This document shows positions 1 through 64,000 of a stretch of DNA of 64,000 nucleotides, piece by piece. Each line of letters begins with the position of its first letter. Position 1 is the first letter of the stretch. Source of the DNA: Bacillota bacterium (GTDB lineage Bacteria; Bacillota; Limnochordia; DTU087); assembly GCA_012798695.1 (NCBI GenBank), contig JAAZMR010000117.1, positions 1-64,000 on the forward strand, written 5' to 3'. The notes below the pieces were generated by a model. The model made no database searches. It worked only from the letters and a program-made list of their open reading frames with translations, and was not told the origin of the DNA. The translations under genes were made by a program, and so were the position numbers.

Positions 1-23
1 CCAGGATCAAACTCTCCGTTAAA
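1..23 (-). rRNA. rrs: 16S ribosomal RNA, 5' end only (partial)
   Basis: The first bases are the reverse complement of the universal 16S start that contains the 27F primer site (AGAGTTTGATCCTGG). The gene reads leftward and leaves the window after about 23 bases. The mature 5' end is placed by comparison with Bacillus 16S, which begins TTTATCGGAGAG; here it is TTTAACGGAGAG. The rRNA operon therefore lies immediately downstream of gyrA and points away from the origin. Confidence 0.93.
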
Positions 24-156
24 GATTTTATCCATCCCTATCCGGGAATAGATTCTGGCTTCAAAATTAAACTTGGCTGCACAAACTTTCCTTACGCTGT
101 TCAGTTTTCAAGGTTCAAGTCACTTAGAAGTCTATTGTTCTTAGCGACCGTTACTT
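24..156 (-). other. rRNA operon leader
   Basis: This stretch lies between the rRNA promoter and the 16S 5' end. Read on the minus strand it contains CCTTGAAAACTGAACAG at about 97-113, which resembles the TTGAAAACT-type leader/spacer sequence found upstream of rRNAs in Bacillus. It is probably involved in antitermination or in pairing for processing. The role is inferred; only the resemblance is seen. Confidence 0.55.
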
Positions 157-185
157 ATTCTACCACAGTCTCCTGCCGGAATCAA
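157..185 (-). promoter_or_regulatory. Predicted sigma-A promoter of the rRNA operon
   Basis: On the minus strand there is TTGATT (180-185), a 17-base spacer, and TAGAAT (157-162). This is a good housekeeping promoter about 135 bases upstream of the 16S start, oriented into it. It sits downstream of the gyrA hairpin, so the rRNA operon probably has its own transcription. Confidence 0.65.
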
Positions 186-303
186 TAGGTGTTTTTCGAT
201 CCCAAAAGAAGTCCAACACTACCAAAACATACTAGACAAGAATGACTACCTTTGGTAATACTACTTCCTGGGATGAGTTTTCGACAATCCCTACTCCCCT
301 TCC

Positions 304-335
304 ACAAAGGCTGGACCAGTAAGGCCAGCCTTTGT
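304..335 (-). terminator. Stem-loop downstream of gyrA
   Basis: A perfect 11-bp stem (304-314 with 325-335, ACAAAGGCTGG and its complement) around a 10-base loop lies just past the gyrA stop codon. No clear run of T follows on the minus strand, so it may be a weak or Rho-assisted terminator, or an mRNA 3'-end stabiliser. Confidence 0.5.
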
Positions 336-368
336 CCACTCCAACAAACCCTCATCTGTTCCACCGGC

Positions 369-2798
369 TTACTCTTCCTGTTTGCCTGCCACCAAAGCTA
401 TGGCAACTACCCGCTCATCCTCCTCGAGACGCATCAGCTTTACCCCCTGGGTATTGCGACCGAATACAGATATATCGGCTACGGGCTGCCGGATCATCAC
501 CCCAGAAGCGTTGATAATCATCAACTCATCTTCTTCTGTCACTATCTTGGCTCCCACAATACTGCCAGTTCTCTCGGTTTGATTAACTGTCTTGATACCT
601 TTACCAGCCCGCCCTTGTGATCGGTATTCATCGAGACTAGTTCGCTTACCATAGCCCTTCTCAGTTACCACCAAGAGTTGTCCATCCGGTTCCACAACAT
701 TCATGCTAACAACCTCATCACCGTCATCCAAAGTGATGCCCTTAACTCCCATAGTAGCTCTACCCATGGGTCGGACCTCAGTTTCACTGAACCGAATTGA
801 CATTCCCTCTCTTGTCACCAAAAGAATCTCTTCATCACCATCGGTGATTCTAACTCCAATGAGTTCGTCACCATCTTCCAAGACAATACCAATTAGGCCT
901 ACTCGCGGGCTATCAAATTCCTCAAGAGCTGTCTTCTTCACACGACCCATCTTGGTTGCCATTACCAGGTACTCGCTATCACCATATTCACTGATAGCTA
1001 TGACAGCTTGCACTTTTTCCCCTGGCTCAATCTGAATCAGATTGATAATCGCTACTCCACGTGCCTGCCGGCCGGCCTCGGGAATCTCATATCCCTTCAG
1101 CCGATACATCTTCCCCTTATTGGTGAAGAAAACGATATGGGAATGGGTAGAGGTAATGAAGAGATGTTCCACAAAATCCTCTTCTTTGGTGGTCAATGCT
1201 GTGATACCCCGACCGCCTCGCCGCTGGCTGCGATAGGCATCAACCGGTATCCGCTTGATGTAGCCTTGGTGTGTCAAAGTCACAACAATATCTTCATCAG
1301 CTACCAAGTCCTCTATCCTAATATCACCAGAGCGCCCGGTAATCTCCGTTCTTCGAGGATCGGCATACTTCGTTTTGATCTCCATCAGCTCTTCCCGAAT
1401 AATGCCATCAATTTCCTTAATATCAGCCAGAATTTCTCGATAGCGCGCTATCTTCCGGAGCAGCTCTGCATATTCAGTTTCGATTTTCTCTCTTTCCAGT
1501 CCCGTTAAGCGACGCAGCTGCATGTCTAGGATCGCTACTGCTTGCTTCTCTGTGAGACCAAAGCGAGCCATCAATCCTTCTTTAGCTTCCTGGTCACTGG
1601 CGGAGCCGCGAATCAAACGGATAATCTCATCGATATGATCGAGAGCAATCCGATAACCCTCCAAAATATGGGCTCTTTCTTCTGCCTTACGGAGCTCAAA
1701 GCGGGTACGCCGGGTAACTACCTCCCGCTGGTGTTCGAGATAGTAATGAAGTGCTTCCTTCAGATTCAGCACCTTGGGCTCGCCATCTACCAAAGCCAGC
1801 ATGTTCACCCCAAAGGTATCCTGCAGCTGGGTGTGTTTATATAATCTATTTAGCACGACATGCGGGTTGGTATCACGTCTTACATCCATGGTAATCCGCA
1901 TACCGCTTCGGTCTGATTCATCTCTTAGCTCAGTTATGCCATCTACTCTCTTGTCCCTAACCAGCTCCGCGATTTTCTCAATCAGATTAGCCTTGTTGAC
2001 CATGTAGGGAAGCTCTGTTACTACTATGCGAGTCTTCCCATTGGATAACTGTTCCAACTGCACCCGGGCCCGCATTCTAACCCGACCCCTACCGGTTGCA
2101 TAGGCTTCATCAATACCATCACGCCCGAGGATAATAGCTCCAGTAGGAAAGTCCGGACCCTTGATCGCCTTTTGTAAAGCCTTGATCGGTAGACCCGGGT
2201 TATCAATAAGCATTACAAGGCCATCAATCACTTCTCCCAGGTTATGGGGAGGTATATTGGTAGCCATACCTACTGCAATACCGGAGGCGCCATTTACCAA
2301 CATATTGGGGAATCGGGAAGGCAGCACTTCCGGTTGCTCAAGGGTATCATCAAAGTTGGGAATAAAATCGACCGTATCCTTATCGATATCCCGCAGCATT
2401 TCCTCTGCCAGACGAGATAACCTTGCTTCGGTATATCGCATGGCGGCAGCCGGATCCCCATCAACGGAACCGAAGTTGCCATGACCATCTACCAACATAT
2501 ATCGGTAGGAAAAATCTTGAGCCATACGGACCATCGCGTCATAAATGGCCGATTCACCATGGGGATGATATTTACCGATAACTTCACCAACAATGCGAGC
2601 CGACTTCCTATGAGGACGATCGGGACGCATTCCCAACTCACTCATGCTATACAATATCCGGCGCTGTACAGGCTTTAGACCATCACGCACATCTGGAAGG
2701 GCCCGATCTACTATAACTGACATGGCATAGCGCAGATACGAAGTCCGCATCTGCTCTTCTATGCCCACTGGAATAATACGCTGATCAAAAAAACTCAT
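369..2798 (-). CDS. gyrA: DNA gyrase subunit A
   Basis: This is the breakage-reunion subunit of gyrase, which introduces negative supercoils with GyrB. The 809-residue length is normal. The winged-helix core starts at about residue 30 ([19 protein letters not shown]). The catalytic tyrosine is Tyr122 in [10 protein letters not shown]. The GyrA box QRRGGRG at residues 525-531 marks it as true gyrase rather than topoisomerase IV ParC. The quinolone-determining residues are Ser83 and Asp87, the sensitive-type pair in the E. coli numbering. The ATG at 2798 is preceded by a GAGGAG ribosome site. It is the last gene of the leftward dnaA-gyrA block, 32 bases after gyrB, and is followed by a stem-loop and then the rRNA promoter. 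Confidence 0.98.
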
Positions 2799-2830
2799 CG
2801 ACTCTTCACCTTCTCCTCAATACTGGGCCC

Positions 2831-4795
<1,965 letters not shown>

Positions 4796-5068
4796 TTATT
4801 CCCAGGCCAAATAATGTGGATTTTCCGCCCGTTTTTTCAAAGTCGTAGTAGATACAGTAGAAAGATATATGCTGTTGGCGGTGATAACCACAGAATGGGG
4901 CTGCCCTTCTGCAATATCCTTTATCCTTATACGCTGATTTCGCCTTGCCCGCTCCAGATACAGTTGGTTGAGTTCAGACTCCTGCATAGTATCCCAGTCA
5001 ATAATTGCAACTATATCGTCAGAGCGGATCACGGCATTCTTGCCAAGGTGAACAAACAAATATCTCAC
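4796..5068 (-). CDS. remB: RemB-like DUF370 protein (YaaB)
   Basis: This 90-residue protein starts MRYLFVHLGKNAVIRSDDIV and matches the DUF370/RemB family encoded between recF and gyrB in Bacillus. The paralogue RemA is a DNA-binding activator of matrix genes; the role of RemB is less clear. Its GTG start overlaps the recF stop codon by four bases (GTGA), so the two are translationally coupled. The identification rests on the family sequence plus this exact position. Its function in this organism is not known. Confidence 0.85.
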   Translation of the reverse strand: MRYLFVHLGKNAVIRSDDIVAIIDWDTMQESELNQLYLERARRNQRIRIKDIAEGQPHSVVITANSIYLSTVSTTTLKKRAENPHYLAWE

Positions 5069-6204
5069 CCTTCCAAGGCCAACTGCCCATCGCTAATCAC
5101 GTATTGGCGGGAATGGCGCAGGTTGTCCGGTTGGAAATTACCCTTGTCCGTGGTTGTTAGTAATGTCTGCACCTTGTTGCCGATAGTCTCTAGAAATAGC
5201 GTGCGGCGAGAAAAATCCAATTCTGACAGCACATCATCCAAGAGCAGGATGGGGTACTCACCCACCTCTTCCCGCATGAACTCCAATTCCGCCAGCTTAA
5301 CGGCCAACACCACTGTTCGCTGCTGACCTTGTGATGCAAATTGCCGAACATCTTTTCCATCTATTCGAAAAAGGATATCGTCCCTCTGGGGACCTACTAG
5401 TGTCGTTCCCCTTCTCAATTCTTGTGACCGACTAGATTGCAGCATTTTCGCAAAGTCCCCAGCAATCTGCTCTGCGTCAAGCCATCTAGTCGCGTCGATG
5501 CTCTCTTCATCCCCGAGATAGAAAGGGCGATAATGTACTGTCAGTATCTCCTCTCCACCACTGATGTCCCGGTGACTCGCTCCAGCAAAATCTGCTATTC
5601 GTTCAATCGCTCTTGCCCGACGGTACATAATCCGACTGCCATATTGAACTAGCTGTTCATCCCAAAGATGCAGCTGATCAACTTTAGCTTTACGTTCAGC
5701 AATATCCTTCAATAAGCTATTGCGTTGCTGCAGTACCCTATTATAGTTTACCAGATCATGTCGATATACCCTGCTTACCTGGGCTAATCCCAGATCGATA
5801 AAATGCCGTCTCATGCCCGGGCTCCCCTTCACCAACTGCAAATCATCAGGGGAGAACAGAACCACATTAAGAAATCCGAGGAGTTCCGATTGCCGACGTA
5901 ACTCCTCGCCTCCTATCCAAAAACGCTTGCGTCGATTGCGAGCAAGAATTACCCGCATCGAGAAGCTGCCCATTCTGGTATTCACCTGAGCTTTGATCTG
6001 GGCGTCTTCTGCATTCCATTTGATTAACTCCGTATCACGAAAGGTGCGATGTGATCGCCCGGTTGCCAAAAGATATATTGATTCGATCAGATTGGTCTTT
6101 CCTTGTGCATTATCTCCTACGAAAATATTCAGGTTAGGATCAAGCTCTACATTTAGTTTCCGATAATTGCGATATTGGCTTAACTCCAATGCCTGTACAT
6201 GCAA
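5065..6204 (-). CDS. recF: DNA replication and repair protein RecF
   Basis: This SMC-like ATPase helps load RecA at single-strand gaps and stalled forks. The Walker A motif GDNAQGKT is at residues 30-37. The ABC signature is SQGQQRTVV, near residue 294. Walker B is ILLLDDVLSELD, near residue 321. The length, 379 aa, is typical. The start is TTG at 6204, supported by GGGAG nine bases upstream and by lack of room before the yaaA stop at 6223. It sits in the canonical yaaA-recF-remB order and overlaps remB by four bases. Confidence 0.97.
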   Translation of the reverse strand: MHVQALELSQYRNYRKLNVELDPNLNIFVGDNAQGKTNLIESIYLLATGRSHRTFRDTELIKWNAEDAQIKAQVNTRMGSFSMRVILARNRRKRFWIGGEELRRQSELLGFLNVVLFSPDDLQLVKGSPGMRRHFIDLGLAQVSRVYRHDLVNYNRVLQQRNSLLKDIAERKAKVDQLHLWDEQLVQYGSRIMYRRARAIERIADFAGASHRDISGGEEILTVHYRPFYLGDEESIDATRWLDAEQIAGDFAKMLQSSRSQELRRGTTLVGPQRDDILFRIDGKDVRQFASQGQQRTVVLAVKLAELEFMREEVGEYPILLLDDVLSELDFSRRTLFLETIGNKVQTLLTTTDKGNFQPDNLRHSRQYVISDGQLALEG

Positions 6205-6222
6205 AATTTGGCACTCCCAACT

Positions 6223-6441
6223 CTACCCCTGAACAACCCTCAGCCGCCCCCTACCTTTTATCTCTACCACATCTCCGGCCCTGAGCTGCCTGCCACGACG
6301 CCGTTCGTCTGATCCATTAACCAATACTTCTCCTGCCTGGATCAGCAATTTAGCCTGCCCACCGGTACCGGTAACTCCTGCCAATTTCAGCAGCTGCTCT
6401 AGTTTGATGGTTTCAGTCTTGATGGTTATGCGCTCTTCCAT
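6223..6441 (-). CDS. yaaA: S4-domain RNA-binding protein YaaA
   Basis: This small 72-residue protein is essentially one S4 RNA-binding fold (LEQLLKLAGVTGTGGQAKLLIQ, then GEVLVNG, then LRAGDVVEI). It belongs to the YaaA/YbcJ group encoded between dnaN and recF in most Bacillota. It probably binds ribosomal or other structured RNA; the precise role is not established. It is 18 bases upstream of recF in the same operon. Confidence 0.9.
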   Translation of the reverse strand: MEERITIKTETIKLEQLLKLAGVTGTGGQAKLLIQAGEVLVNGSDERRRGRQLRAGDVVEIKGRGRLRVVQG

Positions 6442-6527
6442 TGTCGTATAACACCTTCATTCTGTCAAATGAGACTTTTCTAGAATCCCCTACCCTAGTC
6501 CGTGGGCATTGTCTTGGTGCAGGTCGC

Positions 6528-7631
6528 TCACGGAGTTCGCACAGGCATGACTACATATATGTAATCATCACTATCTGCCGGCCGAATAGTACCAGGGTTT
6601 AGCCCACTAGATACGCCGATTTTCGCTTGATCGGTGCCAATAGTCTTGAGCATGTCGAGCAGAAAACGAGCCTGGAAAGCACTTTTTACCATGGGTCCAT
6701 TCTGCTCAATGGAGAGTGACTCTTCTGACTCTCCCAGTTCCACATCTCGAGATTCCAGTCTCAGTATACCCTCCTGTACATCAAAGGTAACAATGGCCGG
6801 CGCTTTCTTACTCATCAAATTGGCTCGTTCTAAAGCAGCACTCAGTTCCTGACAAGACACAATCACTTCAGTCTCTGTACTAGCTGGTATGACTCTATTG
6901 TAATCGGGATATTGTCCTTCCAAGAGACGAGATACTAAAACTATGTCCTCTAGTTTGAATACTGCCTGGTTGCCCATCAGAGCTAGCTCCACCATAGATT
7001 CAGAGTCTGATGGTAGAATACGCTGCAGCTCCGTACAGGTACGGGCTGGTAGGATTAGGCTGAAATTCGTTTCGCCAGGCAGCGACTGACGATTGAAACA
7101 TAGGCGGCTGGTATCTGTAGCCACTAGTCTGAGTTCGCCATCAACGTATTCCATCAATACTCCAGCAAACACGCTGTGCCCCTGCTCCCTGCGGGCAGCA
7201 TATACCGTCTGGCGAATCATCTTGCCTAGGAGTTGGCCGGGAATTTGCAGCAGCGGTTGCTGTTCGGCCACTGTTAAGCTAGGAAATTGATCAGCCACCA
7301 TCGTTTGTAATCTAAAGTTGCCACAGCCAGCGGTAATCTCCAGCATCTGCTGTTCCTGAAGCTCCTTAAAGACAATCTCTCCAGGAGGTAAACGGCGTAC
7401 CAGGGGGACAAAATGCTTCGCTTCTATTACCACACTCCCTGGTTGAACGCTCTCCACTTTTGTATATGCTTCCATTCCGATTTCCGTATCGGTAGCCCTC
7501 AAGGTAAGGAGCCCGTCCTCGCATCTCATATAAATGCCGGTGAGTATCGGATTCGTATCTCGAGTTGCTACAGCTTTATCCACCATGTCAAGACAACGTA
7601 GCACTTCCCCCTGTGTGCCTATAAATTGCAT
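6528..7631 (-). CDS. dnaN: DNA polymerase III sliding clamp (beta)
   Basis: This ring-shaped processivity factor tethers the polymerase to DNA. The sequence runs from MQFIGTQGEVLRCLDMVDKA through three clamp repeats to the family C-terminus (YIYVVMPVRTP). I placed the start at the ATG at 7631 (367 aa), which has a perfect AGGAGG eight bases upstream and gives the usual length. The open frame extends 60 codons further upstream, but that extension crosses the DnaA-box cluster and looks non-coding. It follows dnaA after about 290 bases. Confidence 0.97.
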   Translation of the reverse strand: MQFIGTQGEVLRCLDMVDKAVATRDTNPILTGIYMRCEDGLLTLRATDTEIGMEAYTKVESVQPGSVVIEAKHFVPLVRRLPPGEIVFKELQEQQMLEITAGCGNFRLQTMVADQFPSLTVAEQQPLLQIPGQLLGKMIRQTVYAARREQGHSVFAGVLMEYVDGELRLVATDTSRLCFNRQSLPGETNFSLILPARTCTELQRILPSDSESMVELALMGNQAVFKLEDIVLVSRLLEGQYPDYNRVIPASTETEVIVSCQELSAALERANLMSKKAPAIVTFDVQEGILRLESRDVELGESEESLSIEQNGPMVKSAFQARFLLDMLKTIGTDQAKIGVSSGLNPGTIRPADSDDYIYVVMPVRTP

Positions 7632-7679
7632 TAGCGTATTCCTCCTGTTGACAAAGTTGTGCATGGAGCCTGAATAAAT

Positions 7680-7878
7680 TGTGGACAAGTCATATGCCCC
7701 TGCTAGTGTGTGGAGATGTGGATAAACCTTGCTTTGCCCTCCACAGCTTACTAACACCCATTTACCCCTTCTTGACAGGTCTTTAAGTGATTTTCCACAT
7801 TTCCACAGCACCTACTACTATGACTACGATCCTAGATCTATATAGATCAGAGCAAGAAAATCTCAAATCCTATCCACA
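7680..7878. other. DnaA-box cluster between dnaN and dnaA
   Basis: Five DnaA-box-like nonamers lie in the dnaA-dnaN gap. One is perfect: TGTGGATAA at 7717-7725. The others are near-matches: TGTGGACAA 7680-7688, TTTTCCACA 7791-7799, ATTTCCACA 7799-7807 and CTATCCACA 7870-7878. B. subtilis has a similar split arrangement, with boxes upstream of dnaA and between dnaA and dnaN. Here this could be the second half of a bipartite origin or a titration/autoregulation site. Confidence 0.7.
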
Positions 7879-7918
7879 AGCTGAGAAAAAGGCAAAGAAA
7901 AAACTGCGTGACATGGGT

Positions 7919-9319
7919 CTACGAATTGCGCAGCTCCTGGATGAGTTGGTTGATCTCCTTCTGTAGGCTGGGGTTTTTCTGTAACATGCGCTGAATCTTG
8001 TCATAGCCGTGTAAGACAGTAGTATGGTCACGCCCCCCGAACTCCTCGCCAATACGAGGCAAAGAGGCATCAGTCAATTCTCGAGCCAGGTACATCGCCA
8101 CCTGACGGGGAAAGGTCACTACTCGGGTGCGCTTTTTACTTTGCATATCCACCACTTTGATCGAGTAGTGATTTGCCACTACACTCTGGATCATATCAAT
8201 AGTAATCTGTCTCTGGCGGGCAGAACCGACAATGTCTTTCAGCGCTTCTTCTGCTACTTCTACACTGATTTCGCGGCGGCTTAAAGAAGCTACAGCGACT
8301 ACCCGATTTAACGCCCCTTCCAGTTCCCGAATATTGGAATGAATGCGATTAGCAATGTAACTGAGTACTTCTTCAGGTACCTCTAAACGATCGCTGGCCG
8401 CTTTCTTCCGCAAAATAGCAATCCGCGTTTCCAGGTCAGGTGGTTGGATATCAGTAGTCAGCCCCCATTCAAATCGGGAACGCAACCGCTCTTCCAAAGT
8501 AGGTATCTCCTTAGGTGGACGGTCACTGGACATCACAATTTGCTTATTGGACTCATAGAGGGCGTTGAAAGTATGAAAAAACTCCTCTTGAGTGCTCTCC
8601 TTACCTGCAACAAACTGGATATCATCGACTAAGAGGACATCCACATTGCGATATTGATCCCGAAATTCAACCATTGCTTTCTTGCCTATGGCATTAATTA
8701 AATCATTGGTAAATTTTTCCGAAGAAACATAAACCACTTTCGAACGAGGATTATGTTCTATGGCATAATGACCGATCGCTTGCATTAAGTGGGTCTTGCC
8801 TAGACCTACCCCACCATAAATGAATAACGGATTATATGCCCGAGCCGGAGCCTCGGCAACTGCTAATGATGCTGCGTGAGCAAAGCGATTGCTGTTACCC
8901 ACTACAAAAGTATCAAAGGTATATCTGGGATTGAGTATCCCTGGTAGTACTTCGTCTTGAACAGTGGGCATTTCTAGTGTATGGGGATCTGACTCCGGTG
9001 CAGCTAGTACAGCTGGTGTCACTGCAGTGCCTGGTGATTCATTTCTGGTTGGTACATCTAGTAAGGGGGTCCCAGGAAGAACGAATTCCAACCGCCATTC
9101 CTGACCTACCATTGTTTGAAGAGCTTGCTGCATAGGTTCTCTATAGCGAGAATCTACCCAATCTTTAGCAAATTCATTGGCTATGCGCACATATAGTACA
9201 TTATTGGCTAATGTCAGGGGGCGGGTCCCCTTTAACCAAGTATTGAAACTAGACTGAGGCATCAAGGGTTCTATGCGGGAGAGAGTCTCTTCCCATATAG
9301 AAGCCAGGTTGTCTTGCAT
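7919..9319 (-). CDS. dnaA: Chromosomal replication initiator DnaA
   Basis: This AAA+ initiator binds DnaA boxes and melts oriC. The 466 residues show an N-terminal interaction domain (1-75), a variable linker (about 85-130), Walker A GGVGLGKT at 169-176, Walker [10 protein letters not shown] near 230, and the C-terminal helix-turn-helix signature [11 protein letters not shown] near residue 440. The ATG at 9319 has AGGAGG eight bases upstream. DnaA boxes flank it on both sides: the cluster at 7680-7878 downstream, and the larger one beyond the neighbouring GHKL gene. Confidence 0.98.
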
Positions 9320-9375
9320 GCCGGACTCCTCCTGACAAAGAAAAAAACTAGCTGAGCCTGTATAGCTATGCTGCC

Positions 9376-10347
9376 TTACACACTCAACGCAGCGATTACG
9401 CGCGCTCCAAACGGGGTAAGGCTTCGTTTACCGTTCGCGTCCGCTTGGACTAACCCCATTTCTTCCAGTATGACTAGATCCCGAAATGCAGTACTGATGG
9501 ACATATCTAGTTCGGTGGATGCAGTGGATGGACCAACTTCGCCCAAGTCGGCCACGAGAAAAAGCACTCTTCGCTGCCGCCTAGATAGTTTGGTTTCCAG
9601 ATCGGAAAGGGCCTCCGCTACGGCAGGGCCCTGCATGTTCAGCTGTGTCGATTCAGCCCCATTTCGTTGGTCGGGGTCAGTCTCCGAATCAGTGCTGCGC
9701 AGGTAAATATATTCGGTTCCCTCGGGGTGATCTCCTGCCTTAGCGGTAGCATTTTCCTCCGGTATATCTATTGGAAACTCCTGCTCAGCAGCAATTGCCC
9801 CATCTTCTAGCAGGTCGGCATCTTGCACCTCCATTCCGGCCGGAACTTCCACTAAGGCGGTGGCCACAGTCCCTCCAGTGAGATTGTTTGCTAGGATCAA
9901 CTGTCCACCAACGGCTGTAATCAGCTGATGGGCCAATGGGAGACCGGTACCAGCCCCTCGCACAAGTGACCGATATCGTGATGGAGGCTTGCCATAATAG
10001 CCAAAGAGTAATGCATCATGTTTGTTAGGGATTCCTGGGCCATGATCACTGACAGTTAGTTGATTGCCATCAGCTGAAATAGTGATCACGCTTCCCTTGA
10101 ACTCAGCATGGGCGAGATTGGTGATTAGCTCAGTAGCGACTATGGTAGGAATTACAGAACGTTTGTTCCTTAAAATGCGGCAGGTAGCGGCGATTAGATT
10201 CTCTAGAAAACGTGTTGGCACAGTATCCTCAATGGTGACAACCGTGGGCAGCTCGCTTTCTGATTCCTGATATGCCAAAAGAGCCTGCAGACTCGTCTCG
10301 GTCGAACCAGCAGGTGTTTCACGGCGACTTTTAAAGAGTCTTATCAA
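9376..10347 (-). CDS. GHKL ATPase with C-terminal winged helix, next to oriC
   Basis: This 323-residue protein has a GHKL (histidine-kinase-like) ATP fold. The N box has Glu73 and Asn77 ([10 protein letters not shown]), the G1 box is DHGPGIP at 101-107, and the G2 box is [10 protein letters not shown] at 131-140. There is no histidine phospho-acceptor/dimerisation domain and no membrane segment, so it is not an ordinary sensor kinase. It resembles the anti-sigma-factor/Ser-Thr-kinase type. An acidic linker (about 170-240) leads to a winged-helix-like end (about 245-323; [33 protein letters not shown]). The start is TTG at 10347 with AAGGAGGT nine bases upstream. It lies between oriC and dnaA and reads into dnaA, so it may be co-transcribed. 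I do not recognise a named family; a role in replication or origin-linked regulation is inference from position. Confidence 0.8.
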
Positions 10348-10440
10348 TAAACGCTACCTCCTTTTCATGTCATACTGGCCAGGTGAAAAAAGGAGACTTG
10401 AAAAACGAAAAGCCCAGTTCAAGACTATATGTAGTAGGCA

Positions 10441-10778
10441 TGTGCATAACCTGTGGATTAAAGCTAACTCAGGTAACCACAGGGTTTCCCCAGAGTTTAC
10501 CACAGGGATCATACTTCGACAGTTTTGGAGGAAATCCTTGTGGTGTGTGGATTGATTAAGAACGAATAAGAATGCGATGTGGGGATATCCACAGTATCAA
10601 CAGGTTTTCCACAGTCGGTGACTGTGGATAGAAAATTAACCGGTATTCCCCAAAAGTTATCCTCAGAGTCCACAGGTTATCCACAACCAGCGGAGGGAGA
10701 AGGATGGCGGTGAGCTGGGTTTTTCGGTGCCTAGAATGAAAGGGCAAGGCGTCTAGCTGGGGGAATGGGTTATCCACA
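10441..10778. other. oriC: Predicted replication origin oriC (DnaA-box cluster)
   Basis: Two perfect DnaA boxes, TTATCCACA at 10677-10685 and 10770-10778, stand among at least seven near-matches: TGTGCATAA 10441, TGTGGATTA 10452, TGTGGATTG 10546, ATATCCACA 10585, TTTTCCACA 10605, TGTGGATAG 10623 and TTATCCTCA 10657. Boxes occur in both orientations. Gene direction switches from minus to plus across this region, as expected for a bidirectional origin in the rpmH-dnaA interval. Confidence 0.88.
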
Positions 10779-11049
10779 GGTCTTTTTGAAAAGCACTGTT
10801 GATGGGGATCGCACGGTTGCCCCGAATGTGCTTAGAGTTTATGGGAGATTAGAAATGAGATAGCACATAATAAGATGAAGGCATAAGGGAAATGTAGAGG
10901 TGCCCTGGATGTGGAGAGGACTCTCTGGAGGGAACCAGGGGTCAAAGTTTACAGGGAAAAGTCAGGGCGGCACATGAGGGTCTTATCCCATTAAAGGAAG
11001 GCAGGTGACAACCCATGCTGCTTGGTGGTTATGCATCAGCTGCCTAGGG

Positions 11050-11079
11050 TTGACAGGGCAAAGAAGAGCTTGCTATAAT
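11050..11079 (+). promoter_or_regulatory. Sigma-A promoter of rpmH
   Basis: A consensus TTGACA (11050-11055), an 18-base spacer and a consensus TATAAT (11074-11079) lie about 108 bases before the rpmH start. Both hexamers are perfect, suggesting a strong promoter driving the rpmH-rnpA-yidD-yidC-jag operon. Confidence 0.8.
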
Positions 11080-11187
11080 CGGGATGATATATGTCGAGAT
11101 GATAACCTGAGCAGGTAGGATTTGATGCTGCGGCAATCAGGGAAATAGGCGATAAGTTGAAGGTGTAAGTAGGGAGGTGGCGAAGGT

Positions 11188-11322
11188 ATGAAACGGACCT
11201 ATCAGCCGAATCGGCGGCGGAGGAAGAGGAATCATGGTTTTCGGGCGCGGATGAGAACAAAAGCCGGTCGCAAGGTACTAAGACGGCGGCGGAGCAGAGG
11301 AAGAAGAGTTCTTTCTGCCTAG
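11188..11322 (+). CDS. rpmH: 50S ribosomal protein L34
   Basis: This 44-residue, very arginine-rich protein starts [20 protein letters not shown] and ends with [13 protein letters not shown], the usual L34 pattern. An AGGGAGGTGG ribosome site precedes the ATG at 11188. L34 is a small component of the large ribosomal subunit and is nearly always encoded beside rnpA at the origin, as here; rnpA begins 17 bases downstream. Confidence 0.97.
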
Positions 11323-11339
11323 AGGGGCGAAGGATAAGC

Positions 11340-11702
11340 GTGATTGGAATTGAACGGTTATTGCGCCCGGCTGACTTTCAGCGCTTATATAGGGAAGGCG
11401 AAGTCGTTCGCAATGAACTGATTGTCTTGCATTACCTAGCAAATGGGCAAGAAGTATGCAGGGTGGGTTATTCGGTGAGTAAGAAACTAGGTAATGCTGT
11501 GGTAAGAAATCGTGTTAAACGACGATTGCGAGAATCGGTGCGGAGTGTGGCGAAGGAGATTAGGCCGGGCCATGATCTGATCTTGTCGGCTCGGGTACGG
11601 TGTCGGAGTGCTGAATATCGGGATATACTTGCAGCCGTGGTGAATGTGGTAACTCGGGGTGGTTTGAGGCGGGATACCACAATAGAGGAGGTAGGTGACT
11701 GA
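11340..11702 (+). CDS. rnpA: Ribonuclease P protein component
   Basis: This is the protein subunit of RNase P, which with its RNA trims the 5' leader of tRNA precursors. The 120 residues include the family signature [17 protein letters not shown] (RNR motif). The start is GTG at 11340 with GAAGGA upstream; the frame ends at a TGA at 11700. It sits between rpmH and yidD in the conserved order. Confidence 0.96.
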
Positions 11703-11710
11703 AGCTAGCG

Positions 11711-11923
11711 ATGGGTAGAACTACCGTACTGGCTTTAATCAGATTTTACCAGCTATATGTTTCTCCTTATTTGGCACCACGGTGCCGTTTTTATCCAACT
11801 TGTTCGGAGTATGGACGGCAGGCTGTAGCAAAATACGGCGTTATTCGGGGCCTGGGAATGTTGTTGAAAAGGCTTTCTCACTGCCATCCTTGGGGGGCCG
11901 GAGGTTATGATCCGGTCAAATAG
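11711..11923 (+). CDS. yidD: Membrane protein insertion efficiency factor YidD
   Basis: This 70-residue protein belongs to the YidD family: [24 protein letters not shown] is split here over [13 protein letters not shown] and [11 protein letters not shown], and it ends [12 protein letters not shown]. Members assist YidC in membrane protein insertion. It lies nine bases after rnpA and 28 bases before yidC. Confidence 0.95.
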
Positions 11924-11951
11924 TTAAGGTAGCTGATCGGAGGCGGATTGC

Positions 11952-12569
11952 TTGGGAGTATTGAAAACCGCATTAGAGTGGATGTTGAGATTTTTCTTTG
12001 ATTTGAGCGGTAGTTACGGTATCGCTATCATTTTGCTTACACTTGCGATTCGCTTGATTCTAGCACCATTGACCTTTAGTCAAAGTAAGTCAATGGAAGC
12101 TATGAAGGCACTGCAGCCAGAGATGCAGGCCCTGCAGGAGAGATACAAAGACAAACCGGAAGAGTATCAGCGCAAAGTCATGGAATTATACCAAAAGCAT
12201 AAGGTCAATCCGCTGGGTGGCTGCTTGCCGATGCTTGTACAGCTTCCTTTTCTATGGGCTCTGTTTGCTGTATTGAGAGAATTTGATTTTGGTACTGGCT
12301 TCCTTTGGTTAACAAGCCTCAGCGCTCCAGACCCCTATTATGTGCTGCCTGTACTTTCTGCTATCACCACGTATATTCAAATGATGATGACGAGTGCTGA
12401 TGCATCTCAGAAGAGTATGATGTTTATTATGCCTGTTTTTATTGGTTACATTAGTATTAATTTCCCAGCTGGGTTAGTGATTTACTGGGTGGTTAGCAAT
12501 CTGTTTTCTATGGGTCAGCAATACCTAATAGCTCGGAAGATGAACCCTCAAGAAGGAGGGAATGCATAG
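11952..12569 (+). CDS. yidC: Membrane protein insertase YidC/SpoIIIJ
   Basis: This Oxa1-type insertase places proteins in the membrane and, in spore formers, supports forespore channel assembly. The 205-residue length is the short Gram-positive form without the large periplasmic domain. Hydrophobic segments are seen around residues 20-40, 88-106, 128-145 and 160-185, with a basic cytoplasmic loop (SKSMEAMKALQPEMQALQ) between the first two. The start is TTG at 11952, supported by GGAGG eight bases upstream; no lipoprotein signal is visible at this start. An earlier start is unlikely given the short gap to yidD. Confidence 0.93.
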   Translation: MGVLKTALEWMLRFFFDLSGSYGIAIILLTLAIRLILAPLTFSQSKSMEAMKALQPEMQALQERYKDKPEEYQRKVMELYQKHKVNPLGGCLPMLVQLPFLWALFAVLREFDFGTGFLWLTSLSAPDPYYVLPVLSAITTYIQMMMTSADASQKSMMFIMPVFIGYISINFPAGLVIYWVVSNLFSMGQQYLIARKMNPQEGGNA

Positions 12570-12571
12570 AT

Positions 12572-13207
12572 ATGAAGAGTATTGAGCGCTCGGCGAAAAC
12601 AGTGGAGGATGCCATAGCCGAGGCACTTGAGGAACTGCAAGCTTCTCGGGAAGATGTAGACATAGAGGTGCTGGATGAGGGTGCTAAGGCGTTTCTGGGG
12701 TTGATTGGTGGCAAGCAGGCCCGAGTTCGGGTGACCTTGCGAGATAAGCGGGCAGAAAAGGGTGAGGCAGCAGTTGAGTTTCTCCAGAGTATGCTTGGAC
12801 GTATGGGACTTGTTTGCGAGGTCGATTACTTCTGGGAAGAAGAAGATGTACTTAAGATCGAGATTCAAGGTGACGAATTGGGTCTGGTAATTGGCAGAAG
12901 AGGCGAAACCCTAGATGCTCTACAGTATTTGGTCAGCCTCGCCATGAATAGAAATGGTGACTGGATTCGAATCATATTAGATGCCGAGGGTTACCGGGGC
13001 AGACGAGAAGAGACGCTGAGAAACTTGGCCTTGCGTTTGGCTGATCGAGTAAAGCGTACCGGCAGAAGAGCGGTCCTCGATCCAATGAACGCCATGGAGC
13101 GGAGGATCATTCATTTGACGCTACAGGAGGATGAAAGCATTCATACCCACAGTGAGGGGGTAGCTCCTTATCGAAAGGTGATTATCGCTCCTCGCCGGAA
13201 TCGGTAA
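12572..13207 (+). CDS. khpB: RNA-binding protein Jag/KhpB
   Basis: This 211-residue protein has three parts: an N-terminal Jag domain (IERSAKTVEDAIAEALEEL, 3-21), a KH domain containing GRRGETLDALQYLV, and a C-terminal R3H domain ending ESIHTHSEGVAPYRKVII. KhpB binds RNA, often with KhpA, and affects cell elongation and division. It starts two bases after the yidC stop and closes the rpmH operon, being followed by a terminator hairpin. Confidence 0.94.
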   Translation: MKSIERSAKTVEDAIAEALEELQASREDVDIEVLDEGAKAFLGLIGGKQARVRVTLRDKRAEKGEAAVEFLQSMLGRMGLVCEVDYFWEEEDVLKIEIQGDELGLVIGRRGETLDALQYLVSLAMNRNGDWIRIILDAEGYRGRREETLRNLALRLADRVKRTGRRAVLDPMNAMERRIIHLTLQEDESIHTHSEGVAPYRKVIIAPRRNR

Positions 13208-13286
13208 AGGCGAAGGGCAGAGTACAGTCTGGAGCGAAAAGAGGGCCGAGATAGGATTTCCGGAAGGTAGGAAGCCCACCAAAAAT

Positions 13287-13324
13287 AGGAGGAGCGTGTC
13301 GTAATGACGCGTTCCTCTTTTGTG
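13287..13324 (+). terminator. Rho-independent terminator after khpB
   Basis: A 13-bp stem (AGGAGGAGCGTGT with ACGCGTTCCTCTT, three G-U pairs) around a 7-base loop is followed by a short T run. It separates the rpmH-khpB operon from mnmE. Confidence 0.7.
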
Positions 13325-13365
13325 CTTAATAGTAGAGAGGGATACAGAGAACGGGTGGTGAGGCA

Positions 13366-14760
13366 GTGGCAAGGGAGAATTGGATCGAGGATACGATAAC
13401 GGCTATATCTACTCCTTTGGGGGAAGGCGGTATTGGTATAGTGCGAGTTAGTGGCGTGGACGCAATTTCTATGGTCGATCAAGCTTTCTTTTCACCCAAA
13501 GGTCGAGATCTAGCTTCTTCCCGGAATTGGAGTGTCAATTACGGGTGGATATTGGATAAGCATAATGAGAGAATCGACGAAGTGATAGTCAGTATCATGA
13601 AAGCCCCCCATAGTTATACTCGGGAGGATGTAGTAGAAATCAATTGTCACGGGGGAGTAATCCCGTTACAAGGCGTATTGGAGCGTATGCTGGAGTTGGG
13701 TGCCAGGTTGGCTGAGCCGGGTGAGTTTACGAAGAGGGCTTTCTTGCACGGGCGCTTGGACCTAAGTCAAGCGGAGGCCGTAATCGATGTGATTCGGGCC
13801 AAGACGGATAGAAGCCATCGCTTGGCTGTACGTCAGTTGGAGGGCGGTTTATCTCAACCTATTCGCAATATGCGCCATGACTTGGTAGGTATCTTGGCAG
13901 CCATAGAAGCCGCGATTGATTTTCCCGATGAGGTAGGCGATGTAGAACCGGAAGCAGTCATGGAGGTTATCGAGAGTATTGATCAGCAGATTGCCCAGAT
14001 GCTGGCCACTGCTGACACAGGTAGGATTCTTCGCGAAGGTATCGATACTGCAATAATTGGTAGGCCCAATGTGGGCAAATCAAGTTTACTAAATCTATTG
14101 GTCCGGGAGAATCGCGCGATAGTGACTGAGATACCGGGGACTACCCGTGATGTGATTGAGGAAATTGTAAATATTCGCGGCTTTCCTTTTGTCGTTCGGG
14201 ATACAGCGGGTATTCGGCATACAGATGATGTAATTGAGAGGATCGGAGTAGAGCGTGCTATGGCCCTCATGGAAGGTGCTGATTTAGTCCTTTGCGTTGT
14301 GAATGGGTCAGAACGGTTGCAGGATGACGACATGTCTTTATTAGAACAGGTACAGGGTAAGACCGCCATACTAGTTGTCAACAAGGCTGATCTAGGGTTG
14401 GCGGTATCGGAAGCAGAGTGTCAAAAATATCTACCTGATACTCCGATAGTGAGAATCTCGGCCCGGACAGGGGAAGGGTTGGAACAACTAGAAAAGACCA
14501 TAGTGTCACAAGTCGTAGGGGGCGGAATGGACCTGACCGGGGATTCTTTGGTGGTTACTCGAGCCCGACATAAACAAGCTTTGAAAGAGGCGGCGGCTAG
14601 CCTTGATGCGGCCCGAGATACATTGAAGCAGGGCTTGCCAATGGACTTAGTATCAGTAGACGTTAGGGGAGCGGCGGAAAGTTTAGGTGAGGTTACCGGT
14701 GATACAGTCAGAGACGAGGTCATAGAACGCATATTTGCCGATTTCTGTATAGGGAAGTAG
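13366..14760 (+). CDS. mnmE: tRNA modification GTPase MnmE
   Basis: With MnmG this enzyme makes the cmnm5 modification on U34 of certain tRNAs. The 464 residues contain the formyl-THF-binding N-domain (about 1-120), a helical region, and an inserted G domain with Walker A GRPNVGKS at 232-239, TTRD, DTAG and NKAD. The C-terminal catalytic motif FCIGK holds Cys461. The start is GTG at 13366. It is followed eight bases later by the first of two mnmG genes, which is unusual in having two possible partners. Confidence 0.97.
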
Positions 14761-14768
14761 GGGTTTGG

Positions 14769-16685
14769 GTGGATGCATTATACGAATATGACGTGATTGT
14801 GGTCGGTGGTGGGCACGCTGGTTGTGAAGCAGCCTTGGCCGCTGCTCGCCTCGGATGTCGTACTGCCCTGGTTACGATGAACATAGATAGTATAGCCCAG
14901 CTTTCCTGTAATCCGGCCATTGGTGGGCCTGCAGCCAAGAGTCATCTCGTGCGGGAGATCGATGCTTTGGGTGGCGTCATGGGACGGATTATCGATCAGT
15001 CCTATATCAATATTAGGATGCTGAATTTGTCCCGAGGGCCCTCCGTACATGCTTTGCGGGCTCAGGCAGATAAGCGCTTATATCAGAGGACGATGATTCG
15101 CACTCTAGAGAACCAGCCAGGCCTGGACGTAAAGCAAGGCATAGTTACTGATATAATTGTCGATGATGGTCGGATTTGGGGAATCAGAACCAAGATGGGT
15201 GCAGCCATGCGGGCGAAGACAGTAATTCTGTGTACCGGTACGTTTTTGGGTGGATGTGTGGTCGTAGGTGAGATTCAGTATCCAGGCGGTCGTCAAGGTG
15301 AGCCGGGGGCACCGGAGTTATCCCGGAGCCTGGAGAGTGCCGGTTTTCATCTGCGACGGTTTCAGACAGCAACTCCACCTCGACTTGACCGAAGAAGTGT
15401 GGATTTCACCAAACTGATAGAGCAAAAGGGTGCGGAGAGACCATTACGATTTTCTTTCTGGGAACCACGACGAGAAATCCAACAAATGTCCTGCTGGTTG
15501 ACTGCTACGAATGCACAGACTATCGATGTAGTCAGGGATAACCTACATCGGTCACCGATTCAAACGGGGCTGGTGTCGACCAAAGGACCCCATTTCTGTC
15601 CATCCATAGATCGCAAGGTAATGCGGTTTCCTGACAAGGTGGATCACCAGATCTTCCTTGAACCGGAAGGAGAGGAAACCACTGAACTCTATGTATTGGG
15701 GCTGACTACCAGTATGCCAGAGGATGTACAGTTGGCCTTGCTGAGAACTATACCGGGACTGGAGAATGTGAAGATTATGCGACCTGCTTATGCAGTTGAG
15801 TATGATTTCATTGATCCATGGCAGGTAAAGCCATCTATGGAAAGTAAGCTGGTAGCAGGATTATTTACGGCGGGACAGATCAATGGAACGTCGGGGTATG
15901 AAGAAGCAGCTGCCCAAGGTATCATGGCGGGGATCAATGCAGCCCGCTTTATGCGTGGGTTACCTCCCTTTGAGTTGAGTCGGAGAGAGGCATATATTGG
16001 GGTCTTGATAGACGATTTAGTCACTAAGGGTGTGGAAGAACCCTATCGGATGATGACTTCTAGAGCGGAGTACCGAGTGAGTTTACGGCAGGATAATGCC
16101 GACTTGCGGTTGGCTGATTTTGGCTATCGTTTAGGGATGCTATCTGAAGTAGAATACCGCCGATTTGAGGAAAAGCGACAGAGTATCAGAAACGAGGTCG
16201 CTCGGTTGCAGGGAATTAGGGTTACCCCTACCGCGTCAGTACGGGAGGCGTTAATAAGGATGGGGAGTGGTGACCTGGCGAAGCCGGTTAGTGCGGCTGA
16301 TATCCTGCAGCGGCCAGAACTATCTTATGCAGATTTGGCCAAGGTGGGAGTGGAGATGAGGAGCCTGCCTTGGGAAGTAAGGCAGCAGGTAGAGATCGAG
16401 GTGAAGTTTGCCGGTTATCTGGCCCGAGAAAAGCGTCAGATGGCCGGTGTAGCTCGATTAGAAGCACAGAAAATTCCCGTGGGTACAGATTTCGGTCAGG
16501 TCATGGGGCTGAGATCGGAAGCGGTAGAGCTTTTGAGGAAGATTCAGCCGCTATCTATTGGCCAAGCGGCGCGGATACCAGGGATAAACCCTGGTGATGT
16601 CTCTATATTACAGGTATGGTTGGCACAAAAGGGCAAAGGACAGCAGATGGCCGTTCAGGGCCGGGTTGGCAAGTCTTCAAGGTAG
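14769..16685 (+). CDS. mnmG: MnmG paralogue 1 (tRNA U34 modification, divergent)
   Basis: This is a 638-residue FAD protein of the MnmG/GidA family. The dinucleotide motif [19 protein letters not shown] is at 11-29. The two cysteines of the family are kept: Cys47 in SCNPAIGG and Cys277 in HFCPSIDRK. Deviations occur in otherwise conserved segments: GGPAAKSHL instead of the usual G-x-AKG form, and [10 protein letters not shown] instead of KTGTPPR. The TSRAEYR motif is intact. The C-terminal helical domain that contacts MnmE is present ([12 protein letters not shown] through [12 protein letters not shown]). The start at 14769 is an in-frame GTG. It follows mnmE directly and precedes a second mnmG by nine bases. 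Confidence 0.9.
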
Positions 16686-16694
16686 GGATGAGCG

Positions 16695-18596
16695 GTGGAT
16701 AATTTCGATGTAATCGTCATAGGGGCTGGTCATGCTGGGTGTGAAGCGGCATTAGCGACTGCTCGCATGGGGTTTCGCACCGTAGTATTTGCGCTCGCTT
16801 TAGACAGTGTTGCTTTGATGCCATGCAATCCGTCTATTGGAGGCCCAGGCAAGGCGCAGCTGGTGAGAGAGATCGATGCCTTAGGTGGAGAAATGGGGCG
16901 TAATACAGATTATGCCTATATGCATATTCGGGTACTGAATACAAAGAAAGGCCCAGCAGTTCAGGCCTTGCGCGCTCAAATGGATCGGAAGCTGTATTCG
17001 TGGAGGATGCGGCAGGTGCTGGAGAGTCAGCCCGGTCTTTATCTACAAGAGGGATGTGTAGAAAGTATCGTGGTGCAAGGAGACAAGGTGCGGGGTGTCA
17101 CTCTGCGTACCGGTGAAAGAATCGGCGGCCAGTGCGTGATAGTCGCCAGCGGTACCTATATGAGATCATTGATCCATGTGGGCGAGATCAACTATGAGTC
17201 AGGTCCTCAGTCACAGCAGACTACACATGGGTTGAGCCGAAGCCTGGAAGAGCTGGGCTTTCAGCTTGTACGTTTCAAGACGGGTACGCCGCCCAGGGCC
17301 AATAGTCGTTCCTTAGATTATGATCAAATGACCCGTATGGCAGGGCAACAGGTACACCGCGGATTTTCCTTCCAAGGGCAATTGGAACCTAAGGAGCAGC
17401 TGCCTTGTTGGTTGACATATACGACTCTGAAAACTCATGAGATTATCTCAGCCAATTTAGGTCGCACTGCTTTATATAGTGGGGCGATTGTGGGGATTGG
17501 TCCCCGGTATTGCCCATCATTGGAAAGCAAGATCGTGCAGTTTCCTGATAAGAATTTCCATCAGGTGTTCATAGAGCCAGAAGGGTGGGATACCCAGGAA
17601 GTTTACCTGAGTGGGGTTTCTACTAGTCTCCCGGCCGATGTCCAGATGGAAGTCGTAAGGAGTATTCCAGGGTTAGAGCATGTAGAAATCATGCGGCTTG
17701 CCTATGCTATCGAATATGATTGTTTGGCTCCGCACCAGCTAAAGCTTAATCTGGAGGCAAAGGATATTGAAGGGTTGTATTTTGCTGGCCAGATCAATGG
17801 TAGTTCTGGTTATGAAGAGGCCGCGGCACAGGGGCTGATAGCCGGAATTAACTGTGGGCAGAGGTTGCGAGGTGAACCGCCCTTGATCCTCGGTCGGGAT
17901 CAAGCGTATATCGGAGTCCTCATTGATGATCTAGTGACAAAGACTATTAACGAACCTTATCGGATGATGACTTCACTTGCAGAATATAGGTTACTGCTGC
18001 GGCAAGACAACGCCGATCGCCGATTAGCCCATTTTGGCAGAGAGATAGGGTTGCTTTCAGAAGAGCAATATGACGTGACTCAACAGAGGTGGTCTGCGGT
18101 GGAAAGGGAGATCCAGAGACTCAAGCAGTGGCGGCTGAGCCCCTCGATGGAAGTAAATGCGATTTTGCGGGAGATCGGTAGCACGCCCCTACAGAACGTA
18201 CTTTCAGGAGAGGAACTCCTCCGTAGGCCGGAGATCTCCTATGGTCAGCTAATGGCGTTGGGATGGGATGCTAGTATACAAGATGAGATAGGGAGTCTAG
18301 TGGAGACGGAGATCAAGTACGCTGGTTACATTCGGAAGCAAGAGCGATCTGTGGATAGGTTCCAAAGACTGGAGGCTAGGAAACTACCTGATTGGCTGGA
18401 GTATGGTCAGGTGGAAGGCCTCTCCAAGGAAGCGCAAGAGAAATTGGCGGCAGTGCGGCCAGCCTCATTGGGTCAGGCCTCGCGGATTGCAGGTGTTTCA
18501 CCGGCGGACATATCTGTTTTGATGATTTACCTAGAGCAGCGAGGGCGGCGAAGACAAGTTGGAGGAACAGAACAGGCGAAAGGTGGCCAGGAGTAG
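16695..18596 (+). CDS. mnmG: MnmG paralogue 2 (Bacillus-type MnmG)
   Basis: This second full-length MnmG has 633 residues. By eye it is closer to B. subtilis MnmG than paralogue 1 is: [32 protein letters not shown] and RYCPSLESK are near-identical to the classical sequence. The FAD motif [18 protein letters not shown] is at 9-26, and the conserved cysteines are Cys44 and Cys273. One deviation stands out: the usual TSRAEYR is TSLAEYR. The start at 16695 is GTG. The stop codon is directly followed by the rsmG ATG. The pair could be specialised for different tRNAs, could form a heterodimer with MnmE, or one could have a different function; I cannot tell which. Confidence 0.93.
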   Translation: MDNFDVIVIGAGHAGCEAALATARMGFRTVVFALALDSVALMPCNPSIGGPGKAQLVREIDALGGEMGRNTDYAYMHIRVLNTKKGPAVQALRAQMDRKLYSWRMRQVLESQPGLYLQEGCVESIVVQGDKVRGVTLRTGERIGGQCVIVASGTYMRSLIHVGEINYESGPQSQQTTHGLSRSLEELGFQLVRFKTGTPPRANSRSLDYDQMTRMAGQQVHRGFSFQGQLEPKEQLPCWLTYTTLKTHEIISANLGRTALYSGAIVGIGPRYCPSLESKIVQFPDKNFHQVFIEPEGWDTQEVYLSGVSTSLPADVQMEVVRSIPGLEHVEIMRLAYAIEYDCLAPHQLKLNLEAKDIEGLYFAGQINGSSGYEEAAAQGLIAGINCGQRLRGEPPLILGRDQAYIGVLIDDLVTKTINEPYRMMTSLAEYRLLLRQDNADRRLAHFGREIGLLSEEQYDVTQQRWSAVEREIQRLKQWRLSPSMEVNAILREIGSTPLQNVLSGEELLRRPEISYGQLMALGWDASIQDEIGSLVETEIKYAGYIRKQERSVDRFQRLEARKLPDWLEYGQVEGLSKEAQEKLAAVRPASLGQASRIAGVSPADISVLMIYLEQRGRRRQVGGTEQAKGGQE

Positions 18597-19310
18597 ATGA
18601 CCTTAGGGGCAGAAATTCGTGAAAAGGCCGCAGTCCTGGATATCGATATTTCAGCAAACGCGGAAACACTATTTGAAAAGCATGCTCAACTACTGCACGA
18701 ATGGAATCAGCGGTTGAATTTGACCCGTATACCAGAGGAAGAGGTAGCAGACAAGCATTTTCTTGACTCGCTGACGGTATTGGCGGTATCAGAAGTCGAA
18801 GAGGCGGCTCGCATAATCGATGTGGGGAGTGGAGCCGGGTTTCCGGGGATTCCCTTGAAAGTGGCGAGGCCAAACATAGATGTAACCCTAGTGGATTCTT
18901 TGGGGAAACGTGTGAAATTTTTAGAAACTGTCGTAGAAGCTCTGAATCTGCAGGGAGTGTCCTGCTATCATGCTCGGGCAGAGGCAATAGGCCGGGACGA
19001 GAAACATCGAGAGAAGTACGATGTAGCTGTGGCCAGAGCGGTAGCGAATCTAGCAACATTGTGTGAGTATCTGCTGCCTTTGGTCCGGTTGGGTGGCATA
19101 ATGGTCGGGATGAAGGGTCCCAGCGGTGTAGATGAGATAGAGGAAGCGGAGGTAGCGATACGCGAACTGGGAGGGCGGGTTCGGGATATCGTGGAGATAA
19201 GTCTACCGGACGGAGATGGTAGACAGTTGATTGTGATCGAAAAGGTAAGGAAGACGCCTCCCCAATATCCGAGACGACCGGGGATACCCAAGAAGGCACC
19301 ACTAGGGTAA
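18597..19310 (+). CDS. rsmG: 16S rRNA (guanine-N7) methyltransferase RsmG
   Basis: RsmG (GidB) methylates G527 of 16S rRNA using S-adenosylmethionine. The 237 residues show the SAM site VGSGAGFPGIPL starting near residue 76, VDSLGKRVKFLE, and the family tail TPPQYPRRPGIPKKAPL. The ATG at 18597 directly abuts the mnmG-2 stop codon, so translation is likely coupled. It closes the mnmE-mnmG-mnmG-rsmG run and is followed by a terminator. Confidence 0.96.
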   Translation: MTLGAEIREKAAVLDIDISANAETLFEKHAQLLHEWNQRLNLTRIPEEEVADKHFLDSLTVLAVSEVEEAARIIDVGSGAGFPGIPLKVARPNIDVTLVDSLGKRVKFLETVVEALNLQGVSCYHARAEAIGRDEKHREKYDVAVARAVANLATLCEYLLPLVRLGGIMVGMKGPSGVDEIEEAEVAIRELGGRVRDIVEISLPDGDGRQLIVIEKVRKTPPQYPRRPGIPKKAPLG

Positions 19311-19354
19311 GAGACGGTTCGGGGGAAACATGACTAGGGGAGACAATGGTGCAA

Positions 19355-19390
19355 GGGAGCCTAGTATGTGTTGAGCAGGCTCCCCTTTTG
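19355..19390 (+). terminator. Rho-independent terminator after rsmG
   Basis: The stem GGGAGCCT (19355-19362) pairs with AGGCTCCC (19377-19384) and is followed by CTTTTG and a second T run. It ends the mnmE-rsmG operon. Confidence 0.75.
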
Positions 19391-19447
19391 TTTTTGGGGC
19401 AAGAGGGAGATGGGTCGGTGAAGCTGGTCTAGGTTGAGGATGTGGTT

Positions 19448-19477
19448 AACCCTCGGTAGAAGGATGCCGGGGGTTTT
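19448..19477 (+). terminator. Second terminator-like hairpin before noc
   Basis: AACCCTCGG (19448-19456) pairs with CCGGGGGTT (19467-19475; one T-G pair) and runs into TTTT. It could back up the previous terminator or act as an attenuator in the noc leader. Confidence 0.45.
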
Positions 19478-19568
19478 GCGTGAGGGCAGGAATGGGAAAG
19501 GGTAAGAGCGAAAGGCTTTAAGAAGGCAATTATGGTGAAATATGAGTGGCTGTGAGGGGAGGAAGAGC

Positions 19569-20474
19569 ATGCGCCTAGGTGATGTCCTACGGGCTAGAAG
19601 TAGAGATTCAGAGGATACGGAGCAAGCTCAAACAGGGGGGACGCCGGAATCTGGGGGTATGGTGGTCGACATTCCCTTAGCGATTATCGAAGCTAATCCG
19701 TTTCAGCCTCGTTCCGGTTTCGATGAAGAGAGTATGAAAGAATTGGCACAATCCCTAGTTGAGCATGGGTTGATTCAACCGGTCATTGTGCGCTCCTGCC
19801 CAGGTGGATATCAGTTGGTGGCAGGAGAACGGCGGGTGCGAGCTGCCCGATATTTGGGTTGGCAGACGATTCCTGCAGTGGTGCGGGAGTTAGATGATGT
19901 AGCGAGCGCGCAAGTGGCCTTGATCGAGAATCTGCAGCGAGAGGATTTGAACTACTGGGAGGAAGCTGAAGCATATCAACGATTATTGCGTGAGTTCAGC
20001 ATGACCCAAGAGGATTTGGCGGAGAAGATCGGCAAGAGTCAATCCGCCATTGCTAATAAGTTGCGGCTCTTGCGGTTAAGTCCCCGAGTGCGGGCGAGTA
20101 TTTCCCGGGAAATAATGTCGGAGCGGCACTGCCGAGCACTGCTGCGTCTCGATTCGGAAGAGGCCCAGCTGCAGGTCATAGAAGCCATAAAGGAGAGACA
20201 TCTTTCTGTAAAGGACACAGAGGAACTAATTCGGCAGCTAAAAGATGGAGGCACACCGAAACAGCCTCGTCAAAGAGTGATACGGCTGTGGAAAGATGCT
20301 CGTCTACTGCAGAACAGTGTGCGGCGGCTAGTGAAGGAAATGCGGGCCGGTGGAGCCGAGGTAGAGCTAGAGGAGACCCAAGAAGAAGATGTGTTAGAGC
20401 TGAGAGTTCGAATTAAGCAGGTGCCGAACACAAAGAGGCCAGATGGTGCGGAACAACAGCCGGAGAGTAGGTGA
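19569..20474 (+). CDS. noc: Nucleoid occlusion protein Noc
   Basis: Noc is a ParB-family CTPase that binds its own DNA sites and blocks division over the nucleoid. The sequence has the CTP-binding region (GERRVRAA, residues 86-93) and the helix-turn-helix near 145-170. Residues at the positions known to separate Noc from ParB fit Noc: Gln158, Lys164 and Arg186 correspond to Q173/K179/R201 in the published comparison. A perfect Noc-binding palindrome lies within this gene (20099-20114). The ATG at 19569 (301 aa) has a GGGGAGGA ribosome site; an earlier ATG at 19542 has none. parA follows after four bases. Confidence 0.9.
   Translation: MRLGDVLRARSRDSEDTEQAQTGGTPESGGMVVDIPLAIIEANPFQPRSGFDEESMKELAQSLVEHGLIQPVIVRSCPGGYQLVAGERRVRAARYLGWQTIPAVVRELDDVASAQVALIENLQREDLNYWEEAEAYQRLLREFSMTQEDLAEKIGKSQSAIANKLRLLRLSPRVRASISREIMSERHCRALLRLDSEEAQLQVIEAIKERHLSVKDTEELIRQLKDGGTPKQPRQRVIRLWKDARLLQNSVRRLVKEMRAGGAEVELEETQEEDVLELRVRIKQVPNTKRPDGAEQQPESR
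20099..20114. promoter_or_regulatory. Noc-binding site (NBS), perfect palindrome
   Basis: TATTTCCCGGGAAATA is a 16-bp perfect palindrome identical to the Noc-binding consensus described in Bacillus. It is inside the noc coding sequence, spanning codons for Ser-Ile-Ser-Arg-Glu-Ile. It could nucleate Noc near the origin or tie noc expression to Noc levels. Confidence 0.75.
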
Positions 20475-20478
20475 GGCT

Positions 20479-21237
20479 ATGGCTATATGCTTAGCGGTAG
20501 TGAACCAAAAGGGCGGAGTGGGCAAAAGCACGACAGCGGTGAACCTGGCAGCTTGTTTGGGAGAGTTGGAGAAGCGGGTACTGCTGGTAGATATTGATCC
20601 CCAGGGTAACGCTAGTAGTGGAGTGGGGATCGAGAAGAATCGAGTGCAAGGCTGCATGTATGACGTCCTAATTGAAGGGCGGGCAATGGCAGAGGTCATT
20701 CAACCAACCGCGATTGCCGGGCTAGATGTAGCCCCAGCGACACTCGATTTGGCAGGAGCCGAGATCGAATTAGTAGCTGCAATGTCTCGTGAGTATCGGT
20801 TAAAGAGCTCATTATCAGGGGTGGAGGGGCGGTATGACTATATCCTGATCGATGCACCTCCATCCTTGGGCTTGCTGACAATTAATGCGCTGAGTGCGGC
20901 GACAGGCGCTTTGGTGCCCATCCAGTGTGAGTACTACGCCCTTGAAGGTGTAAGTCAGCTGATGAGTACTGTAAAACTGGTAAAGGACCATCTTAACCCG
21001 GACTTGGAGATTGGTGGGGTGTTGATGACAATGTATGATGCCCGAACGAACCTTTCTCAACAGGTAGTGGAGGAAGTAAGAGGGTATTTCGGCGACAAGG
21101 TATTTCGGACGATCATACCTAGGAATGTGCGATTGAGTGAAGCGCCTAGCCATGGGCAGCCGATTACCTTGTATGACCAGCAATGTCGGGGGGCTCAAGC
21201 GTATAGGCAGTTGGCTAGGGAGTTGATTGGGACATGA
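20479..21237 (+). CDS. parA: Chromosome partitioning ATPase ParA/Soj
   Basis: This deviant-Walker ATPase acts with ParB in origin segregation and in control of DnaA. The motif KGGVGKST is at residues 11-18, followed by VLLVDIDPQGNAS and YDYILIDAPPSLG. I start at the ATG at 20479 (252 aa), which follows AGGTGAGG and begins MAICLAVVNQKGG, the usual N-terminus. The open frame reaches 12 codons further upstream into noc, without support. The last codon overlaps the parB start by four bases. Confidence 0.96.
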   Translation: MAICLAVVNQKGGVGKSTTAVNLAACLGELEKRVLLVDIDPQGNASSGVGIEKNRVQGCMYDVLIEGRAMAEVIQPTAIAGLDVAPATLDLAGAEIELVAAMSREYRLKSSLSGVEGRYDYILIDAPPSLGLLTINALSAATGALVPIQCEYYALEGVSQLMSTVKLVKDHLNPDLEIGGVLMTMYDARTNLSQQVVEEVRGYFGDKVFRTIIPRNVRLSEAPSHGQPITLYDQQCRGAQAYRQLARELIGT

Positions 21238-22091
21238 GTAGACAGGCATTGGGCAGAGGTCTAAAAGCATTGATCCCACAGGCAGAAGCAGTTCGAGGTG
21301 AAGAGGTAAGACAAGTGCCCGTTAGTGCAATACAGCCAAATCCTTATCAACCCCGGAGGAATTTTGATGAAGAGAGCTTGCGGGAGCTGGCGGCCTCCAT
21401 AAAGGAGAAGGGAGTCTTGCAGCCGGTTACTGTACGAGAGAAGGACGGTGGATTTGAGCTGGTCGCGGGGGAACGCCGTTGGCGAGCAGCTCAGGTGGCT
21501 GGGCTATCGGAGATTCCCGCATTGCTGCGGCAGCTTTCCGATCGGGAAGTTATGGAGATTGCACTGATCGAGAACCTCCAGAGAGAAGATTTGAATCCGA
21601 TTGAAGAAGCTGAGGCCTATGAAGTACTCATGCGTGAGTTCGAGCTTACACAGGAGGACGTAGCGAGAGCTGTAGGTAAAGGGCGGCCCACCATTGCCAA
21701 CCGTCTCCGGTTACTGCGGCTGCCAGCTGCGGTCCGGGAGTGGGTAGCTGACGGGCAGCTCAGTGCAGGCCATGCGAAGATTCTGGTCGTGATGGATGAG
21801 GAGCGGGCAGTAGAATTGGGTCGCCGGTGCGTAGATGAGGGATGGTCCGTACGGCAGTTAGAGGAATTTCTACGGTCCCCCAAGGCTAGGTCTGGCCGCG
21901 GCAGGCAAGTAGTTCAGGTAGAGCGCCAGAACCCACTGATTAGGGAGGTTGAAGAACGACTTCAGGGTGCGTTAGGCACCAAGGTTAAGATCAAGGATAA
22001 AAGGGGTAAGGGTAAGATCGAAGTAGAGTATTACTCTACTGAAGAACTTAACCGTATTTTGGAAGTAATTGCCGGGCAGGCATGGGATTAG
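21234..22091 (+). CDS. parB: Chromosome partitioning protein ParB/Spo0J
   Basis: This CTP-dependent clamp loads at parS and spreads to recruit SMC. The 285 residues contain VAGERRWRAAQVAGL (CTP site), LIENLQREDLNPIEEA, the helix-turn-helix GKGRPTIANRLRLLRL, and a C-terminal dimer domain rich in basic residues. Arg in GKGRPT and Gly in SAGHAK match the ParB rather than the Noc specificity pattern. The ATG overlaps the parA stop codon. Two perfect parS sites lie within 1 kb downstream. Confidence 0.96.
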   Translation: MSRQALGRGLKALIPQAEAVRGEEVRQVPVSAIQPNPYQPRRNFDEESLRELAASIKEKGVLQPVTVREKDGGFELVAGERRWRAAQVAGLSEIPALLRQLSDREVMEIALIENLQREDLNPIEEAEAYEVLMREFELTQEDVARAVGKGRPTIANRLRLLRLPAAVREWVADGQLSAGHAKILVVMDEERAVELGRRCVDEGWSVRQLEEFLRSPKARSGRGRQVVQVERQNPLIREVEERLQGALGTKVKIKDKRGKGKIEVEYYSTEELNRILEVIAGQAWD

Positions 22092-22171
22092 GGGCCGTAA
22101 TTGTTAGGAAGAGCGAGTGCGGCGTCTGTGAGTGGAAATTCAGGATGGCGGGACTAGAGAAGGTGAAGTAG

Positions 22172-22933
22172 TTGAGAGACGCAGCTTTAGAACGACTTCT
22201 GGAGAGATTTCGTGCCGGTGAGGTTGATACGGACACGGTGATGCAGTATATAAAGAAACTGCCCTATGATGATCTGGGCTTTGCCAAGATTGATTATCAC
22301 AGGGGTATACGCCAAGGTTTTGCAGAAGTCATTTATTGCGCTAGCAAAACAACAGAGCAAGTGAGAGAGATATTCCGCAGACTGGCTGAGCGATCTGATC
22401 ACGTGTTGGCTACACGGGCCAACCGAGAGATGGGTATGGCCGTCAAGGATGTAGTACCGAAGGCGCAATATCATGAAGTGGCTGGACTGATCACCTTAGG
22501 CTGGAAGCGAACCCCAGAGAGCGCAGCGGGCGAAGTAGCTGTAGTCTGTGCAGGCACATCGGACCTGCCGGTAGCGGAGGAAGCCGCGATCACAGCCGAA
22601 ATAATGGGTAGTAGTGTGACGAGAGTGAATGATGTTGGTGTGGCGGGACTTCACCGGCTTTTGGGTGAACTGCATCGTTTTGAGGATGCGCGGGCCGTAG
22701 TAGTTGTTGCAGGGATGGAGGGGGCTCTCGCCAGTGTGGTGGGAGGTTTGATCGATAAGCCGGTGATCGCGGTGCCCACTAGTGTCGGTTATGGAGCAGC
22801 GTTTGGCGGTTTAGCCGCGCTGCTGGGCATGCTAAATAGCTGTGCTTCCGGTGTATCGGTAGTCAATATTGACAATGGGTTTGGAGGGGGCTATGCAGCT
22901 CATTTGATTGCCAGCCAAGCCAGTGCCAGGTAA
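22172..22933 (+). CDS. larB: LarB, nickel-pincer cofactor biosynthesis carboxylase
   Basis: LarB carboxylates and hydrolyses nicotinic acid adenine dinucleotide in the first step to the nickel-pincer nucleotide cofactor of lactate racemase. The 253-residue protein resembles PurE-type AIR carboxylases in its C-terminal half (VVCAGTSDLPVAEEAAITAE, VVVVAGMEGALASVVGGL, AVPTSVGYGAAFGGLAALLG). The start is TTG at 22172 with AAGGTGA upstream. larC follows after a 270-base gap that carries two parS sites. No larE or larA is in the window. Confidence 0.92.
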   Translation: MRDAALERLLERFRAGEVDTDTVMQYIKKLPYDDLGFAKIDYHRGIRQGFAEVIYCASKTTEQVREIFRRLAERSDHVLATRANREMGMAVKDVVPKAQYHEVAGLITLGWKRTPESAAGEVAVVCAGTSDLPVAEEAAITAEIMGSSVTRVNDVGVAGLHRLLGELHRFEDARAVVVVAGMEGALASVVGGLIDKPVIAVPTSVGYGAAFGGLAALLGMLNSCASGVSVVNIDNGFGGGYAAHLIASQASAR

Positions 22934-22943
22934 AATGGTTGAG

Positions 22944-22959
22944 TGTTCCACGTGGAACA
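22944..22959. promoter_or_regulatory. parS: parS centromere site 1
   Basis: TGTTCCACGTGGAACA is an exact match to the bacterial parS consensus. The palindrome extends to 20 bp (22942-22961). ParB would load here. It lies just after the larB stop codon, about 850 bases from the end of parB. Confidence 0.95.
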
Positions 22960-23061
22960 CTGCTTAACAGGAGAAGATGATGGAACGCAGAGAGATTTTA
23001 GTAGCGAGACGAGAGAGTGCAAGAAACGTGCACGCAATGGAGTTACAGAGAGATGAGTAGG

Positions 23062-23077
23062 TGTTCCACGTGGAACA
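23062..23077. promoter_or_regulatory. parS: parS centromere site 2
   Basis: This is a second exact TGTTCCACGTGGAACA, 118 bases after the first. Both are in the non-coding gap between larB and larC, so ParB could load without invading a gene first. Confidence 0.95.
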
Positions 23078-23204
23078 TGTTGACTAGAACGAACAATGAA
23101 TGTAGGGACTAACCCAAAAAACATGAGGAAGAGAGGGAAGTGAAATCCCCGTATTGTGCTCTTCGGTAAAATGAGAGCCGATTGCGGTCGCTTTCGCGAA
23201 TATT

Positions 23205-24422
23205 ATGTGGGCTTATCTGGACTGCTTTTCAGGTGCAAGCGGCAATATGTTTTTAGGGGCCCTGCTTGATGCAGGAGTACCCGAGACGGTTTTCTCAGAC
23301 GTGATAGCAGCAATGGAACTTGAAGATGTGCATATTGAGGCGACGACGGTGCACAAACAGGGCATCGCCGGTCAGCATGTAGAAGTGCACCACCCCGAAC
23401 AGCATGTCCATAGGCATCTGGACGATATTACAGAAATAATCGAAAGAGCTCACCTGGAGCCAGCTGTTAGCGAAAGATCGATCGAGGTCTTTCGGCGCTT
23501 AGCGGCGGCAGAAGCTAAGGCCCATGGAACGAGTGAGACTGAGGTTCATTTTCACGAGGTCGGAGCTATCGATGCCATAGTTGATGTGGTCTGTACGGTG
23601 GCGGGTTTTCACCATCTCGGAATCACAAAGGTACAGTCATCACCAGTCCACTTAGGAACGGGCTTTATCAAAGCCGCCCATGGCACCATGCCAGTCCCTG
23701 TACCAGCCACTACCAATCTGCTGGTAGGAGTCCCTACCTATTCAAAGGGGATAGCCGCAGAACTGGTTACGCCCACGGGGGCAGCCTTGTTAACCACCTT
23801 ATCTAGCAGCTATGGCAGTTGGCCAGCTGGTCGATTGCTCAAGATAGGCTATGGTGCAGGTACCAGGGAACTGCCCATTCCGAATCTGCTGCGATTGGTG
23901 CTCATAGAGTCGGTTCCTCACGGTAGAAGCCTTTGGGAGATGGATGAGATCTCCATACTTGAATGCAATCTAGACGATCATAATCCGGAATTGGTTCCTC
24001 CACTTATGCAAAAATTACTCGATCAGGGTGCCCTGGATGTTTACGTCCAGGATATCACCATGAAAGGCGGACGACCGGCAATCCTGCTCACGGTGTTATG
24101 TCAGCCAGAAGAACAAGAACTACTGGCAGAAACAGTTTTTCGAGAATCTACTACCTTGGGGATTCGCACTGACAGACGATTTCGCTATATCCTCCCACGG
24201 GAGTGTATTTCAGTAACAGTGGACCAAGAGCAACTGGATGTGAAGATAGCTAGACTAGGCGAAGAGATAATCACCGTTGCACCGGAGTACCGCGATTGTC
24301 TGCGAGTGGCTCAAGCAATAGGGTTGCCGCTGAAGGAAGTATATGATCGAGCCAAAGTGGCTGCCCGTTCAGCGTTGAGCCTTGGCAGCAGCTCACATTC
24401 TCATTCTCACCACCATAGATAG
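23205..24422 (+). CDS. larC: LarC, nickel insertase for the nickel-pincer cofactor
   Basis: LarC inserts nickel into the pincer nucleotide in a CTP-dependent step. The 405-residue protein opens with LDCFSGASGNMFLGALLDAG and includes HFHEVGAIDAIVDVV and LECNLDDHNPEL, all family signatures. It ends with a histidine-rich tail (HSHSHHH) suited to metal binding. It is one uninterrupted frame, unlike the frameshifted larC1/larC2 of Lactobacillus plantarum. No ribosome-binding site is visible before the ATG at 23205. It probably works with larB upstream; the target enzyme is not in view. Confidence 0.92.
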   Translation: MWAYLDCFSGASGNMFLGALLDAGVPETVFSDVIAAMELEDVHIEATTVHKQGIAGQHVEVHHPEQHVHRHLDDITEIIERAHLEPAVSERSIEVFRRLAAAEAKAHGTSETEVHFHEVGAIDAIVDVVCTVAGFHHLGITKVQSSPVHLGTGFIKAAHGTMPVPVPATTNLLVGVPTYSKGIAAELVTPTGAALLTTLSSSYGSWPAGRLLKIGYGAGTRELPIPNLLRLVLIESVPHGRSLWEMDEISILECNLDDHNPELVPPLMQKLLDQGALDVYVQDITMKGGRPAILLTVLCQPEEQELLAETVFRESTTLGIRTDRRFRYILPRECISVTVDQEQLDVKIARLGEEIITVAPEYRDCLRVAQAIGLPLKEVYDRAKVAARSALSLGSSSHSHSHHHR

Positions 24423-24494
24423 AGGGTTAATGTATAGGAGAACTCTTGGAGGGGACACTATGATTGTTCGCTCTGAGGGAGGTGATCTAGGGCT

Positions 24495-24743
24495 ATGCAG
24501 CCGATCGTCGCTGTTGACGACAAAATCCAGGGTGTAAAGCAGGCTCTAGAGGAAAGCGGCTACCAGGTCCAAGATCTTAGTCGCGGATGGGAAGATGTCG
24601 CTGCGATAGTGGTGAGTGGTATGGATGACAACTTCTTGGGCCAGCAAGACATTGTTAGTAAGGCACCAGTAATCGATGCGGCTGGACGGGAGATTGATGA
24701 AGTTGTCGCTGATGTGCAGCGCATATTGAGGTTACAAAGTTAA
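24495..24743 (+). CDS. YkuS-like UPF0180 small protein
   Basis: This 82-residue protein has the UPF0180 (YkuS) pattern: DDKIQGVKQALEESGYQVQDL, AIVVSGMDDNFLGQQD, and a C-terminal helix EIDEVVADVQRIL. The family function is not known. The ATG at 24495 follows a GGAGGTGATC sequence that matches the anti-Shine-Dalgarno exactly, at a longer-than-usual distance of about 12 bases. Confidence 0.8.
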   Translation: MQPIVAVDDKIQGVKQALEESGYQVQDLSRGWEDVAAIVVSGMDDNFLGQQDIVSKAPVIDAAGREIDEVVADVQRILRLQS

Positions 24744-24775
24744 TACCTTTGAGAAAAAGCAAAGCAGCATAGTGA

Positions 24776-24802
24776 GGAAACGGGCCGGGATGGCCCGTTT
24801 CC
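24776..24802. terminator. Hairpin between convergent ykuS-like and yyaC genes
   Basis: The 11-bp stem GGAAACGGGCC / GGCCCGTTTCC with a 5-base loop lies in the convergent gap. It has no strong T run on either side. It may serve as a two-way terminator. Confidence 0.6.
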
Positions 24803-24888
24803 TGGTGGCAAGAACCAACTTTCAACTCATATAACATATAGTTATGTACCCCCATAAAGCGATCCAGCTTCAATAGAAAAGCAAAGTC

Positions 24889-25590
24889 TCATTCGCCGGC
24901 AGATGGGGCGACATGGGGACTTGCCCAGTCATTCATGGCGAGCAGGGGAGTTGGGTCTAGCGCTTTCCGGCTTACTACGAGGCTGGGGTAAAAGCATTCC
25001 CAATAGCAGTTTAGTAACCCAGCGATACTATTGCTTATGACATCAGCCATACGTATCACTAAGCTGAGTCGAGTGTTCTGCAAAACGAAGTATTCCATGA
25101 AGCCCCCCACATTGACGACTCCAATAAGATGGGCTGCCCCGACCTCGGCCAAGTTCTTGTTGACACCGGTTCCGGGTTTAAGTGGACCCTCCTTGATACT
25201 GATATATCCAATATTATCACACCTTCCCAGACAGGCATCTAATGCCAATATGTAGGAAGGTGTTGTCTCTTGTTGGAGCATTTGTATATATTCATCGAGG
25301 TTGCCGGCATGTACTGGCTCATCCAATGTACCGAAGACTCTTACTCCGGGAGGCAAGGCGCCCAGGGAGGACAACTTTGATCCCACAAGCGGGCCCAGAC
25401 AATCTCCCGTGGAACGATCGGTACCTATGCAGAGAATCAATAATGGCGTGAATTGTGCATGCAGCCTTGGGTGAAGGAAATCCCACAGACTGCGAGCCAA
25501 TGTTTCAGCGGCGGTTGGATTATCGACATGGACCCGACAGACTACCTCAGTATTGCTGTCGGACTCAGAGGCCTTCGCCAAAATCATCAC
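24889..25590 (-). CDS. yyaC: Spore protease-like protein YyaC
   Basis: The YyaC family is found in spore formers and is related to the germination protease GPR fold. Signatures visible are CIGTDRSTGDCLGPLVGS, LDEPVHAGNL, LDACLG, GPLKPGTGVNKNL and VVNVGGFMEYFVLQNTRLS. At 233 residues it carries a slightly longer N-terminus and C-terminal tail than short homologues. The start is GTG at 25590 or the adjacent ATG at 25587. It is one of very few minus-strand genes on the right arm, transcribed alone against the fork. The exact biochemical role of YyaC is not established. Confidence 0.9.
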   Translation of the reverse strand: MMILAKASESDSNTEVVCRVHVDNPTAAETLARSLWDFLHPRLHAQFTPLLILCIGTDRSTGDCLGPLVGSKLSSLGALPPGVRVFGTLDEPVHAGNLDEYIQMLQQETTPSYILALDACLGRCDNIGYISIKEGPLKPGTGVNKNLAEVGAAHLIGVVNVGGFMEYFVLQNTRLSLVIRMADVISNSIAGLLNCYWECFYPSLVVSRKALDPTPLLAMNDWASPHVAPSAGE

Positions 25591-25708
25591 CCCTCACGGC
25601 AAATCATTCACAGTGAAGTATATGATGAATGGCCACTGCCTATACATGTAAGGGAAAAGCAAATCATCTTGTTGTCCAAAGGGAGATGGCGAACGTGAGA
25701 GGGGCTCC

Positions 25709-26785
25709 ATGAGCAAAAGGGAGTGGTATATGGCAGCTGCTTACGTCGGTGCCATCGTCGGTGCCGGCTTTGCGTCAGGCCAAGAGACCCTGAGCTTCTT
25801 CGTGACTTACGGGATCGCTGGCCTGTTGGGGATAATGGTGGTGACTATCGGGTTTACCGGAATGGGGGCATTACATTTTGTCTTGGCACAAGAAATGGGG
25901 GTCGAATCCTATAGGCAGCTGTTAGAAGCTATTGCCGGCCGTAGTTGGTCAAAGTATTATGATGTGATCATTACCTGTTTCCTATTGGCAGGCGTGGGAG
26001 TTATGTTGGCAGGAGCCGGAGCTTTGGTTTACCAGCAATGGGGTTTTCCACAGCTCATGGGTATTTTGGTTACAGCGCTAATCGCCGGAGCAAGTTGTGG
26101 TCTGGGTATAGAAGGGGTTTTCTTGCTAAATGCTCTATTAGTTCCTGGTATCATACTAGCGACAGCTGCATTGGGCCTAGCTGGGCTAGGTGATCTTTGG
26201 CCACGGCTGTGGGAAATGGACAACAGGGTCTTTTGGGGGGTCGCTCCCTCACCTCTTGTGCCTAATTGGTGGCTGGCCGCCACCATCTATATATCTTATA
26301 ACTCACTGTTGGGTATTGCGGCCTGCACGCCTCTAGCGGCATCCTTGCCTCAAAGGAGAATGGCTGTGTGGGGAGGTGCAGCGGGTGGTTTAGCTCTTGG
26401 CCTTTTGCTCCTGGGTGGGGGCTTGGCTATTTGGGCCATGGGCCCAGAAACTACGCGGTCTGCAGTACCCATGGCCTGGATAGCTACCAGCACTCATTCA
26501 TTAGCCGGGGGCCTCTATGGGATAGTCATTTGGTCTGCCATGGTGACCACAGCGGCTACCAATTTATTTGCTGTTCTAAAGCGCCTACAGCGATCTCCGA
26601 GTTTGACTACCCTCGGCATCCTGCTGTTACTGGCCTTTGGGCTTTCGCTAATAGGTTTTAGTGCCTTAATAGAGCTGCTTTATCCTGTCTTTGGTTATCT
26701 GGGTTGCTCATATGTGCTGAAGAGTATGGTCTTCTTCTGGAAGCGCTGGGGTGCGAAAATCACGAACAGAAGCCCAAGGCGTTAG
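25709..26785 (+). CDS. YkvI-family membrane transporter
   Basis: This 358-residue, very hydrophobic protein has about ten predicted membrane segments. The N-terminus AAYVGAIVGAGFASGQETL is the hallmark of the YkvI/LeuT-fold group, with an unwound glycine-rich first helix typical of sodium-coupled carriers. The substrate is unknown. The start is ATG at 25709 with GAGAGGGG upstream. It is divergent from yyaC, with about 120 bases between them for promoters. Confidence 0.8.
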   Translation: MSKREWYMAAAYVGAIVGAGFASGQETLSFFVTYGIAGLLGIMVVTIGFTGMGALHFVLAQEMGVESYRQLLEAIAGRSWSKYYDVIITCFLLAGVGVMLAGAGALVYQQWGFPQLMGILVTALIAGASCGLGIEGVFLLNALLVPGIILATAALGLAGLGDLWPRLWEMDNRVFWGVAPSPLVPNWWLAATIYISYNSLLGIAACTPLAASLPQRRMAVWGGAAGGLALGLLLLGGGLAIWAMGPETTRSAVPMAWIATSTHSLAGGLYGIVIWSAMVTTAATNLFAVLKRLQRSPSLTTLGILLLLAFGLSLIGFSALIELLYPVFGYLGCSYVLKSMVFFWKRWGAKITNRSPRR

Positions 26786-26891
26786 CATAGACTTACCATC
26801 TTCCCCTAGCTAACGTACTCGTGGTACGGTATAATAGGAGAAAAAACGGGAGGAGGCAGGCCCGGTACGATTACCAGGCGCCAGAGAGCCA

Positions 26892-27422
26892 ATGCCAGAC
26901 AAAGATATCATGGAGCAAAAGTACCGAATCAACCGGATGACGGAGACTGGTCAATTGGATGAGGCCTTAGCTGAACTAGATTCCCTACTAGAAATAGAAG
27001 GAGAATCTGCTTTCGCCTACAATAAACTAGGTGTTATCGCTGCCCGTCGTGGTGAAATGGAAAAAGCTAGAGACTACTTTGAACAGGCCTTGGCCATTGA
27101 TGAAACATTTGCTCCCGCCCACAGTAACCTAGGAAACATTTATAGGGAAATGGGCAATCTGGGCCAGGCTGTGGACTGTTATAGACGGGCCATAAGTTGT
27201 GATTCGGAATATGCGACAGCTTATCATAACCTCGGTGTTATCTATAAGCAGCAGGGGGATCTACATAAGGCTGTTAGTCATCTGAAGCGGGCACAGAGGC
27301 TGCAGCGTGTAATGGCCCGTCGGGAGTTAGCTGACATATCTCCCAGGAGAAAAACGCAGGTAACCTGGTGGATCGTTGCTTTAATAGCAGCATTTCTTCT
27401 TTACTATCGATTTCGAAGCTGA
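26892..27422 (+). CDS. TPR protein with C-terminal membrane anchor
   Basis: The 176 residues contain about four tetratricopeptide repeats between residues 10 and 140 (for example AYNKLGVIAARRGEMEKARDY, split as AYNKLGVIAARRG and EMEKARDYFEQAL; AHSNLGNIYREMGN; AYHNLGVIYKQQGD). A single hydrophobic helix (WWIVALIAAFLLYY) at the end would anchor it with the repeats in the cytoplasm. The ribosome site before the ATG at 26892 is weak. It probably scaffolds a protein complex; the partner is unknown. Confidence 0.8.
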   Translation: MPDKDIMEQKYRINRMTETGQLDEALAELDSLLEIEGESAFAYNKLGVIAARRGEMEKARDYFEQALAIDETFAPAHSNLGNIYREMGNLGQAVDCYRRAISCDSEYATAYHNLGVIYKQQGDLHKAVSHLKRAQRLQRVMARRELADISPRRKTQVTWWIVALIAAFLLYYRFRS

Positions 27423-27527
27423 GTACCGACAGAAGCCTTAGACCTCTTTGTGTCGCGGCAGAGCGCTGGTGGCTCAAAATAGCTGCCGGGACCGCCAAAG
27501 CCCCTGCGCGGAAGGGAAGGGTGCACC

Positions 27528-28892
27528 GTGTATCTTGTGATTCGCTTGCGGCGTCCTGTTTTGCTGTTGATTATAGCTGCGCTTATTACTGGGTGTGTAT
27601 CGACGGTTGGCTACGCTTTTGTGACTTCCTATCTGCTATCTGATACTATCGTACCAGGGGTACGTATCGCGTCTATAGATGTTGGCGGTCTTACCTGTCG
27701 GGAAGCCTCTGTCTATCTGTCGGGATATCTGAATGAGGTGATCCAAGGCCCGGTAACCATCGCCTATGGAACGATGCGGTGGGAGGTATTTCCACCGGAG
27801 CTCGGAATTACTACAGACCTAGAGAGTATAATGATTGCTGCTTTCCAGGTGGGAAGGCAAGGAAATCTGCTACGCAGGATCGCTGATCACTATCAAAGCC
27901 AAACGGAAGGTTGGGAGATTCCTCATCTGGTCTCAGTGGATCAAGAGAGGCTCTCTCACGTTCTTCGTAAGATAGCGGTCACCGCCAACATTCCTCCTCT
28001 AGATGCTCGGATTATCCTCACCGAAGATGACGAGGTAAAGATTATACCAGACTATCCCGGTCAGAAAGTCGATATTTCCCTTTTAGCTAAACAAGTGATT
28101 GCGGCTGCAACTAGGCCACATGACCGCAGGGTCATCATCAAGCCCCAGCCAGTGAAGCCAGATTTCAGTGCGGAGGATGCATATGGGCTGCGGATCCGGC
28201 GCTGTATTGCCCAATATACAACGACCTTTGACAGTCGAGACGAGAATCGGGCAAGCAATATTCGTTTGGCTGCAAATTGCCTGGACGGGGTTTTGTTGAA
28301 GCCCGGAGAGGGATTCAGCTTCAACAAGCAAGTGGGGCCTAGGTTGGGTTCTGAGGGCTACAAACCGGCACCGGTGATTGTCGATGGTGACCTGCTGCCA
28401 GGAGTTGGTGGAGGCGTTTGTCAGGTGTCAACCACGCTGTATAATGCCGTACTTCTGGCGGGCCTCGATGTTGTGATCAGGTCGCCCCATTCTCTACCCA
28501 TTGCTTATGTACCCCTGGGGCGGGATGCTGCTGTGGCTTACGACTATATGGATCTGGCCTTCCAGAATGGTTCTCCCTATGGGTTGTTATTGAGCACCAG
28601 GGTGGACAAAGAGCGGCTGACAGTACGAGTCTTTTCCGATGCCCCTCTTGAGCGATCGATCGAGTTAGATACCCAGATCGTCAAAGTTCTGCAACCAGGG
28701 GTCATTCGTAAGATCGACGCTTCTTTGAGTCCGGGGACCATAATCGAAGAGACAAAAGGGCGGCAGGGGTATGAGGTACAGTTGTGGAGAATTGTCAAAA
28801 TGGGTGATCGGGTGATTCACCGAGAACTAGTTGAGAAGAGTGTCTATAAACCTCGAGATACAGTGATTCGGCAGGGACCGTCAGTCAAATAA
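27528..28892 (+). CDS. VanW-family protein with G5-like C-terminus
   Basis: The 454 residues run: an N-terminal membrane anchor (about 9-30), a putative peptidoglycan-binding domain (about 40-220), the VanW domain (about 235-375; LAANCLDGVLLKPGEGFSFN, GGGVCQVSTTLYNAVLLAGL, RSPHSLPIAYVPLGRDAAV) and a G5-like segment at the end. VanW proteins accompany some vancomycin-resistance clusters, but this domain set is common in spore formers and does not itself imply resistance. The start is GTG at 27528 with GGAAGG upstream. It is exported or membrane-anchored. Confidence 0.88.
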   Translation: MYLVIRLRRPVLLLIIAALITGCVSTVGYAFVTSYLLSDTIVPGVRIASIDVGGLTCREASVYLSGYLNEVIQGPVTIAYGTMRWEVFPPELGITTDLESIMIAAFQVGRQGNLLRRIADHYQSQTEGWEIPHLVSVDQERLSHVLRKIAVTANIPPLDARIILTEDDEVKIIPDYPGQKVDISLLAKQVIAAATRPHDRRVIIKPQPVKPDFSAEDAYGLRIRRCIAQYTTTFDSRDENRASNIRLAANCLDGVLLKPGEGFSFNKQVGPRLGSEGYKPAPVIVDGDLLPGVGGGVCQVSTTLYNAVLLAGLDVVIRSPHSLPIAYVPLGRDAAVAYDYMDLAFQNGSPYGLLLSTRVDKERLTVRVFSDAPLERSIELDTQIVKVLQPGVIRKIDASLSPGTIIEETKGRQGYEVQLWRIVKMGDRVIHRELVEKSVYKPRDTVIRQGPSVK

Positions 28893-29061
28893 GCTGAGCT
28901 AGTGGGGGGCAATCGGGGAACTAGTGAACCCGCATTCCTATTAGCACTGTAAAAGCCCTTTAGCAGGATGTTGACAGGAAAAGGAATTTTGGTCAGAGGC
29001 AAGAAATATTTATGACCCAAGTTACGATTAACCGTGGGCGATTAAAGGAGGCGGCTTGCAG

Positions 29062-29979
29062 ATGGGTAGGTATGCGTATTTCCGTAAAGATTATGTCCCA
29101 CTTGAGGATGCAAATATCAATGTGATGACCCACGCATTTCTCTATGGGACCGCATGTTTTGAAGGGATCAGGGGGTATTGGTCTGAGGAAGAAAATCAGC
29201 TGCTTGTGTTTCGCATGCGGGAGCACTATTCTCGGTTGTTAGACTCCTGTAAGATCCTGCGCATAAATCCAGGCTATACAGTGGACGAGCTTTGCCAGAC
29301 TACCCTTGAAGTCTTGCGGCGTAACCAAGATCGAGAGGATGTATATGTCCGCCCAGTGTTCTATAAGTCGACTCCAGGTATCGGTGTCAGGCTTTCCGGC
29401 CTAGATGATGACTTCTTGGTGTTCTCCATTCCGTTTGGCGACTACCTTGATATGGATCGAGGTTTACGGGCGAGGGTATCATCTTGGCGTCACCTAGATG
29501 ATAATATGATTCCTATGCGGGCCAAAATCAATGGAGCCTACGTAAATGCTGCTCTAGCCAAAGATGAAGCCTTGCTGGATGGCTATGATGAAGCCATTTT
29601 CCTTACAGCCGATGGACATGTATCAGAAGGCAGTGCAGAGAACATCTTTATCGTGCGGGATGGCAAGCTGATTACCAGTCCGATAACTGCAGATATCCTA
29701 GAGGGAATCACCAGGCACACGGTCTTACATTGTGCCCGTGAGGATCTAGGACTGACAGTAGTTGAGCGCCTAATCGATCGCACGGAGTTGTACATAGCCG
29801 ATGAAGCCTTTTTCGTGGGGACAGGAGCACAGATTTGCCCCATTATCGAGATTGACCATCGAACCGTAGGCGATGGTTCAATAGGCCCCCTCAGCCGCCG
29901 GATTCAATCTTACTACTTTGATGTCGTGAAAGGTAGAGTGGGGAAATACCGGAAGTGGTGTTCACCGGTCTATGTCTAG
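29062..29979 (+). CDS. ilvE: Branched-chain amino acid aminotransferase
   Basis: This PLP fold-type IV enzyme transfers amino groups to and from valine, leucine and isoleucine. The PLP lysine is Lys155 in MRAKINGAYVN (ATG numbering). The family features HAFLYGTACFEGIRGY, YVRPVFYKS, SEGSAENIFIVRDG and LEGITRHTVL are present. A TTG at 29056 would add two residues; both starts can use the AGGAGG at 29046. A terminator follows. No T-box is seen upstream. Confidence 0.95.
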   Translation: MGRYAYFRKDYVPLEDANINVMTHAFLYGTACFEGIRGYWSEEENQLLVFRMREHYSRLLDSCKILRINPGYTVDELCQTTLEVLRRNQDREDVYVRPVFYKSTPGIGVRLSGLDDDFLVFSIPFGDYLDMDRGLRARVSSWRHLDDNMIPMRAKINGAYVNAALAKDEALLDGYDEAIFLTADGHVSEGSAENIFIVRDGKLITSPITADILEGITRHTVLHCAREDLGLTVVERLIDRTELYIADEAFFVGTGAQICPIIEIDHRTVGDGSIGPLSRRIQSYYFDVVKGRVGKYRKWCSPVYV

Positions 29980-29988
29980 AAGAGCACT

Positions 29989-30010
29989 CCGGCCCCTTAG
30001 GGCCGGTTTC
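29989..30010 (+). terminator. Rho-independent terminator after ilvE
   Basis: CCGGCCC (29989-29995), a 4-base loop, and GGGCCGG (30000-30006) are followed by TTT. It is a compact GC-rich terminator. Confidence 0.75.
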
Positions 30011-30434
30011 CTATTGGCTTGATAGATTATAGTTACTTAGGTAATCATCATATCCTTACCTGAAGCAACTAGAGACCTGACTAAAAACCTCGGCGCTTCC
30101 AAACTACTACAAGTGTACGCTGGCTTTTCTTAAGCCATGGATTAAGCAGTAGCTGCAGTATCCAGCACATATCTGTTCCCTCTTTTCGTATTAGGCCTTA
30201 ATCCTCCCTTTGTTCTAATAGAATATGGGAATTAGGGACCAAGGGTGCCGTCAGAGGTAGTTGTCTTTGTGAGGGTTCGGAAAAGCAGGGATCAACTCCA
30301 TCCCTACCTAAATATTGAAGTGTCGTAACATTGGAGAGCTATCTTGCCGAATAGGCAGAATGCCTTTAGGTATCGAATTGTGGTGGACTTGTGGTGGACA
30401 AGAGGCTAGACTCATATGATAGGGGGATGGGATT
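30011..30434. other. Gene-free stretch before the glycine cleavage operon
   Basis: These 424 bases hold no convincing gene. I see small hairpins (AGGTAA/TTACCT at about 30039-30061) and a perfect 11-base tandem repeat TTGTGGTGGAC at 30378-30399, 36 bases before the gcvT start. I looked for a glycine riboswitch and did not find its core motifs. The promoter of the gcv operon must lie here, but I could not place it with confidence. Confidence 0.6.
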
Positions 30435-31553
30435 ATGGCCGGCAAAGTTACGCCCTTAGCTAATCATCATAAAGCCCGAGGGGCACGGTTTACCGAGTTC
30501 GGTGGCTGGCAGATGCCAGTACAGTACAAAGGGATTATTGAAGAGCACCTGGCGGTTAGGCGGGCGTGTGGCCTGTTTGACTTGTCCCACATGGGGGAAA
30601 TAGAGATCAGAGGTCCCTTGGCGTTAGATTTCGCTCAAGGGCTGATGACTAATGATGTCTCCAAGCTCGCTCCGGGTAGAGTTCAGTACAGCCTTTTATG
30701 TAATGAGACCGGTGGCATCATTGATGATCTGTTAGTATATCGCCATCCAGATTACGTAACCTTAGCTGTAAATGCCTCAAATACTGATAAGGACCTCGAT
30801 TGGCTGCAGCGAATGGCTGCAAGACCACCATATCGGGGCAAGGTTGAGGTCTTGAATGTGGGGGAAAGACGAGCGATTTTAGCCATACAGGGACCGCAGG
30901 CACCCAAGGTTATGCGAAGTGTTGGCTTGGATGTTTTGGACCTACCCTATATGGCCTTTCGACTGTTGGGTCAGAATGGAGAGATCATGGTCTCTCGGAC
31001 CGGCTATACCGGAGAGATCGGATATGAGCTCTATATGCCCGCCTCAGATGCTGTAACTTGGTGGGAGAGATTTCTGGGTCTGGCGAATAGTGTTGATATA
31101 GAGCCAGTGGGACTTGGGGCCCGAGATACGCTGCGGCTGGAGATGGGCTATACACTCTATGGCAATGATATTGACGAGACTACTACCCCTTGGGAAGCTG
31201 GTATTGGATGGGCAGTAAAGCTCGACAAAGAATTCATCGGCCGCACGGCCTTACTGGAAGCCAAAGCCCAGGGTCCTCAGCGTCGTCTGGTAGGCTTTGT
31301 TGTAGAGGGTCGTGGTATTGCTCGCCCAGGATACCCGGTGTATATAGAAGGAGAGCTGAGAGGAGAAGTCACCAGTGGCTGCATCTCACCATCCTCAAAC
31401 CGACCTGTAGGGTTAGCTTATGTAGATTCGGCTTGGGCAGAAGCAGGGACCTCCATAGAAATATTAGTCCGAGGTAGGGCCGTAGCTGGTCGTATTACTT
31501 CGGTGCCTTTCATGCCATCTCGGGTTAGAGATGCAGTGACTCTAGGAGATTAA
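30435..31553 (+). CDS. gcvT: Glycine cleavage system T protein (aminomethyltransferase)
   Basis: GcvT moves the methylene group of lipoyl-bound aminomethyl to tetrahydrofolate and releases ammonia. The 372 residues include FTEFGGWQMPVQYKGIIEEH, RVQYSLLCNETGGIIDDLLV, SRTGYTGEIGYELY and the C-terminal barrel with VDSAW and the substrate-channel lysine region WAVKLDKEFIGR. The ATG at 30435 follows AGGGGGAT. It heads the gcvT-gcvH-gcvPA-gcvPB operon. Confidence 0.97.
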   Translation: MAGKVTPLANHHKARGARFTEFGGWQMPVQYKGIIEEHLAVRRACGLFDLSHMGEIEIRGPLALDFAQGLMTNDVSKLAPGRVQYSLLCNETGGIIDDLLVYRHPDYVTLAVNASNTDKDLDWLQRMAARPPYRGKVEVLNVGERRAILAIQGPQAPKVMRSVGLDVLDLPYMAFRLLGQNGEIMVSRTGYTGEIGYELYMPASDAVTWWERFLGLANSVDIEPVGLGARDTLRLEMGYTLYGNDIDETTTPWEAGIGWAVKLDKEFIGRTALLEAKAQGPQRRLVGFVVEGRGIARPGYPVYIEGELRGEVTSGCISPSSNRPVGLAYVDSAWAEAGTSIEILVRGRAVAGRITSVPFMPSRVRDAVTLGD

Positions 31554-31607
31554 GTTTTACAGATAATGGTTTCTCAAAAAAGACTATTAGGCTAGGAGGA
31601 TGCAGTT

Positions 31608-31994
31608 ATGGCAGTACCGGCTAATCTACGCTATGCGGAGAGTCATGAGTGGGTAAGAGTTGAAGATGATGGTATCGTAGTGGGTGTCACCGACTATGCT
31701 CAGTCAGAGATGGGTGATATCGTTTTTGCCGAATTGCCACCGGTGGGGGCTGAGTATGATCAGGGAGAGAGTCTGGCGGTAGTGGAATCGGTCAAGGCTG
31801 TCTCCGATATTTACGCTCCTGTGAAAGGCACAGTCATTGCAGTGAATGAGGCCCTCATGGATAGCCCCGAGTTGATTAACAGTGATTGCTATGGTGAAGG
31901 TTGGCTGATCAAGCTTTGTCCTCCTCAAAAGACAGAGCTGGACGAACTGCTTTCCCCGGCGGAGTATGAAGCCCAGTTGAAGGCAGAAGCGTAA
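31608..31994 (+). CDS. gcvH: Glycine cleavage system H protein
   Basis: GcvH carries the lipoyl arm that shuttles aminomethyl groups between the P, T and L proteins. The 128 residues have the lipoylation site VVESVKAVSDIYAP with Lys63, and the family start RYAESHEWVR. A perfect AGGAGG precedes the ATG at 31608. No L protein (lpd) is in the window. Confidence 0.97.
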   Translation: MAVPANLRYAESHEWVRVEDDGIVVGVTDYAQSEMGDIVFAELPPVGAEYDQGESLAVVESVKAVSDIYAPVKGTVIAVNEALMDSPELINSDCYGEGWLIKLCPPQKTELDELLSPAEYEAQLKAEA

Positions 31995-32056
31995 ATGCTG
32001 TTCGGTGGTTAAATCGGATGACCTCATCGGGAATAAGTCATTAAGGAGAGAAGAGC

Positions 32057-33412
32057 ATGGGTTACCCCTATCTGGCCTTGACGCAACGGGAGAGGCAGAA
32101 GATGCTATCCGCCATAGGTTGCGAATGTATTGATGACCTATTTGCGGATATTCCCCGGGAAATACTGCTGCAGAAAACTTTAGACCTACCCCAACCTCTA
32201 ACCGAAAGCGAATTGGTGCGCCATGTTCAGGGTTTGGGCAAGCGCAACCTATCTTTGGACACTTATACCTCTTTCTTGGGTGCCGGGGTATACCAGCACC
32301 TAGTACCCCGGGCAGTATATCATCTGGCCAATCGGGCCGAATTTGTTACTGCCTACACACCATATCAGGCGGAGATTAGCCAGGGGGTACTACAGGCCAC
32401 CTTTGAATACCAGACCTTAATCTGTGAATTGACCGGCATGGATGTCGCTAATGCCTCCTTGTATGATGGGGCTACCGGCTTGGCAGAGGCGGCCCTTATG
32501 GCTATGGCCATCACCGGAGGCAGTCGAGTTGTTACCTTTGAAAGCGTGCACCCAGATTATCTAGCGGTGGTTGATACCTATCTGAAAGCAGTGGGAGCTG
32601 AACTAGTGGTAATCCCCACTAGTCAAGGGACCGCCGATCCCGACCGATTGGCCCCGTTTTTGGGTAAAGAAACAGCGGCTGTACTGCTGCAGCAGCCCAA
32701 TTTCTTTGGTTTGTTAGAATCGGCAGAAGAGATCAGGGCTTTGATAGAGGGGACGCCCACCCTATTGGTTGCCTGTGTCAATCCCATTTCCCTAGGCATA
32801 TTACAGCCGCCGGCTGTGTATGGAGCCGATATCGTTGTGGGTGATGGCCAGCCCTTAGGAAATCCTCCGGCGTTTGGGGGACCTAGCTTTGGTTTCATGG
32901 CTGCGAAACAGAAGTACATCAGAAAAATGCCTGGGAGGATTGTAGGCGAGACACAGGATGAGGACGGCAACAGGGGTTTTGTTCTGACCCTGCAGACTAG
33001 GGAACAGCATATTCGCAGACAGAGGGCGACCTCCAATATATGCACCAATGCAGCCCATTCATCTCTGATTGGAACTATTTATCTGGCCTTACTGGGTAAG
33101 GAGGGCCTCAGGGAAGTGGCAATGCAATGCGCGCAGAAAGCACATTTCACCGCAGAGCAGATCTGCAATCTGCCTGGATGGAAATTGCTTTTTGACGGGC
33201 CTTTCTATCATGAGTTTGCTGTAAAAGCTCCGGTGCCCTGGTCTGAAGTGAATGCGGCACTTCTGGAAGAAGGAATAATTGGTGGACTGTCACTTGACAA
33301 GATGTATCCGGCACGCCGTGACTGGGAGAATGCTATTCTCTTTTGTGTTACGGAAGCTAGAACCGCCGATGAAATTGAGCACCTTCTCCAGGTTCTAAAG
33401 GGGGTAAAATGA
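32057..33412 (+). CDS. gcvPA: Glycine dehydrogenase (decarboxylating) subunit 1
   Basis: This is the N-terminal half of the split P protein (451 aa), the form usual in Bacillota. [30 protein letters not shown] and [11 protein letters not shown] match the family. It has no PLP lysine, which is in subunit 2. The ATG follows AAGGAG. The final codons overlap gcvPB (ATGA), consistent with one-to-one synthesis. A one-mismatch Noc-site look-alike lies near its start (32149-32164). Confidence 0.97.
32149..32164. promoter_or_regulatory. Candidate Noc-binding site, one mismatch
   Basis: TATTCCCCGGGAAATA differs from the palindromic Noc consensus at one base (fifth position C instead of T). It lies within gcvPA. 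Such a sequence can arise by chance in coding DNA, so this is only a candidate. Confidence 0.35.
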
Positions 33413-34920
33413 TGGCACGCCATAAGGAATACCCATTATTAATGGAATTGGGTGCGCCGGGAAGGCGGGCTTATCTACTGCCAGAGCTGGATATACCGGC
33501 CCGCCCCATAGATGAATTGATCCCAAGTGCTAACTTGCGGACCGATCCGGCTCCATTGCCTGAGTTGAGTGAGCTAGAGGTGGTCAGGCATTTCATCGGT
33601 CTGTCTCGACGCAACCACGGCGTGGATGTGGGATTCTATCCATTGGGATCTTGTACTATGAAATACAATCCCAAGGTCAACGAAGATTTGGCCTTTGACC
33701 CGGGCTTTGCCAATCTACATCCATATCAACCAGAGCAGACTGTGCAAGGGGCACTACAGCTGATGTATGAGTTGGAACAATATCTTTGTGAGATTGCCGG
33801 GCTCGATAGGGCAACATTGACACCGGCAGCCGGTGCCCATGGCGAGCTGACTGGTCTGATGCTGATCAAGGCTTATCAAGCTGCCAGGGGTGAGGGTCAC
33901 AGAAATGAGATAATCATTCCTGATTCTGCCCATGGAACCAATCCGGCCAGTGCCGCTATGTGTGGCTATAAAGTTGTCGAAGTAGCCTCGAATAGTCGCG
34001 GTGGAGTCTGTGTTGATGCCCTACAGGAGATAGTTGGACCCCAAACCGCTGGCTTAATGCTCACTAACCCCAATACTTTGGGACTTTTTGAAGAAGATAT
34101 CTTGACTATTAGTGAGGTAGTGCATGCAGCCGGAGGTTTGCTGTACTACGATGGAGCCAATGCCAACGCTATCTTAGGTAAATGCCGGCCTGGGGATATG
34201 GGATTTGATGTGGTGCATTTCAACTTGCACAAAACCTTTTCGACACCTCACGGCGGAGGAGGGCCAGGTTCAGGTCCCATTGCGGTTCGGGAAACGTTGG
34301 TACCGTTCCTGCCGATACCGATAGTGGAAAGGCGCGAACGCGTGCAAACAGCTGGAGCCGATCTAGGGGAGAGGCAAGAGGAGTTTTTCCTTGACTACAA
34401 CCGGCCCCAGTCTATTGGCAAGATCAAGGGCTTTCATGGCAACTTCCTAGTTATGATTCGGGCCTATGCGTACATCCGTTCCATGGGGCCTGAAGGTTTG
34501 AGGCAAGCCAGTGAAGATGCGGTATTGGCAGCCAATTACCTGATGAGGGAACTAAGTGCATCATATGATCTTCCCTATGACAGAATCTGTAAACACGAGT
34601 TTGTGTTATCAGCCAAACAGCAGAAGGCTGAGGGGGTCACAGCCCAGGATATTGCCAAACGCTTGCTTGACTATGGGATGCATGCTCCGACGGTCTATTT
34701 CCCGTTAATTGTGGAGGAAGCTCTGATGGTAGAACCAACGGAAACAGAGTCCAAAGCAGCCCTTGATGAATTTGTTCAGGTGATGACCGCTATCGCGCGG
34801 GAAGTCAAAGAGTCGCCGGAACAGGTGAGAACAGCTCCACACCATACAGTAGTGGGACGACTTGATGAAACCCAAGCAGCTAGACACCCGGTTGTGCGTT
34901 GGCGGGAGGAAATAGAATAG
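33409..34920 (+). CDS. gcvPB: Glycine dehydrogenase (decarboxylating) subunit 2
   Basis: This is the C-terminal, PLP-binding half of the P protein, which decarboxylates glycine and loads the H protein. The PLP lysine is Lys275 in [17 protein letters not shown]. Other signatures are [14 protein letters not shown] and [12 protein letters not shown]. The length, 503 aa, is slightly above the usual 480-490 because of the C-terminal tail. It overlaps gcvPA by four bases, with AGGGGG as ribosome site inside gcvPA. Confidence 0.97.
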
Positions 34921-34937
34921 GGGCAGGGGGACATAGA

Positions 34938-35807
34938 ATGAGCGTTAGTCGTAAAGTGATAGGATATCTGGGCCCCCGAGGTACTTTTTCTGAAAAAGCC
35001 GCAAGACTTTATCAGGCACGTATGCTAGGAACGGAAACAGTATGTCTTCAGCCCTTCAGCAGTATTGTGGAACTCATTTCGGCTGCAGATGCCGAAAGCG
35101 TTGATCAGGCAGTCACACCACTGGAGAATTCTTTGGAAGGCCCTGTAGCACTAACGCTAGATATGCTGGCCCATGAGGTAGATCTAAAGATGGCGGCGGA
35201 GGTTGTCGTCTCTGTCCGCCACTACCTATTGGGTGTGAAGGGAACTGATTATGGGGGAATTCAGAGGGTGATCTCTCACCCTCAAGCCTTGGGGCAATGT
35301 AGAGCCTTTTTGCAGAAACACCTGCCGGCCGCTGAATTAACGATGGCTAGCTCCACGGCAGAGGCAGCTCGGCTTGTTGCAGGCGGTGATAGTACAAGTA
35401 CGGCTATTGGCAATACTACAGCAGCTGCCGTCTATGGATTGGAGATTTTGGCAGCTGATATTCAGGACAACCGCGACAATGCTACTAGATTTTGTGTTTT
35501 AGCTAAAGGAGGCGATAATGCTCCTACTGGTGATGATAAAACATCGCTTGTTTTTTCGCCTCGGGAGAACCGGGCCGGAATCTTATATGAACAGCTGTGG
35601 GAGTTCGCTAGTCGAGGGGTTGACTTGACGAGAATTGAATCCCGTCCGGCTAAGCGAGTCTTGGGGGAGTATCTGTTTTTCCTGGATATTGCCGGTCACC
35701 ACACCTCACCAGATGTGGCAGAAGCCTTAGAGGCGGTGGCCGGCCATAGCAGCTTCTTCCGGCTCCTAGGCTCTTATCCGCGGTGGCGAGAGGATGTCTT
35801 GTCATAA
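34938..35807 (+). CDS. pheA: Prephenate dehydratase
   Basis: PheA converts prephenate to phenylpyruvate in phenylalanine synthesis. The catalytic domain runs from IGYLGPRGTFSEKAA through DNATRFCVLAKGG. The ACT regulatory domain follows and contains TRIESRPAKRV (the ESRP motif for phenylalanine binding), so feedback inhibition is expected. I chose the ATG at 34938 (289 aa) with GGGGG seven bases upstream; the frame is open upstream into gcvPB. It is 17 bases after gcvPB and possibly in the same transcript. Confidence 0.95.
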   Translation: MSVSRKVIGYLGPRGTFSEKAARLYQARMLGTETVCLQPFSSIVELISAADAESVDQAVTPLENSLEGPVALTLDMLAHEVDLKMAAEVVVSVRHYLLGVKGTDYGGIQRVISHPQALGQCRAFLQKHLPAAELTMASSTAEAARLVAGGDSTSTAIGNTTAAAVYGLEILAADIQDNRDNATRFCVLAKGGDNAPTGDDKTSLVFSPRENRAGILYEQLWEFASRGVDLTRIESRPAKRVLGEYLFFLDIAGHHTSPDVAEALEAVAGHSSFFRLLGSYPRWREDVLS

Positions 35808-35828
35808 GCCGGAGCTAGCCAAGAAGTA

Positions 35829-36770
35829 ATGAACGGGGTATCGATCATGTCAATAACTAATCGTTTTACTGAAATAGCTTATGCGTTACTTAGTGTGGCA
35901 CTGATACTCGTGGTGACCAGGATACTGGTTCGAGTCACGAATCTACTGATAACTAGGATCTTTGAGCGGGAGGCAACTAGAGAGCGTCATCGCCATACGG
36001 ATCCGAAGCGTCACCGTACTTTGATGAATATCCTCAAAAGCGCTGTTCGGTATGTTCTCTATTTCATCGGGGCCATGACCGCTCTTGACAAGTTAGGAGT
36101 ACCAACCAGTTCTATTGTGGCGACCGCAGGTATCGGTGGGCTAGCTCTTGGATTTGGGGCCCAGAGTCTAGTCAGAGATGTAATCACTGGTTTTTTCATC
36201 TTGATGGAAAATCAATACTCTGTAGGCGATTATGTACGTGTAGGTAGCTCAGCAGGTGGTATAACAGGTATTGTAGAGGACATGGGGGTTCGAGTCACCA
36301 AGATTCGAGATCGTGGTGGAGAATTGCACATTGTGCCGAATGGCCACATCGAGCAAGTGACCAACTACATGGGGTCGGCTATGAGGATCATGTTTGATGT
36401 ACGGGTGGCCTATGAAGAGGATTTGGATAGAGTCATGGGTATTCTCGATGATCTCTTTCTTCACTTGCAGGTTGAAATACCCGGTCTAGTTGAGGGCCCT
36501 AATATCCTAGGAATAAGCGATTTGACGGAGTCCGCGGTAGTCATCCGAGTCATGGCGAGGGCTCAAGCGATGCAGCAATGGGGTATAGAGCGTCAAATTC
36601 GGGGAGCGATCAAAGAGCGATTCGATGCAGAAGGTATTACGGTTCCCTATCCAAGACAGGTTGTAGTTGTTCGACGAGATACTGCATCAGATGAGTTAAG
36701 GAGTGGCGATGCTCCGGTTTCTGAGCAAGTGCCCAGCAGCAGTGAACTGAGGAAACCCACAGGAAAATAG
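35829..36770 (+). CDS. MscS-family mechanosensitive channel
   Basis: This 313-residue small-conductance channel homologue has membrane segments near residues 15-35, 70-92 and 95-118. The pore helix TM3 is glycine/alanine-rich (ATAGIGGLALGFGAQSLVRD). It is followed by the beta domain (YSVGDYVRVG, VPNGHI) and a C-terminal alpha/beta domain, then a polar tail. It would release solutes on hypo-osmotic shock. The start could be ATG 35829 or ATG 35847; the latter has GGGG at better spacing. Confidence 0.93.
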   Translation: MNGVSIMSITNRFTEIAYALLSVALILVVTRILVRVTNLLITRIFEREATRERHRHTDPKRHRTLMNILKSAVRYVLYFIGAMTALDKLGVPTSSIVATAGIGGLALGFGAQSLVRDVITGFFILMENQYSVGDYVRVGSSAGGITGIVEDMGVRVTKIRDRGGELHIVPNGHIEQVTNYMGSAMRIMFDVRVAYEEDLDRVMGILDDLFLHLQVEIPGLVEGPNILGISDLTESAVVIRVMARAQAMQQWGIERQIRGAIKERFDAEGITVPYPRQVVVVRRDTASDELRSGDAPVSEQVPSSSELRKPTGK

Positions 36771-36801
36771 ATAGTAAGAAGTCTTAATAGAGGGGGCGCC
36801 T

Positions 36802-36981
36802 ATGCGACCTGTATATCGTCTAGGAGACATTGTACAGATGAGGAAACCGCATGCCTGTGGTGGAGACAGGTGGGAGGTCTTGCGTGTTGGCATGGATTTC
36901 CGCATTAAGTGTCTTCAGTGTGGTAGAGTCGTCATGCTCTCGAGGCGGAAATTCGAACGGGCCGTGAAGACAGTTCTCTAA
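36802..36981 (+). CDS. DUF951 small zinc-binding-like protein
   Basis: This 59-residue protein reads [20 protein letters not shown], then [17 protein letters not shown], then [18 protein letters not shown]. This is the DUF951 pattern, widespread in Bacillota and often encoded next to mscS and ychF. Cys19, Cys37 and Cys40 could bind a metal or nucleic acid. AGGGGGCG precedes the ATG. The function is unknown. Confidence 0.9.
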
Positions 36982-37056
36982 TCGGGACTTGAGAAAAGCT
37001 TCGATGTGAAACCATTTTACAGGTCTTTCGGTGGCTGACAGATGGGGGGTAATATG

Positions 37057-38175
37057 ATGTATTCTATGGGAATTATTGGTCTACCGAACGTGGGCAAATC
37101 CACGTTATTCAATGCCCTCACACAGGCTGCTGCTGCGGCAGCGAACTATCCTTTCTGCACCATCGAGCCCAATATTGGCATTGTACCCATTCCAGATCAG
37201 CGGCTAAACCAGATTGGCGATGTTGTACGTCCTGAGAAACTAACTCCGTCAGCCATTCAGTTCATCGACATAGCTGGGTTGGTCCGAGGTGCCAGTCGGG
37301 GGGAAGGGTTAGGTAACCAGTTTCTCGGTCATGTCCGAGAGGTAGATGCTTTGGTTCATGTAATACGCTGCTTTGCTGATGATAATGTCAGTCACGTGGA
37401 AGGGAATCTAGAGCCCCTCCGAGATCGGGGTATAGTTGAAACAGAACTGCTTCTCGCAGATTTGCAGACCTTAGAGAAAAGGCAAGCAAGAGCGAGTCGT
37501 TACCTAAAGACCGGCGAGGAAAAGCACAAGATAGAATTGCGGTTAATCGAAAATGCAATGGAACAGCTCAACCAAGGGGTGCCGGCTCGCAACCTCACGC
37601 TTAAGTCAGATGAGCAAAGTTTGCTTGCTGAATTCCATTTGCTGACCTCCCTGCCGGTGCTTTATTGTGCCAATGTGAGTGCAGAGGAGTTAGCAGATAT
37701 TCTTGATGGTGATGGCACAGGCCCCTGTAGTCGACACTATGAGGCACTTAGACAAGCTGCTCAGGAAGAGGGGGCCGGCTGTGTCGCTATTGCTGCTCAG
37801 CTGGAAGCAGAACTACAGGAGTTAGATGAAGAGGAACGGCAGGAATTCCTTACTGAACTGGGGATACCTGATGCGGGGCTGGACCGCTTAGTCAGAGCAG
37901 CCTATGAGCAGCTTGATTTGGTGACTTTTTACACAGTGAAAGGCCCAGAGACTAGAGCCTGGATTATACCGAGGGGTACCAAGGCTCCCCAAGCCGCTGG
38001 AAGAATCCACAGTGACATGGAACGGGGTTTTATTAGGGCTGAAGTCCTTTCTGCTGATGAACTCATCGAATCGGGGTCCTTTGCCCGGGCTCGAGATGCA
38101 GGCATATTGCGATCTGAAGGTAAAGAATACGAGGTTCAGGACGGAGATGTCATGCTGATTCGGTTCAATGTATAG
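37057..38175 (+). CDS. ychF: Redox-regulated ATPase YchF (Obg family)
   Basis: YchF is an Obg-type P-loop protein that prefers ATP and associates with ribosomes. Walker A is GLPNVGKST near the N-terminus, followed by a DIAGLVRGAS G3 motif, a coiled-coil insert, and the C-terminal TGS-like domain (FYTVKGPETRAWIIPRGT, AAGRIHSDMERGFIRAEV). Several ATGs are clustered; I chose 37057 because a GGGGGG ribosome site ends seven bases before it. Starts at 37042 or 37054 are possible. Confidence 0.96.
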   Translation: MYSMGIIGLPNVGKSTLFNALTQAAAAAANYPFCTIEPNIGIVPIPDQRLNQIGDVVRPEKLTPSAIQFIDIAGLVRGASRGEGLGNQFLGHVREVDALVHVIRCFADDNVSHVEGNLEPLRDRGIVETELLLADLQTLEKRQARASRYLKTGEEKHKIELRLIENAMEQLNQGVPARNLTLKSDEQSLLAEFHLLTSLPVLYCANVSAEELADILDGDGTGPCSRHYEALRQAAQEEGAGCVAIAAQLEAELQELDEEERQEFLTELGIPDAGLDRLVRAAYEQLDLVTFYTVKGPETRAWIIPRGTKAPQAAGRIHSDMERGFIRAEVLSADELIESGSFARARDAGILRSEGKEYEVQDGDVMLIRFNV

Positions 38176-38224
38176 CGACTCCTAGTTTGCAGCTGTATTG
38201 GCCATAGCATTGCTAAATCCTCTG

Positions 38225-38253
38225 TTGCACGTAGGATTGGTGGATGATATAAT
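38225..38253 (+). promoter_or_regulatory. Predicted promoter of the rpsF-ssb-rpsR operon
   Basis: TTGCAC (38225-38230), a 17-base spacer and a perfect TATAAT (38248-38253) that is preceded by TGA, an extended -10 element. It lies 64 bases before the rpsF start. Confidence 0.65.
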
Positions 38254-38316
38254 GACACTGGTCATCCCTGCTCCAGGCAAGACCTGGGGCCATGTCCATA
38301 GGGAGGAGGTGAAGCT

Positions 38317-38607
38317 GTGGTGCGACCATACGAGATGATGCTCGTTTTGCAGCCAGTTCTCGAGGAAGAAGCTACTGATGCCTTGTTGGAGCGCTTAACC
38401 GGTGTGATCACCAATGAAGGTGGAAGTGTTGAGAACCTCGATCGGTGGGGCAAGAGGCGACTAGCCTACGAGATTAATGGGTTCACCGAAGGCTTCTACG
38501 TGGTGATGGATTTCCAAGCGGAGCCCGCTACAGCCAGTGAGTTGGAGCGGATTGTGAAGCTCGCCGATGGAGTCATTCGCCATCTGCTCATACGCAAAGA
38601 CAATTAA
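38317..38607 (+). CDS. rpsF: 30S ribosomal protein S6
   Basis: S6 binds S18 on the 16S platform. The 96 residues match the family: RPYEMMLVLQPVLEEEATD, WGKRRLAYEINGFTEGFYV and a C-terminal VIRHLLIRKD. The GTG at 38317 has AGGAGG seven bases upstream. It leads the conserved rpsF-ssb-rpsR operon. Confidence 0.97.
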   Translation: MVRPYEMMLVLQPVLEEEATDALLERLTGVITNEGGSVENLDRWGKRRLAYEINGFTEGFYVVMDFQAEPATASELERIVKLADGVIRHLLIRKDN

Positions 38608-38665
38608 CCAACAACTCACGGCTTAGGTGACAGCTCCGTTCCGACATAGATAAGGAGGAGCGTAA

Positions 38666-39073
38666 ATGCTCAATCGAGTGATATTAATCGGCCGTCTGAC
38701 AGCCGATCCAGAACTGCGCTATACTCAAAGTGGGACAGCAGTTACTAACTTTCGTCTCGCTGTTGATCGGCCCTTCACAAATCAGAGTGGGGAAAGGGAG
38801 ACCGATTTTATTCCCATTGTAGTTTGGGACAAGCAGGCCGAGACCTGTGCCAACTACCTAAACAAGGGACGCTTGGTAGCAGTAGATGGTCGTATGCAGG
38901 TTCGGTCGTATGATGCTCAGGATGGATCACGACGCTGGGTGACTGAAGTAGTTGCCCAAGATGTGAGATTCCTCGATTGGGGGAGACAGTCTGAACAAGA
39001 AGGCGGCTCCCAAGAGACTGTCACTCAGTCAGATGAGTCAGATGAATTCTTCATTGAGGATGTTCCTTTCTAA
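38666..39073 (+). CDS. ssb: Single-stranded DNA-binding protein
   Basis: SSB coats single-stranded DNA at forks. The OB fold starts [20 protein letters not shown] and includes [18 protein letters not shown] and [15 protein letters not shown]. The acidic tip [12 protein letters not shown] is the usual hub for partner proteins. 135 aa is at the short end for Bacillota because the linker is brief. AAGGAGG precedes the ATG. Confidence 0.97.
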
Positions 39074-39087
39074 GAGGAGTGAGATAT

Positions 39088-39324
39088 ATGGCAAGGGAGA
39101 GAAGGAGGGGCCGCAGAGGCAGGCGGAAAGTCTGTAATTTCTGCGTCGACAAAGTGGAACATGTTGACTACAAAGAAGTAGGCAGGCTGCGCCGTCATCT
39201 GTCAGAGCGTGGCAAGATTTTGCCTCGACGGATTTCCGGCAATTGCGCACGCCACCAAAGACAGCTGACTGTTGCCATTAAGCGTGCCCGTCAGGTTGCA
39301 CTGCTACCATATTCGGCAGAGTAA
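39088..39324 (+). CDS. rpsR: 30S ribosomal protein S18
   Basis: The 78-residue protein carries [18 protein letters not shown] and [19 protein letters not shown]. Cys16, Cys19, Cys53 and His56 form a possible zinc site, so this looks like the metal-binding (C+) form of S18. The ATG at 39088 has GAGGAG eight bases upstream; an upstream in-frame GTG lies on the ribosome site itself. Confidence 0.96.
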
Positions 39325-39348
39325 CCACAACTCAATCTAGACGTAGCA

Positions 39349-39379
39349 AGGGTTAACTGCTTGGCGGTTAGCCCTTTTT
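39349..39379 (+). terminator. Rho-independent terminator after rpsR
   Basis: AGGGTTAACTG (39349-39359) pairs along its full length with CGGTTAGCCCT (39365-39375), allowing two G-T pairs, and is followed by TTTT. It ends the rpsF-ssb-rpsR operon. Confidence 0.8.
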
Positions 39380-39443
39380 CACACAATTTCACGTCATTGA
39401 GCGGAGTGTTGGGGAGATAAATTTTTGCCAGGAGGGGTCAGGC

Positions 39444-39761
39444 ATGTCTATGCCGAAGTCCGATATCGGCATTGCCCGGAATATCAAAACCATAGAATGG
39501 TTGAAGGCGGAGCTAGTCTCTGGTGTTGCTACGTTTTTCCGGGGTTTGGTTAAGAATACGGAAGAAACGATGATTGACGGTTTGGCTAATATAGTGATTA
39601 CATGCTTTATTCTTGGTAATCGTTTGGGCTTTAGTTTCTCCCGACTAGATGTTAAGATTGAGAACAAGATCAAGGCTAATATCGAGCAGGACCACGAGAT
39701 AGAGCAGTGGTACGGGGATTTTTCAGCTTTACTGCGGTACCTGCAGGACAACAAGAGGTGA
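39444..39761 (+). CDS. MazG-like family protein
   Basis: This 105-residue protein matches the MazG-like group found beside yybS in Clostridia: IARNIKTIEWLKAELVSGV, then VKNTEETMIDGLANIVIT and ILGNRLGFSFSRLDVKI. The fold suggests a nucleotide pyrophosphatase ancestor, but the usual clustered acidic E-x-x-E metal motifs are sparse, so activity is uncertain. AGGAGGGG precedes the ATG. The stop codon is five bases before the yybS start. Confidence 0.75.
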   Translation: MSMPKSDIGIARNIKTIEWLKAELVSGVATFFRGLVKNTEETMIDGLANIVITCFILGNRLGFSFSRLDVKIENKIKANIEQDHEIEQWYGDFSALLRYLQDNKR

Positions 39762-39766
39762 AGCGG

Positions 39767-40717
39767 ATGCGAAAACCAAACAGCACCAGATCCCTGACTG
39801 AGGGAGCTATGCTGGCGGCGATTACCGTCTTGCTCTCCCTCCTAGGTGCCTATTTCCTGCCCTACCTTTTTTTTATTACCCCAGTACCCCTTATCATCTT
39901 GGTTTACAGGCACGGCATGAGGCCTGGTATATTAGTGGCCGTAACTTCGGCATTGCTCGGTGGCATTGTACTCAGCACTGTGCCCACAATGATCTTCTTG
40001 CTGATTTTGGGGTTAGTAGGATTGGCTATGGGGGAGGGTCTGCGAGAGGGATTTGCCCCTCACCGGATTATGCTAATTGGTACCGCTACATCAGTAATAT
40101 CACTGCTCCTGATGGTGGCGGTAACGGCGCTGTTCCTTGATTTTAATATATTGGAAAGCACGTTTGAAACCATGGAGCGTTCTCTACAACAGGCGCTGCA
40201 AATGTACGAGAGGTTTGGCATAGAGGAACATCCGCTGTTTAAGGCAGATAGTCTAGGCGAGTTTATGCGACTCTTGCGGTTGGCATTACCGGCAGCTTTG
40301 CTGACTACGGCGGTTATGATGACCTTTGTAAACTATTGGTTGGCTCGTCTTGTCTTGAATAGAGTAGGCGCGAAATTGCCATGGCTAAAGCCTTTTCGGC
40401 TGTGGAGATTTCCCTGGTATCTGGCCTGGGGTTATATCATAGGGCAGGGACTTTTGCTTGTTACCCAGGGTACAGCCAATGGTAACATGTGGTTTGCAAT
40501 AGGCCTAAACTTACAGATTTTGTTCAACTACGTCTTTTTGCTTCAGGGCCTGGCTATTCTATGGTTCTTCTTTGATAAGGCCAACTTGCCGAAAGTGGTT
40601 CGCTGGATCATCACGATTTTCGTATTCAATCCCATGTTTACCACCATAGTTGTCTGGGCAGGTGTGCTGGATACTTGGTTCAACTTCCGAAAGCTAGGCC
40701 AGGATGAGCCGGCCTAA
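39767..40717 (+). CDS. yybS: YybS-like membrane protein (DUF2232)
   Basis: This polytopic protein of 316 residues (from the ATG at 39767, preceded by AGAGGTGAAG) has about seven or eight hydrophobic segments, beginning GAMLAAITVLLSLLGAYFLP. The DUF2232/YybS family lies between rpsR and rplI in many Bacillota. It resembles the membrane component of ECF-type uptake systems in layout, but the substrate is unknown. Confidence 0.85.
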   Translation: MRKPNSTRSLTEGAMLAAITVLLSLLGAYFLPYLFFITPVPLIILVYRHGMRPGILVAVTSALLGGIVLSTVPTMIFLLILGLVGLAMGEGLREGFAPHRIMLIGTATSVISLLLMVAVTALFLDFNILESTFETMERSLQQALQMYERFGIEEHPLFKADSLGEFMRLLRLALPAALLTTAVMMTFVNYWLARLVLNRVGAKLPWLKPFRLWRFPWYLAWGYIIGQGLLLVTQGTANGNMWFAIGLNLQILFNYVFLLQGLAILWFFFDKANLPKVVRWIITIFVFNPMFTTIVVWAGVLDTWFNFRKLGQDEPA

Positions 40718-40741
40718 GCCAATAGTGAAGGAGTGATTTTA

Positions 40742-41191
40742 ATGGAAGTTATCTTGACACAGGATGTGAAGAATTTAGGCAAACAAGGGGAAACGGTGAA
40801 GGTGAGCCAGGGCTATGGCCGGAACTTTTTGATTCCCAGGGGCCTGGCGGTTGAGGCGACTAAGAGTAATCTCAGACACTGGCAACACCAGCGTAAGCTA
40901 GATAAAGAACGTGAGTTGAAAGAAAAAGGCGATGCTGAAAAAGTGAAGGATACTCTAGATGGGTTTGAGTTAGTCATGCAAGCCCGCTGCGGAGAAGGTG
41001 GAAGGCTTTTTGGCTCAGTGACTAGCACGGATCTAATCAATGCCATTCAGAAAGAAACGGGTATTGAACTGGATAAGCGCAAGTTAGAATTGGAAGAGCC
41101 TATCAAGAGCATCGGCGATCACAAGCTGAGAGTGAGATTGTTGCCAGGGGTGACGGCCAGCCTTAACGTCAAGGTAGAAGCATCAGAATGA
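40742..41191 (+). CDS. rplI: 50S ribosomal protein L9
   Basis: L9 has a compact N-domain (MEVILTQDVKNLGKQGETVK, GYGRNFLIPRGLAVEAT), a long connecting helix rich in Lys/Glu, and a C-domain (GRLFGSVTSTDLINAIQKE). The length is 149 residues from the ATG at 40742, which has GAAGGAG eight bases upstream; the frame extends three codons further, to a GTG on the ribosome site. Confidence 0.97.
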   Translation: MEVILTQDVKNLGKQGETVKVSQGYGRNFLIPRGLAVEATKSNLRHWQHQRKLDKERELKEKGDAEKVKDTLDGFELVMQARCGEGGRLFGSVTSTDLINAIQKETGIELDKRKLELEEPIKSIGDHKLRVRLLPGVTASLNVKVEASE

Positions 41192-41288
41192 CCCTTTTTG
41201 GGCCAGGGCATATGCCGCTATTTACATAGCCTTGGCCTATTGCAAGACATGGATTTCGTTTCTTCGATTGAAAGGGGATCGCTTCAGC

Positions 41289-43295
41289 ATGAAGAGTCTA
41301 ATCCGGAAGCTCATGGCTAGAGGTGAGTATAAACTAGGGCATAAACTATCAGGGGAAGAGCAGCTGAGGCGTCAGGTTACGGCTATGTATGGCCTTTTGG
41401 CTAATCTGATGGGCTCCGATAAGCTGGTAATGAGGGCTGGTAAGTTGGATGCTTTGCAGCTCATGCGTTCCGAACGTTTGGAAGAGCGAGTGCTGGCCCT
41501 CAAGAAAATAGTACTAGAAGATCCGACTCTAAATACGGTGCCACAACCGGAGGAGATCCCAGACACTCTTGCTGAGATTGAAGAGGCATTAGCTGATATC
41601 TTAGCTCGGCGTACGGTCGAAGAATCGCTGGAGAAGAAGATCGCGGAACGTATGGAAGAACGGCATCAGGAATATTTGCGAGAATTGCGCATGGAGGTAT
41701 TAAGAGAAGAGAAGGGGCCTGATAATCCCTTTACCTTGAAAAAGTACGCAGAATTGGAAAAGCTGGAGCAAAGAAAGCTATCTACTTCGATTAGTGAATA
41801 TCTGAGGCCGGAGCATTTAGCTGAAGTGGTAGGTCAGGAGCAAGCGATTAAAGCCTTATTTGCCAAGATTGCATCACCATATCCACAACACGTAATTCTC
41901 TATGGCCCTCCTGGCGTCGGTAAGACAACTGTGGCACGCCTCATATTGGAGGCGGCAAGGAATCTGCGCTATACACCTTTCGGGTCAGATGCACAATTTG
42001 TGGAGGTCGATGGTGCCACCCTAAGGTGGGATCCTCGGGATGTAACTAATCCACTGCTTGGTTCAGTGCATGATCCAATTTATCAAGGGGCTAAGCGAGA
42101 TCTAGCTGATGGGGCTGTGCCTGAGCCGAAATTGGGCCTGGTCACAGAGGCCCATGGTGGTATTTTATTCATAGATGAGATCGGTGAGCTAGACCTCATG
42201 CTGCAAAACAAGCTGCTCAAGGTGCTGGAAGATAAGCGCGTGAGGTTTGACTCTTCGTATTATGATGCCAGTGATCCGAATGTGCCGATGTATATCAAGA
42301 AGCTATTCGAAGAAGGTGCTCCGGCGGACTTTATTTTAATAGGTGCTACTACCCGCGACCCATCGGAGATCAACCCAGCTTTGCGTTCACGCTGTGCGGA
42401 GGTGTTCTTTCAACCCCTCAGCCGTACGGATATTCAGTCCATCGTATCTAATGCTGTACAGCGCTTAGGTGCTGAGCTAGAACCTGGAGTAGCAGAGATG
42501 ATCAGTGAGTATACAATAGAGGGTCGCAAAGCCACAAGCCTTCTGGCTGACTGTTATGGTGTTGCTCTGCAGCGCTATGAGGCCGGCAATCAATCAGAGA
42601 ACCCACCGATCATCACCCAAGCTGACTGGGAGGATGTCATTCAAAGCAGTCGTCTTGTCCCCTATGTCACAGTACAGGCGGATCACAGTGCGGAGGTTGG
42701 TAAAATCCTCGGACTAGGTGTGAGTGGATTTCTCGGATCTGTATTGGAAATCGAGGCCATTGCTTTTCCATCCAAGGCCAAAGGACGAGGAGCACTGAGG
42801 TTCAACGAAACAGCGGGCTCTATGGCCAAGGATTCGGTATTTAATGCTGCCTCAGTAGTGAGGCTGCTTACGGGCAAAGAGATTTCGGATTATGACCTAC
42901 ATGTAAATGTAGTAGGTGGTGCTAATCTAGATGGTCCCTCAGCCGGTCTGGCCATGGTATTGGCTTTGATTTCTGCAGTTGAGGGTATCCCCTTACGTCA
43001 AGATATAGCGGTTACAGGAGAAATCTCTTTACAGGGTAAGGTTAAGCCAGTTGGTGGTATACAAGAAAAAATCTATGGGGCTATGCAGGCCCAGGTAAAG
43101 CGAGTCTTAGTGCCTCAGGAGAATAAGCGGGAAATTCCAAGAGTTCTTCATGGTATCGAGATTATTCCCGTAGCTCATGTCCAAGATGCCTGGGAACTAG
43201 TCTTCGCTGCCCCTGAACCGGCAGCGGCTGCCCGGCTGGAGGACCAGCCTTCACCGTTAGCCCGCAGACAGGCTATCCACCGATTAACCAGCTAG
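41289..43295 (+). CDS. lonC: Sporulation-type Lon protease LonC
   Basis: This ATP-dependent protease belongs to the Lon-like group found in spore formers. The 668 residues show a helical N-region (1-150), an AAA+ module with Walker A GPPGVGKT at 206-213 and Walker B ILFIDEIGELD, and a Lon protease domain with the catalytic dyad Ser551 (NLDGPSAGLAM) and Lys594 (GGIQEKIYGA); the 43-residue separation equals that in E. coli Lon. The classical Lon N-terminal substrate domain is missing. I chose the ATG at 41289; an in-frame TTG at 41232 would add 19 residues without support. The substrate is unknown. Confidence 0.9.
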   Translation: MKSLIRKLMARGEYKLGHKLSGEEQLRRQVTAMYGLLANLMGSDKLVMRAGKLDALQLMRSERLEERVLALKKIVLEDPTLNTVPQPEEIPDTLAEIEEALADILARRTVEESLEKKIAERMEERHQEYLRELRMEVLREEKGPDNPFTLKKYAELEKLEQRKLSTSISEYLRPEHLAEVVGQEQAIKALFAKIASPYPQHVILYGPPGVGKTTVARLILEAARNLRYTPFGSDAQFVEVDGATLRWDPRDVTNPLLGSVHDPIYQGAKRDLADGAVPEPKLGLVTEAHGGILFIDEIGELDLMLQNKLLKVLEDKRVRFDSSYYDASDPNVPMYIKKLFEEGAPADFILIGATTRDPSEINPALRSRCAEVFFQPLSRTDIQSIVSNAVQRLGAELEPGVAEMISEYTIEGRKATSLLADCYGVALQRYEAGNQSENPPIITQADWEDVIQSSRLVPYVTVQADHSAEVGKILGLGVSGFLGSVLEIEAIAFPSKAKGRGALRFNETAGSMAKDSVFNAASVVRLLTGKEISDYDLHVNVVGGANLDGPSAGLAMVLALISAVEGIPLRQDIAVTGEISLQGKVKPVGGIQEKIYGAMQAQVKRVLVPQENKREIPRVLHGIEIIPVAHVQDAWELVFAAPEPAAAARLEDQPSPLARRQAIHRLTS

Positions 43296-43308
43296 CCATG
43301 GTGGGTAA

Positions 43309-44214
43309 ATGTGGATAAATGGAAGGGGAGGACAATTGCCGAACCGTTTTGCTCAATGCTTAACAGGCCATACCGGCGTGTTGGGCGTGATTGGTGATCC
43401 GATTGCTCACAGTTTGTCACCAGCCATGCACAATGCTGCATTGCAAGCCCTAGACAAGGATTACATTTACGTGCCGTTTGCCGTAAGCCCCTTACACGTC
43501 CAGGAAGCTGTAGCCGGGGTGAAGGCCCTTGGTATAAAGGGGATCAATGTCACCATACCTCACAAAGTTGCAGTCATCGATTATCTAGATGAAGTTGATC
43601 CCGTGGCCCAGCTGATAGGAGCTGTGAATACCATCAGCAACCAGGCAGGGCGTCTGATCGGGTATAATACCGATGGTTATGGTTTCTTGCGCTCTCTTCA
43701 AGAAGAGGCTGGGCGAGATCCAGAGGGGCAAAAGGTAGTGCTTTTGGGAGCTGGCGGTGCCGCTCGGGCTGTCGGATTCCAGTTGGCCTTATCTAAGATT
43801 CAATCTCTGGTAGTGGCCAATCGCACAGAGAGCCGTGCCTTGGCATTGGCTGCCGAGATTCATGAACAGACCGGGTGTCCTACAGTGGGTAGTGGTCTCG
43901 ATAGTTTGGATTCCCATTTATCGGCTGCTGATATCCTAATCAACACAACTTCCTTGGGTATGTATCCCCAAATCACCACGGTACCGCCCGTAGAGATTGA
44001 GCACTTGCCGCCTACTGCTCTTGTTTGTGATATTGTTTACAATCCCAGTGAGACTTTGCTCATACAGAAGGCGGCTGATAGTGGTCGCGCCACATTGCCT
44101 GGTTTGGGGATGCTGGCCTATCAGGGGGCAGCAGCACTTGAACTCTGGCTTCAGGTTAAGGCACCAATCGATGTAATGAAAACGGCTCTGCGCATGCAAT
44201 TGGCGAGTCAGTAG
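43309..44214 (+). CDS. aroE: Shikimate dehydrogenase
   Basis: AroE reduces 3-dehydroshikimate with NADPH. The substrate motifs SLSPAMHNAAL, NVTIPHKVAV (catalytic Lys) and NTDGYGF (Asp) are intact, as is the nucleotide motif LGAGGAARAV. The C-terminus GLGMLAYQGAAALELW is also typical. An ATG at 43309 gives 301 aa; a TTG at 43336 lies four bases after a strong GGGGAGG and gives 292 aa, closer to usual length, so the start is uncertain. It serves aromatic synthesis together with pheA. Confidence 0.95.
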   Translation: MWINGRGGQLPNRFAQCLTGHTGVLGVIGDPIAHSLSPAMHNAALQALDKDYIYVPFAVSPLHVQEAVAGVKALGIKGINVTIPHKVAVIDYLDEVDPVAQLIGAVNTISNQAGRLIGYNTDGYGFLRSLQEEAGRDPEGQKVVLLGAGGAARAVGFQLALSKIQSLVVANRTESRALALAAEIHEQTGCPTVGSGLDSLDSHLSAADILINTTSLGMYPQITTVPPVEIEHLPPTALVCDIVYNPSETLLIQKAADSGRATLPGLGMLAYQGAAALELWLQVKAPIDVMKTALRMQLASQ

Positions 44215-44247
44215 GGCAACTGGACCGCATCTTCGCAGCAAAAGGCT

Positions 44248-45012
44248 CTACCTAATCGGTGGCTCGCCCTTGATGCTTTTAATGTAGGCCATAGCAGTGG
44301 CTACGTCTTCTCGAGAGCCACAGATCTGCACTCCCACACTGCCTTCACTGCCTCCTACTCCCCCGGCAGATACCTGCAGTGCTTTCACTCCAAAAAGGGT
44401 TGAGAGTGCTTCCACTTCTGTGATAATAGTTGCACCGACCATGGGTACCATACCACAACGCATGCCTAAGGAGTCATCCAAAGTGTGTATGCCCAGGTGG
44501 TGAATGGCTGCCTCCACTGAAGGGATCAGTTTTTCTCGCGAGACAGGAACCACTAAGTGACTACCCCGAGCGTACAATGTACCCAGTGCCAAACCACAGG
44601 TTCCTCCATTGGGTGCTCCTACCAGGACACCTGCCATACCGGAAGGGTCTATGGCATTGGCCCCTTTGATAAAAACATCGTTGTTCGTGAAGTCAGCTAG
44701 TATGTCCAACCAAGGCCGATCACTTTGCTGTCCATTCTCGAAACAGACTGGTGGGATCCTGGTTTCGTTGGGGGTAACCGCATAATGACCTTGAGTAATC
44801 AGGCCTGCGGTGTAACGCAATTTCTCTACAGAGTTTCCTAATAGTTCCTCCAAGACATAGGCATTAGTGATACCGTTGGCTATGATCAATTTTCCCTGGC
44901 TGTGTGCTGATTGTACAATTGGCAGTTCTGCCACTGCCTTACCGATTAGGCGCTTACCTTCCGGGACGGTCAACGAGAAAAGGGCCCTAGCTTCACTGTT
45001 TCGCATAGTCAT
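44248..45012 (-). CDS. Conserved-looking protein of unknown function
   Basis: I do not recognise this 254-residue protein. It is soluble-looking, with glycine-rich, well-ordered segments such as KLIIANGITNAYVLEELLG, FIKGANAIDPSGMAGVLVGA, PNGGTCGLALGTLYARGSH, GMRCGMVPMVGATIITEVEA and SAGGVGGSEGSVGVQICG. These look like substrate- or nucleotide-binding loops of an alpha/beta enzyme. It is on the minus strand, downstream of a 70-codon gene, and converges with aroE (34 bases apart). A role cannot be assigned from sequence alone. Confidence 0.75.
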   Translation of the reverse strand: MTMRNSEARALFSLTVPEGKRLIGKAVAELPIVQSAHSQGKLIIANGITNAYVLEELLGNSVEKLRYTAGLITQGHYAVTPNETRIPPVCFENGQQSDRPWLDILADFTNNDVFIKGANAIDPSGMAGVLVGAPNGGTCGLALGTLYARGSHLVVPVSREKLIPSVEAAIHHLGIHTLDDSLGMRCGMVPMVGATIITEVEALSTLFGVKALQVSAGGVGGSEGSVGVQICGSREDVATAMAYIKSIKGEPPIR

Positions 45013-45042
45013 GTGAACCTCCCTTACCTTGAACAGGCAAGC

Positions 45043-45255
45043 CTAATGATCCATGGTTTCCAGATATTGTCGGCAAAGGTGATTGACCTGGCGTTGGGTC
45101 TGGATCAACATCTCTGTGATCTCTTCTTTACATTGCCGAACCAATTCCTCATCGAATAGATTAATCTCAACTGTCTTCAGAAGGTTTCCCAACTGCTGGT
45201 TCAATTCTCTCTGTGTCTTAACCAAAGCTTGCCACTGAGCTTCCACCGGTAACAA
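45043..45255 (-). CDS. Small helical protein of unknown function
   Basis: This 70-residue, glutamine- and glutamate-rich protein is probably all helix (TQRELNQQLGNLLKTVEI, CKEEITEMLIQTQRQVNHL), perhaps a coiled coil. TAGGAGGAA precedes the start, but the spacing suits neither TTG 45255 (two bases) nor GTG 45246 (eleven bases) well. It is 30 bases upstream of the unknown 254-residue gene and is probably co-transcribed with it. Confidence 0.6.
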   Translation of the reverse strand: MLPVEAQWQALVKTQRELNQQLGNLLKTVEINLFDEELVRQCKEEITEMLIQTQRQVNHLCRQYLETMDH

Positions 45256-45457
45256 TTCCTCCTACCTAACTCGGGAGACATTTCCTCCCACTAACTGCTA
45301 GTTCTGTATTCTACACTGGTATATACTAAACCTGCTGCAGGGGCGGTCGCAGGTAATAAGCTGATCATGGAGTACATATAGTACTAGAAGGATTTTCTGT
45401 GATGCAGCATGTTTGTCGAAGGGAGAGAAAGGCCCTGGACAGCAGTGGCCTGTATAA

Positions 45458-46633
45458 GTGACAGATAAGATACGGATTGGCATTATTTTCGGTGGGCGTT
45501 CTAGTGAACACGAGGTTTCACTTACTTCAGCCTCCTGTGTTCTCAAGGCAATAGATAGAAACAAGTATGATGTGATCCCTATAGGCATCACCAAAGGCGG
45601 GCGGTGGTTGCTCGGAAATGATGTGTTAGCACTGCTTTCCTCTCAGGCATCTGAGTTGGAATCAAGCGAGTATAGAGAGCTGCAGGCCTCTGATCTTACA
45701 GAGGCAGTATCTGTATCGTTGTTGCCTGTTCCTGGAAAGGCCGGTTTGGTCGCATTGCAGTCCGAAGGGAATGCTTTATCAATGTCGCATTTGGCTAGTC
45801 GCCTGGATGTAGTATTCCCAGTTCTACATGGAACTCATGGCGAAGATGGTGCTATTCAAGGTCTGATGGAGCTGGCGGATCTACCCTACGTCGGTGCTGG
45901 GATCACAGGTTCAGCGGTAGCCATGGATAAGGCTATGACTAAGGCAGTCCTTAGTGCGGGTGGTTTTCCGCAGCTGCCCTATATAGTCGTACTTCGCTCT
46001 GAGTGGGAACAGGATCCCATGCTTGTGCAAGAAGAGGTTGAAGCTCATTTGGGCTATCCTTGCTTTGTTAAGCCTGCCTCCTTGGGTTCTAGTGTTGGCA
46101 TCTCCAAAGTGCGCAACTCATCCGAGCTGCAGCCGGCACTTGCTGAAGCAGCTATCTATGACCGGAAGCTAGTAATCGAGCAAGATGCTGGTGCTGCTCG
46201 GGAAGTAGAGTGCAGCGTTTTGGGTAATGACGATCCTATGGCATCAATACCTGGAGAAATTGTACCTTCTAGGGAGTTCTATGACTATACGGCCAAATAC
46301 CATGATAGTAGTTCACAATTGATTATTCCTGCTCGGATATCGCCACATGCGGCTGAAAAAGTTCAAGACCTGGCTGTACAGGCGTTTAAGGCTTTAGATT
46401 GTGCCGGGATGGCTCGGGTAGATTTCTTTGTAGACAAAGAAACGGAGCACGTCTACATCAACGAAATCAACACCATACCGGGATTCACTCCGATTAGCAT
46501 GTATCCGAAACTGTGGGAAGCTAGTGGGGTTTCTTATGCAGACCTGATCGATCGATTGGTAGAGTTAGCCATAGAGCGGCATCAAGACAAGACGCGTAAT
46601 GTGACTTCCTTTAGCAAAGAGGAAAGGGAATAG
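45458..46633 (+). CDS. ddl: D-alanine--D-alanine ligase
   Basis: This ATP-grasp enzyme joins two D-alanines for peptidoglycan. The 391 residues include [48 protein letters not shown] and [15 protein letters not shown]. The omega-loop tyrosine is present in EFYDYTAKY, which marks D-Ala-D-Ala rather than D-Ala-D-Lac specificity. The GTG start at 45458 has no clear ribosome site. Confidence 0.95.
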
Positions 46634-46640
46634 CTTACAT

Positions 46641-46994
46641 GTGATTAGGCTGAGCCATGATGACAGGCCGGAGGGGCAGAAAGGACCGAGACCAATGTGG
46701 CGGACCTCCAGGAAAAAGGTACCACAGACCAGGTTCTGGGGACGAGTCTTGATGAGTGCTGCATCTTTGGGTTTTGCCGGGTGGGCGTGGCTATTTTACC
46801 GGAATATCTGGCAGGCGGCCATACCTGCCTTCGGTTCACCAGAGCCTTATCTAGAGGCGTTAAGATGGCTCTTGGCAAGGTATCTAATGGCAGGTGGTGG
46901 GTTGGTTGTGGCTTGGTGGTCAGGCCTCATCCTCGCTCGCTCCAAATCGGCAGCCTCAGTTCAGAAAACAGGTCAGCAGCGGCAAGTAGGTTAG
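46641..46994 (+). CDS. Small membrane protein of unknown function
   Basis: This frame of 117 codons predicts two hydrophobic segments (VLMSAASLGFAGWAWLFY and YLMAGGGLVVAWWSGLIL) after a basic N-terminus. It fills the gap between ddl and the ABC-F gene. The GTG at 46641 has little support; an ATG at 46695 with AAAGGA upstream would give 99 residues. I do not recognise the family. It is the less certain of the genes listed here. Confidence 0.5.
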   Translation: MIRLSHDDRPEGQKGPRPMWRTSRKKVPQTRFWGRVLMSAASLGFAGWAWLFYRNIWQAAIPAFGSPEPYLEALRWLLARYLMAGGGLVVAWWSGLILARSKSAASVQKTGQQRQVG

Positions 46995-47013
46995 TTGCGG
47001 GGGAGTATTTCAT

Positions 47014-48918
47014 TTGAGTCTCATACAGTTCGCCCAAGTCACTAAACACTATGGAGACAGGCTGGTTCTCTTTGAGATCACAGCTGCCGTTGAGCGGGGA
47101 GACAAGATAGGGCTAGTGGGTCCTAATGGAGCCGGTAAGACAACACTTCTCGCTCTGATGGTAGAAGAACTCGTGCCAGATAGTGGCACGATCCAAAAAA
47201 CTGGCCAATGTCGGATTGGATACTTACCTCAGAGGCCTAAACGGCCATCGGATTTGACCTTCAGGCACCTGCTCATGCAAGAATTTGCCGACATGTGGGA
47301 AATGGACCAAACACTGCGCCAACTGGAAAAAAGCATGTCCCAAGCTGAGGTATATCAGAATCCCCGGCGCCTGGATGTAGTCATGCGGCGTTACGGGCGG
47401 CTGCAAGACGAGTTTCGCCACTTAGGCGGCTATTCCTATGAAGTCAAGATGAAACAGGTCATCTATGGACTAGGCTTTACTAGTGACGATCTTGATCGCT
47501 CCATACAGGAGTTCAGTGGCGGTGAACAAGTACGGGCAGAGCTAGCTCGAGTACTCTTGGCCGAACCAGACCTATTGCTCTTGGATGAGCCTACCAATCA
47601 TTTGGACATGCAAGCCACAGAGTGGTTAGAGGGTTATTTGCGATCTTTGCAGCAAGCGGTAGTGGTGGTATCTCATGATCGTTATTTTCTTGACATGATA
47701 TGCAGCCGTATCTGGGAGCTGGAAAACTGTCAGTTGTTGCAGTGTTCTGGGAATTTCAGCCATTTCCTAGAGCTGAGACGAGCAAGGCTGGCCCGCCAAG
47801 AAGCTGATTATCTGGCAGTTACAAAGGAAGCTCAACGCTTGCGGGAATATATAGACCGTTATCGGGCAGGCAACAGGGCGAGGCAGGCCCGCAGCCGGGA
47901 GAAGCGTTTAGCTAGGTTGCAGCCGGTATCCAGACCCAAGCAGATCGACACAATCCATTTAGATCTGTCCTATACAACTCATACCGTGAAACAAGTACTT
48001 GTTTCGGAGAAGCTGACCATAGGGTATTTGGGCAAACCACTGGTATCGGGGTTGGATTTCTCTATCTTGCGAGGCGAGCGCTGGGGAATCATTGGCCCTA
48101 ATGGTGTGGGGAAAAGCACACTACTTAAGGTACTCGTAGGGGAGGAAAGTGCCATAGATGGATCCTTTCATTGGGGGGATGGTGTTTCGATAGGATATTT
48201 TCGCCAGGGCCTGGATGACCTAACTGGGGATAACACCATATTGGACGAGTTGCTGGAAGTACGCAACTTGCCGGTAGGGGAGATGCGCAGCTTTTTGGCC
48301 AAATTCCTGTTTACTGGAGAAAGGGTTTTTGATCAAATCGACACCCTCAGCGGAGGCGAACGCTGCCGGGTGGCATTGGCCAAATTGATATTGGCTAAGC
48401 CGAATGTATTGCTGCTGGATGAGCCTACTAATCACCTAGACATAATCAGCAGAGAGGTATTGGAGCAAGCATTGGCGGATTTCAGCGGTACTTTGATCTT
48501 GGTGACTCACGATCGCTATCTGCTGGACAAATTGGTGACAGATCTAATGATTATAGAACCGGGGAGCTTTCAATTCTTCTCGGGCACATATAGTTCTTAT
48601 CGAGATTGGAGACGCCAGGAACAAGCAGCTGTGTTAGCTGAGCAAGCGCCGCCAAAGTCGCCCCCACGCCCAGCTGCCCCAAAGGAGTCTGCTAAGCTGC
48701 GGGCGGATCTGGCCGCATTAGAGGAGACTATTGCCGAGAGGGAGGATGAATTACAGTCTCTGACACAGCAAATGGCAGACCCCAAGGTCTATGCTGATGG
48801 ACCGGCCATCAGATCAGTATCTCTGCAGCATAGGGAAATCTCCGAAGAGCTAGAGGCCCTCTATGAAAGATGGGAAGGGCTCTTGAGTAATCTGGACAGC
48901 AGGAATACCATGGATTGA
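47014..48918 (+). CDS. ABC-F family ATPase
   Basis: The 634 residues carry two ABC domains without membrane segments: Walker A GPNGAGKTT and GPNGVGKST, signatures FSGGEQ and LSGGER, and two LLLDEPTNHLD Walker B motifs. The linker between them contains the charged P-site-tRNA-interaction segment. A C-terminal coiled coil (AALEETIAEREDELQSL) is typical of the YdiF/Uup branch. ABC-F proteins act on ribosomes; some protect against antibiotics, but nothing here indicates that. The start is TTG at 47014 with GGGGGAG upstream. Confidence 0.93.
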   Translation: MSLIQFAQVTKHYGDRLVLFEITAAVERGDKIGLVGPNGAGKTTLLALMVEELVPDSGTIQKTGQCRIGYLPQRPKRPSDLTFRHLLMQEFADMWEMDQTLRQLEKSMSQAEVYQNPRRLDVVMRRYGRLQDEFRHLGGYSYEVKMKQVIYGLGFTSDDLDRSIQEFSGGEQVRAELARVLLAEPDLLLLDEPTNHLDMQATEWLEGYLRSLQQAVVVVSHDRYFLDMICSRIWELENCQLLQCSGNFSHFLELRRARLARQEADYLAVTKEAQRLREYIDRYRAGNRARQARSREKRLARLQPVSRPKQIDTIHLDLSYTTHTVKQVLVSEKLTIGYLGKPLVSGLDFSILRGERWGIIGPNGVGKSTLLKVLVGEESAIDGSFHWGDGVSIGYFRQGLDDLTGDNTILDELLEVRNLPVGEMRSFLAKFLFTGERVFDQIDTLSGGERCRVALAKLILAKPNVLLLDEPTNHLDIISREVLEQALADFSGTLILVTHDRYLLDKLVTDLMIIEPGSFQFFSGTYSSYRDWRRQEQAAVLAEQAPPKSPPRPAAPKESAKLRADLAALEETIAEREDELQSLTQQMADPKVYADGPAIRSVSLQHREISEELEALYERWEGLLSNLDSRNTMD

Positions 48919-48955
48919 GGAGAAGTATCTAACAGTATTACCAAAGCCAGTACGG

Positions 48956-48979
48956 GCCTTTGGGTTTACGCCCAAAGGC
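48956..48979 (+). terminator. Stem-loop between ABC-F gene and dnaD
   Basis: GCCTTTGGG and CCCAAAGGC form a 9-bp perfect stem with a 6-base loop, followed by TAATTTAA. It probably terminates the ABC-F transcript. Confidence 0.55.
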
Positions 48980-49018
48980 TAATTTAACTACTGGTTGTAG
49001 TTACCGGGAGGGATACCG

Positions 49019-49966
49019 ATGGTGAGTGATAATGCCAGGGCTTGGCAGGTAGAAAACCCTCGGTGGTTGATTGCTGTGCCCCGGGAACTACTCACTGTCT
49101 ATCATCGCATCATTGGGAGTGAGGCTGTCTTACTATGGCTGCACCTGCAGTGCTGGGGGGAGAGGAGTTCCGTACCGGATATTGACGCATTGGTGGCTCA
49201 GCTGGAAGCCCAAACCGGTTTTCATCCAGAAGTGATTACTCTTGCCTTACATCGCTTGGAGCAGTATGAGCTTGTGGAAATGAAGGACAGGGTGATCAAG
49301 TTGTGCTTACCCCTATCGGCGGATCAGTTTGCTATTCGCTTTGCAGCAGAGCTGGCCGCGGGAAGAGAAGAGCAGCACACCGAGGAGCAGGAGCAGTCCC
49401 TAAGCGAGTCCGTGGGGGAGATTAGTACCGTAGGTAGTGGGCTCACCGCCGATGCCGTGCTAGATGGGGTCTTGGATCTAGACTTAGCTTCCGCAGCAGG
49501 GGCTGCCCCGGTGGAGAACGCTAAGTTAGTAGATGAGGAGCCGGTTAAGGAACCGGTAGTATTGGATAAGGCGGTCTTTTCCTCGGCCGAAGCCGATCTC
49601 CAAGCTGTACTCGACCTTTACCATAAGCGGATTGGTTTGATGGGTCCTAAGCAGCGGGACAAGCTGCGATTCTGGGTGGAAGAATCAGGTATGCACGCTG
49701 AAGTTGTAGCAGCTGCCATAGACATAACAGCTCGGAAGGCAGAAAATCCTCGGATCCAATACCTAGAAGGTGTACTCAGAAATTGGTATAATGATGGTGT
49801 TCGTACCTTCGACGAGGCACTGAAGAAGTATCCGGAGATTGCTGGTGAAGACCGGAGTTCTTCCGCTAGCTATGAAGGTGTGGCCAACGCTGGAGCCTAT
49901 ACTGAAGCTGATAGTGAGCTAATACGTAAATGGAAGGAGCTTTACCCTGATGAGTATAACAGCTAA
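49019..49966 (+). CDS. dnaD: DnaD-like primosome protein
   Basis: This 315-residue protein has an N-terminal winged-helix-like region (about 20-100), a long acidic/alanine-rich linker, and a C-terminal DnaD/DnaB_2 domain (about 195-265) ending with the family signature IQYLEGVLRNWYNDGV. DnaD-type proteins remodel the origin and help load the replicative helicase. The ATG at 49019 follows GGGAGGGAT. It overlaps dnaB (helicase) by 17 bases, strengthening the functional link. Confidence 0.9.
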   Translation: MVSDNARAWQVENPRWLIAVPRELLTVYHRIIGSEAVLLWLHLQCWGERSSVPDIDALVAQLEAQTGFHPEVITLALHRLEQYELVEMKDRVIKLCLPLSADQFAIRFAAELAAGREEQHTEEQEQSLSESVGEISTVGSGLTADAVLDGVLDLDLASAAGAAPVENAKLVDEEPVKEPVVLDKAVFSSAEADLQAVLDLYHKRIGLMGPKQRDKLRFWVEESGMHAEVVAAAIDITARKAENPRIQYLEGVLRNWYNDGVRTFDEALKKYPEIAGEDRSSSASYEGVANAGAYTEADSELIRKWKELYPDEYNS

Positions 49967-51353
49967 GCAGTTGGATGTAAGGGAGGGTAAAGTCCCGTTT
50001 GTTCCTATGGATCTCGGTGCCGAGCGACGAGTGTTAGGTATTCTGATCAAGTACCCTGATAAGATCGACTTGGCCGTGGACAAGCTGCAGGTTAACCATT
50101 TTTATGACCGGATCCATCGGATGATCTATCAGGCAATCCTCGAACTGTATCACTCCAGAGGACGGATATCTTATACTCAGGTATATAGTAAACTGCGTAA
50201 AGAACAGCAGATTGACACTTTAGAGGAAGTCTTGGTTGCAATTACCGAGTCTTTCGCTAGTCAAGCTGAATTGCAGCCCAGTATAGAAGTACTGCTTGAG
50301 AAAAACGCTAAGCGGCAAATTCTGCAGGCTGCGCATCAAATCGAGCAGATGATCCTGCTGGAAACAGAGGATAATATCGAGGGTTACCAAGCCAAGGCTC
50401 AAGAGCTCGTATTTGCAGCTACTAATACGGTCGCTAGCCCTGATGATGATGCCAAGGACTTGCTGGAGATCTTGAACAAATGCTATGTAAATCTTCTGCA
50501 AAGACGGGAAGGCAATTCTACCTATGGGTTATCAGTGCGCTATCCGTCTATTGATGCTTTTACGACAGGCTTTAAGAATAAAGACCTGATTATTTTGGCT
50601 GCCAGGCCCAGTATGGGGAAAACAGCCCTAGCACTCAATTTCGCTGTCAATGTGGCCAAGCGGGACATACCAGTGCTGATTTTTAGCTTGGAGATGGATG
50701 ATGAGCAGATCGGCGATCGCTTGGTCTTAAGTGAATTGTTTCGCTTTAAGGGCCAAGGCCCGCAAGAAGTCACTTCCTTTGATTACTCAACCAAAATGAC
50801 TGATGTTCAGTTTGCCACTACCCAGTCGGTGTTTAACGATCTGTACAAATTGCCCATTCAAGTAGTTGATAAGCGGGGTATGACAGTGGCGGAGATCAGA
50901 GCCAAAGCCAGGAAGGCTAAGGCAGAGAGTCCGGCTCTAGGGTTAATCATCATTGACTATCTGCAGTTGATCAAGCCCCCACCAGAATCCAGAAAAAACT
51001 GGTCTCTGATCGTGGGTGATATGGTCAGGGAATTGCGTGATCTGGCCGGTGAGTTGGACTTGCCTTTGATTCTTATCTCCCAATTGAATCGAGGAGTTGA
51101 GAGCCGGGACGACAAGCGGCCAATGATGTCTGACCTGCGGGATAGTGGTAATATTGAAGAATTTGCCGATGTGATCATGTTTCTTTATCGGGAAGACTAC
51201 TACTATCCGGAGCAAGCAAAAGAAAAGGGAGTAGAAGGTGAAACTGAGATCATATTCGCCAAGCAGCGCAAAGGGCCGACGGGGAAAATCAGACTGAAAT
51301 ATCTCAAGGAATATACTCGTTTCATAGAAGAAAGCCCGAGAGAACCTAAGTAG
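49950..51353 (+). CDS. dnaB: Replicative DNA helicase DnaB (DnaC of Bacillus)
   Basis: This is a RecA-fold hexameric helicase. The 467 residues have the N-terminal dimer domain (GAERRVLGILIKYPDKID), Walker A ARPSMGKTALALNFA, Walker B LIIIDYLQLI, ISQLNRGVESR and DLRDSGNIEEFADVIMFLYR. It starts within the last codons of dnaD (AAGGAG ten bases upstream), so helicase and loader-type protein are made together. In most Bacillota the gene follows rplI; here lonC, aroE, ddl and others lie between. Confidence 0.96.
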   Translation: MSITAKQLDVREGKVPFVPMDLGAERRVLGILIKYPDKIDLAVDKLQVNHFYDRIHRMIYQAILELYHSRGRISYTQVYSKLRKEQQIDTLEEVLVAITESFASQAELQPSIEVLLEKNAKRQILQAAHQIEQMILLETEDNIEGYQAKAQELVFAATNTVASPDDDAKDLLEILNKCYVNLLQRREGNSTYGLSVRYPSIDAFTTGFKNKDLIILAARPSMGKTALALNFAVNVAKRDIPVLIFSLEMDDEQIGDRLVLSELFRFKGQGPQEVTSFDYSTKMTDVQFATTQSVFNDLYKLPIQVVDKRGMTVAEIRAKARKAKAESPALGLIIIDYLQLIKPPPESRKNWSLIVGDMVRELRDLAGELDLPLILISQLNRGVESRDDKRPMMSDLRDSGNIEEFADVIMFLYREDYYYPEQAKEKGVEGETEIIFAKQRKGPTGKIRLKYLKEYTRFIEESPREPK

Positions 51354-51403
51354 TTGGGTTACAGCTCTAGCTTTTTCGCGCAACAGATAGTTGAGGTGTT
51401 TAT

Positions 51404-51634
51404 ATGGAATTATTCGAAGAACTAGAGCGGATCAAGATCCGATTTGTGGCGGCCTATGATAAGCTGGTGGAGCAAGGCCTCATATCGGAAAGGGAATATC
51501 AAGAGATTGTGGAAATAATTGATGATCTGGACAACTATAGTATTAATGAACTGAGAGAGCGTTTGGGACGATTTCGTTACATGCAACACCTAGACAATAA
51601 GGAGAGCGATCAGGAGAGGGAGCTCCCATCGTAG
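51404..51634 (+). CDS. Small charged helical protein, unknown function
   Basis: This 76-residue protein is strongly helical and acidic (MELFEELERIKIRFVAAYDK, SEREYQEIVEIIDDLDNY). GTTGAGGTG precedes the ATG. I do not recognise a family. It sits between the helicase and the YabE-like gene on the same strand and may be co-transcribed with dnaB. Confidence 0.65.
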   Translation: MELFEELERIKIRFVAAYDKLVEQGLISEREYQEIVEIIDDLDNYSINELRERLGRFRYMQHLDNKESDQERELPS

Positions 51635-51678
51635 TTGGAGTTCTAGGTATAATGTAACCAGACTGGGAGGTTGACGCT

Positions 51679-52689
51679 TTGGGCTTTATTCCGGTAACGA
51701 AACCACAAGGGCGCCAACTGCTAATTATTTTGATCTCGGTGGCTGTATTCCTTAGCCTGGGGATCTGGCTGGCAATGGCCAAGACTGTTACCATAATTGT
51801 AGACCAGGATCTCGAGCAGGTATTAACCACGTGGAGGACAGATGTGGGCGGTGCCTTGGTCAAGGCGGGCATTGCTTTGGATCAAGGTGATCTAGTAGAA
51901 CCGGCTCTCGGCCAAAAGTTGATCCGTGGTATGGAGATTCGGGTCAAACGCAGTTTCCCAGTTGTGCTTGTGGTAGATGGCACACATCGGACGGTGCGGT
52001 TCACTGGAGGTTCGGTAGGGGAGCTCTTGGAGCAGCAAGGCGTGCAATTGGGAGAACTTGATCGGGTAGAGCCAGATACGATGCAGGCAGTGGTTGCCGA
52101 TCAGTCAATACGGGTCATCCGGGTGACCACCAATGAGGTAACTTTAGAGGAAGAAATCCCTAATGGAAGCAAGAAGTGGGCAGAGCCCACACTAGAGAAA
52201 GGCAAGACCAAGATAGTCCGTAAGGGACAGCCCGGTCTGCGGGAGAAGATCTATGAAGTAACCTACGAGGATGGCCAGGAAACCGACAGCAAGTTGGTTA
52301 TGACTCGAGTAGTTCGGGACCCAAGAGATGAAATAATTGGAGTAGGGACGCGGGAAGTATGGCATACCCTTAACACATCCCGGGGTCCTGTGCGGTATCG
52401 TGAGGTAAAGGATATGACTGCTACTGCCTATTACCCAGGCCCGGAAAGTACCGGTGAGTGGGCTGATGGGTTTACCGCCACTGGGGTAAGGGCCGGGTTT
52501 GGTATCGCAGCCGTGGATCCCAAGGTTATTCCTTTGGGTACTCGTTTATATGTGCCTGGCTATGGTCATGCCCTGGCAGCTGATGTGGGAGGGGCCATAA
52601 AGGGTAATAGGATTGACTTATGCTTTGAAACATATCAAGAAGCTATTCAATATGGGAGACGCAAAGTAAAAGTATACATTGTGGACTAG
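51679..52689 (+). CDS. yabE: YabE-like cell-wall protein (DUF348-G5-3D)
   Basis: The 336-residue protein starts with a membrane anchor (about 14-34), followed by one or two DUF348 repeats (about 36-130), a G5 domain (about 140-215) and a C-terminal 3D domain (about 245-336). The 3D aspartates are in AAVDPKVIPLG, AADVGG and GNRIDLCF. Such proteins are resuscitation-factor-like lytic transglycosylases in Bacillus. The start is TTG at 51679 with GGGAGG eight bases upstream. As in Bacillus, ksgA follows and a strong terminator separates the two. Confidence 0.93.
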   Translation: MGFIPVTKPQGRQLLIILISVAVFLSLGIWLAMAKTVTIIVDQDLEQVLTTWRTDVGGALVKAGIALDQGDLVEPALGQKLIRGMEIRVKRSFPVVLVVDGTHRTVRFTGGSVGELLEQQGVQLGELDRVEPDTMQAVVADQSIRVIRVTTNEVTLEEEIPNGSKKWAEPTLEKGKTKIVRKGQPGLREKIYEVTYEDGQETDSKLVMTRVVRDPRDEIIGVGTREVWHTLNTSRGPVRYREVKDMTATAYYPGPESTGEWADGFTATGVRAGFGIAAVDPKVIPLGTRLYVPGYGHALAADVGGAIKGNRIDLCFETYQEAIQYGRRKVKVYIVD

Positions 52690-52714
52690 ACGGGCAGGGA
52701 TTCCTGCCCGTTTT
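52690..52714 (+). terminator. Rho-independent terminator after yabE
   Basis: ACGGGCAGG (52690-52698) and CCTGCCCGT (52103 of the 52-kb block, i.e. 52703-52711) form a perfect 9-bp stem with a 4-base loop, followed by TTT. It immediately follows the yabE stop codon. Confidence 0.85.
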
Positions 52715-52743
52715 CATAGGTAGCGGTGGAGGTAGATCCGAAG

Positions 52744-53622
52744 GTGAGTTTGAAGGACATAGATGCTACGCTGGCGAGCCCAGCGGCAGTACATCGATTG
52801 ATCGCGGCACATGGTTTTACTTTTCGGAGGTCATTAGGCCAGAATTTCCTGATCGATGGCAACATTCTGCGTAGTATTATCGGGGCAGCACAAGTAACGG
52901 AAGAGGATGTGGTTATTGAGATTGGGGCCGGACTAGGGACCCTTACCAGGGCTTTGGCGAGCACGGCCGGCAGCGTTCTGGCCATGGAGATAGATGCTCG
53001 GCTCCATCCAATTCTTGAAGAGACAGTTGGGCAATATGATAATGTTGAAATCGTGGCTGAAGATGCCTTAGGAATTGACTGGTCCAATTTCTGGGCGACA
53101 TATGGTCTTTTTCGAGCAAAGGTGGTTGCCAACTTACCCTACTACATCACATCACCGCTCTTACTCAACCTCTTCTGGCAAGAAGTTCCCTTGGACAGTA
53201 TTACTATAATGGTACAGAGAGAGGTGGCGGAGAGATTCACGGCTCAACCTGCCACCAAAGCCTACGGAACACTTACGGTCTTAGCTGGTTATTATAGTGA
53301 GGTAGGGATCCATCAAATCGTGCCACCAACGGTATTTATGCCCTCACCAGAGGTTGAGTCAGCCATAGTCAAATTCACCATGAGACCATATGTTCTGCAA
53401 GCAGTCAATCCCGCTTTGCTCTGGAAAGTAGTCAAGGCGGGTTTTGGTCAGAGACGGAAGACTCTCCCTAACGCGCTGGCCTCAAATCTGGGGGATACTA
53501 TTCCTAAAGCAGAGCTGCAGGATATCTTGCGGTCTTGCGATATTTCTACCCAACGGCGGGCCGAGACCTTGAGCTTACACGAATTCGTGGTACTCGCGAA
53601 CAAGATTGCAGAGTTTTGGTGA
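52744..53622 (+). CDS. ksgA: 16S rRNA dimethyladenosine transferase KsgA
   Basis: KsgA dimethylates A1518 and A1519 of 16S rRNA. Signatures are FRRSLGQNFLIDGNILRSI, VIEIGAGLGTLTRAL and the catalytic VANLPYYITSPLLL. I prefer the GTG at 52744 (292 aa), ten bases after GGAGG; a GTG at 52726 would add six residues. The yabE-ksgA-veg order of Bacillus is broadly kept, with two other genes inserted before veg. Confidence 0.95.
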   Translation: MSLKDIDATLASPAAVHRLIAAHGFTFRRSLGQNFLIDGNILRSIIGAAQVTEEDVVIEIGAGLGTLTRALASTAGSVLAMEIDARLHPILEETVGQYDNVEIVAEDALGIDWSNFWATYGLFRAKVVANLPYYITSPLLLNLFWQEVPLDSITIMVQREVAERFTAQPATKAYGTLTVLAGYYSEVGIHQIVPPTVFMPSPEVESAIVKFTMRPYVLQAVNPALLWKVVKAGFGQRRKTLPNALASNLGDTIPKAELQDILRSCDISTQRRAETLSLHEFVVLANKIAEFW

Positions 53623-53719
53623 GTTCGACAGTGAATACCAGCATTTACATGACTTACTGACTAAAGCGGCAGGTGATGTGTCGCTCGATCCAGAATATCT
53701 TCGTTATTGAGGTGAGTGT

Positions 53720-54196
53720 ATGGAGTATTTTATAAGCCCTACAAAGGGGCGGCTTTCCTTTGATGAGGTTTTCGAGGACATGATTGCCTATGTGCAGGAA
53801 CAACCGGAGGCGGAATACAAAGTTATTATCGGTACCGATTCCCAGTATTCCCAGAATGATACCTGTTTTGTGACGGCAATTATTGTGCATCGCATAGGCA
53901 AGGGCGCCCGCTATTATTACACCCGTGAGTGGGAGTTCATGAGCAAGTCCTTACGTCAACGCATTTTCTACGAAACTTCTAGGAGTCTGGCTTTGGCCAG
54001 CTGGGTGGCTGAGAGGCTGGCAGAAAACGGATATGCAGATCTCAATGTCGAGATTCACTTAGATGTTGGCGTCAATGGTAGAACGAAGGAATTGATCCGT
54101 GAGGTAACCGGAATGGTCATTGGTAGTGGGTTTGATGCTCGCATTAAGCCTGACTCCTATGGAGCCTCTAAGGTGGCAGATAAGTTCACCAAGTAA
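53720..54196 (+). CDS. YkuK-like RNase H-fold protein (DUF458)
   Basis: This 158-residue protein starts MEYFISPTKGRLSFDEVFED and includes YKVIIGTDSQYSQNDTCFVT and NVEIHLDVGVNGRTKELI, the DUF458/YkuK pattern. The aspartates in GTDSQ and HLDVG resemble an RNase H-like active site, so a nuclease activity is possible but unproven. Confidence 0.85.
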   Translation: MEYFISPTKGRLSFDEVFEDMIAYVQEQPEAEYKVIIGTDSQYSQNDTCFVTAIIVHRIGKGARYYYTREWEFMSKSLRQRIFYETSRSLALASWVAERLAENGYADLNVEIHLDVGVNGRTKELIREVTGMVIGSGFDARIKPDSYGASKVADKFTK

Positions 54197-54455
54197 GGGT
54201 GCCTAACCCTGCCTACCCTCACACCCCTTCTGGCCGTCAAATTTGACTTCTAGGGCCCCTACTGCAGCAGCCTCTATCATGTTGTACCTTAAGTACCTCT
54301 ATAGTAGTTAGAGATACTTGCTGCCCTTTTTCGCTCAGCACATCTTTTGGTCATCATCATAAAATATGGCAAGGCGTGATGCCTCCTTCTCGGTATGAGG
54401 AGGTGCGAGGCGTCTTTGTTGTACTTGTCATCGGCGGGTTTGTTGGGAGGCCAGA
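54197..54455. other. Intergenic gap before the amidase-like gene
   Basis: These 259 bases contain a GCCTCCT/AGGAGGT hairpin near 54380-54410 followed by GTCTTTGTTG, a possible terminator. I see no gene or RNA that I can defend. Confidence 0.4.
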
Positions 54456-55355
54456 ATGATGATGGTCAGGAGACTGCTAATTAATGGGCGTATTTGGGAG
54501 GGTGAAATAACCGCTGACTGGAGGGAAGGGGTATTGTTATTACCTTTATCAGTGGTGGCGGAACGGCTGGGGGCCCGTCTCCAATGGGTTGCCGGTACTG
54601 ACGAACTAGAGATCGACAAGGATGGCAGCAAGCTGCGATTATCTGTAGGCCAAGAAGAGGCATCCATGCAGGGGGAAAGAGTGCCTATCGGAGGGCCTAT
54701 ATATGTAACGGAAAACGTAGTGATGGCACCCGTTTCTCTTATTTGCCGTTGTTTTGATTTGCGCTGGGCCTATCTAAAAGATGTTGATGCAGTAGTATTG
54801 AGCCGAAGGGAGCCAGCCCTGTCAGGAAAGTGCATCATGATTGATGCCGGCCATGGAGGAGAGGACTCCGGTGCAATTAGTGGAGATATAGTAGAGTCGG
54901 AACTGAACTGGGATATTGCCCAAAGATTGGCAAATATCCTCAATCTCAGTGGAGCCGAGGTTCAATACACGAGGGGAGAGCGACAGGCGATGTCCTTATC
55001 CCAACGAGTCAATTTGGTCAGAGATGCAGGTGCTGACCTAGTGATTAGCATTCATCAAAATAGTTTTGCCCAGGCTGAGATCAACGGAACTGAGACCTAT
55101 TGGTACAGCAGTTGGCCTGCCCGCCGATTAGCGGAATGTGTACAGAATCATGTCCTAGAAGAGCTGGAAACGGTTAACCGAGGGGTTAGGGAGGCGGCCT
55201 TTTACTTATTACGCCATTCTCCCGTTGTGACGGTTCTCGCAAAGCTGGGTTTTGTAACCGGCTGCCATGATCACCCCATGTTGGGCAGTATATGGATGCG
55301 AGAAAGGGCGGCTTTAGGCATATTCAGGGGAATCCGTGAATATATCGAAGGATAG
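54456..55355 (+). CDS. Amidase_3-type protein with a substituted catalytic residue
   Basis: The 299 residues combine an N-terminal copper-amine-oxidase-like stalk domain (about 5-115) and an N-acetylmuramoyl-L-alanine amidase (Amidase_3) domain (about 125-299). The three zinc ligands are visible: His133 (DAGHGGEDSGA), Glu147 (VESELNWDIA) and His200 (SIHQNSF). The catalytic glutamate, expected in a V-L-V-E-L-G-F context, is Lys263 (TVLAKLGFVTG; codon AAG). There is no signal peptide or membrane segment. It may be a binding-only relative, perhaps a spore-envelope protein. GGGAGG lies 5-11 bases before three clustered ATGs. A sequencing change cannot be excluded. Confidence 0.85.
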   Translation: MMMVRRLLINGRIWEGEITADWREGVLLLPLSVVAERLGARLQWVAGTDELEIDKDGSKLRLSVGQEEASMQGERVPIGGPIYVTENVVMAPVSLICRCFDLRWAYLKDVDAVVLSRREPALSGKCIMIDAGHGGEDSGAISGDIVESELNWDIAQRLANILNLSGAEVQYTRGERQAMSLSQRVNLVRDAGADLVISIHQNSFAQAEINGTETYWYSSWPARRLAECVQNHVLEELETVNRGVREAAFYLLRHSPVVTVLAKLGFVTGCHDHPMLGSIWMRERAALGIFRGIREYIEG

Positions 55356-55400
55356 GGCGGCCAAATGTAAAATTCTTGTTGCTAACGGTGATGGTGCTCC

Positions 55401-55430
55401 TTGACAAAGGAAGGAGCTCGTTGGTATAAT
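55401..55430 (+). promoter_or_regulatory. veg promoter 1 (distal)
   Basis: A perfect TTGACA (55401-55406), an 18-base spacer and a perfect TATAAT (55425-55430). It is the upstream member of a tandem pair before veg. Confidence 0.85.
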
Positions 55431-55440
55431 AAACATTTAT

Positions 55441-55470
55441 TTGACTCCAGGGCCTAGAGTGTGGTATAAT
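55441..55470 (+). promoter_or_regulatory. veg promoter 2 (proximal)
   Basis: TTGACT (55441-55446), an 18-base spacer and a perfect TATAAT (55465-55470), exactly 40 bases after promoter 1. In B. subtilis the veg promoter is among the strongest known; doubling here suggests that high expression is kept. Confidence 0.85.
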
Positions 55471-55496
55471 TTCGGTGATAATGTGGAGGGAAGGTG

Positions 55497-55769
55497 ATGC
55501 GAATGCCAGCACAGAACGCTAGAAACCTGGACACCATCAAGAGAAGTCTGGAAGCTAATGTTGGTAAGAAGGTTAGACTAAAGGCTAATCGGGGACGTCG
55601 GAGAGTTATAGAGGCAGAGGGAGTGCTGGAGCAGACCTACCCAAAACTCTTTGTGGTAAAGCTGGACAAACCCAGCCCGATCAAACGCCTTTCTTACACC
55701 TATGCTGATGTACTGACTGAGACCGTAGAGGTCACCATTGGTGACAAGCAGGTGGGAGCAGCGCTCTAG
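55497..55769 (+). CDS. veg: Veg protein (biofilm/sporulation-linked)
   Basis: This 90-residue basic protein matches Veg: NLDTIKRSLEANVGKKVRLK, ANRGRRRVIEAEGVLEQTYP, LFVVKLD and SYTYADVLTETVEV. Veg is abundant in growing Bacillus and influences biofilm genes; its mechanism is not settled. I use the ATG at 55497, six bases after GGAGGG; a GTG lies one codon upstream. Two strong tandem promoters precede it and terminators follow. Confidence 0.93.
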   Translation: MRMPAQNARNLDTIKRSLEANVGKKVRLKANRGRRRVIEAEGVLEQTYPKLFVVKLDKPSPIKRLSYTYADVLTETVEVTIGDKQVGAAL

Positions 55770-55857
55770 TCGTGACCTGCCAGATGGTCATGTGTTTCGG
55801 CCCAAACAGAAGCTTCTATTGGATTCGGAAGTTTTTTAGTGTCTGTTGTCTTGGCTG

Positions 55858-55890
55858 CGGTCCTCTGTGTTAAGGACCGTTCACTTTTTT
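55858..55890 (+). terminator. First terminator after veg
   Basis: CGGTCCT (55858-55864) pairs with AGGACCG (55873-55879), followed by TCAC and a run of six T. Confidence 0.65.
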
Positions 55891-55895
55891 CGATG

Positions 55896-55936
55896 AACCC
55901 CGGGTGGATCTTATCCATAAGATCTGCCCGGGGTTT
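55896..55936 (+). terminator. Second, strong terminator after veg
   Basis: AACCCCGGG-TG-GATCTTA pairs with its counterpart across 55896-55935, a long stem of more than 15 bp with two wobble pairs, followed by TTTT. Together with the preceding hairpin it isolates veg from downstream genes. Confidence 0.85.
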
Positions 55937-56016
55937 TGCTTTACCCCTTCTATTTGACTTCTAACTGTTACCCGGCTTTGCATAAGAATGAAATGAATAG
56001 AGGGAGGCATTGCCCT

Positions 56017-57261
56017 ATGGCTCGGTGGGTTTGGCGACCGAGAAATCGAAGAGTCCTGCGGTTAGGAGATGAAGGGTCATCGGTCGCTTGGCTGCAAGAG
56101 CGTTTGCAATCATTGGGCTATGAGGTGGGGGCCATTGACGGTAGTTACGGCTTTCTCACCGAGGATTGTATATGCTCTCTTCAGCGGGAGCATGGCCTAA
56201 GAGTCGACGGCATTGCCGGCCCTGAGGTGATGGAGTTACTTCATGACCCTGAGATAAGGGGCCTGGATAGGAAAGTAATGGTATGGGGCGCATCACATGG
56301 TGATCTTGGCGACTTGTCTCGGGCATTAGGACACGATCCCCATCTGCACATGGAGCAGCGAATAAACGGGCTTTTGCTTTACTGTTTTTCGATTAACGAT
56401 GATGGTAGTATTTCCGGCGAGCTTCCGGCAACCGACTATCCCAAGACAGGATCTAAGCAGATGAAGTTGGTGCCGGTGATTAGTAATCTTAACCAGGACG
56501 TATATGATGAGTTCGCTGTAGAAGCGCTGCTTAGGCACAGTCATACACGTAAGTGGCTGCTGGAAACCGTCAGACGGGTGGTGGCTAATCCAAGAATCGA
56601 TGGTGTTGGCTTAGACCTCCAGAAAGTGGGGTTGGGATATGGCCGACGGTTTGCAGCCCTTCTGCATGAGGCGCGTGATTTGGTCAATCATTATCATAAA
56701 AGGATGTATATGGTACTAATACCGGCAAGCGGCAACCTGACCTTACCTCGGAATGTAGATCGCCGCATTTGGCGGACTGTACCAGACCGGGTAATTCTGC
56801 AAGCATCTAGGCAGTATGTTGAGGGACAGCCAGGCCCGAAATTGGGCATAAAGTGGATGCAGAAACAACTTGAAAAGGTGTGGCTTTATCTGCCCCCGTG
56901 GAAGCTAATAGTTGCCTTACCTGTAGACGGAGTAGCTTGGCGGGTAGGCGATGCAGTAAGAGAATACAACTACTTGTCATATGACGAGGTCCGTAAGCTG
57001 GCCTACCAAAAGCAAGCTAAGATTCAGTGGGACACAGCGGAAAACGTACCTTATTGTGATTTCGTCGGTGCACAAGGACGTTTTCGCGTCTGGTTCGAAA
57101 ACAGGGACAGCATGAGACCGAAACTGGAGTGGCTAAGTAATCAGCACTTGGCAGGGGTAGCGTTCATGCCTATTGGAGGGGAGGATAGCCGCATATGGAG
57201 GGAGATCGAAAACTTGTCAATATTTACCGATATAGTCAGGGATGGGCTGGCATATAAATGA
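56017..57261 (+). CDS. Peptidoglycan-binding GH18-like protein with a substituted catalytic residue
   Basis: From the ATG at 56017 (GGGAGG nine bases upstream) the protein has 414 residues. Residues 15-76 form a peptidoglycan-binding repeat (LGDEGSSVAWLQERLQSLGY). Residues about 85-410 resemble the GH18 hydrolases YaaH/SleL and YdhD (ENVPYCDF, RVWFENRDSMRPKLEWL). The active-site segment reads RIDGVGLDLQKVG: the catalytic acid expected in D-G-x-x-x-D-x-E is Gln202 (codon CAG), with Asp195 and Asp200 kept. No signal peptide is present, as in spore-coat SleL. It is likely catalytically impaired; a structural spore role is inference. The stop overlaps the upstream in-frame start of the next gene. 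Confidence 0.85.
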   Translation: MARWVWRPRNRRVLRLGDEGSSVAWLQERLQSLGYEVGAIDGSYGFLTEDCICSLQREHGLRVDGIAGPEVMELLHDPEIRGLDRKVMVWGASHGDLGDLSRALGHDPHLHMEQRINGLLLYCFSINDDGSISGELPATDYPKTGSKQMKLVPVISNLNQDVYDEFAVEALLRHSHTRKWLLETVRRVVANPRIDGVGLDLQKVGLGYGRRFAALLHEARDLVNHYHKRMYMVLIPASGNLTLPRNVDRRIWRTVPDRVILQASRQYVEGQPGPKLGIKWMQKQLEKVWLYLPPWKLIVALPVDGVAWRVGDAVREYNYLSYDEVRKLAYQKQAKIQWDTAENVPYCDFVGAQGRFRVWFENRDSMRPKLEWLSNQHLAGVAFMPIGGEDSRIWREIENLSIFTDIVRDGLAYK

Positions 57262-57299
57262 AAGTGTTAAACGTGAAAGGACCAAAGGGGGGAAGGCAC

Positions 57300-58928
57300 A
57301 TGGCATTAAGAGTAAAGGACGATGTCGTCCAATTGGAGGCGGTAATCGGCAGAAATTCGACTCAGACTATAGCTGAAGGGACAATGACGATCCCCAGCAG
57401 CATGATGCCAGCAGATCGGATTGTAAGGGTGACTGCCGTCCCACGCATCAGTGAGCAATGGATGGAAGAAGATAGAGTGAATATCGATGGAGTCATTGGA
57501 GTAACAGTAATATATGCGGGACACTATGATACAGGGCAAACTTACTATGGCAGCCTACAGGTTGCCGACGGCATTCCTTTCAGTCATTTTGTGGATATTC
57601 CCGGTGTGATGCCCCAGATGCAGTCTCAATGTAATGTCGCTATCCTGGATTTGCAGTCGACTCTACGGACAGATGGCCGGACTGTAGATTTGGACTTGGT
57701 TTTGGAGGTGTCGGCAACCGCCACTGAGAGCCAGGAATTGACCCTGGTCACCGATGCTATAGCCAGCAGCCCAACTAAACTCAAGGTGGTCAAGGAACTG
57801 CTGCATATTGAAGATATAGTCGGGGAGGGCACTGCGCGAGTAGAACTCCGGGAAATGATCCCACTGCCGGTCGGAGGTGGGTCTGCTCTTAGACTGCTGG
57901 AACTACAGGGGCAGTTTCGGCCGGTGGAGAATCGGGTAACCATAGATAAAGTAGTGCTTGTCGGGACAATGAGCTACAAGGCCCTCTGTGCAGCGATCGC
58001 TGAAACCACTGGGGAAGAGCAGATCATCATCCATCAGTGGGAGGATGTATCTCGGGTGGAGTTGAGTGCCGACATACCTGGAAGTCGTTCTGGAATGATC
58101 GCCTACCCCCAGATAGCACCTCTGGTGATTTCGGGGCGGTTAATCAATGACGGACTGATGCTTGCTGTGGATGGAGCTTTATCTGCTGCGGTGAAGGTAG
58201 TGCAACCCTTGAATATCACGGTGGTCGCGGAATTATCCACAGATACCGATATGGAGGTCGGGATTCGTCATAAGACGATCCGCATGCAGCAACTGGGGGA
58301 TATTACCATCAAGGATGTATATGTAGATGGTACGGTAGAACTGTCTGAATCCCGCCCTCCATTAGAGAAATTGCTGGACATGGAAGCCCGTGCGGCAGTT
58401 ACCAACACATCCGTAGTGGGTGGACGGATATTGGTATCAGGTTACGTTGATCTGGCGGCAATGTATGTCGCTAGAACTGATGATTTTAGCCAACCTATAT
58501 ACCACGCGGCATGGGGTAATGCGGGAGTATTCGAAGCTAGCATCAGCACTCCCTCAGCCTCTGCTTCGGCAGGAGCGGATGTGGAAGCCAGTGTGGCTAT
58601 CCAAGATGTGAGAGCAGAACTTTTGAGCCGAGACACGATCGGGTTTCACGTCATAGCTAAGGTGTCTTGCCGGCTGCAGGAGACGGTTATGAAAGAAGTC
58701 GTGGCGGAAGCTGTAGAGTTGCGGAAATTCAAGGGGCGTATACCCACATATACCTGCATCACTTTACAGCCGGAAGATACGCTCTGGAAGTTGGCTACCA
58801 AGTATGGTACGAGTATAGAAAATTTGGTGGAGAGTAACCCGGCACTTGCGGAAACGGTTATGACAGGTGCTCTACCAGCAGGTGAAAAATTATATATCAC
58901 AAGGTCTAGCACAGCATCCTTGTCGTAG
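57300..58928 (+). CDS. SPOCS (DUF3794) repeat protein with LysM domain
   Basis: The 542 residues contain repeated DUF3794/SPOCS units (for example VVQLEAVIGRNSTQTIAEG, VKELLHIEDIVGEGTARVEL), associated with spore coat proteins, and a C-terminal LysM domain (about 485-535; TLQPEDTLWKLATKYGTSIE). There is no signal peptide, which fits a mother-cell coat protein. The ATG at 57300 has a GGGGGGAAGG ribosome site; an ATG at 57258 overlapping the previous stop would add 14 residues. Confidence 0.88.
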   Translation: MALRVKDDVVQLEAVIGRNSTQTIAEGTMTIPSSMMPADRIVRVTAVPRISEQWMEEDRVNIDGVIGVTVIYAGHYDTGQTYYGSLQVADGIPFSHFVDIPGVMPQMQSQCNVAILDLQSTLRTDGRTVDLDLVLEVSATATESQELTLVTDAIASSPTKLKVVKELLHIEDIVGEGTARVELREMIPLPVGGGSALRLLELQGQFRPVENRVTIDKVVLVGTMSYKALCAAIAETTGEEQIIIHQWEDVSRVELSADIPGSRSGMIAYPQIAPLVISGRLINDGLMLAVDGALSAAVKVVQPLNITVVAELSTDTDMEVGIRHKTIRMQQLGDITIKDVYVDGTVELSESRPPLEKLLDMEARAAVTNTSVVGGRILVSGYVDLAAMYVARTDDFSQPIYHAAWGNAGVFEASISTPSASASAGADVEASVAIQDVRAELLSRDTIGFHVIAKVSCRLQETVMKEVVAEAVELRKFKGRIPTYTCITLQPEDTLWKLATKYGTSIENLVESNPALAETVMTGALPAGEKLYITRSSTASLS

Positions 58929-58974
58929 ATAATCTATATAAACTAGTTGATTGGGCGTAGCGATCTGCTACATG

Positions 58975-59004
58975 ACTGCCGGCGCATATTACTGCACCGG
59001 CAGT
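58975..59004 (+). terminator. Stem-loop after the SPOCS gene
   Basis: ACTGCCGG (58975-58982) pairs with CCGGCAGT (58997-59004) around a 14-base loop. No long T run follows. It probably ends the GH18-SPOCS transcript. Confidence 0.5.
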
Positions 59005-59080
59005 TGATATTCACGTAATTGGATGGCACATTTGCCTAGATTTAGAGATAAATCATATGAAGCCATTTAGTGTTTCGCTG

Positions 59081-59111
59081 GGCATAATCTAGAGTGAACC
59101 TACTCATACTA
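59081..59111 (+). promoter_or_regulatory. Forespore-type (sigma-G/F-like) promoter candidate
   Basis: GGCATA (59081-59086), an 18-base spacer and CATACTA (59105-59111). The latter is a perfect sigma-G -10 element; the -35 matches TGAATA at four of six bases, and the spacer fits the 17/18 rule. It lies 46 bases upstream of the Myb-like gene. No sigma-A promoter was seen there. Confidence 0.5.
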
Positions 59112-59157
59112 GACAATACCGGAAAACCTTTCGGGGTAAAAAAGGAGGGGATTAAGG

Positions 59158-60165
59158 ATGGGTTCTGAGCTTAAACAGGAAAGCACCGGGTCAGAAAACG
59201 CTAATCGTATGTATACCGAAGCCGAAGATCAACAGATCTTGGCCAAGTGGTGGAATAAGAAGCTGCGGACAGAATTGGCACAGGAACTCGGCAGAAGCGA
59301 AGCGGCTCTGGCACAACGTTTCTATGCCGTTTTGAAGAAGAAGGGCATAGAGCCAAAAGCATATAGGGCCAATATGAGACAGCAAAGCTCTAGACGGCAT
59401 CTACAGCCCACATCGCCTGCTCATGTTTGGACTCGGGACGAGGATATTATTCTGTGGCGCAGTGTAAGAGCTGGAGAAGACTATACTGCTATTGCTAATC
59501 GTCTTCCAGGCCGTACTATCCAGGAATGCCAGGAACGCTATGAAGCCTTGCGTCTAGCCAACGCTACCGGAGACGCCATGGGAGTTTCTGAAAGCAAAGC
59601 CATACCTGCCAAGATACCTGTACAGAAGACAGGATTTGACCCCACAGCTATTGTAGAGCAAGAAGCAGGTGCTGTGACAGTAAGGCCCTCCGGGGAGGTA
59701 GATGAACTAGATAGCACCGGGGGTAAAGAAGAGGATTCTGATGATTTTCTGGATGTGCTTAGGCGATTTCCTCGTCAGGCGGGAGCTTTGAGCCATCGTA
59801 TGGATGCCATAGAAAACGACATGAAATATGTGAAAGGTAGTTTGGAGTTTACGTTAGAGCATCTGGCTCAGGGCCTCAATAATGTTGCTCAGTACCTGGT
59901 CGGTCAGGAGCAAGATTTTACTGCTTTTGAGAGGGTTCGGCAGGAGAATCAGGCATTACGCAGTGAACTTGCGGAACTAAAACAGCGGATGGAAAACGAC
60001 AATAAAGAACTGAGGAAGGTTTACAATGAGTTAGAGTTTTGGCTAGGCGAGTTTCTAGAGATGCGCAAGATAGAAAAGGTCGCCAACCTCGGTGAGCTAA
60101 TCCCGAAACTAAAATATTCCTATGATAAGTTCGGAGTGCTTTTGCAGATTGAGAGGGAGACCTAA
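59158..60165 (+). CDS. Myb/SANT-like coiled-coil regulator (RsfA-like layout)
   Basis: This 335-residue protein has two Myb/SANT-like helical repeats (about 18-65, YTEAEDQQILAKWWNKKLRT; and about 88-132, VWTRDEDIILWRSVRAGEDY), an acidic linker, and a coiled coil (about 215-300, ending LRSELAELKQRMENDNKELR). The layout recalls the forespore regulator RsfA of Bacillus, which has one such domain; this one appears to have two. AAGGAGGGGA precedes the ATG at 59158. DNA binding is likely; target genes are unknown. Confidence 0.75.
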   Translation: MGSELKQESTGSENANRMYTEAEDQQILAKWWNKKLRTELAQELGRSEAALAQRFYAVLKKKGIEPKAYRANMRQQSSRRHLQPTSPAHVWTRDEDIILWRSVRAGEDYTAIANRLPGRTIQECQERYEALRLANATGDAMGVSESKAIPAKIPVQKTGFDPTAIVEQEAGAVTVRPSGEVDELDSTGGKEEDSDDFLDVLRRFPRQAGALSHRMDAIENDMKYVKGSLEFTLEHLAQGLNNVAQYLVGQEQDFTAFERVRQENQALRSELAELKQRMENDNKELRKVYNELEFWLGEFLEMRKIEKVANLGELIPKLKYSYDKFGVLLQIERET

Positions 60166-60208
60166 AGACCAGATGGCCAAACAAGGGAACATGCCACAAG
60201 AAGCCTTT

Positions 60209-60240
60209 ACCCTGGGGTTTAAACCACCAGGGTCTTGTTC
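60209..60240 (+). terminator. Rho-independent terminator after the Myb-like gene
   Basis: ACCCTGG and CCAGGGT enclose GGTTTAAACC, itself self-complementary, followed by CTTGTTCTT. It lies 45 bases after the stop codon. Confidence 0.6.
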
Positions 60241-60387
60241 TTATAGCAGGGTTTTCCGCTATTCATGGCGAACGCTGATCAATGTTCCTGTCCTGCACCC
60301 ATAAGAACAGATTACTATGGCACGGCGGGGGATTTAAGTATATGATAGAAAACAATCAAGGTTGTGTAGGAAGGAAGGAGAGACAGC

Positions 60388-61629
60388 TTGCGAAACGGGT
60401 TGATTGATCAATGGAGGTTGCGCAAGTCGGTGCTCAGAGCACCATCTGGTGTTGTATTTGCCATCATACTACTATTGTTGGTACTGATTTTGCCGGGTGG
60501 TGTAGGAGTGGTCGGTGCGCTAGCTCCAGATGATGTGGAAGCTGAAGCAGCATTACTGTTTGTTGCAGGGACTAACCAGGTGTTGCTAGAAAAGAATGCA
60601 GACAGCATCGTGGAACCGGCTAGTATCACCAAAATCATGACCATGTTACTGGCTTTGGAAGCTGTTGAAAAAGGGGAAAGCACACTTTCAGATCGAGTTT
60701 TAGTCAGCCCCGATGCAGAAGCTATAGGTGGTTCTCAGGTTTGGTTGAGCGCTGGCGAGGTATTCACACTAGAACAGCTGCTCAAGGCAGTAGCCATTCA
60801 ATCAGCCAATGATGCTGCCTTTGCAGTGGCGGAACATGTGGCGGGGTCTGTGCCGGCCTTTGTGAAGCAGATGAATCGGCGTGCTCAGGAACTAGGTATG
60901 AAGGATACACATTTTGCTAATGTCCACGGACTGCCGCCAGAATCGGGAGAAACGCCAAGTGTCACTACCGCCAGAGATATTAAGAAAATGTCAGAAGCAC
61001 TGCTCAAGTTTCCGGTGGTCTTGGAGTGGACTTCTACCTGGTCAGAGGTTTTCCGATCAGGAGAACCGACGACGGTTTTGTACAATACCAACCGTTTGCT
61101 GAGGGAATATCCGGGTCTCGATGGCGTCAAGACAGGCCACACCGACAATGCCGGTTTCTGCCTGGTAGCTACGGCCGAGCGGGATGATCTGCGGCTAGTA
61201 TCTATCGTCATGGGAACTCCGAGTGATGCCGAGCGTCGGCGGCAAACAAGAAGGCTGCTGGACTATGGTTTTCGAGGTTTTACCTCTCAGAGGCTAGTGG
61301 ATGCTGGCGAAGTAGTCGGGGAGGCGAAAATCAAGAACGGCTCACCCGAAACGGTCAAGATCAAGGCATTGGCTCCTTTGGATGCTCTCGTAGAAAAGGG
61401 CGGCACCGGCGATTTCCACCGGGAGTTGCGGTTGCGATCAGATTTGGAGGCACCTTTGACTGCCGGTGAGTCCATCGGAATATTAGTGGTAACCGAAGCA
61501 GAACATCAGTTGGGCCAGGTGGACATTGCAGTTGAGCAAGACGTGAAGACAGCTGGTGTACTTACTAGAATCTGGCGCTGGCTGCGAGATTTGGTTAAAT
61601 CGATCTTGAAAACCGAAACCACAGCTTAG
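60388..61629 (+). CDS. dacF: D-alanyl-D-alanine carboxypeptidase (DacF/PBP5-like)
   Basis: This low-molecular-weight penicillin-binding protein trims the terminal D-alanine from peptidoglycan stems. The 413 residues start with a membrane/signal segment (about 20-45), then S11 peptidase motifs Ser79-x-x-Lys82 (ASITK), Ser139-x-Asn141 (SAND) and Lys248-Thr-Gly (KTGHTD), then a PBP5 C-domain and a basic amphipathic tail (RIWRWLRDLVKSILK). The TTG at 60388 follows GGAAGGAG. It is a forespore gene in Bacillus; the sporulation setting here agrees. Confidence 0.93.
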   Translation: MRNGLIDQWRLRKSVLRAPSGVVFAIILLLLVLILPGGVGVVGALAPDDVEAEAALLFVAGTNQVLLEKNADSIVEPASITKIMTMLLALEAVEKGESTLSDRVLVSPDAEAIGGSQVWLSAGEVFTLEQLLKAVAIQSANDAAFAVAEHVAGSVPAFVKQMNRRAQELGMKDTHFANVHGLPPESGETPSVTTARDIKKMSEALLKFPVVLEWTSTWSEVFRSGEPTTVLYNTNRLLREYPGLDGVKTGHTDNAGFCLVATAERDDLRLVSIVMGTPSDAERRRQTRRLLDYGFRGFTSQRLVDAGEVVGEAKIKNGSPETVKIKALAPLDALVEKGGTGDFHRELRLRSDLEAPLTAGESIGILVVTEAEHQLGQVDIAVEQDVKTAGVLTRIWRWLRDLVKSILKTETTA

Positions 61630-61654
61630 AAAATCCTCAAAGGAGTTGTGAGCA

Positions 61655-62623
61655 TTGGGCCGGCTAACGGAGATCGCCCATGCCAAGCTAAACCTAGCCC
61701 TTGATGTCGGGGACGTGCGGCCAGATGGCTATCATGAAATCCATTCCATTATGCAGTCTCTGGAGTTAGGGGATATAATAGTCCTGGAAGATCGCCCAGC
61801 GGGAATTGCTCTGGAGTGTCGGACAGGAGACCCTATGAAGCAGGGAGCCTTGCATTTTGTTGGTTCCAACGTGGAGTCAATGCCGCCATCTGATGGCCGG
61901 AATCTAGCTTGGCAAGCAGCAGAGCGATTGATGCAAGCGACCGGGGTGCACAGTGGCTTGCAGATCACGATCCGCAAGGCTATTCCCTTATCGGCGGGGC
62001 TAGCCGGTGGTAGTGCTGATGCGGCAGCTGTCCTCCGAGGGCTCAACAGCCTTTGGAATTTGGGTTTGACTTGCGAAGAATTGGCTGCTATTGGGAAAGA
62101 GATAGGGGCAGATATTCCTTTCTGCCTGTTGGAGGGGACTGCCGAGGTGAGCGGCATCGGGGAGATCGTCAAATCAGTGACACCTCCACCGCCCTGGCCC
62201 ATAATCTTGTTGAAGCAGCCCGTTACAGTTTCTACTGCCGCCTGTTATGCTGGATATGACAGACTCTCCCAACCGGTGAGGGTGGATGTAAATCGAATGT
62301 TGAAGGCCCTGGATGACCAGGACCTAGGGAGAGTCGCGAAGTGCCTTGCCAATTCGTTGGAGGCAGTTACCTTATCGCAGTTCCCAGAATTGCTCCATTG
62401 GAAAACTATTATGGAAGAAGCCGGTTGCCTAGGAGTCTTGATGAGCGGCAGTGGGCCAACTCTCTTTGGATTGGCACGTGATTTGGATCATGGGCAGCGG
62501 ATTTTTACGAAATTGTCAAACATTCTCAAGCAGGAACGTCAAGGCCCTTTGCCTAACCTGTACTTTACCCGGTTGTGGTCAAATGGAGTATGCCAAACTG
62601 AGAAAAGGAGGCGCTATGGGTAA
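61655..62623 (+). CDS. ispE: 4-diphosphocytidyl-2-C-methyl-D-erythritol kinase
   Basis: IspE phosphorylates CDP-methylerythritol in the non-mevalonate isoprenoid pathway. The GHMP kinase motif PLSAGLAGGSADAAAV is at 111-126; other signatures are AHAKLNLALDV, RPDGYHEI and MSGSGPTLFGL. At 322 residues it has a longer C-terminal tail than the usual 280-300. The TTG at 61655 follows AAGGAG. The stop codon shares one base with the start of the GntR gene. Confidence 0.95.
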   Translation: MGRLTEIAHAKLNLALDVGDVRPDGYHEIHSIMQSLELGDIIVLEDRPAGIALECRTGDPMKQGALHFVGSNVESMPPSDGRNLAWQAAERLMQATGVHSGLQITIRKAIPLSAGLAGGSADAAAVLRGLNSLWNLGLTCEELAAIGKEIGADIPFCLLEGTAEVSGIGEIVKSVTPPPPWPIILLKQPVTVSTAACYAGYDRLSQPVRVDVNRMLKALDDQDLGRVAKCLANSLEAVTLSQFPELLHWKTIMEEAGCLGVLMSGSGPTLFGLARDLDHGQRIFTKLSNILKQERQGPLPNLYFTRLWSNGVCQTEKRRRYG

Positions 62624-63318
62624 TGCGTAAACGGCTGGCCCCGATCGAACTGGATAATTACAAGCCTCTTCGGGATATTGTATTTGAAACCTTAAGGGAG
62701 GCAATAATTGCTGGCCAGCTGCGCCCTGGTGAACGGCTCATGGAAGTGCAGATTGCCGAAGAACTTGGGGTAAGTCGGACGCCGGTGCGGGAAGCCATTA
62801 GGAAGTTGGAGTTGGAAGGGTTTGTCATAATGGTACCACGCAAAGGCGCTTATGTATCGGATATGTCCATCAAGGATGTGACCGATGTATTTGAAATACG
62901 CAGGGCTTTGGAAGGCCTTGCTGCCGAACTGGCTGCAGAGCGGATGACTGAAGATGAACTAGAAGAGCTAGAGCGATTACTAGTCCGCACTGCCGAGACT
63001 ACAGCTCGGCTGGATGTTTTATCCACAGTGGATATGGATACCGGCTTTCATCAAGTGATCTACGAAGCCAGTCGTAATGAAAAACTCAGCAATATGCTGT
63101 ATCACTTGCGTGAACAAATTCAACGTTTCAGAACCCAGTCTTTAAGCCGACCCGGGCGTTTGCGACGAGTACTTATTGAACATCAGGGTATCGTGGATGC
63201 TTTGAAACAGCGGGATACAGATTTGGCTCGTCAATTGGCGGAAGGACACATTGACAATGCTGAAGATGCATTGCTGGCCGTGTTTCAAGAAGATGGGGAA
63301 GAGGAAGAGGAATCATGA
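62623..63318 (+). CDS. GntR-family regulator (FadR/FCD type)
   Basis: The 231-residue protein has an N-terminal winged helix (about 15-80; MEVQIAEELGVSRTPVREAI) and a C-terminal FCD ligand domain (about 88-220; VFEIRRALEGLAAELAAERM, FHQVIYEASRN, EHQGIVDALKQRD) with metal-binding-type histidines. It ends in an acidic run. It is placed between ispE and a nucleotidyltransferase with one-base and four-base overlaps; this gene order recurs in Clostridia. The effector is unknown. Confidence 0.92.
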   Translation: MRKRLAPIELDNYKPLRDIVFETLREAIIAGQLRPGERLMEVQIAEELGVSRTPVREAIRKLELEGFVIMVPRKGAYVSDMSIKDVTDVFEIRRALEGLAAELAAERMTEDELEELERLLVRTAETTARLDVLSTVDMDTGFHQVIYEASRNEKLSNMLYHLREQIQRFRTQSLSRPGRLRRVLIEHQGIVDALKQRDTDLARQLAEGHIDNAEDALLAVFQEDGEEEEES

Positions 63319-64000
63319 AGCAGGTCGATGCAGTAGTATTGGCTGGGGCTAGGAATACGGGCCGCTTGCGTAAAATGGATAGTAGTTTCTATGAAGCCAG
63401 TATTGAGATTGCCGGGCGGCCTATGGTTTACTACGTGCTGGATGCTTTGGCAGCTGTTCCCGAAATTGGACGCATTGTTGTAACAGCTCCATCAGGAGCT
63501 TTTGGCGGGGATTGGCAAGGCAAGGTGACCTGGGTGCCCGCGGTTGAGAGCATGATCGGCAACATCCGTCAGGGGATTAGGGCACTCCAGAGTGGAAATA
63601 AGGTTCTAGTTGTAACATCCGATATTCCGCTCCTCAACCCATCGGCTGTATCAGATTTCATCCAGCGATGTCAGGAGCGGGAAGCGGATATTTATTATCC
63701 CATTATTTGTAGGGATGTAAATGATCAGGAATTTCCAGGGGTTAAACGGACGTATGTACGGTTGAGAGAAGGCGTATTTACCGGTGGCAATATGGCACTG
63801 CTCTCACCTGTGATCGTTGAGAATTGCTATACCATGATTGAGCAAGCGATCGCGATGCGCAAGAAGCCGCTTCAGCTCAGCCGTATGCTGGGGTTCAAGT
63901 TCATTGTCAAATTTATCTTCAACCAATTGAGCCTCAGGGAGATCGAGGCTCGGGTGGAAGACATCTTGAGTTTTCGGGGCGTTGGTGTGGTCTCACCATA
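63315..64000 (+). CDS. MobA-like nucleotidyltransferase, truncated by window end
   Basis: The frame opens at the ATG at 63315, overlapping the GntR stop codon by four bases, and runs off the window after 228 codons. The start MKQVDAVVLAGARNTGRLRK has the nucleotide-binding pattern of MobA/IspD-type NTP transferases, although the usual G-x-G-x-R-M loop is altered. A metal-binding aspartate is seen in VVTSDIPLLN. The sugar or cofactor substrate is unknown. Confidence 0.85.
   Translation, partial: MKQVDAVVLAGARNTGRLRKMDSSFYEASIEIAGRPMVYYVLDALAAVPEIGRIVVTAPSGAFGGDWQGKVTWVPAVESMIGNIRQGIRALQSGNKVLVVTSDIPLLNPSAVSDFIQRCQEREADIYYPIICRDVNDQEFPGVKRTYVRLREGVFTGGNMALLSPVIVENCYTMIEQAIAMRKKPLQLSRMLGFKFIVKFIFNQLSLREIEARVEDILSFRGVGVVSP

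Follow-up and report, generated by a model that had tools for sequence, protein, structure and literature searches.

Among the closest described relatives of the protein reported here are the catalytic domains of histidine kinases (HATPase_c, PF02518), with which it shares the fold and the N, G1 and G2 boxes. The gene lies directly upstream of dnaA in a 64,000-nucleotide stretch of DNA from a Bacillota bacterium, which we call the window (Table 1). The catalytic domains of CpxA, HK853, PhoQ and WalK, together with pyruvate dehydrogenase kinases, are the nearest folds found by Foldseek, and HATPase_c matches all 41 members of the family that were tested. Unlike histidine kinases, the window protein has no DHp/HisKA domain, sensor or membrane part, and it possesses a C-terminal winged helix. 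SpoIIAB and RsbW (HATPase_c_2) are likewise small, soluble GHKL proteins without a phospho-acceptor of their own, but they have no winged helix, and only 5 of the 41 members match HATPase_c_2, even weakly. The top Foldseek match of both structure models that we built is DIP2311 (PDB 3lmm, from structural genomics), which aligns over the GHKL domain and the winged helix (330 and 259 columns). However, identity is 14-15% and the rmsd over the entire alignment 12-15 angstrom, and DIP2311-type proteins are longer, with at least 477 residues and an additional domain that we take to be AlbA_2. We know of no link between DIP2311-type proteins and dnaA. Control of dnaA/oriC activity, the role that we propose for the window protein, is exerted by SeqA, Hda, YabA, Soj, SirA, DnaD, Spo0A and CtrA; to our knowledge none of these contains a GHKL domain or has its gene immediately upstream of dnaA.

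Table 1. Features of the dnaA region of the window
Feature	Coordinates	Strand	Remarks
Second DnaA-box cluster, dnaA-dnaN interval	7576..7878	.	
dnaA	7919..9319	-	Bac_DnaA 2.1e-77, Bac_DnaA_C, DnaA_N
Gap, gene stop to dnaA start	9320..9375	-	56 nt; median in homologous loci 25 nt
GHKL ATPase-winged helix gene	9376..10347	-	323 aa; open reading frame with Shine-Dalgarno sequence; 159 distinct homologues; first gene of presumed dnaA operon
C-terminal winged helix, residues 241-322	9382..9627	-	AlphaFold pLDDT mostly >90; conserved residues
Linker, residues 167-240	9628..9849	-	pLDDT <50 over 182-239, mostly predicted disorder
GHKL ATP-binding domain, residues 20-166	9850..10290	-	HATPase_c 1.3e-11; AlphaFold confident; Foldseek finds histidine-kinase catalytic domains
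G2 box GAGTGLP, residues 131-137	9937..9957	-	G131 157/158, G133 157/158, G135 158/158
G1 box DHGPGIP, residues 101-107	10027..10047	-	D101, G103, G105 157/157
N box, Glu73 to Asn77	10117..10131	-	E 152/157, N 157/157 aligned homologues
Second TGAAAAG (lead)	10361..10367	-	overlaps the gene's Shine-Dalgarno sequence; may simply be the ribosome-binding site
Upstream DnaA-box cluster	10441..10778	.	eight sites, <=1 mismatch to TTATCCACA
TGAAAAG heptamer (lead)	10787..10793	+	adjoins DnaA box 10770-10778; candidate recognition word

A preliminary description of this locus, made from the DNA letters, had reported an open reading frame of 323 residues with a full GHKL ATP site (Glu73/Asn77, DHGPGIP, GAGTGLP), no phospho-acceptor domain and a C-terminal winged helix, and each of these elements is borne out. 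The gene is on the minus strand, co-oriented with dnaA, and begins with a TTG codon behind a good Shine-Dalgarno sequence, AAGGAGGT. Pfam HATPase_c covers residues 70-166 with 45.3 bits against a cut-off of 26.4, and the ATP-site motifs are found at the residues first quoted. AlphaFold, supplied with a 41-sequence alignment, predicts two confident domains, GHKL and winged helix, joined by a disordered linker whose length differs among homologues; two N-terminal strands precede the GHKL core in the model. A compact homologue of 248 residues is again modelled as two domains, whose mutual placement is not settled at a pTM of 0.61. The HisKA/DHp phospho-acceptor domain has no profile match in the window protein or among the families listed for the 41 members, and the DHp helical hairpin is absent from both AlphaFold models. 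At the C-terminus, where the evidence for a winged helix comes from structure prediction, several winged-HTH models of Pfam match residues 255-320 below cut-off (HVO_A0261_N at 3.1e-5, HTH_IclR, DeoR, ArsR), none of the Pfam HTH models reaching its own cut-off in the window protein, and weak HTH profile matches recur in this part of most of the 41 members. No Pfam or NCBIfam model spans the whole protein.

The N, G1 and G2 boxes that characterize the GHKL domain of histidine kinases are all present and nearly invariant among the aligned homologues. In the winged helix, S283, T286, R289 and L294 and the GKR wing are retained in most homologues, across phyla, so that both the predicted fold and a conserved recognition helix (S283/T286/R289) are as expected of a winged-helix regulator. 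Within the window's family the winged helix is conserved no less than the ATP site, and dN/dS values of 0.16-0.22 indicate purifying selection. Near-invariant residues and structure prediction together support an architecture that would combine ATP binding with DNA binding. Position 73 is occupied by Ala in four homologues. In L015, L016 and L017 (family f6), where Ala replaces the N-box Glu73, ATP may be bound but hardly hydrolysed.

Is the association with dnaA a peculiarity of the window or a property of the family? Homologues were searched genome-wide, unrestricted by position, and after removal of copies the matches listed comprise 159 distinct two-domain homologues from Bacillota and Actinomycetota. 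In 150 of these the gene is followed directly by a co-oriented dnaA, at a median distance of 25 nt, and the two reading frames often overlap or nearly so. The remaining nine lie on stretches that stop less than 150 nt from the gene, seven of them being chromosomes that start with dnaA; L004 abuts the end of its contig, and in L113 the gene is cut in two, its other half sitting beside dnaA on a different contig. The preliminary description had held that homologues scattered away from dnaA would tell against it; among the matches listed, no full-length homologue away from dnaA was found in 159. Four single-domain GHKL matches taken as negative controls (L269-L272) are not near dnaA, and other single-domain GHKL proteins of these genomes, several of a SpoIIAB-like size of ~140-160 aa, are encoded away from it where checked. 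The loci inspected (30 of the Bacillota-phylum set, 42 mostly from Actinomycetota and a further 80 stretches) give a consistent picture of linkage to dnaA, as would be looked for in a regulator of dnaA/oriC. Bacillota loci are arranged as divergent rpmH-rnpA-yidD followed by the gene, dnaA, dnaN and recF. In two Actinomycetota (L238 and L276) dnaN and rnpA have changed position and orientation and the gene-dnaA pair is intact; because the pair survives this rearrangement, we regard dnaA, not the neighbourhood as such, as the partner of the gene. Membership of a known anti-sigma/phosphatase module with other partners, also named beforehand as a finding that would overturn the proposal, is rejected: the neighbours are rpmH-rnpA-yidD and dnaA-dnaN-recF, no sigma factor, anti-anti-sigma, receiver or phospho-acceptor gene adjoins in the loci examined, HATPase_c_2 matches are as rare as stated above, and a winged helix is present. 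Among gene-less genomes of the same class with rpmH and dnaA on one stretch, 15 of 17 have an interval of 449-871 nt between the two, the others (L293 and L297) having intervals of 2.5 and 3.4 kb that hold other content. The plain interval in gene-less genomes therefore shows that the gene was either gained or lost, and that it is not a stretch of origin misinterpreted as a gene.

The distribution of the gene is wide and patchy. In a first search, of 41 genomes, each of the 10 other genomes from the window's family yielded an orthologue (47-74% identity; the one in G002 is truncated by the end of its contig), and two further families of the class yielded full-length homologues. All of these have dnaA immediately downstream wherever the contig extends far enough. 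Searching contigs of named genomes added two-domain homologues, again upstream of dnaA, from Bacillota and Actinomycetota (Thermoleophilia, Gaiellales, Candidatus Hakubella and others). Of 399 genomes sampled from the window's phylum, 40 encode a two-domain homologue, a count that leaves out 12 further matches near 1e-13 that are single-domain; a match with E <=4e-24 was obtained in 158 of 397 sampled Actinomycetota genomes, for which gene positions cover the matches listed. One match was obtained in 251 Chloroflexota genomes (L305), with dnaA adjacent. The gene was found in none of 148 genomes of the class Actinomycetes, to which Glycomyces belongs, and in none of 150 genomes of Pseudomonadota, the phylum of Rubrivivax. 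Most families of its own class lack it, as do entire classes, so that DnaA-driven initiation can generally proceed without it. A position upstream of dnaA is unusual against textbook maps, yet it is the normal order in several lineages. In a DnaA tree of 93 loci the Actinomycetota form one side of a fully supported branch; for the gene itself a split between Actinomycetota and Bacillota is not rejected (p-AU 0.43), and a quick topology is not clean. These trees are compatible with old co-inheritance with dnaA and repeated loss, and an early transfer of the origin region could also have given rise to such a distribution.

Eggerthella and Atopobium include carriers from the human gut and mouth, E. 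lenta among them. The carriers with published genomes include Eggerthella lenta, Atopobium parvulum and Cryptobacterium curtum (G811, G860 and G495; PMC3035228, PMC3035223, PMC3035227). The suggestion, made when the locus was first described, that the gene might couple sporulation signals to initiation is disfavoured, because E. lenta carries the gene and is non-sporulating (PMC3035228); many other Actinomycetota carry it as well. The window also encodes a YyaC spore-protease family protein (24889-25590, minus strand; TIGR02841, 4.2e-57), from which its organism is probably an endospore former, a trait that not every carrier of the GHKL gene has to share.

What, then, might the protein do? We propose that it binds both ATP and DNA and serves as a nucleotide-switched regulator dedicated to the dnaA operon and its origin, a reading that we judge to be poised evenly between right and wrong. 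It is the simplest one because it accommodates a complete ATP site, no phospho-acceptor, a DNA-binding fold and first place in a presumed dnaA operon. The winged helix would bind DNA in the rpmH-to-gene interval, where the upstream DnaA boxes and the presumed operon promoter lie, while the GHKL domain would bind ATP or ADP through its N, G1 and G2 boxes. The nucleotide state would toggle DNA binding, probably by dimerization or lid closure, and in this way the protein would adjust DnaA supply and/or origin firing to the energy state of the cell or to the signal of a partner.

Several GHKL proteins are kinases, not DNA-binding switches. The main rival to our model is a kinase-type switch that, in the manner of SpoIIAB/RsbW or of a histidine-kinase catalytic domain working in trans, would phosphorylate DnaA or a partner or keep it sequestered; the winged helix would then mediate protein contact or hold the protein at the origin. 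The nearest folds are of this kind, and the N-box Glu, the usual general base, is kept in all but a few homologues. We nevertheless consider a kinase unlikely in view of the scarcity of HATPase_c_2 matches, the lack of a sigma factor, anti-anti-sigma, receiver or phospho-acceptor neighbour, the homologues with Ala73 and a winged helix conserved at least as well as the ATP site in the window's family. It is likewise improbable that the protein is an ordinary one-component regulator of other genes, kept by dnaA for the timing of its expression or for near-origin dosage. Many winged-helix regulators control distant genes, linkage to dnaA alone is silent on the regulated target, and membership of the dnaA operon would couple the level of the protein to the replication cycle; still, the tie to dnaA itself, with its short or overlapping junctions and its survival of dnaN and rnpA moves, exceeds what location or dosage would demand. 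GHKL clamps act on DNA, and a clamp ATPase like GyrB, MutL or Hsp90, whose ATP-bound dimer would remodel origin DNA or a DnaA-DNA complex instead of acting on transcription, would suit the location of the gene at the origin and the pair of N-terminal strands that precede the GHKL core. We think this quite improbable, as no recognisable transducer domain follows the GHKL domain, its place being taken by the linker and winged helix, the folds match the histidine-kinase type and HATPase_c_3 is matched by only 5 of 41 members. Passive synteny, in which an old neighbour without origin function was co-inherited with dnaA since origin regions seldom rearrange, can appeal to rpmH, rnpA, yidD, yidC, dnaN and recF as similarly conserved neighbours that are not all initiation regulators, but it is very hard to credit given an operon-like spacing, a gene-dnaA unit that persists where dnaN and rnpA have moved, and no full-length copy off dnaA among the matches listed despite many relatives that lack the gene.

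If a nucleotide-switched regulator of dnaA is encoded here, the surrounding DNA is where its target would be expected. GC skew changes sign at the gene and origin region, and beyond the upstream boxes lies a divergent rpmH-rnpA-yidD-yidC-jag cluster. DnaA boxes flank the unit of dnaA and the GHKL gene on both sides, and the arrangement is probably a bipartite origin like that of Bacillus subtilis. The gene had been described as wedged between dnaA and oriC, which is right for the upstream boxes and wrong for the second cluster, on the far side of dnaA. Enumeration of gapped dyads in 131 rpmH-to-gene regions yielded no long palindromic operator clearly above shuffles, the best, TTTTC-N20-GAAAA, occurring in 8 loci when shuffled regions gave up to 7. 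A motif obtained by EM was rejected as an operator since it had drifted to the DnaA-box variants TGTGGAAAAC and TGTTGAAAAC. Apart from words belonging to promoters and DnaA boxes, the two approaches brought out no specific operator. The heptamer TGAAAAG/CTTTTCA occurs in 30 of 47 Bacillota origins and 43 of 83 Actinomycetota origins that carry the gene (shuffles predict 7.1 and 12.5), against 5 of 41 and 1 of 24 origins without it (4.9 and 1.0 predicted). These figures are to be read with three points in mind: the word was selected on gene-positive origins, genomes that are related are not independent, and the Actinomycetota controls are GC-rich. The contrast persists when redundant sequences are dropped, and also when overlaps with Shine-Dalgarno sequences are. 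In the window's family TGAAAAG adjoins a DnaA box and sits just ahead of the gene. Since it differs in position and flanks and was singled out post hoc, we do not accept it as an established binding site; it is a lead, a candidate recognition word. The DnaA-trio unwinding element follows a repeated NAN rule (PMC8287927); a trio at the box 10770-10778 is rejected, as the neighbouring TAG is followed by ACG, which breaks the rule. An Rfam scan of 9300-11300 found no RNA element, and a search for a sigma-70 promoter found none for the gene, the sole consensus site being that of rpmH (11050-11079, plus strand).

The anatomy of the protein and its linkage to dnaA define a new protein family, for which the function outlined above is a well-motivated hypothesis, and we regard it as a strong candidate for a controller of the timing of chromosome copying. 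We found no study of this gene in the open-access literature, a coverage outside which most subscription journals and preprints fall. The family may have escaped notice because its members match only generic ATPase models and because the gene is the last of the record when a chromosome is numbered from dnaA. It has long been asked how bacteria link initiation to growth and to their energy state, and a family dedicated to dnaA and equipped with a nucleotide site is a candidate for this connection. More tentatively, with the balance tipping somewhat against, the family could constitute an unrecognised class of initiation regulators, widespread in Actinomycetota other than Actinomycetes and found in several families of Bacillota, in which a GHKL sensor and an origin-binding winged helix couple ATP/ADP state directly to DnaA supply or firing. 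This would be the first known GHKL-based control of bacterial replication initiation; we are aware of no other, nor of any studied control of initiation in the carrier lineages, for example Eggerthella and Atopobium. Elsewhere in the window, Noc-like, ParA-like and ParB-like genes occupy 19542-22091. Two full-length MnmG/GidA genes stand in tandem on the plus strand (14769-16685 and 16695-18596), both far above the NCBIfam mnmG cut-off; mnmG is usually a single-copy gene.
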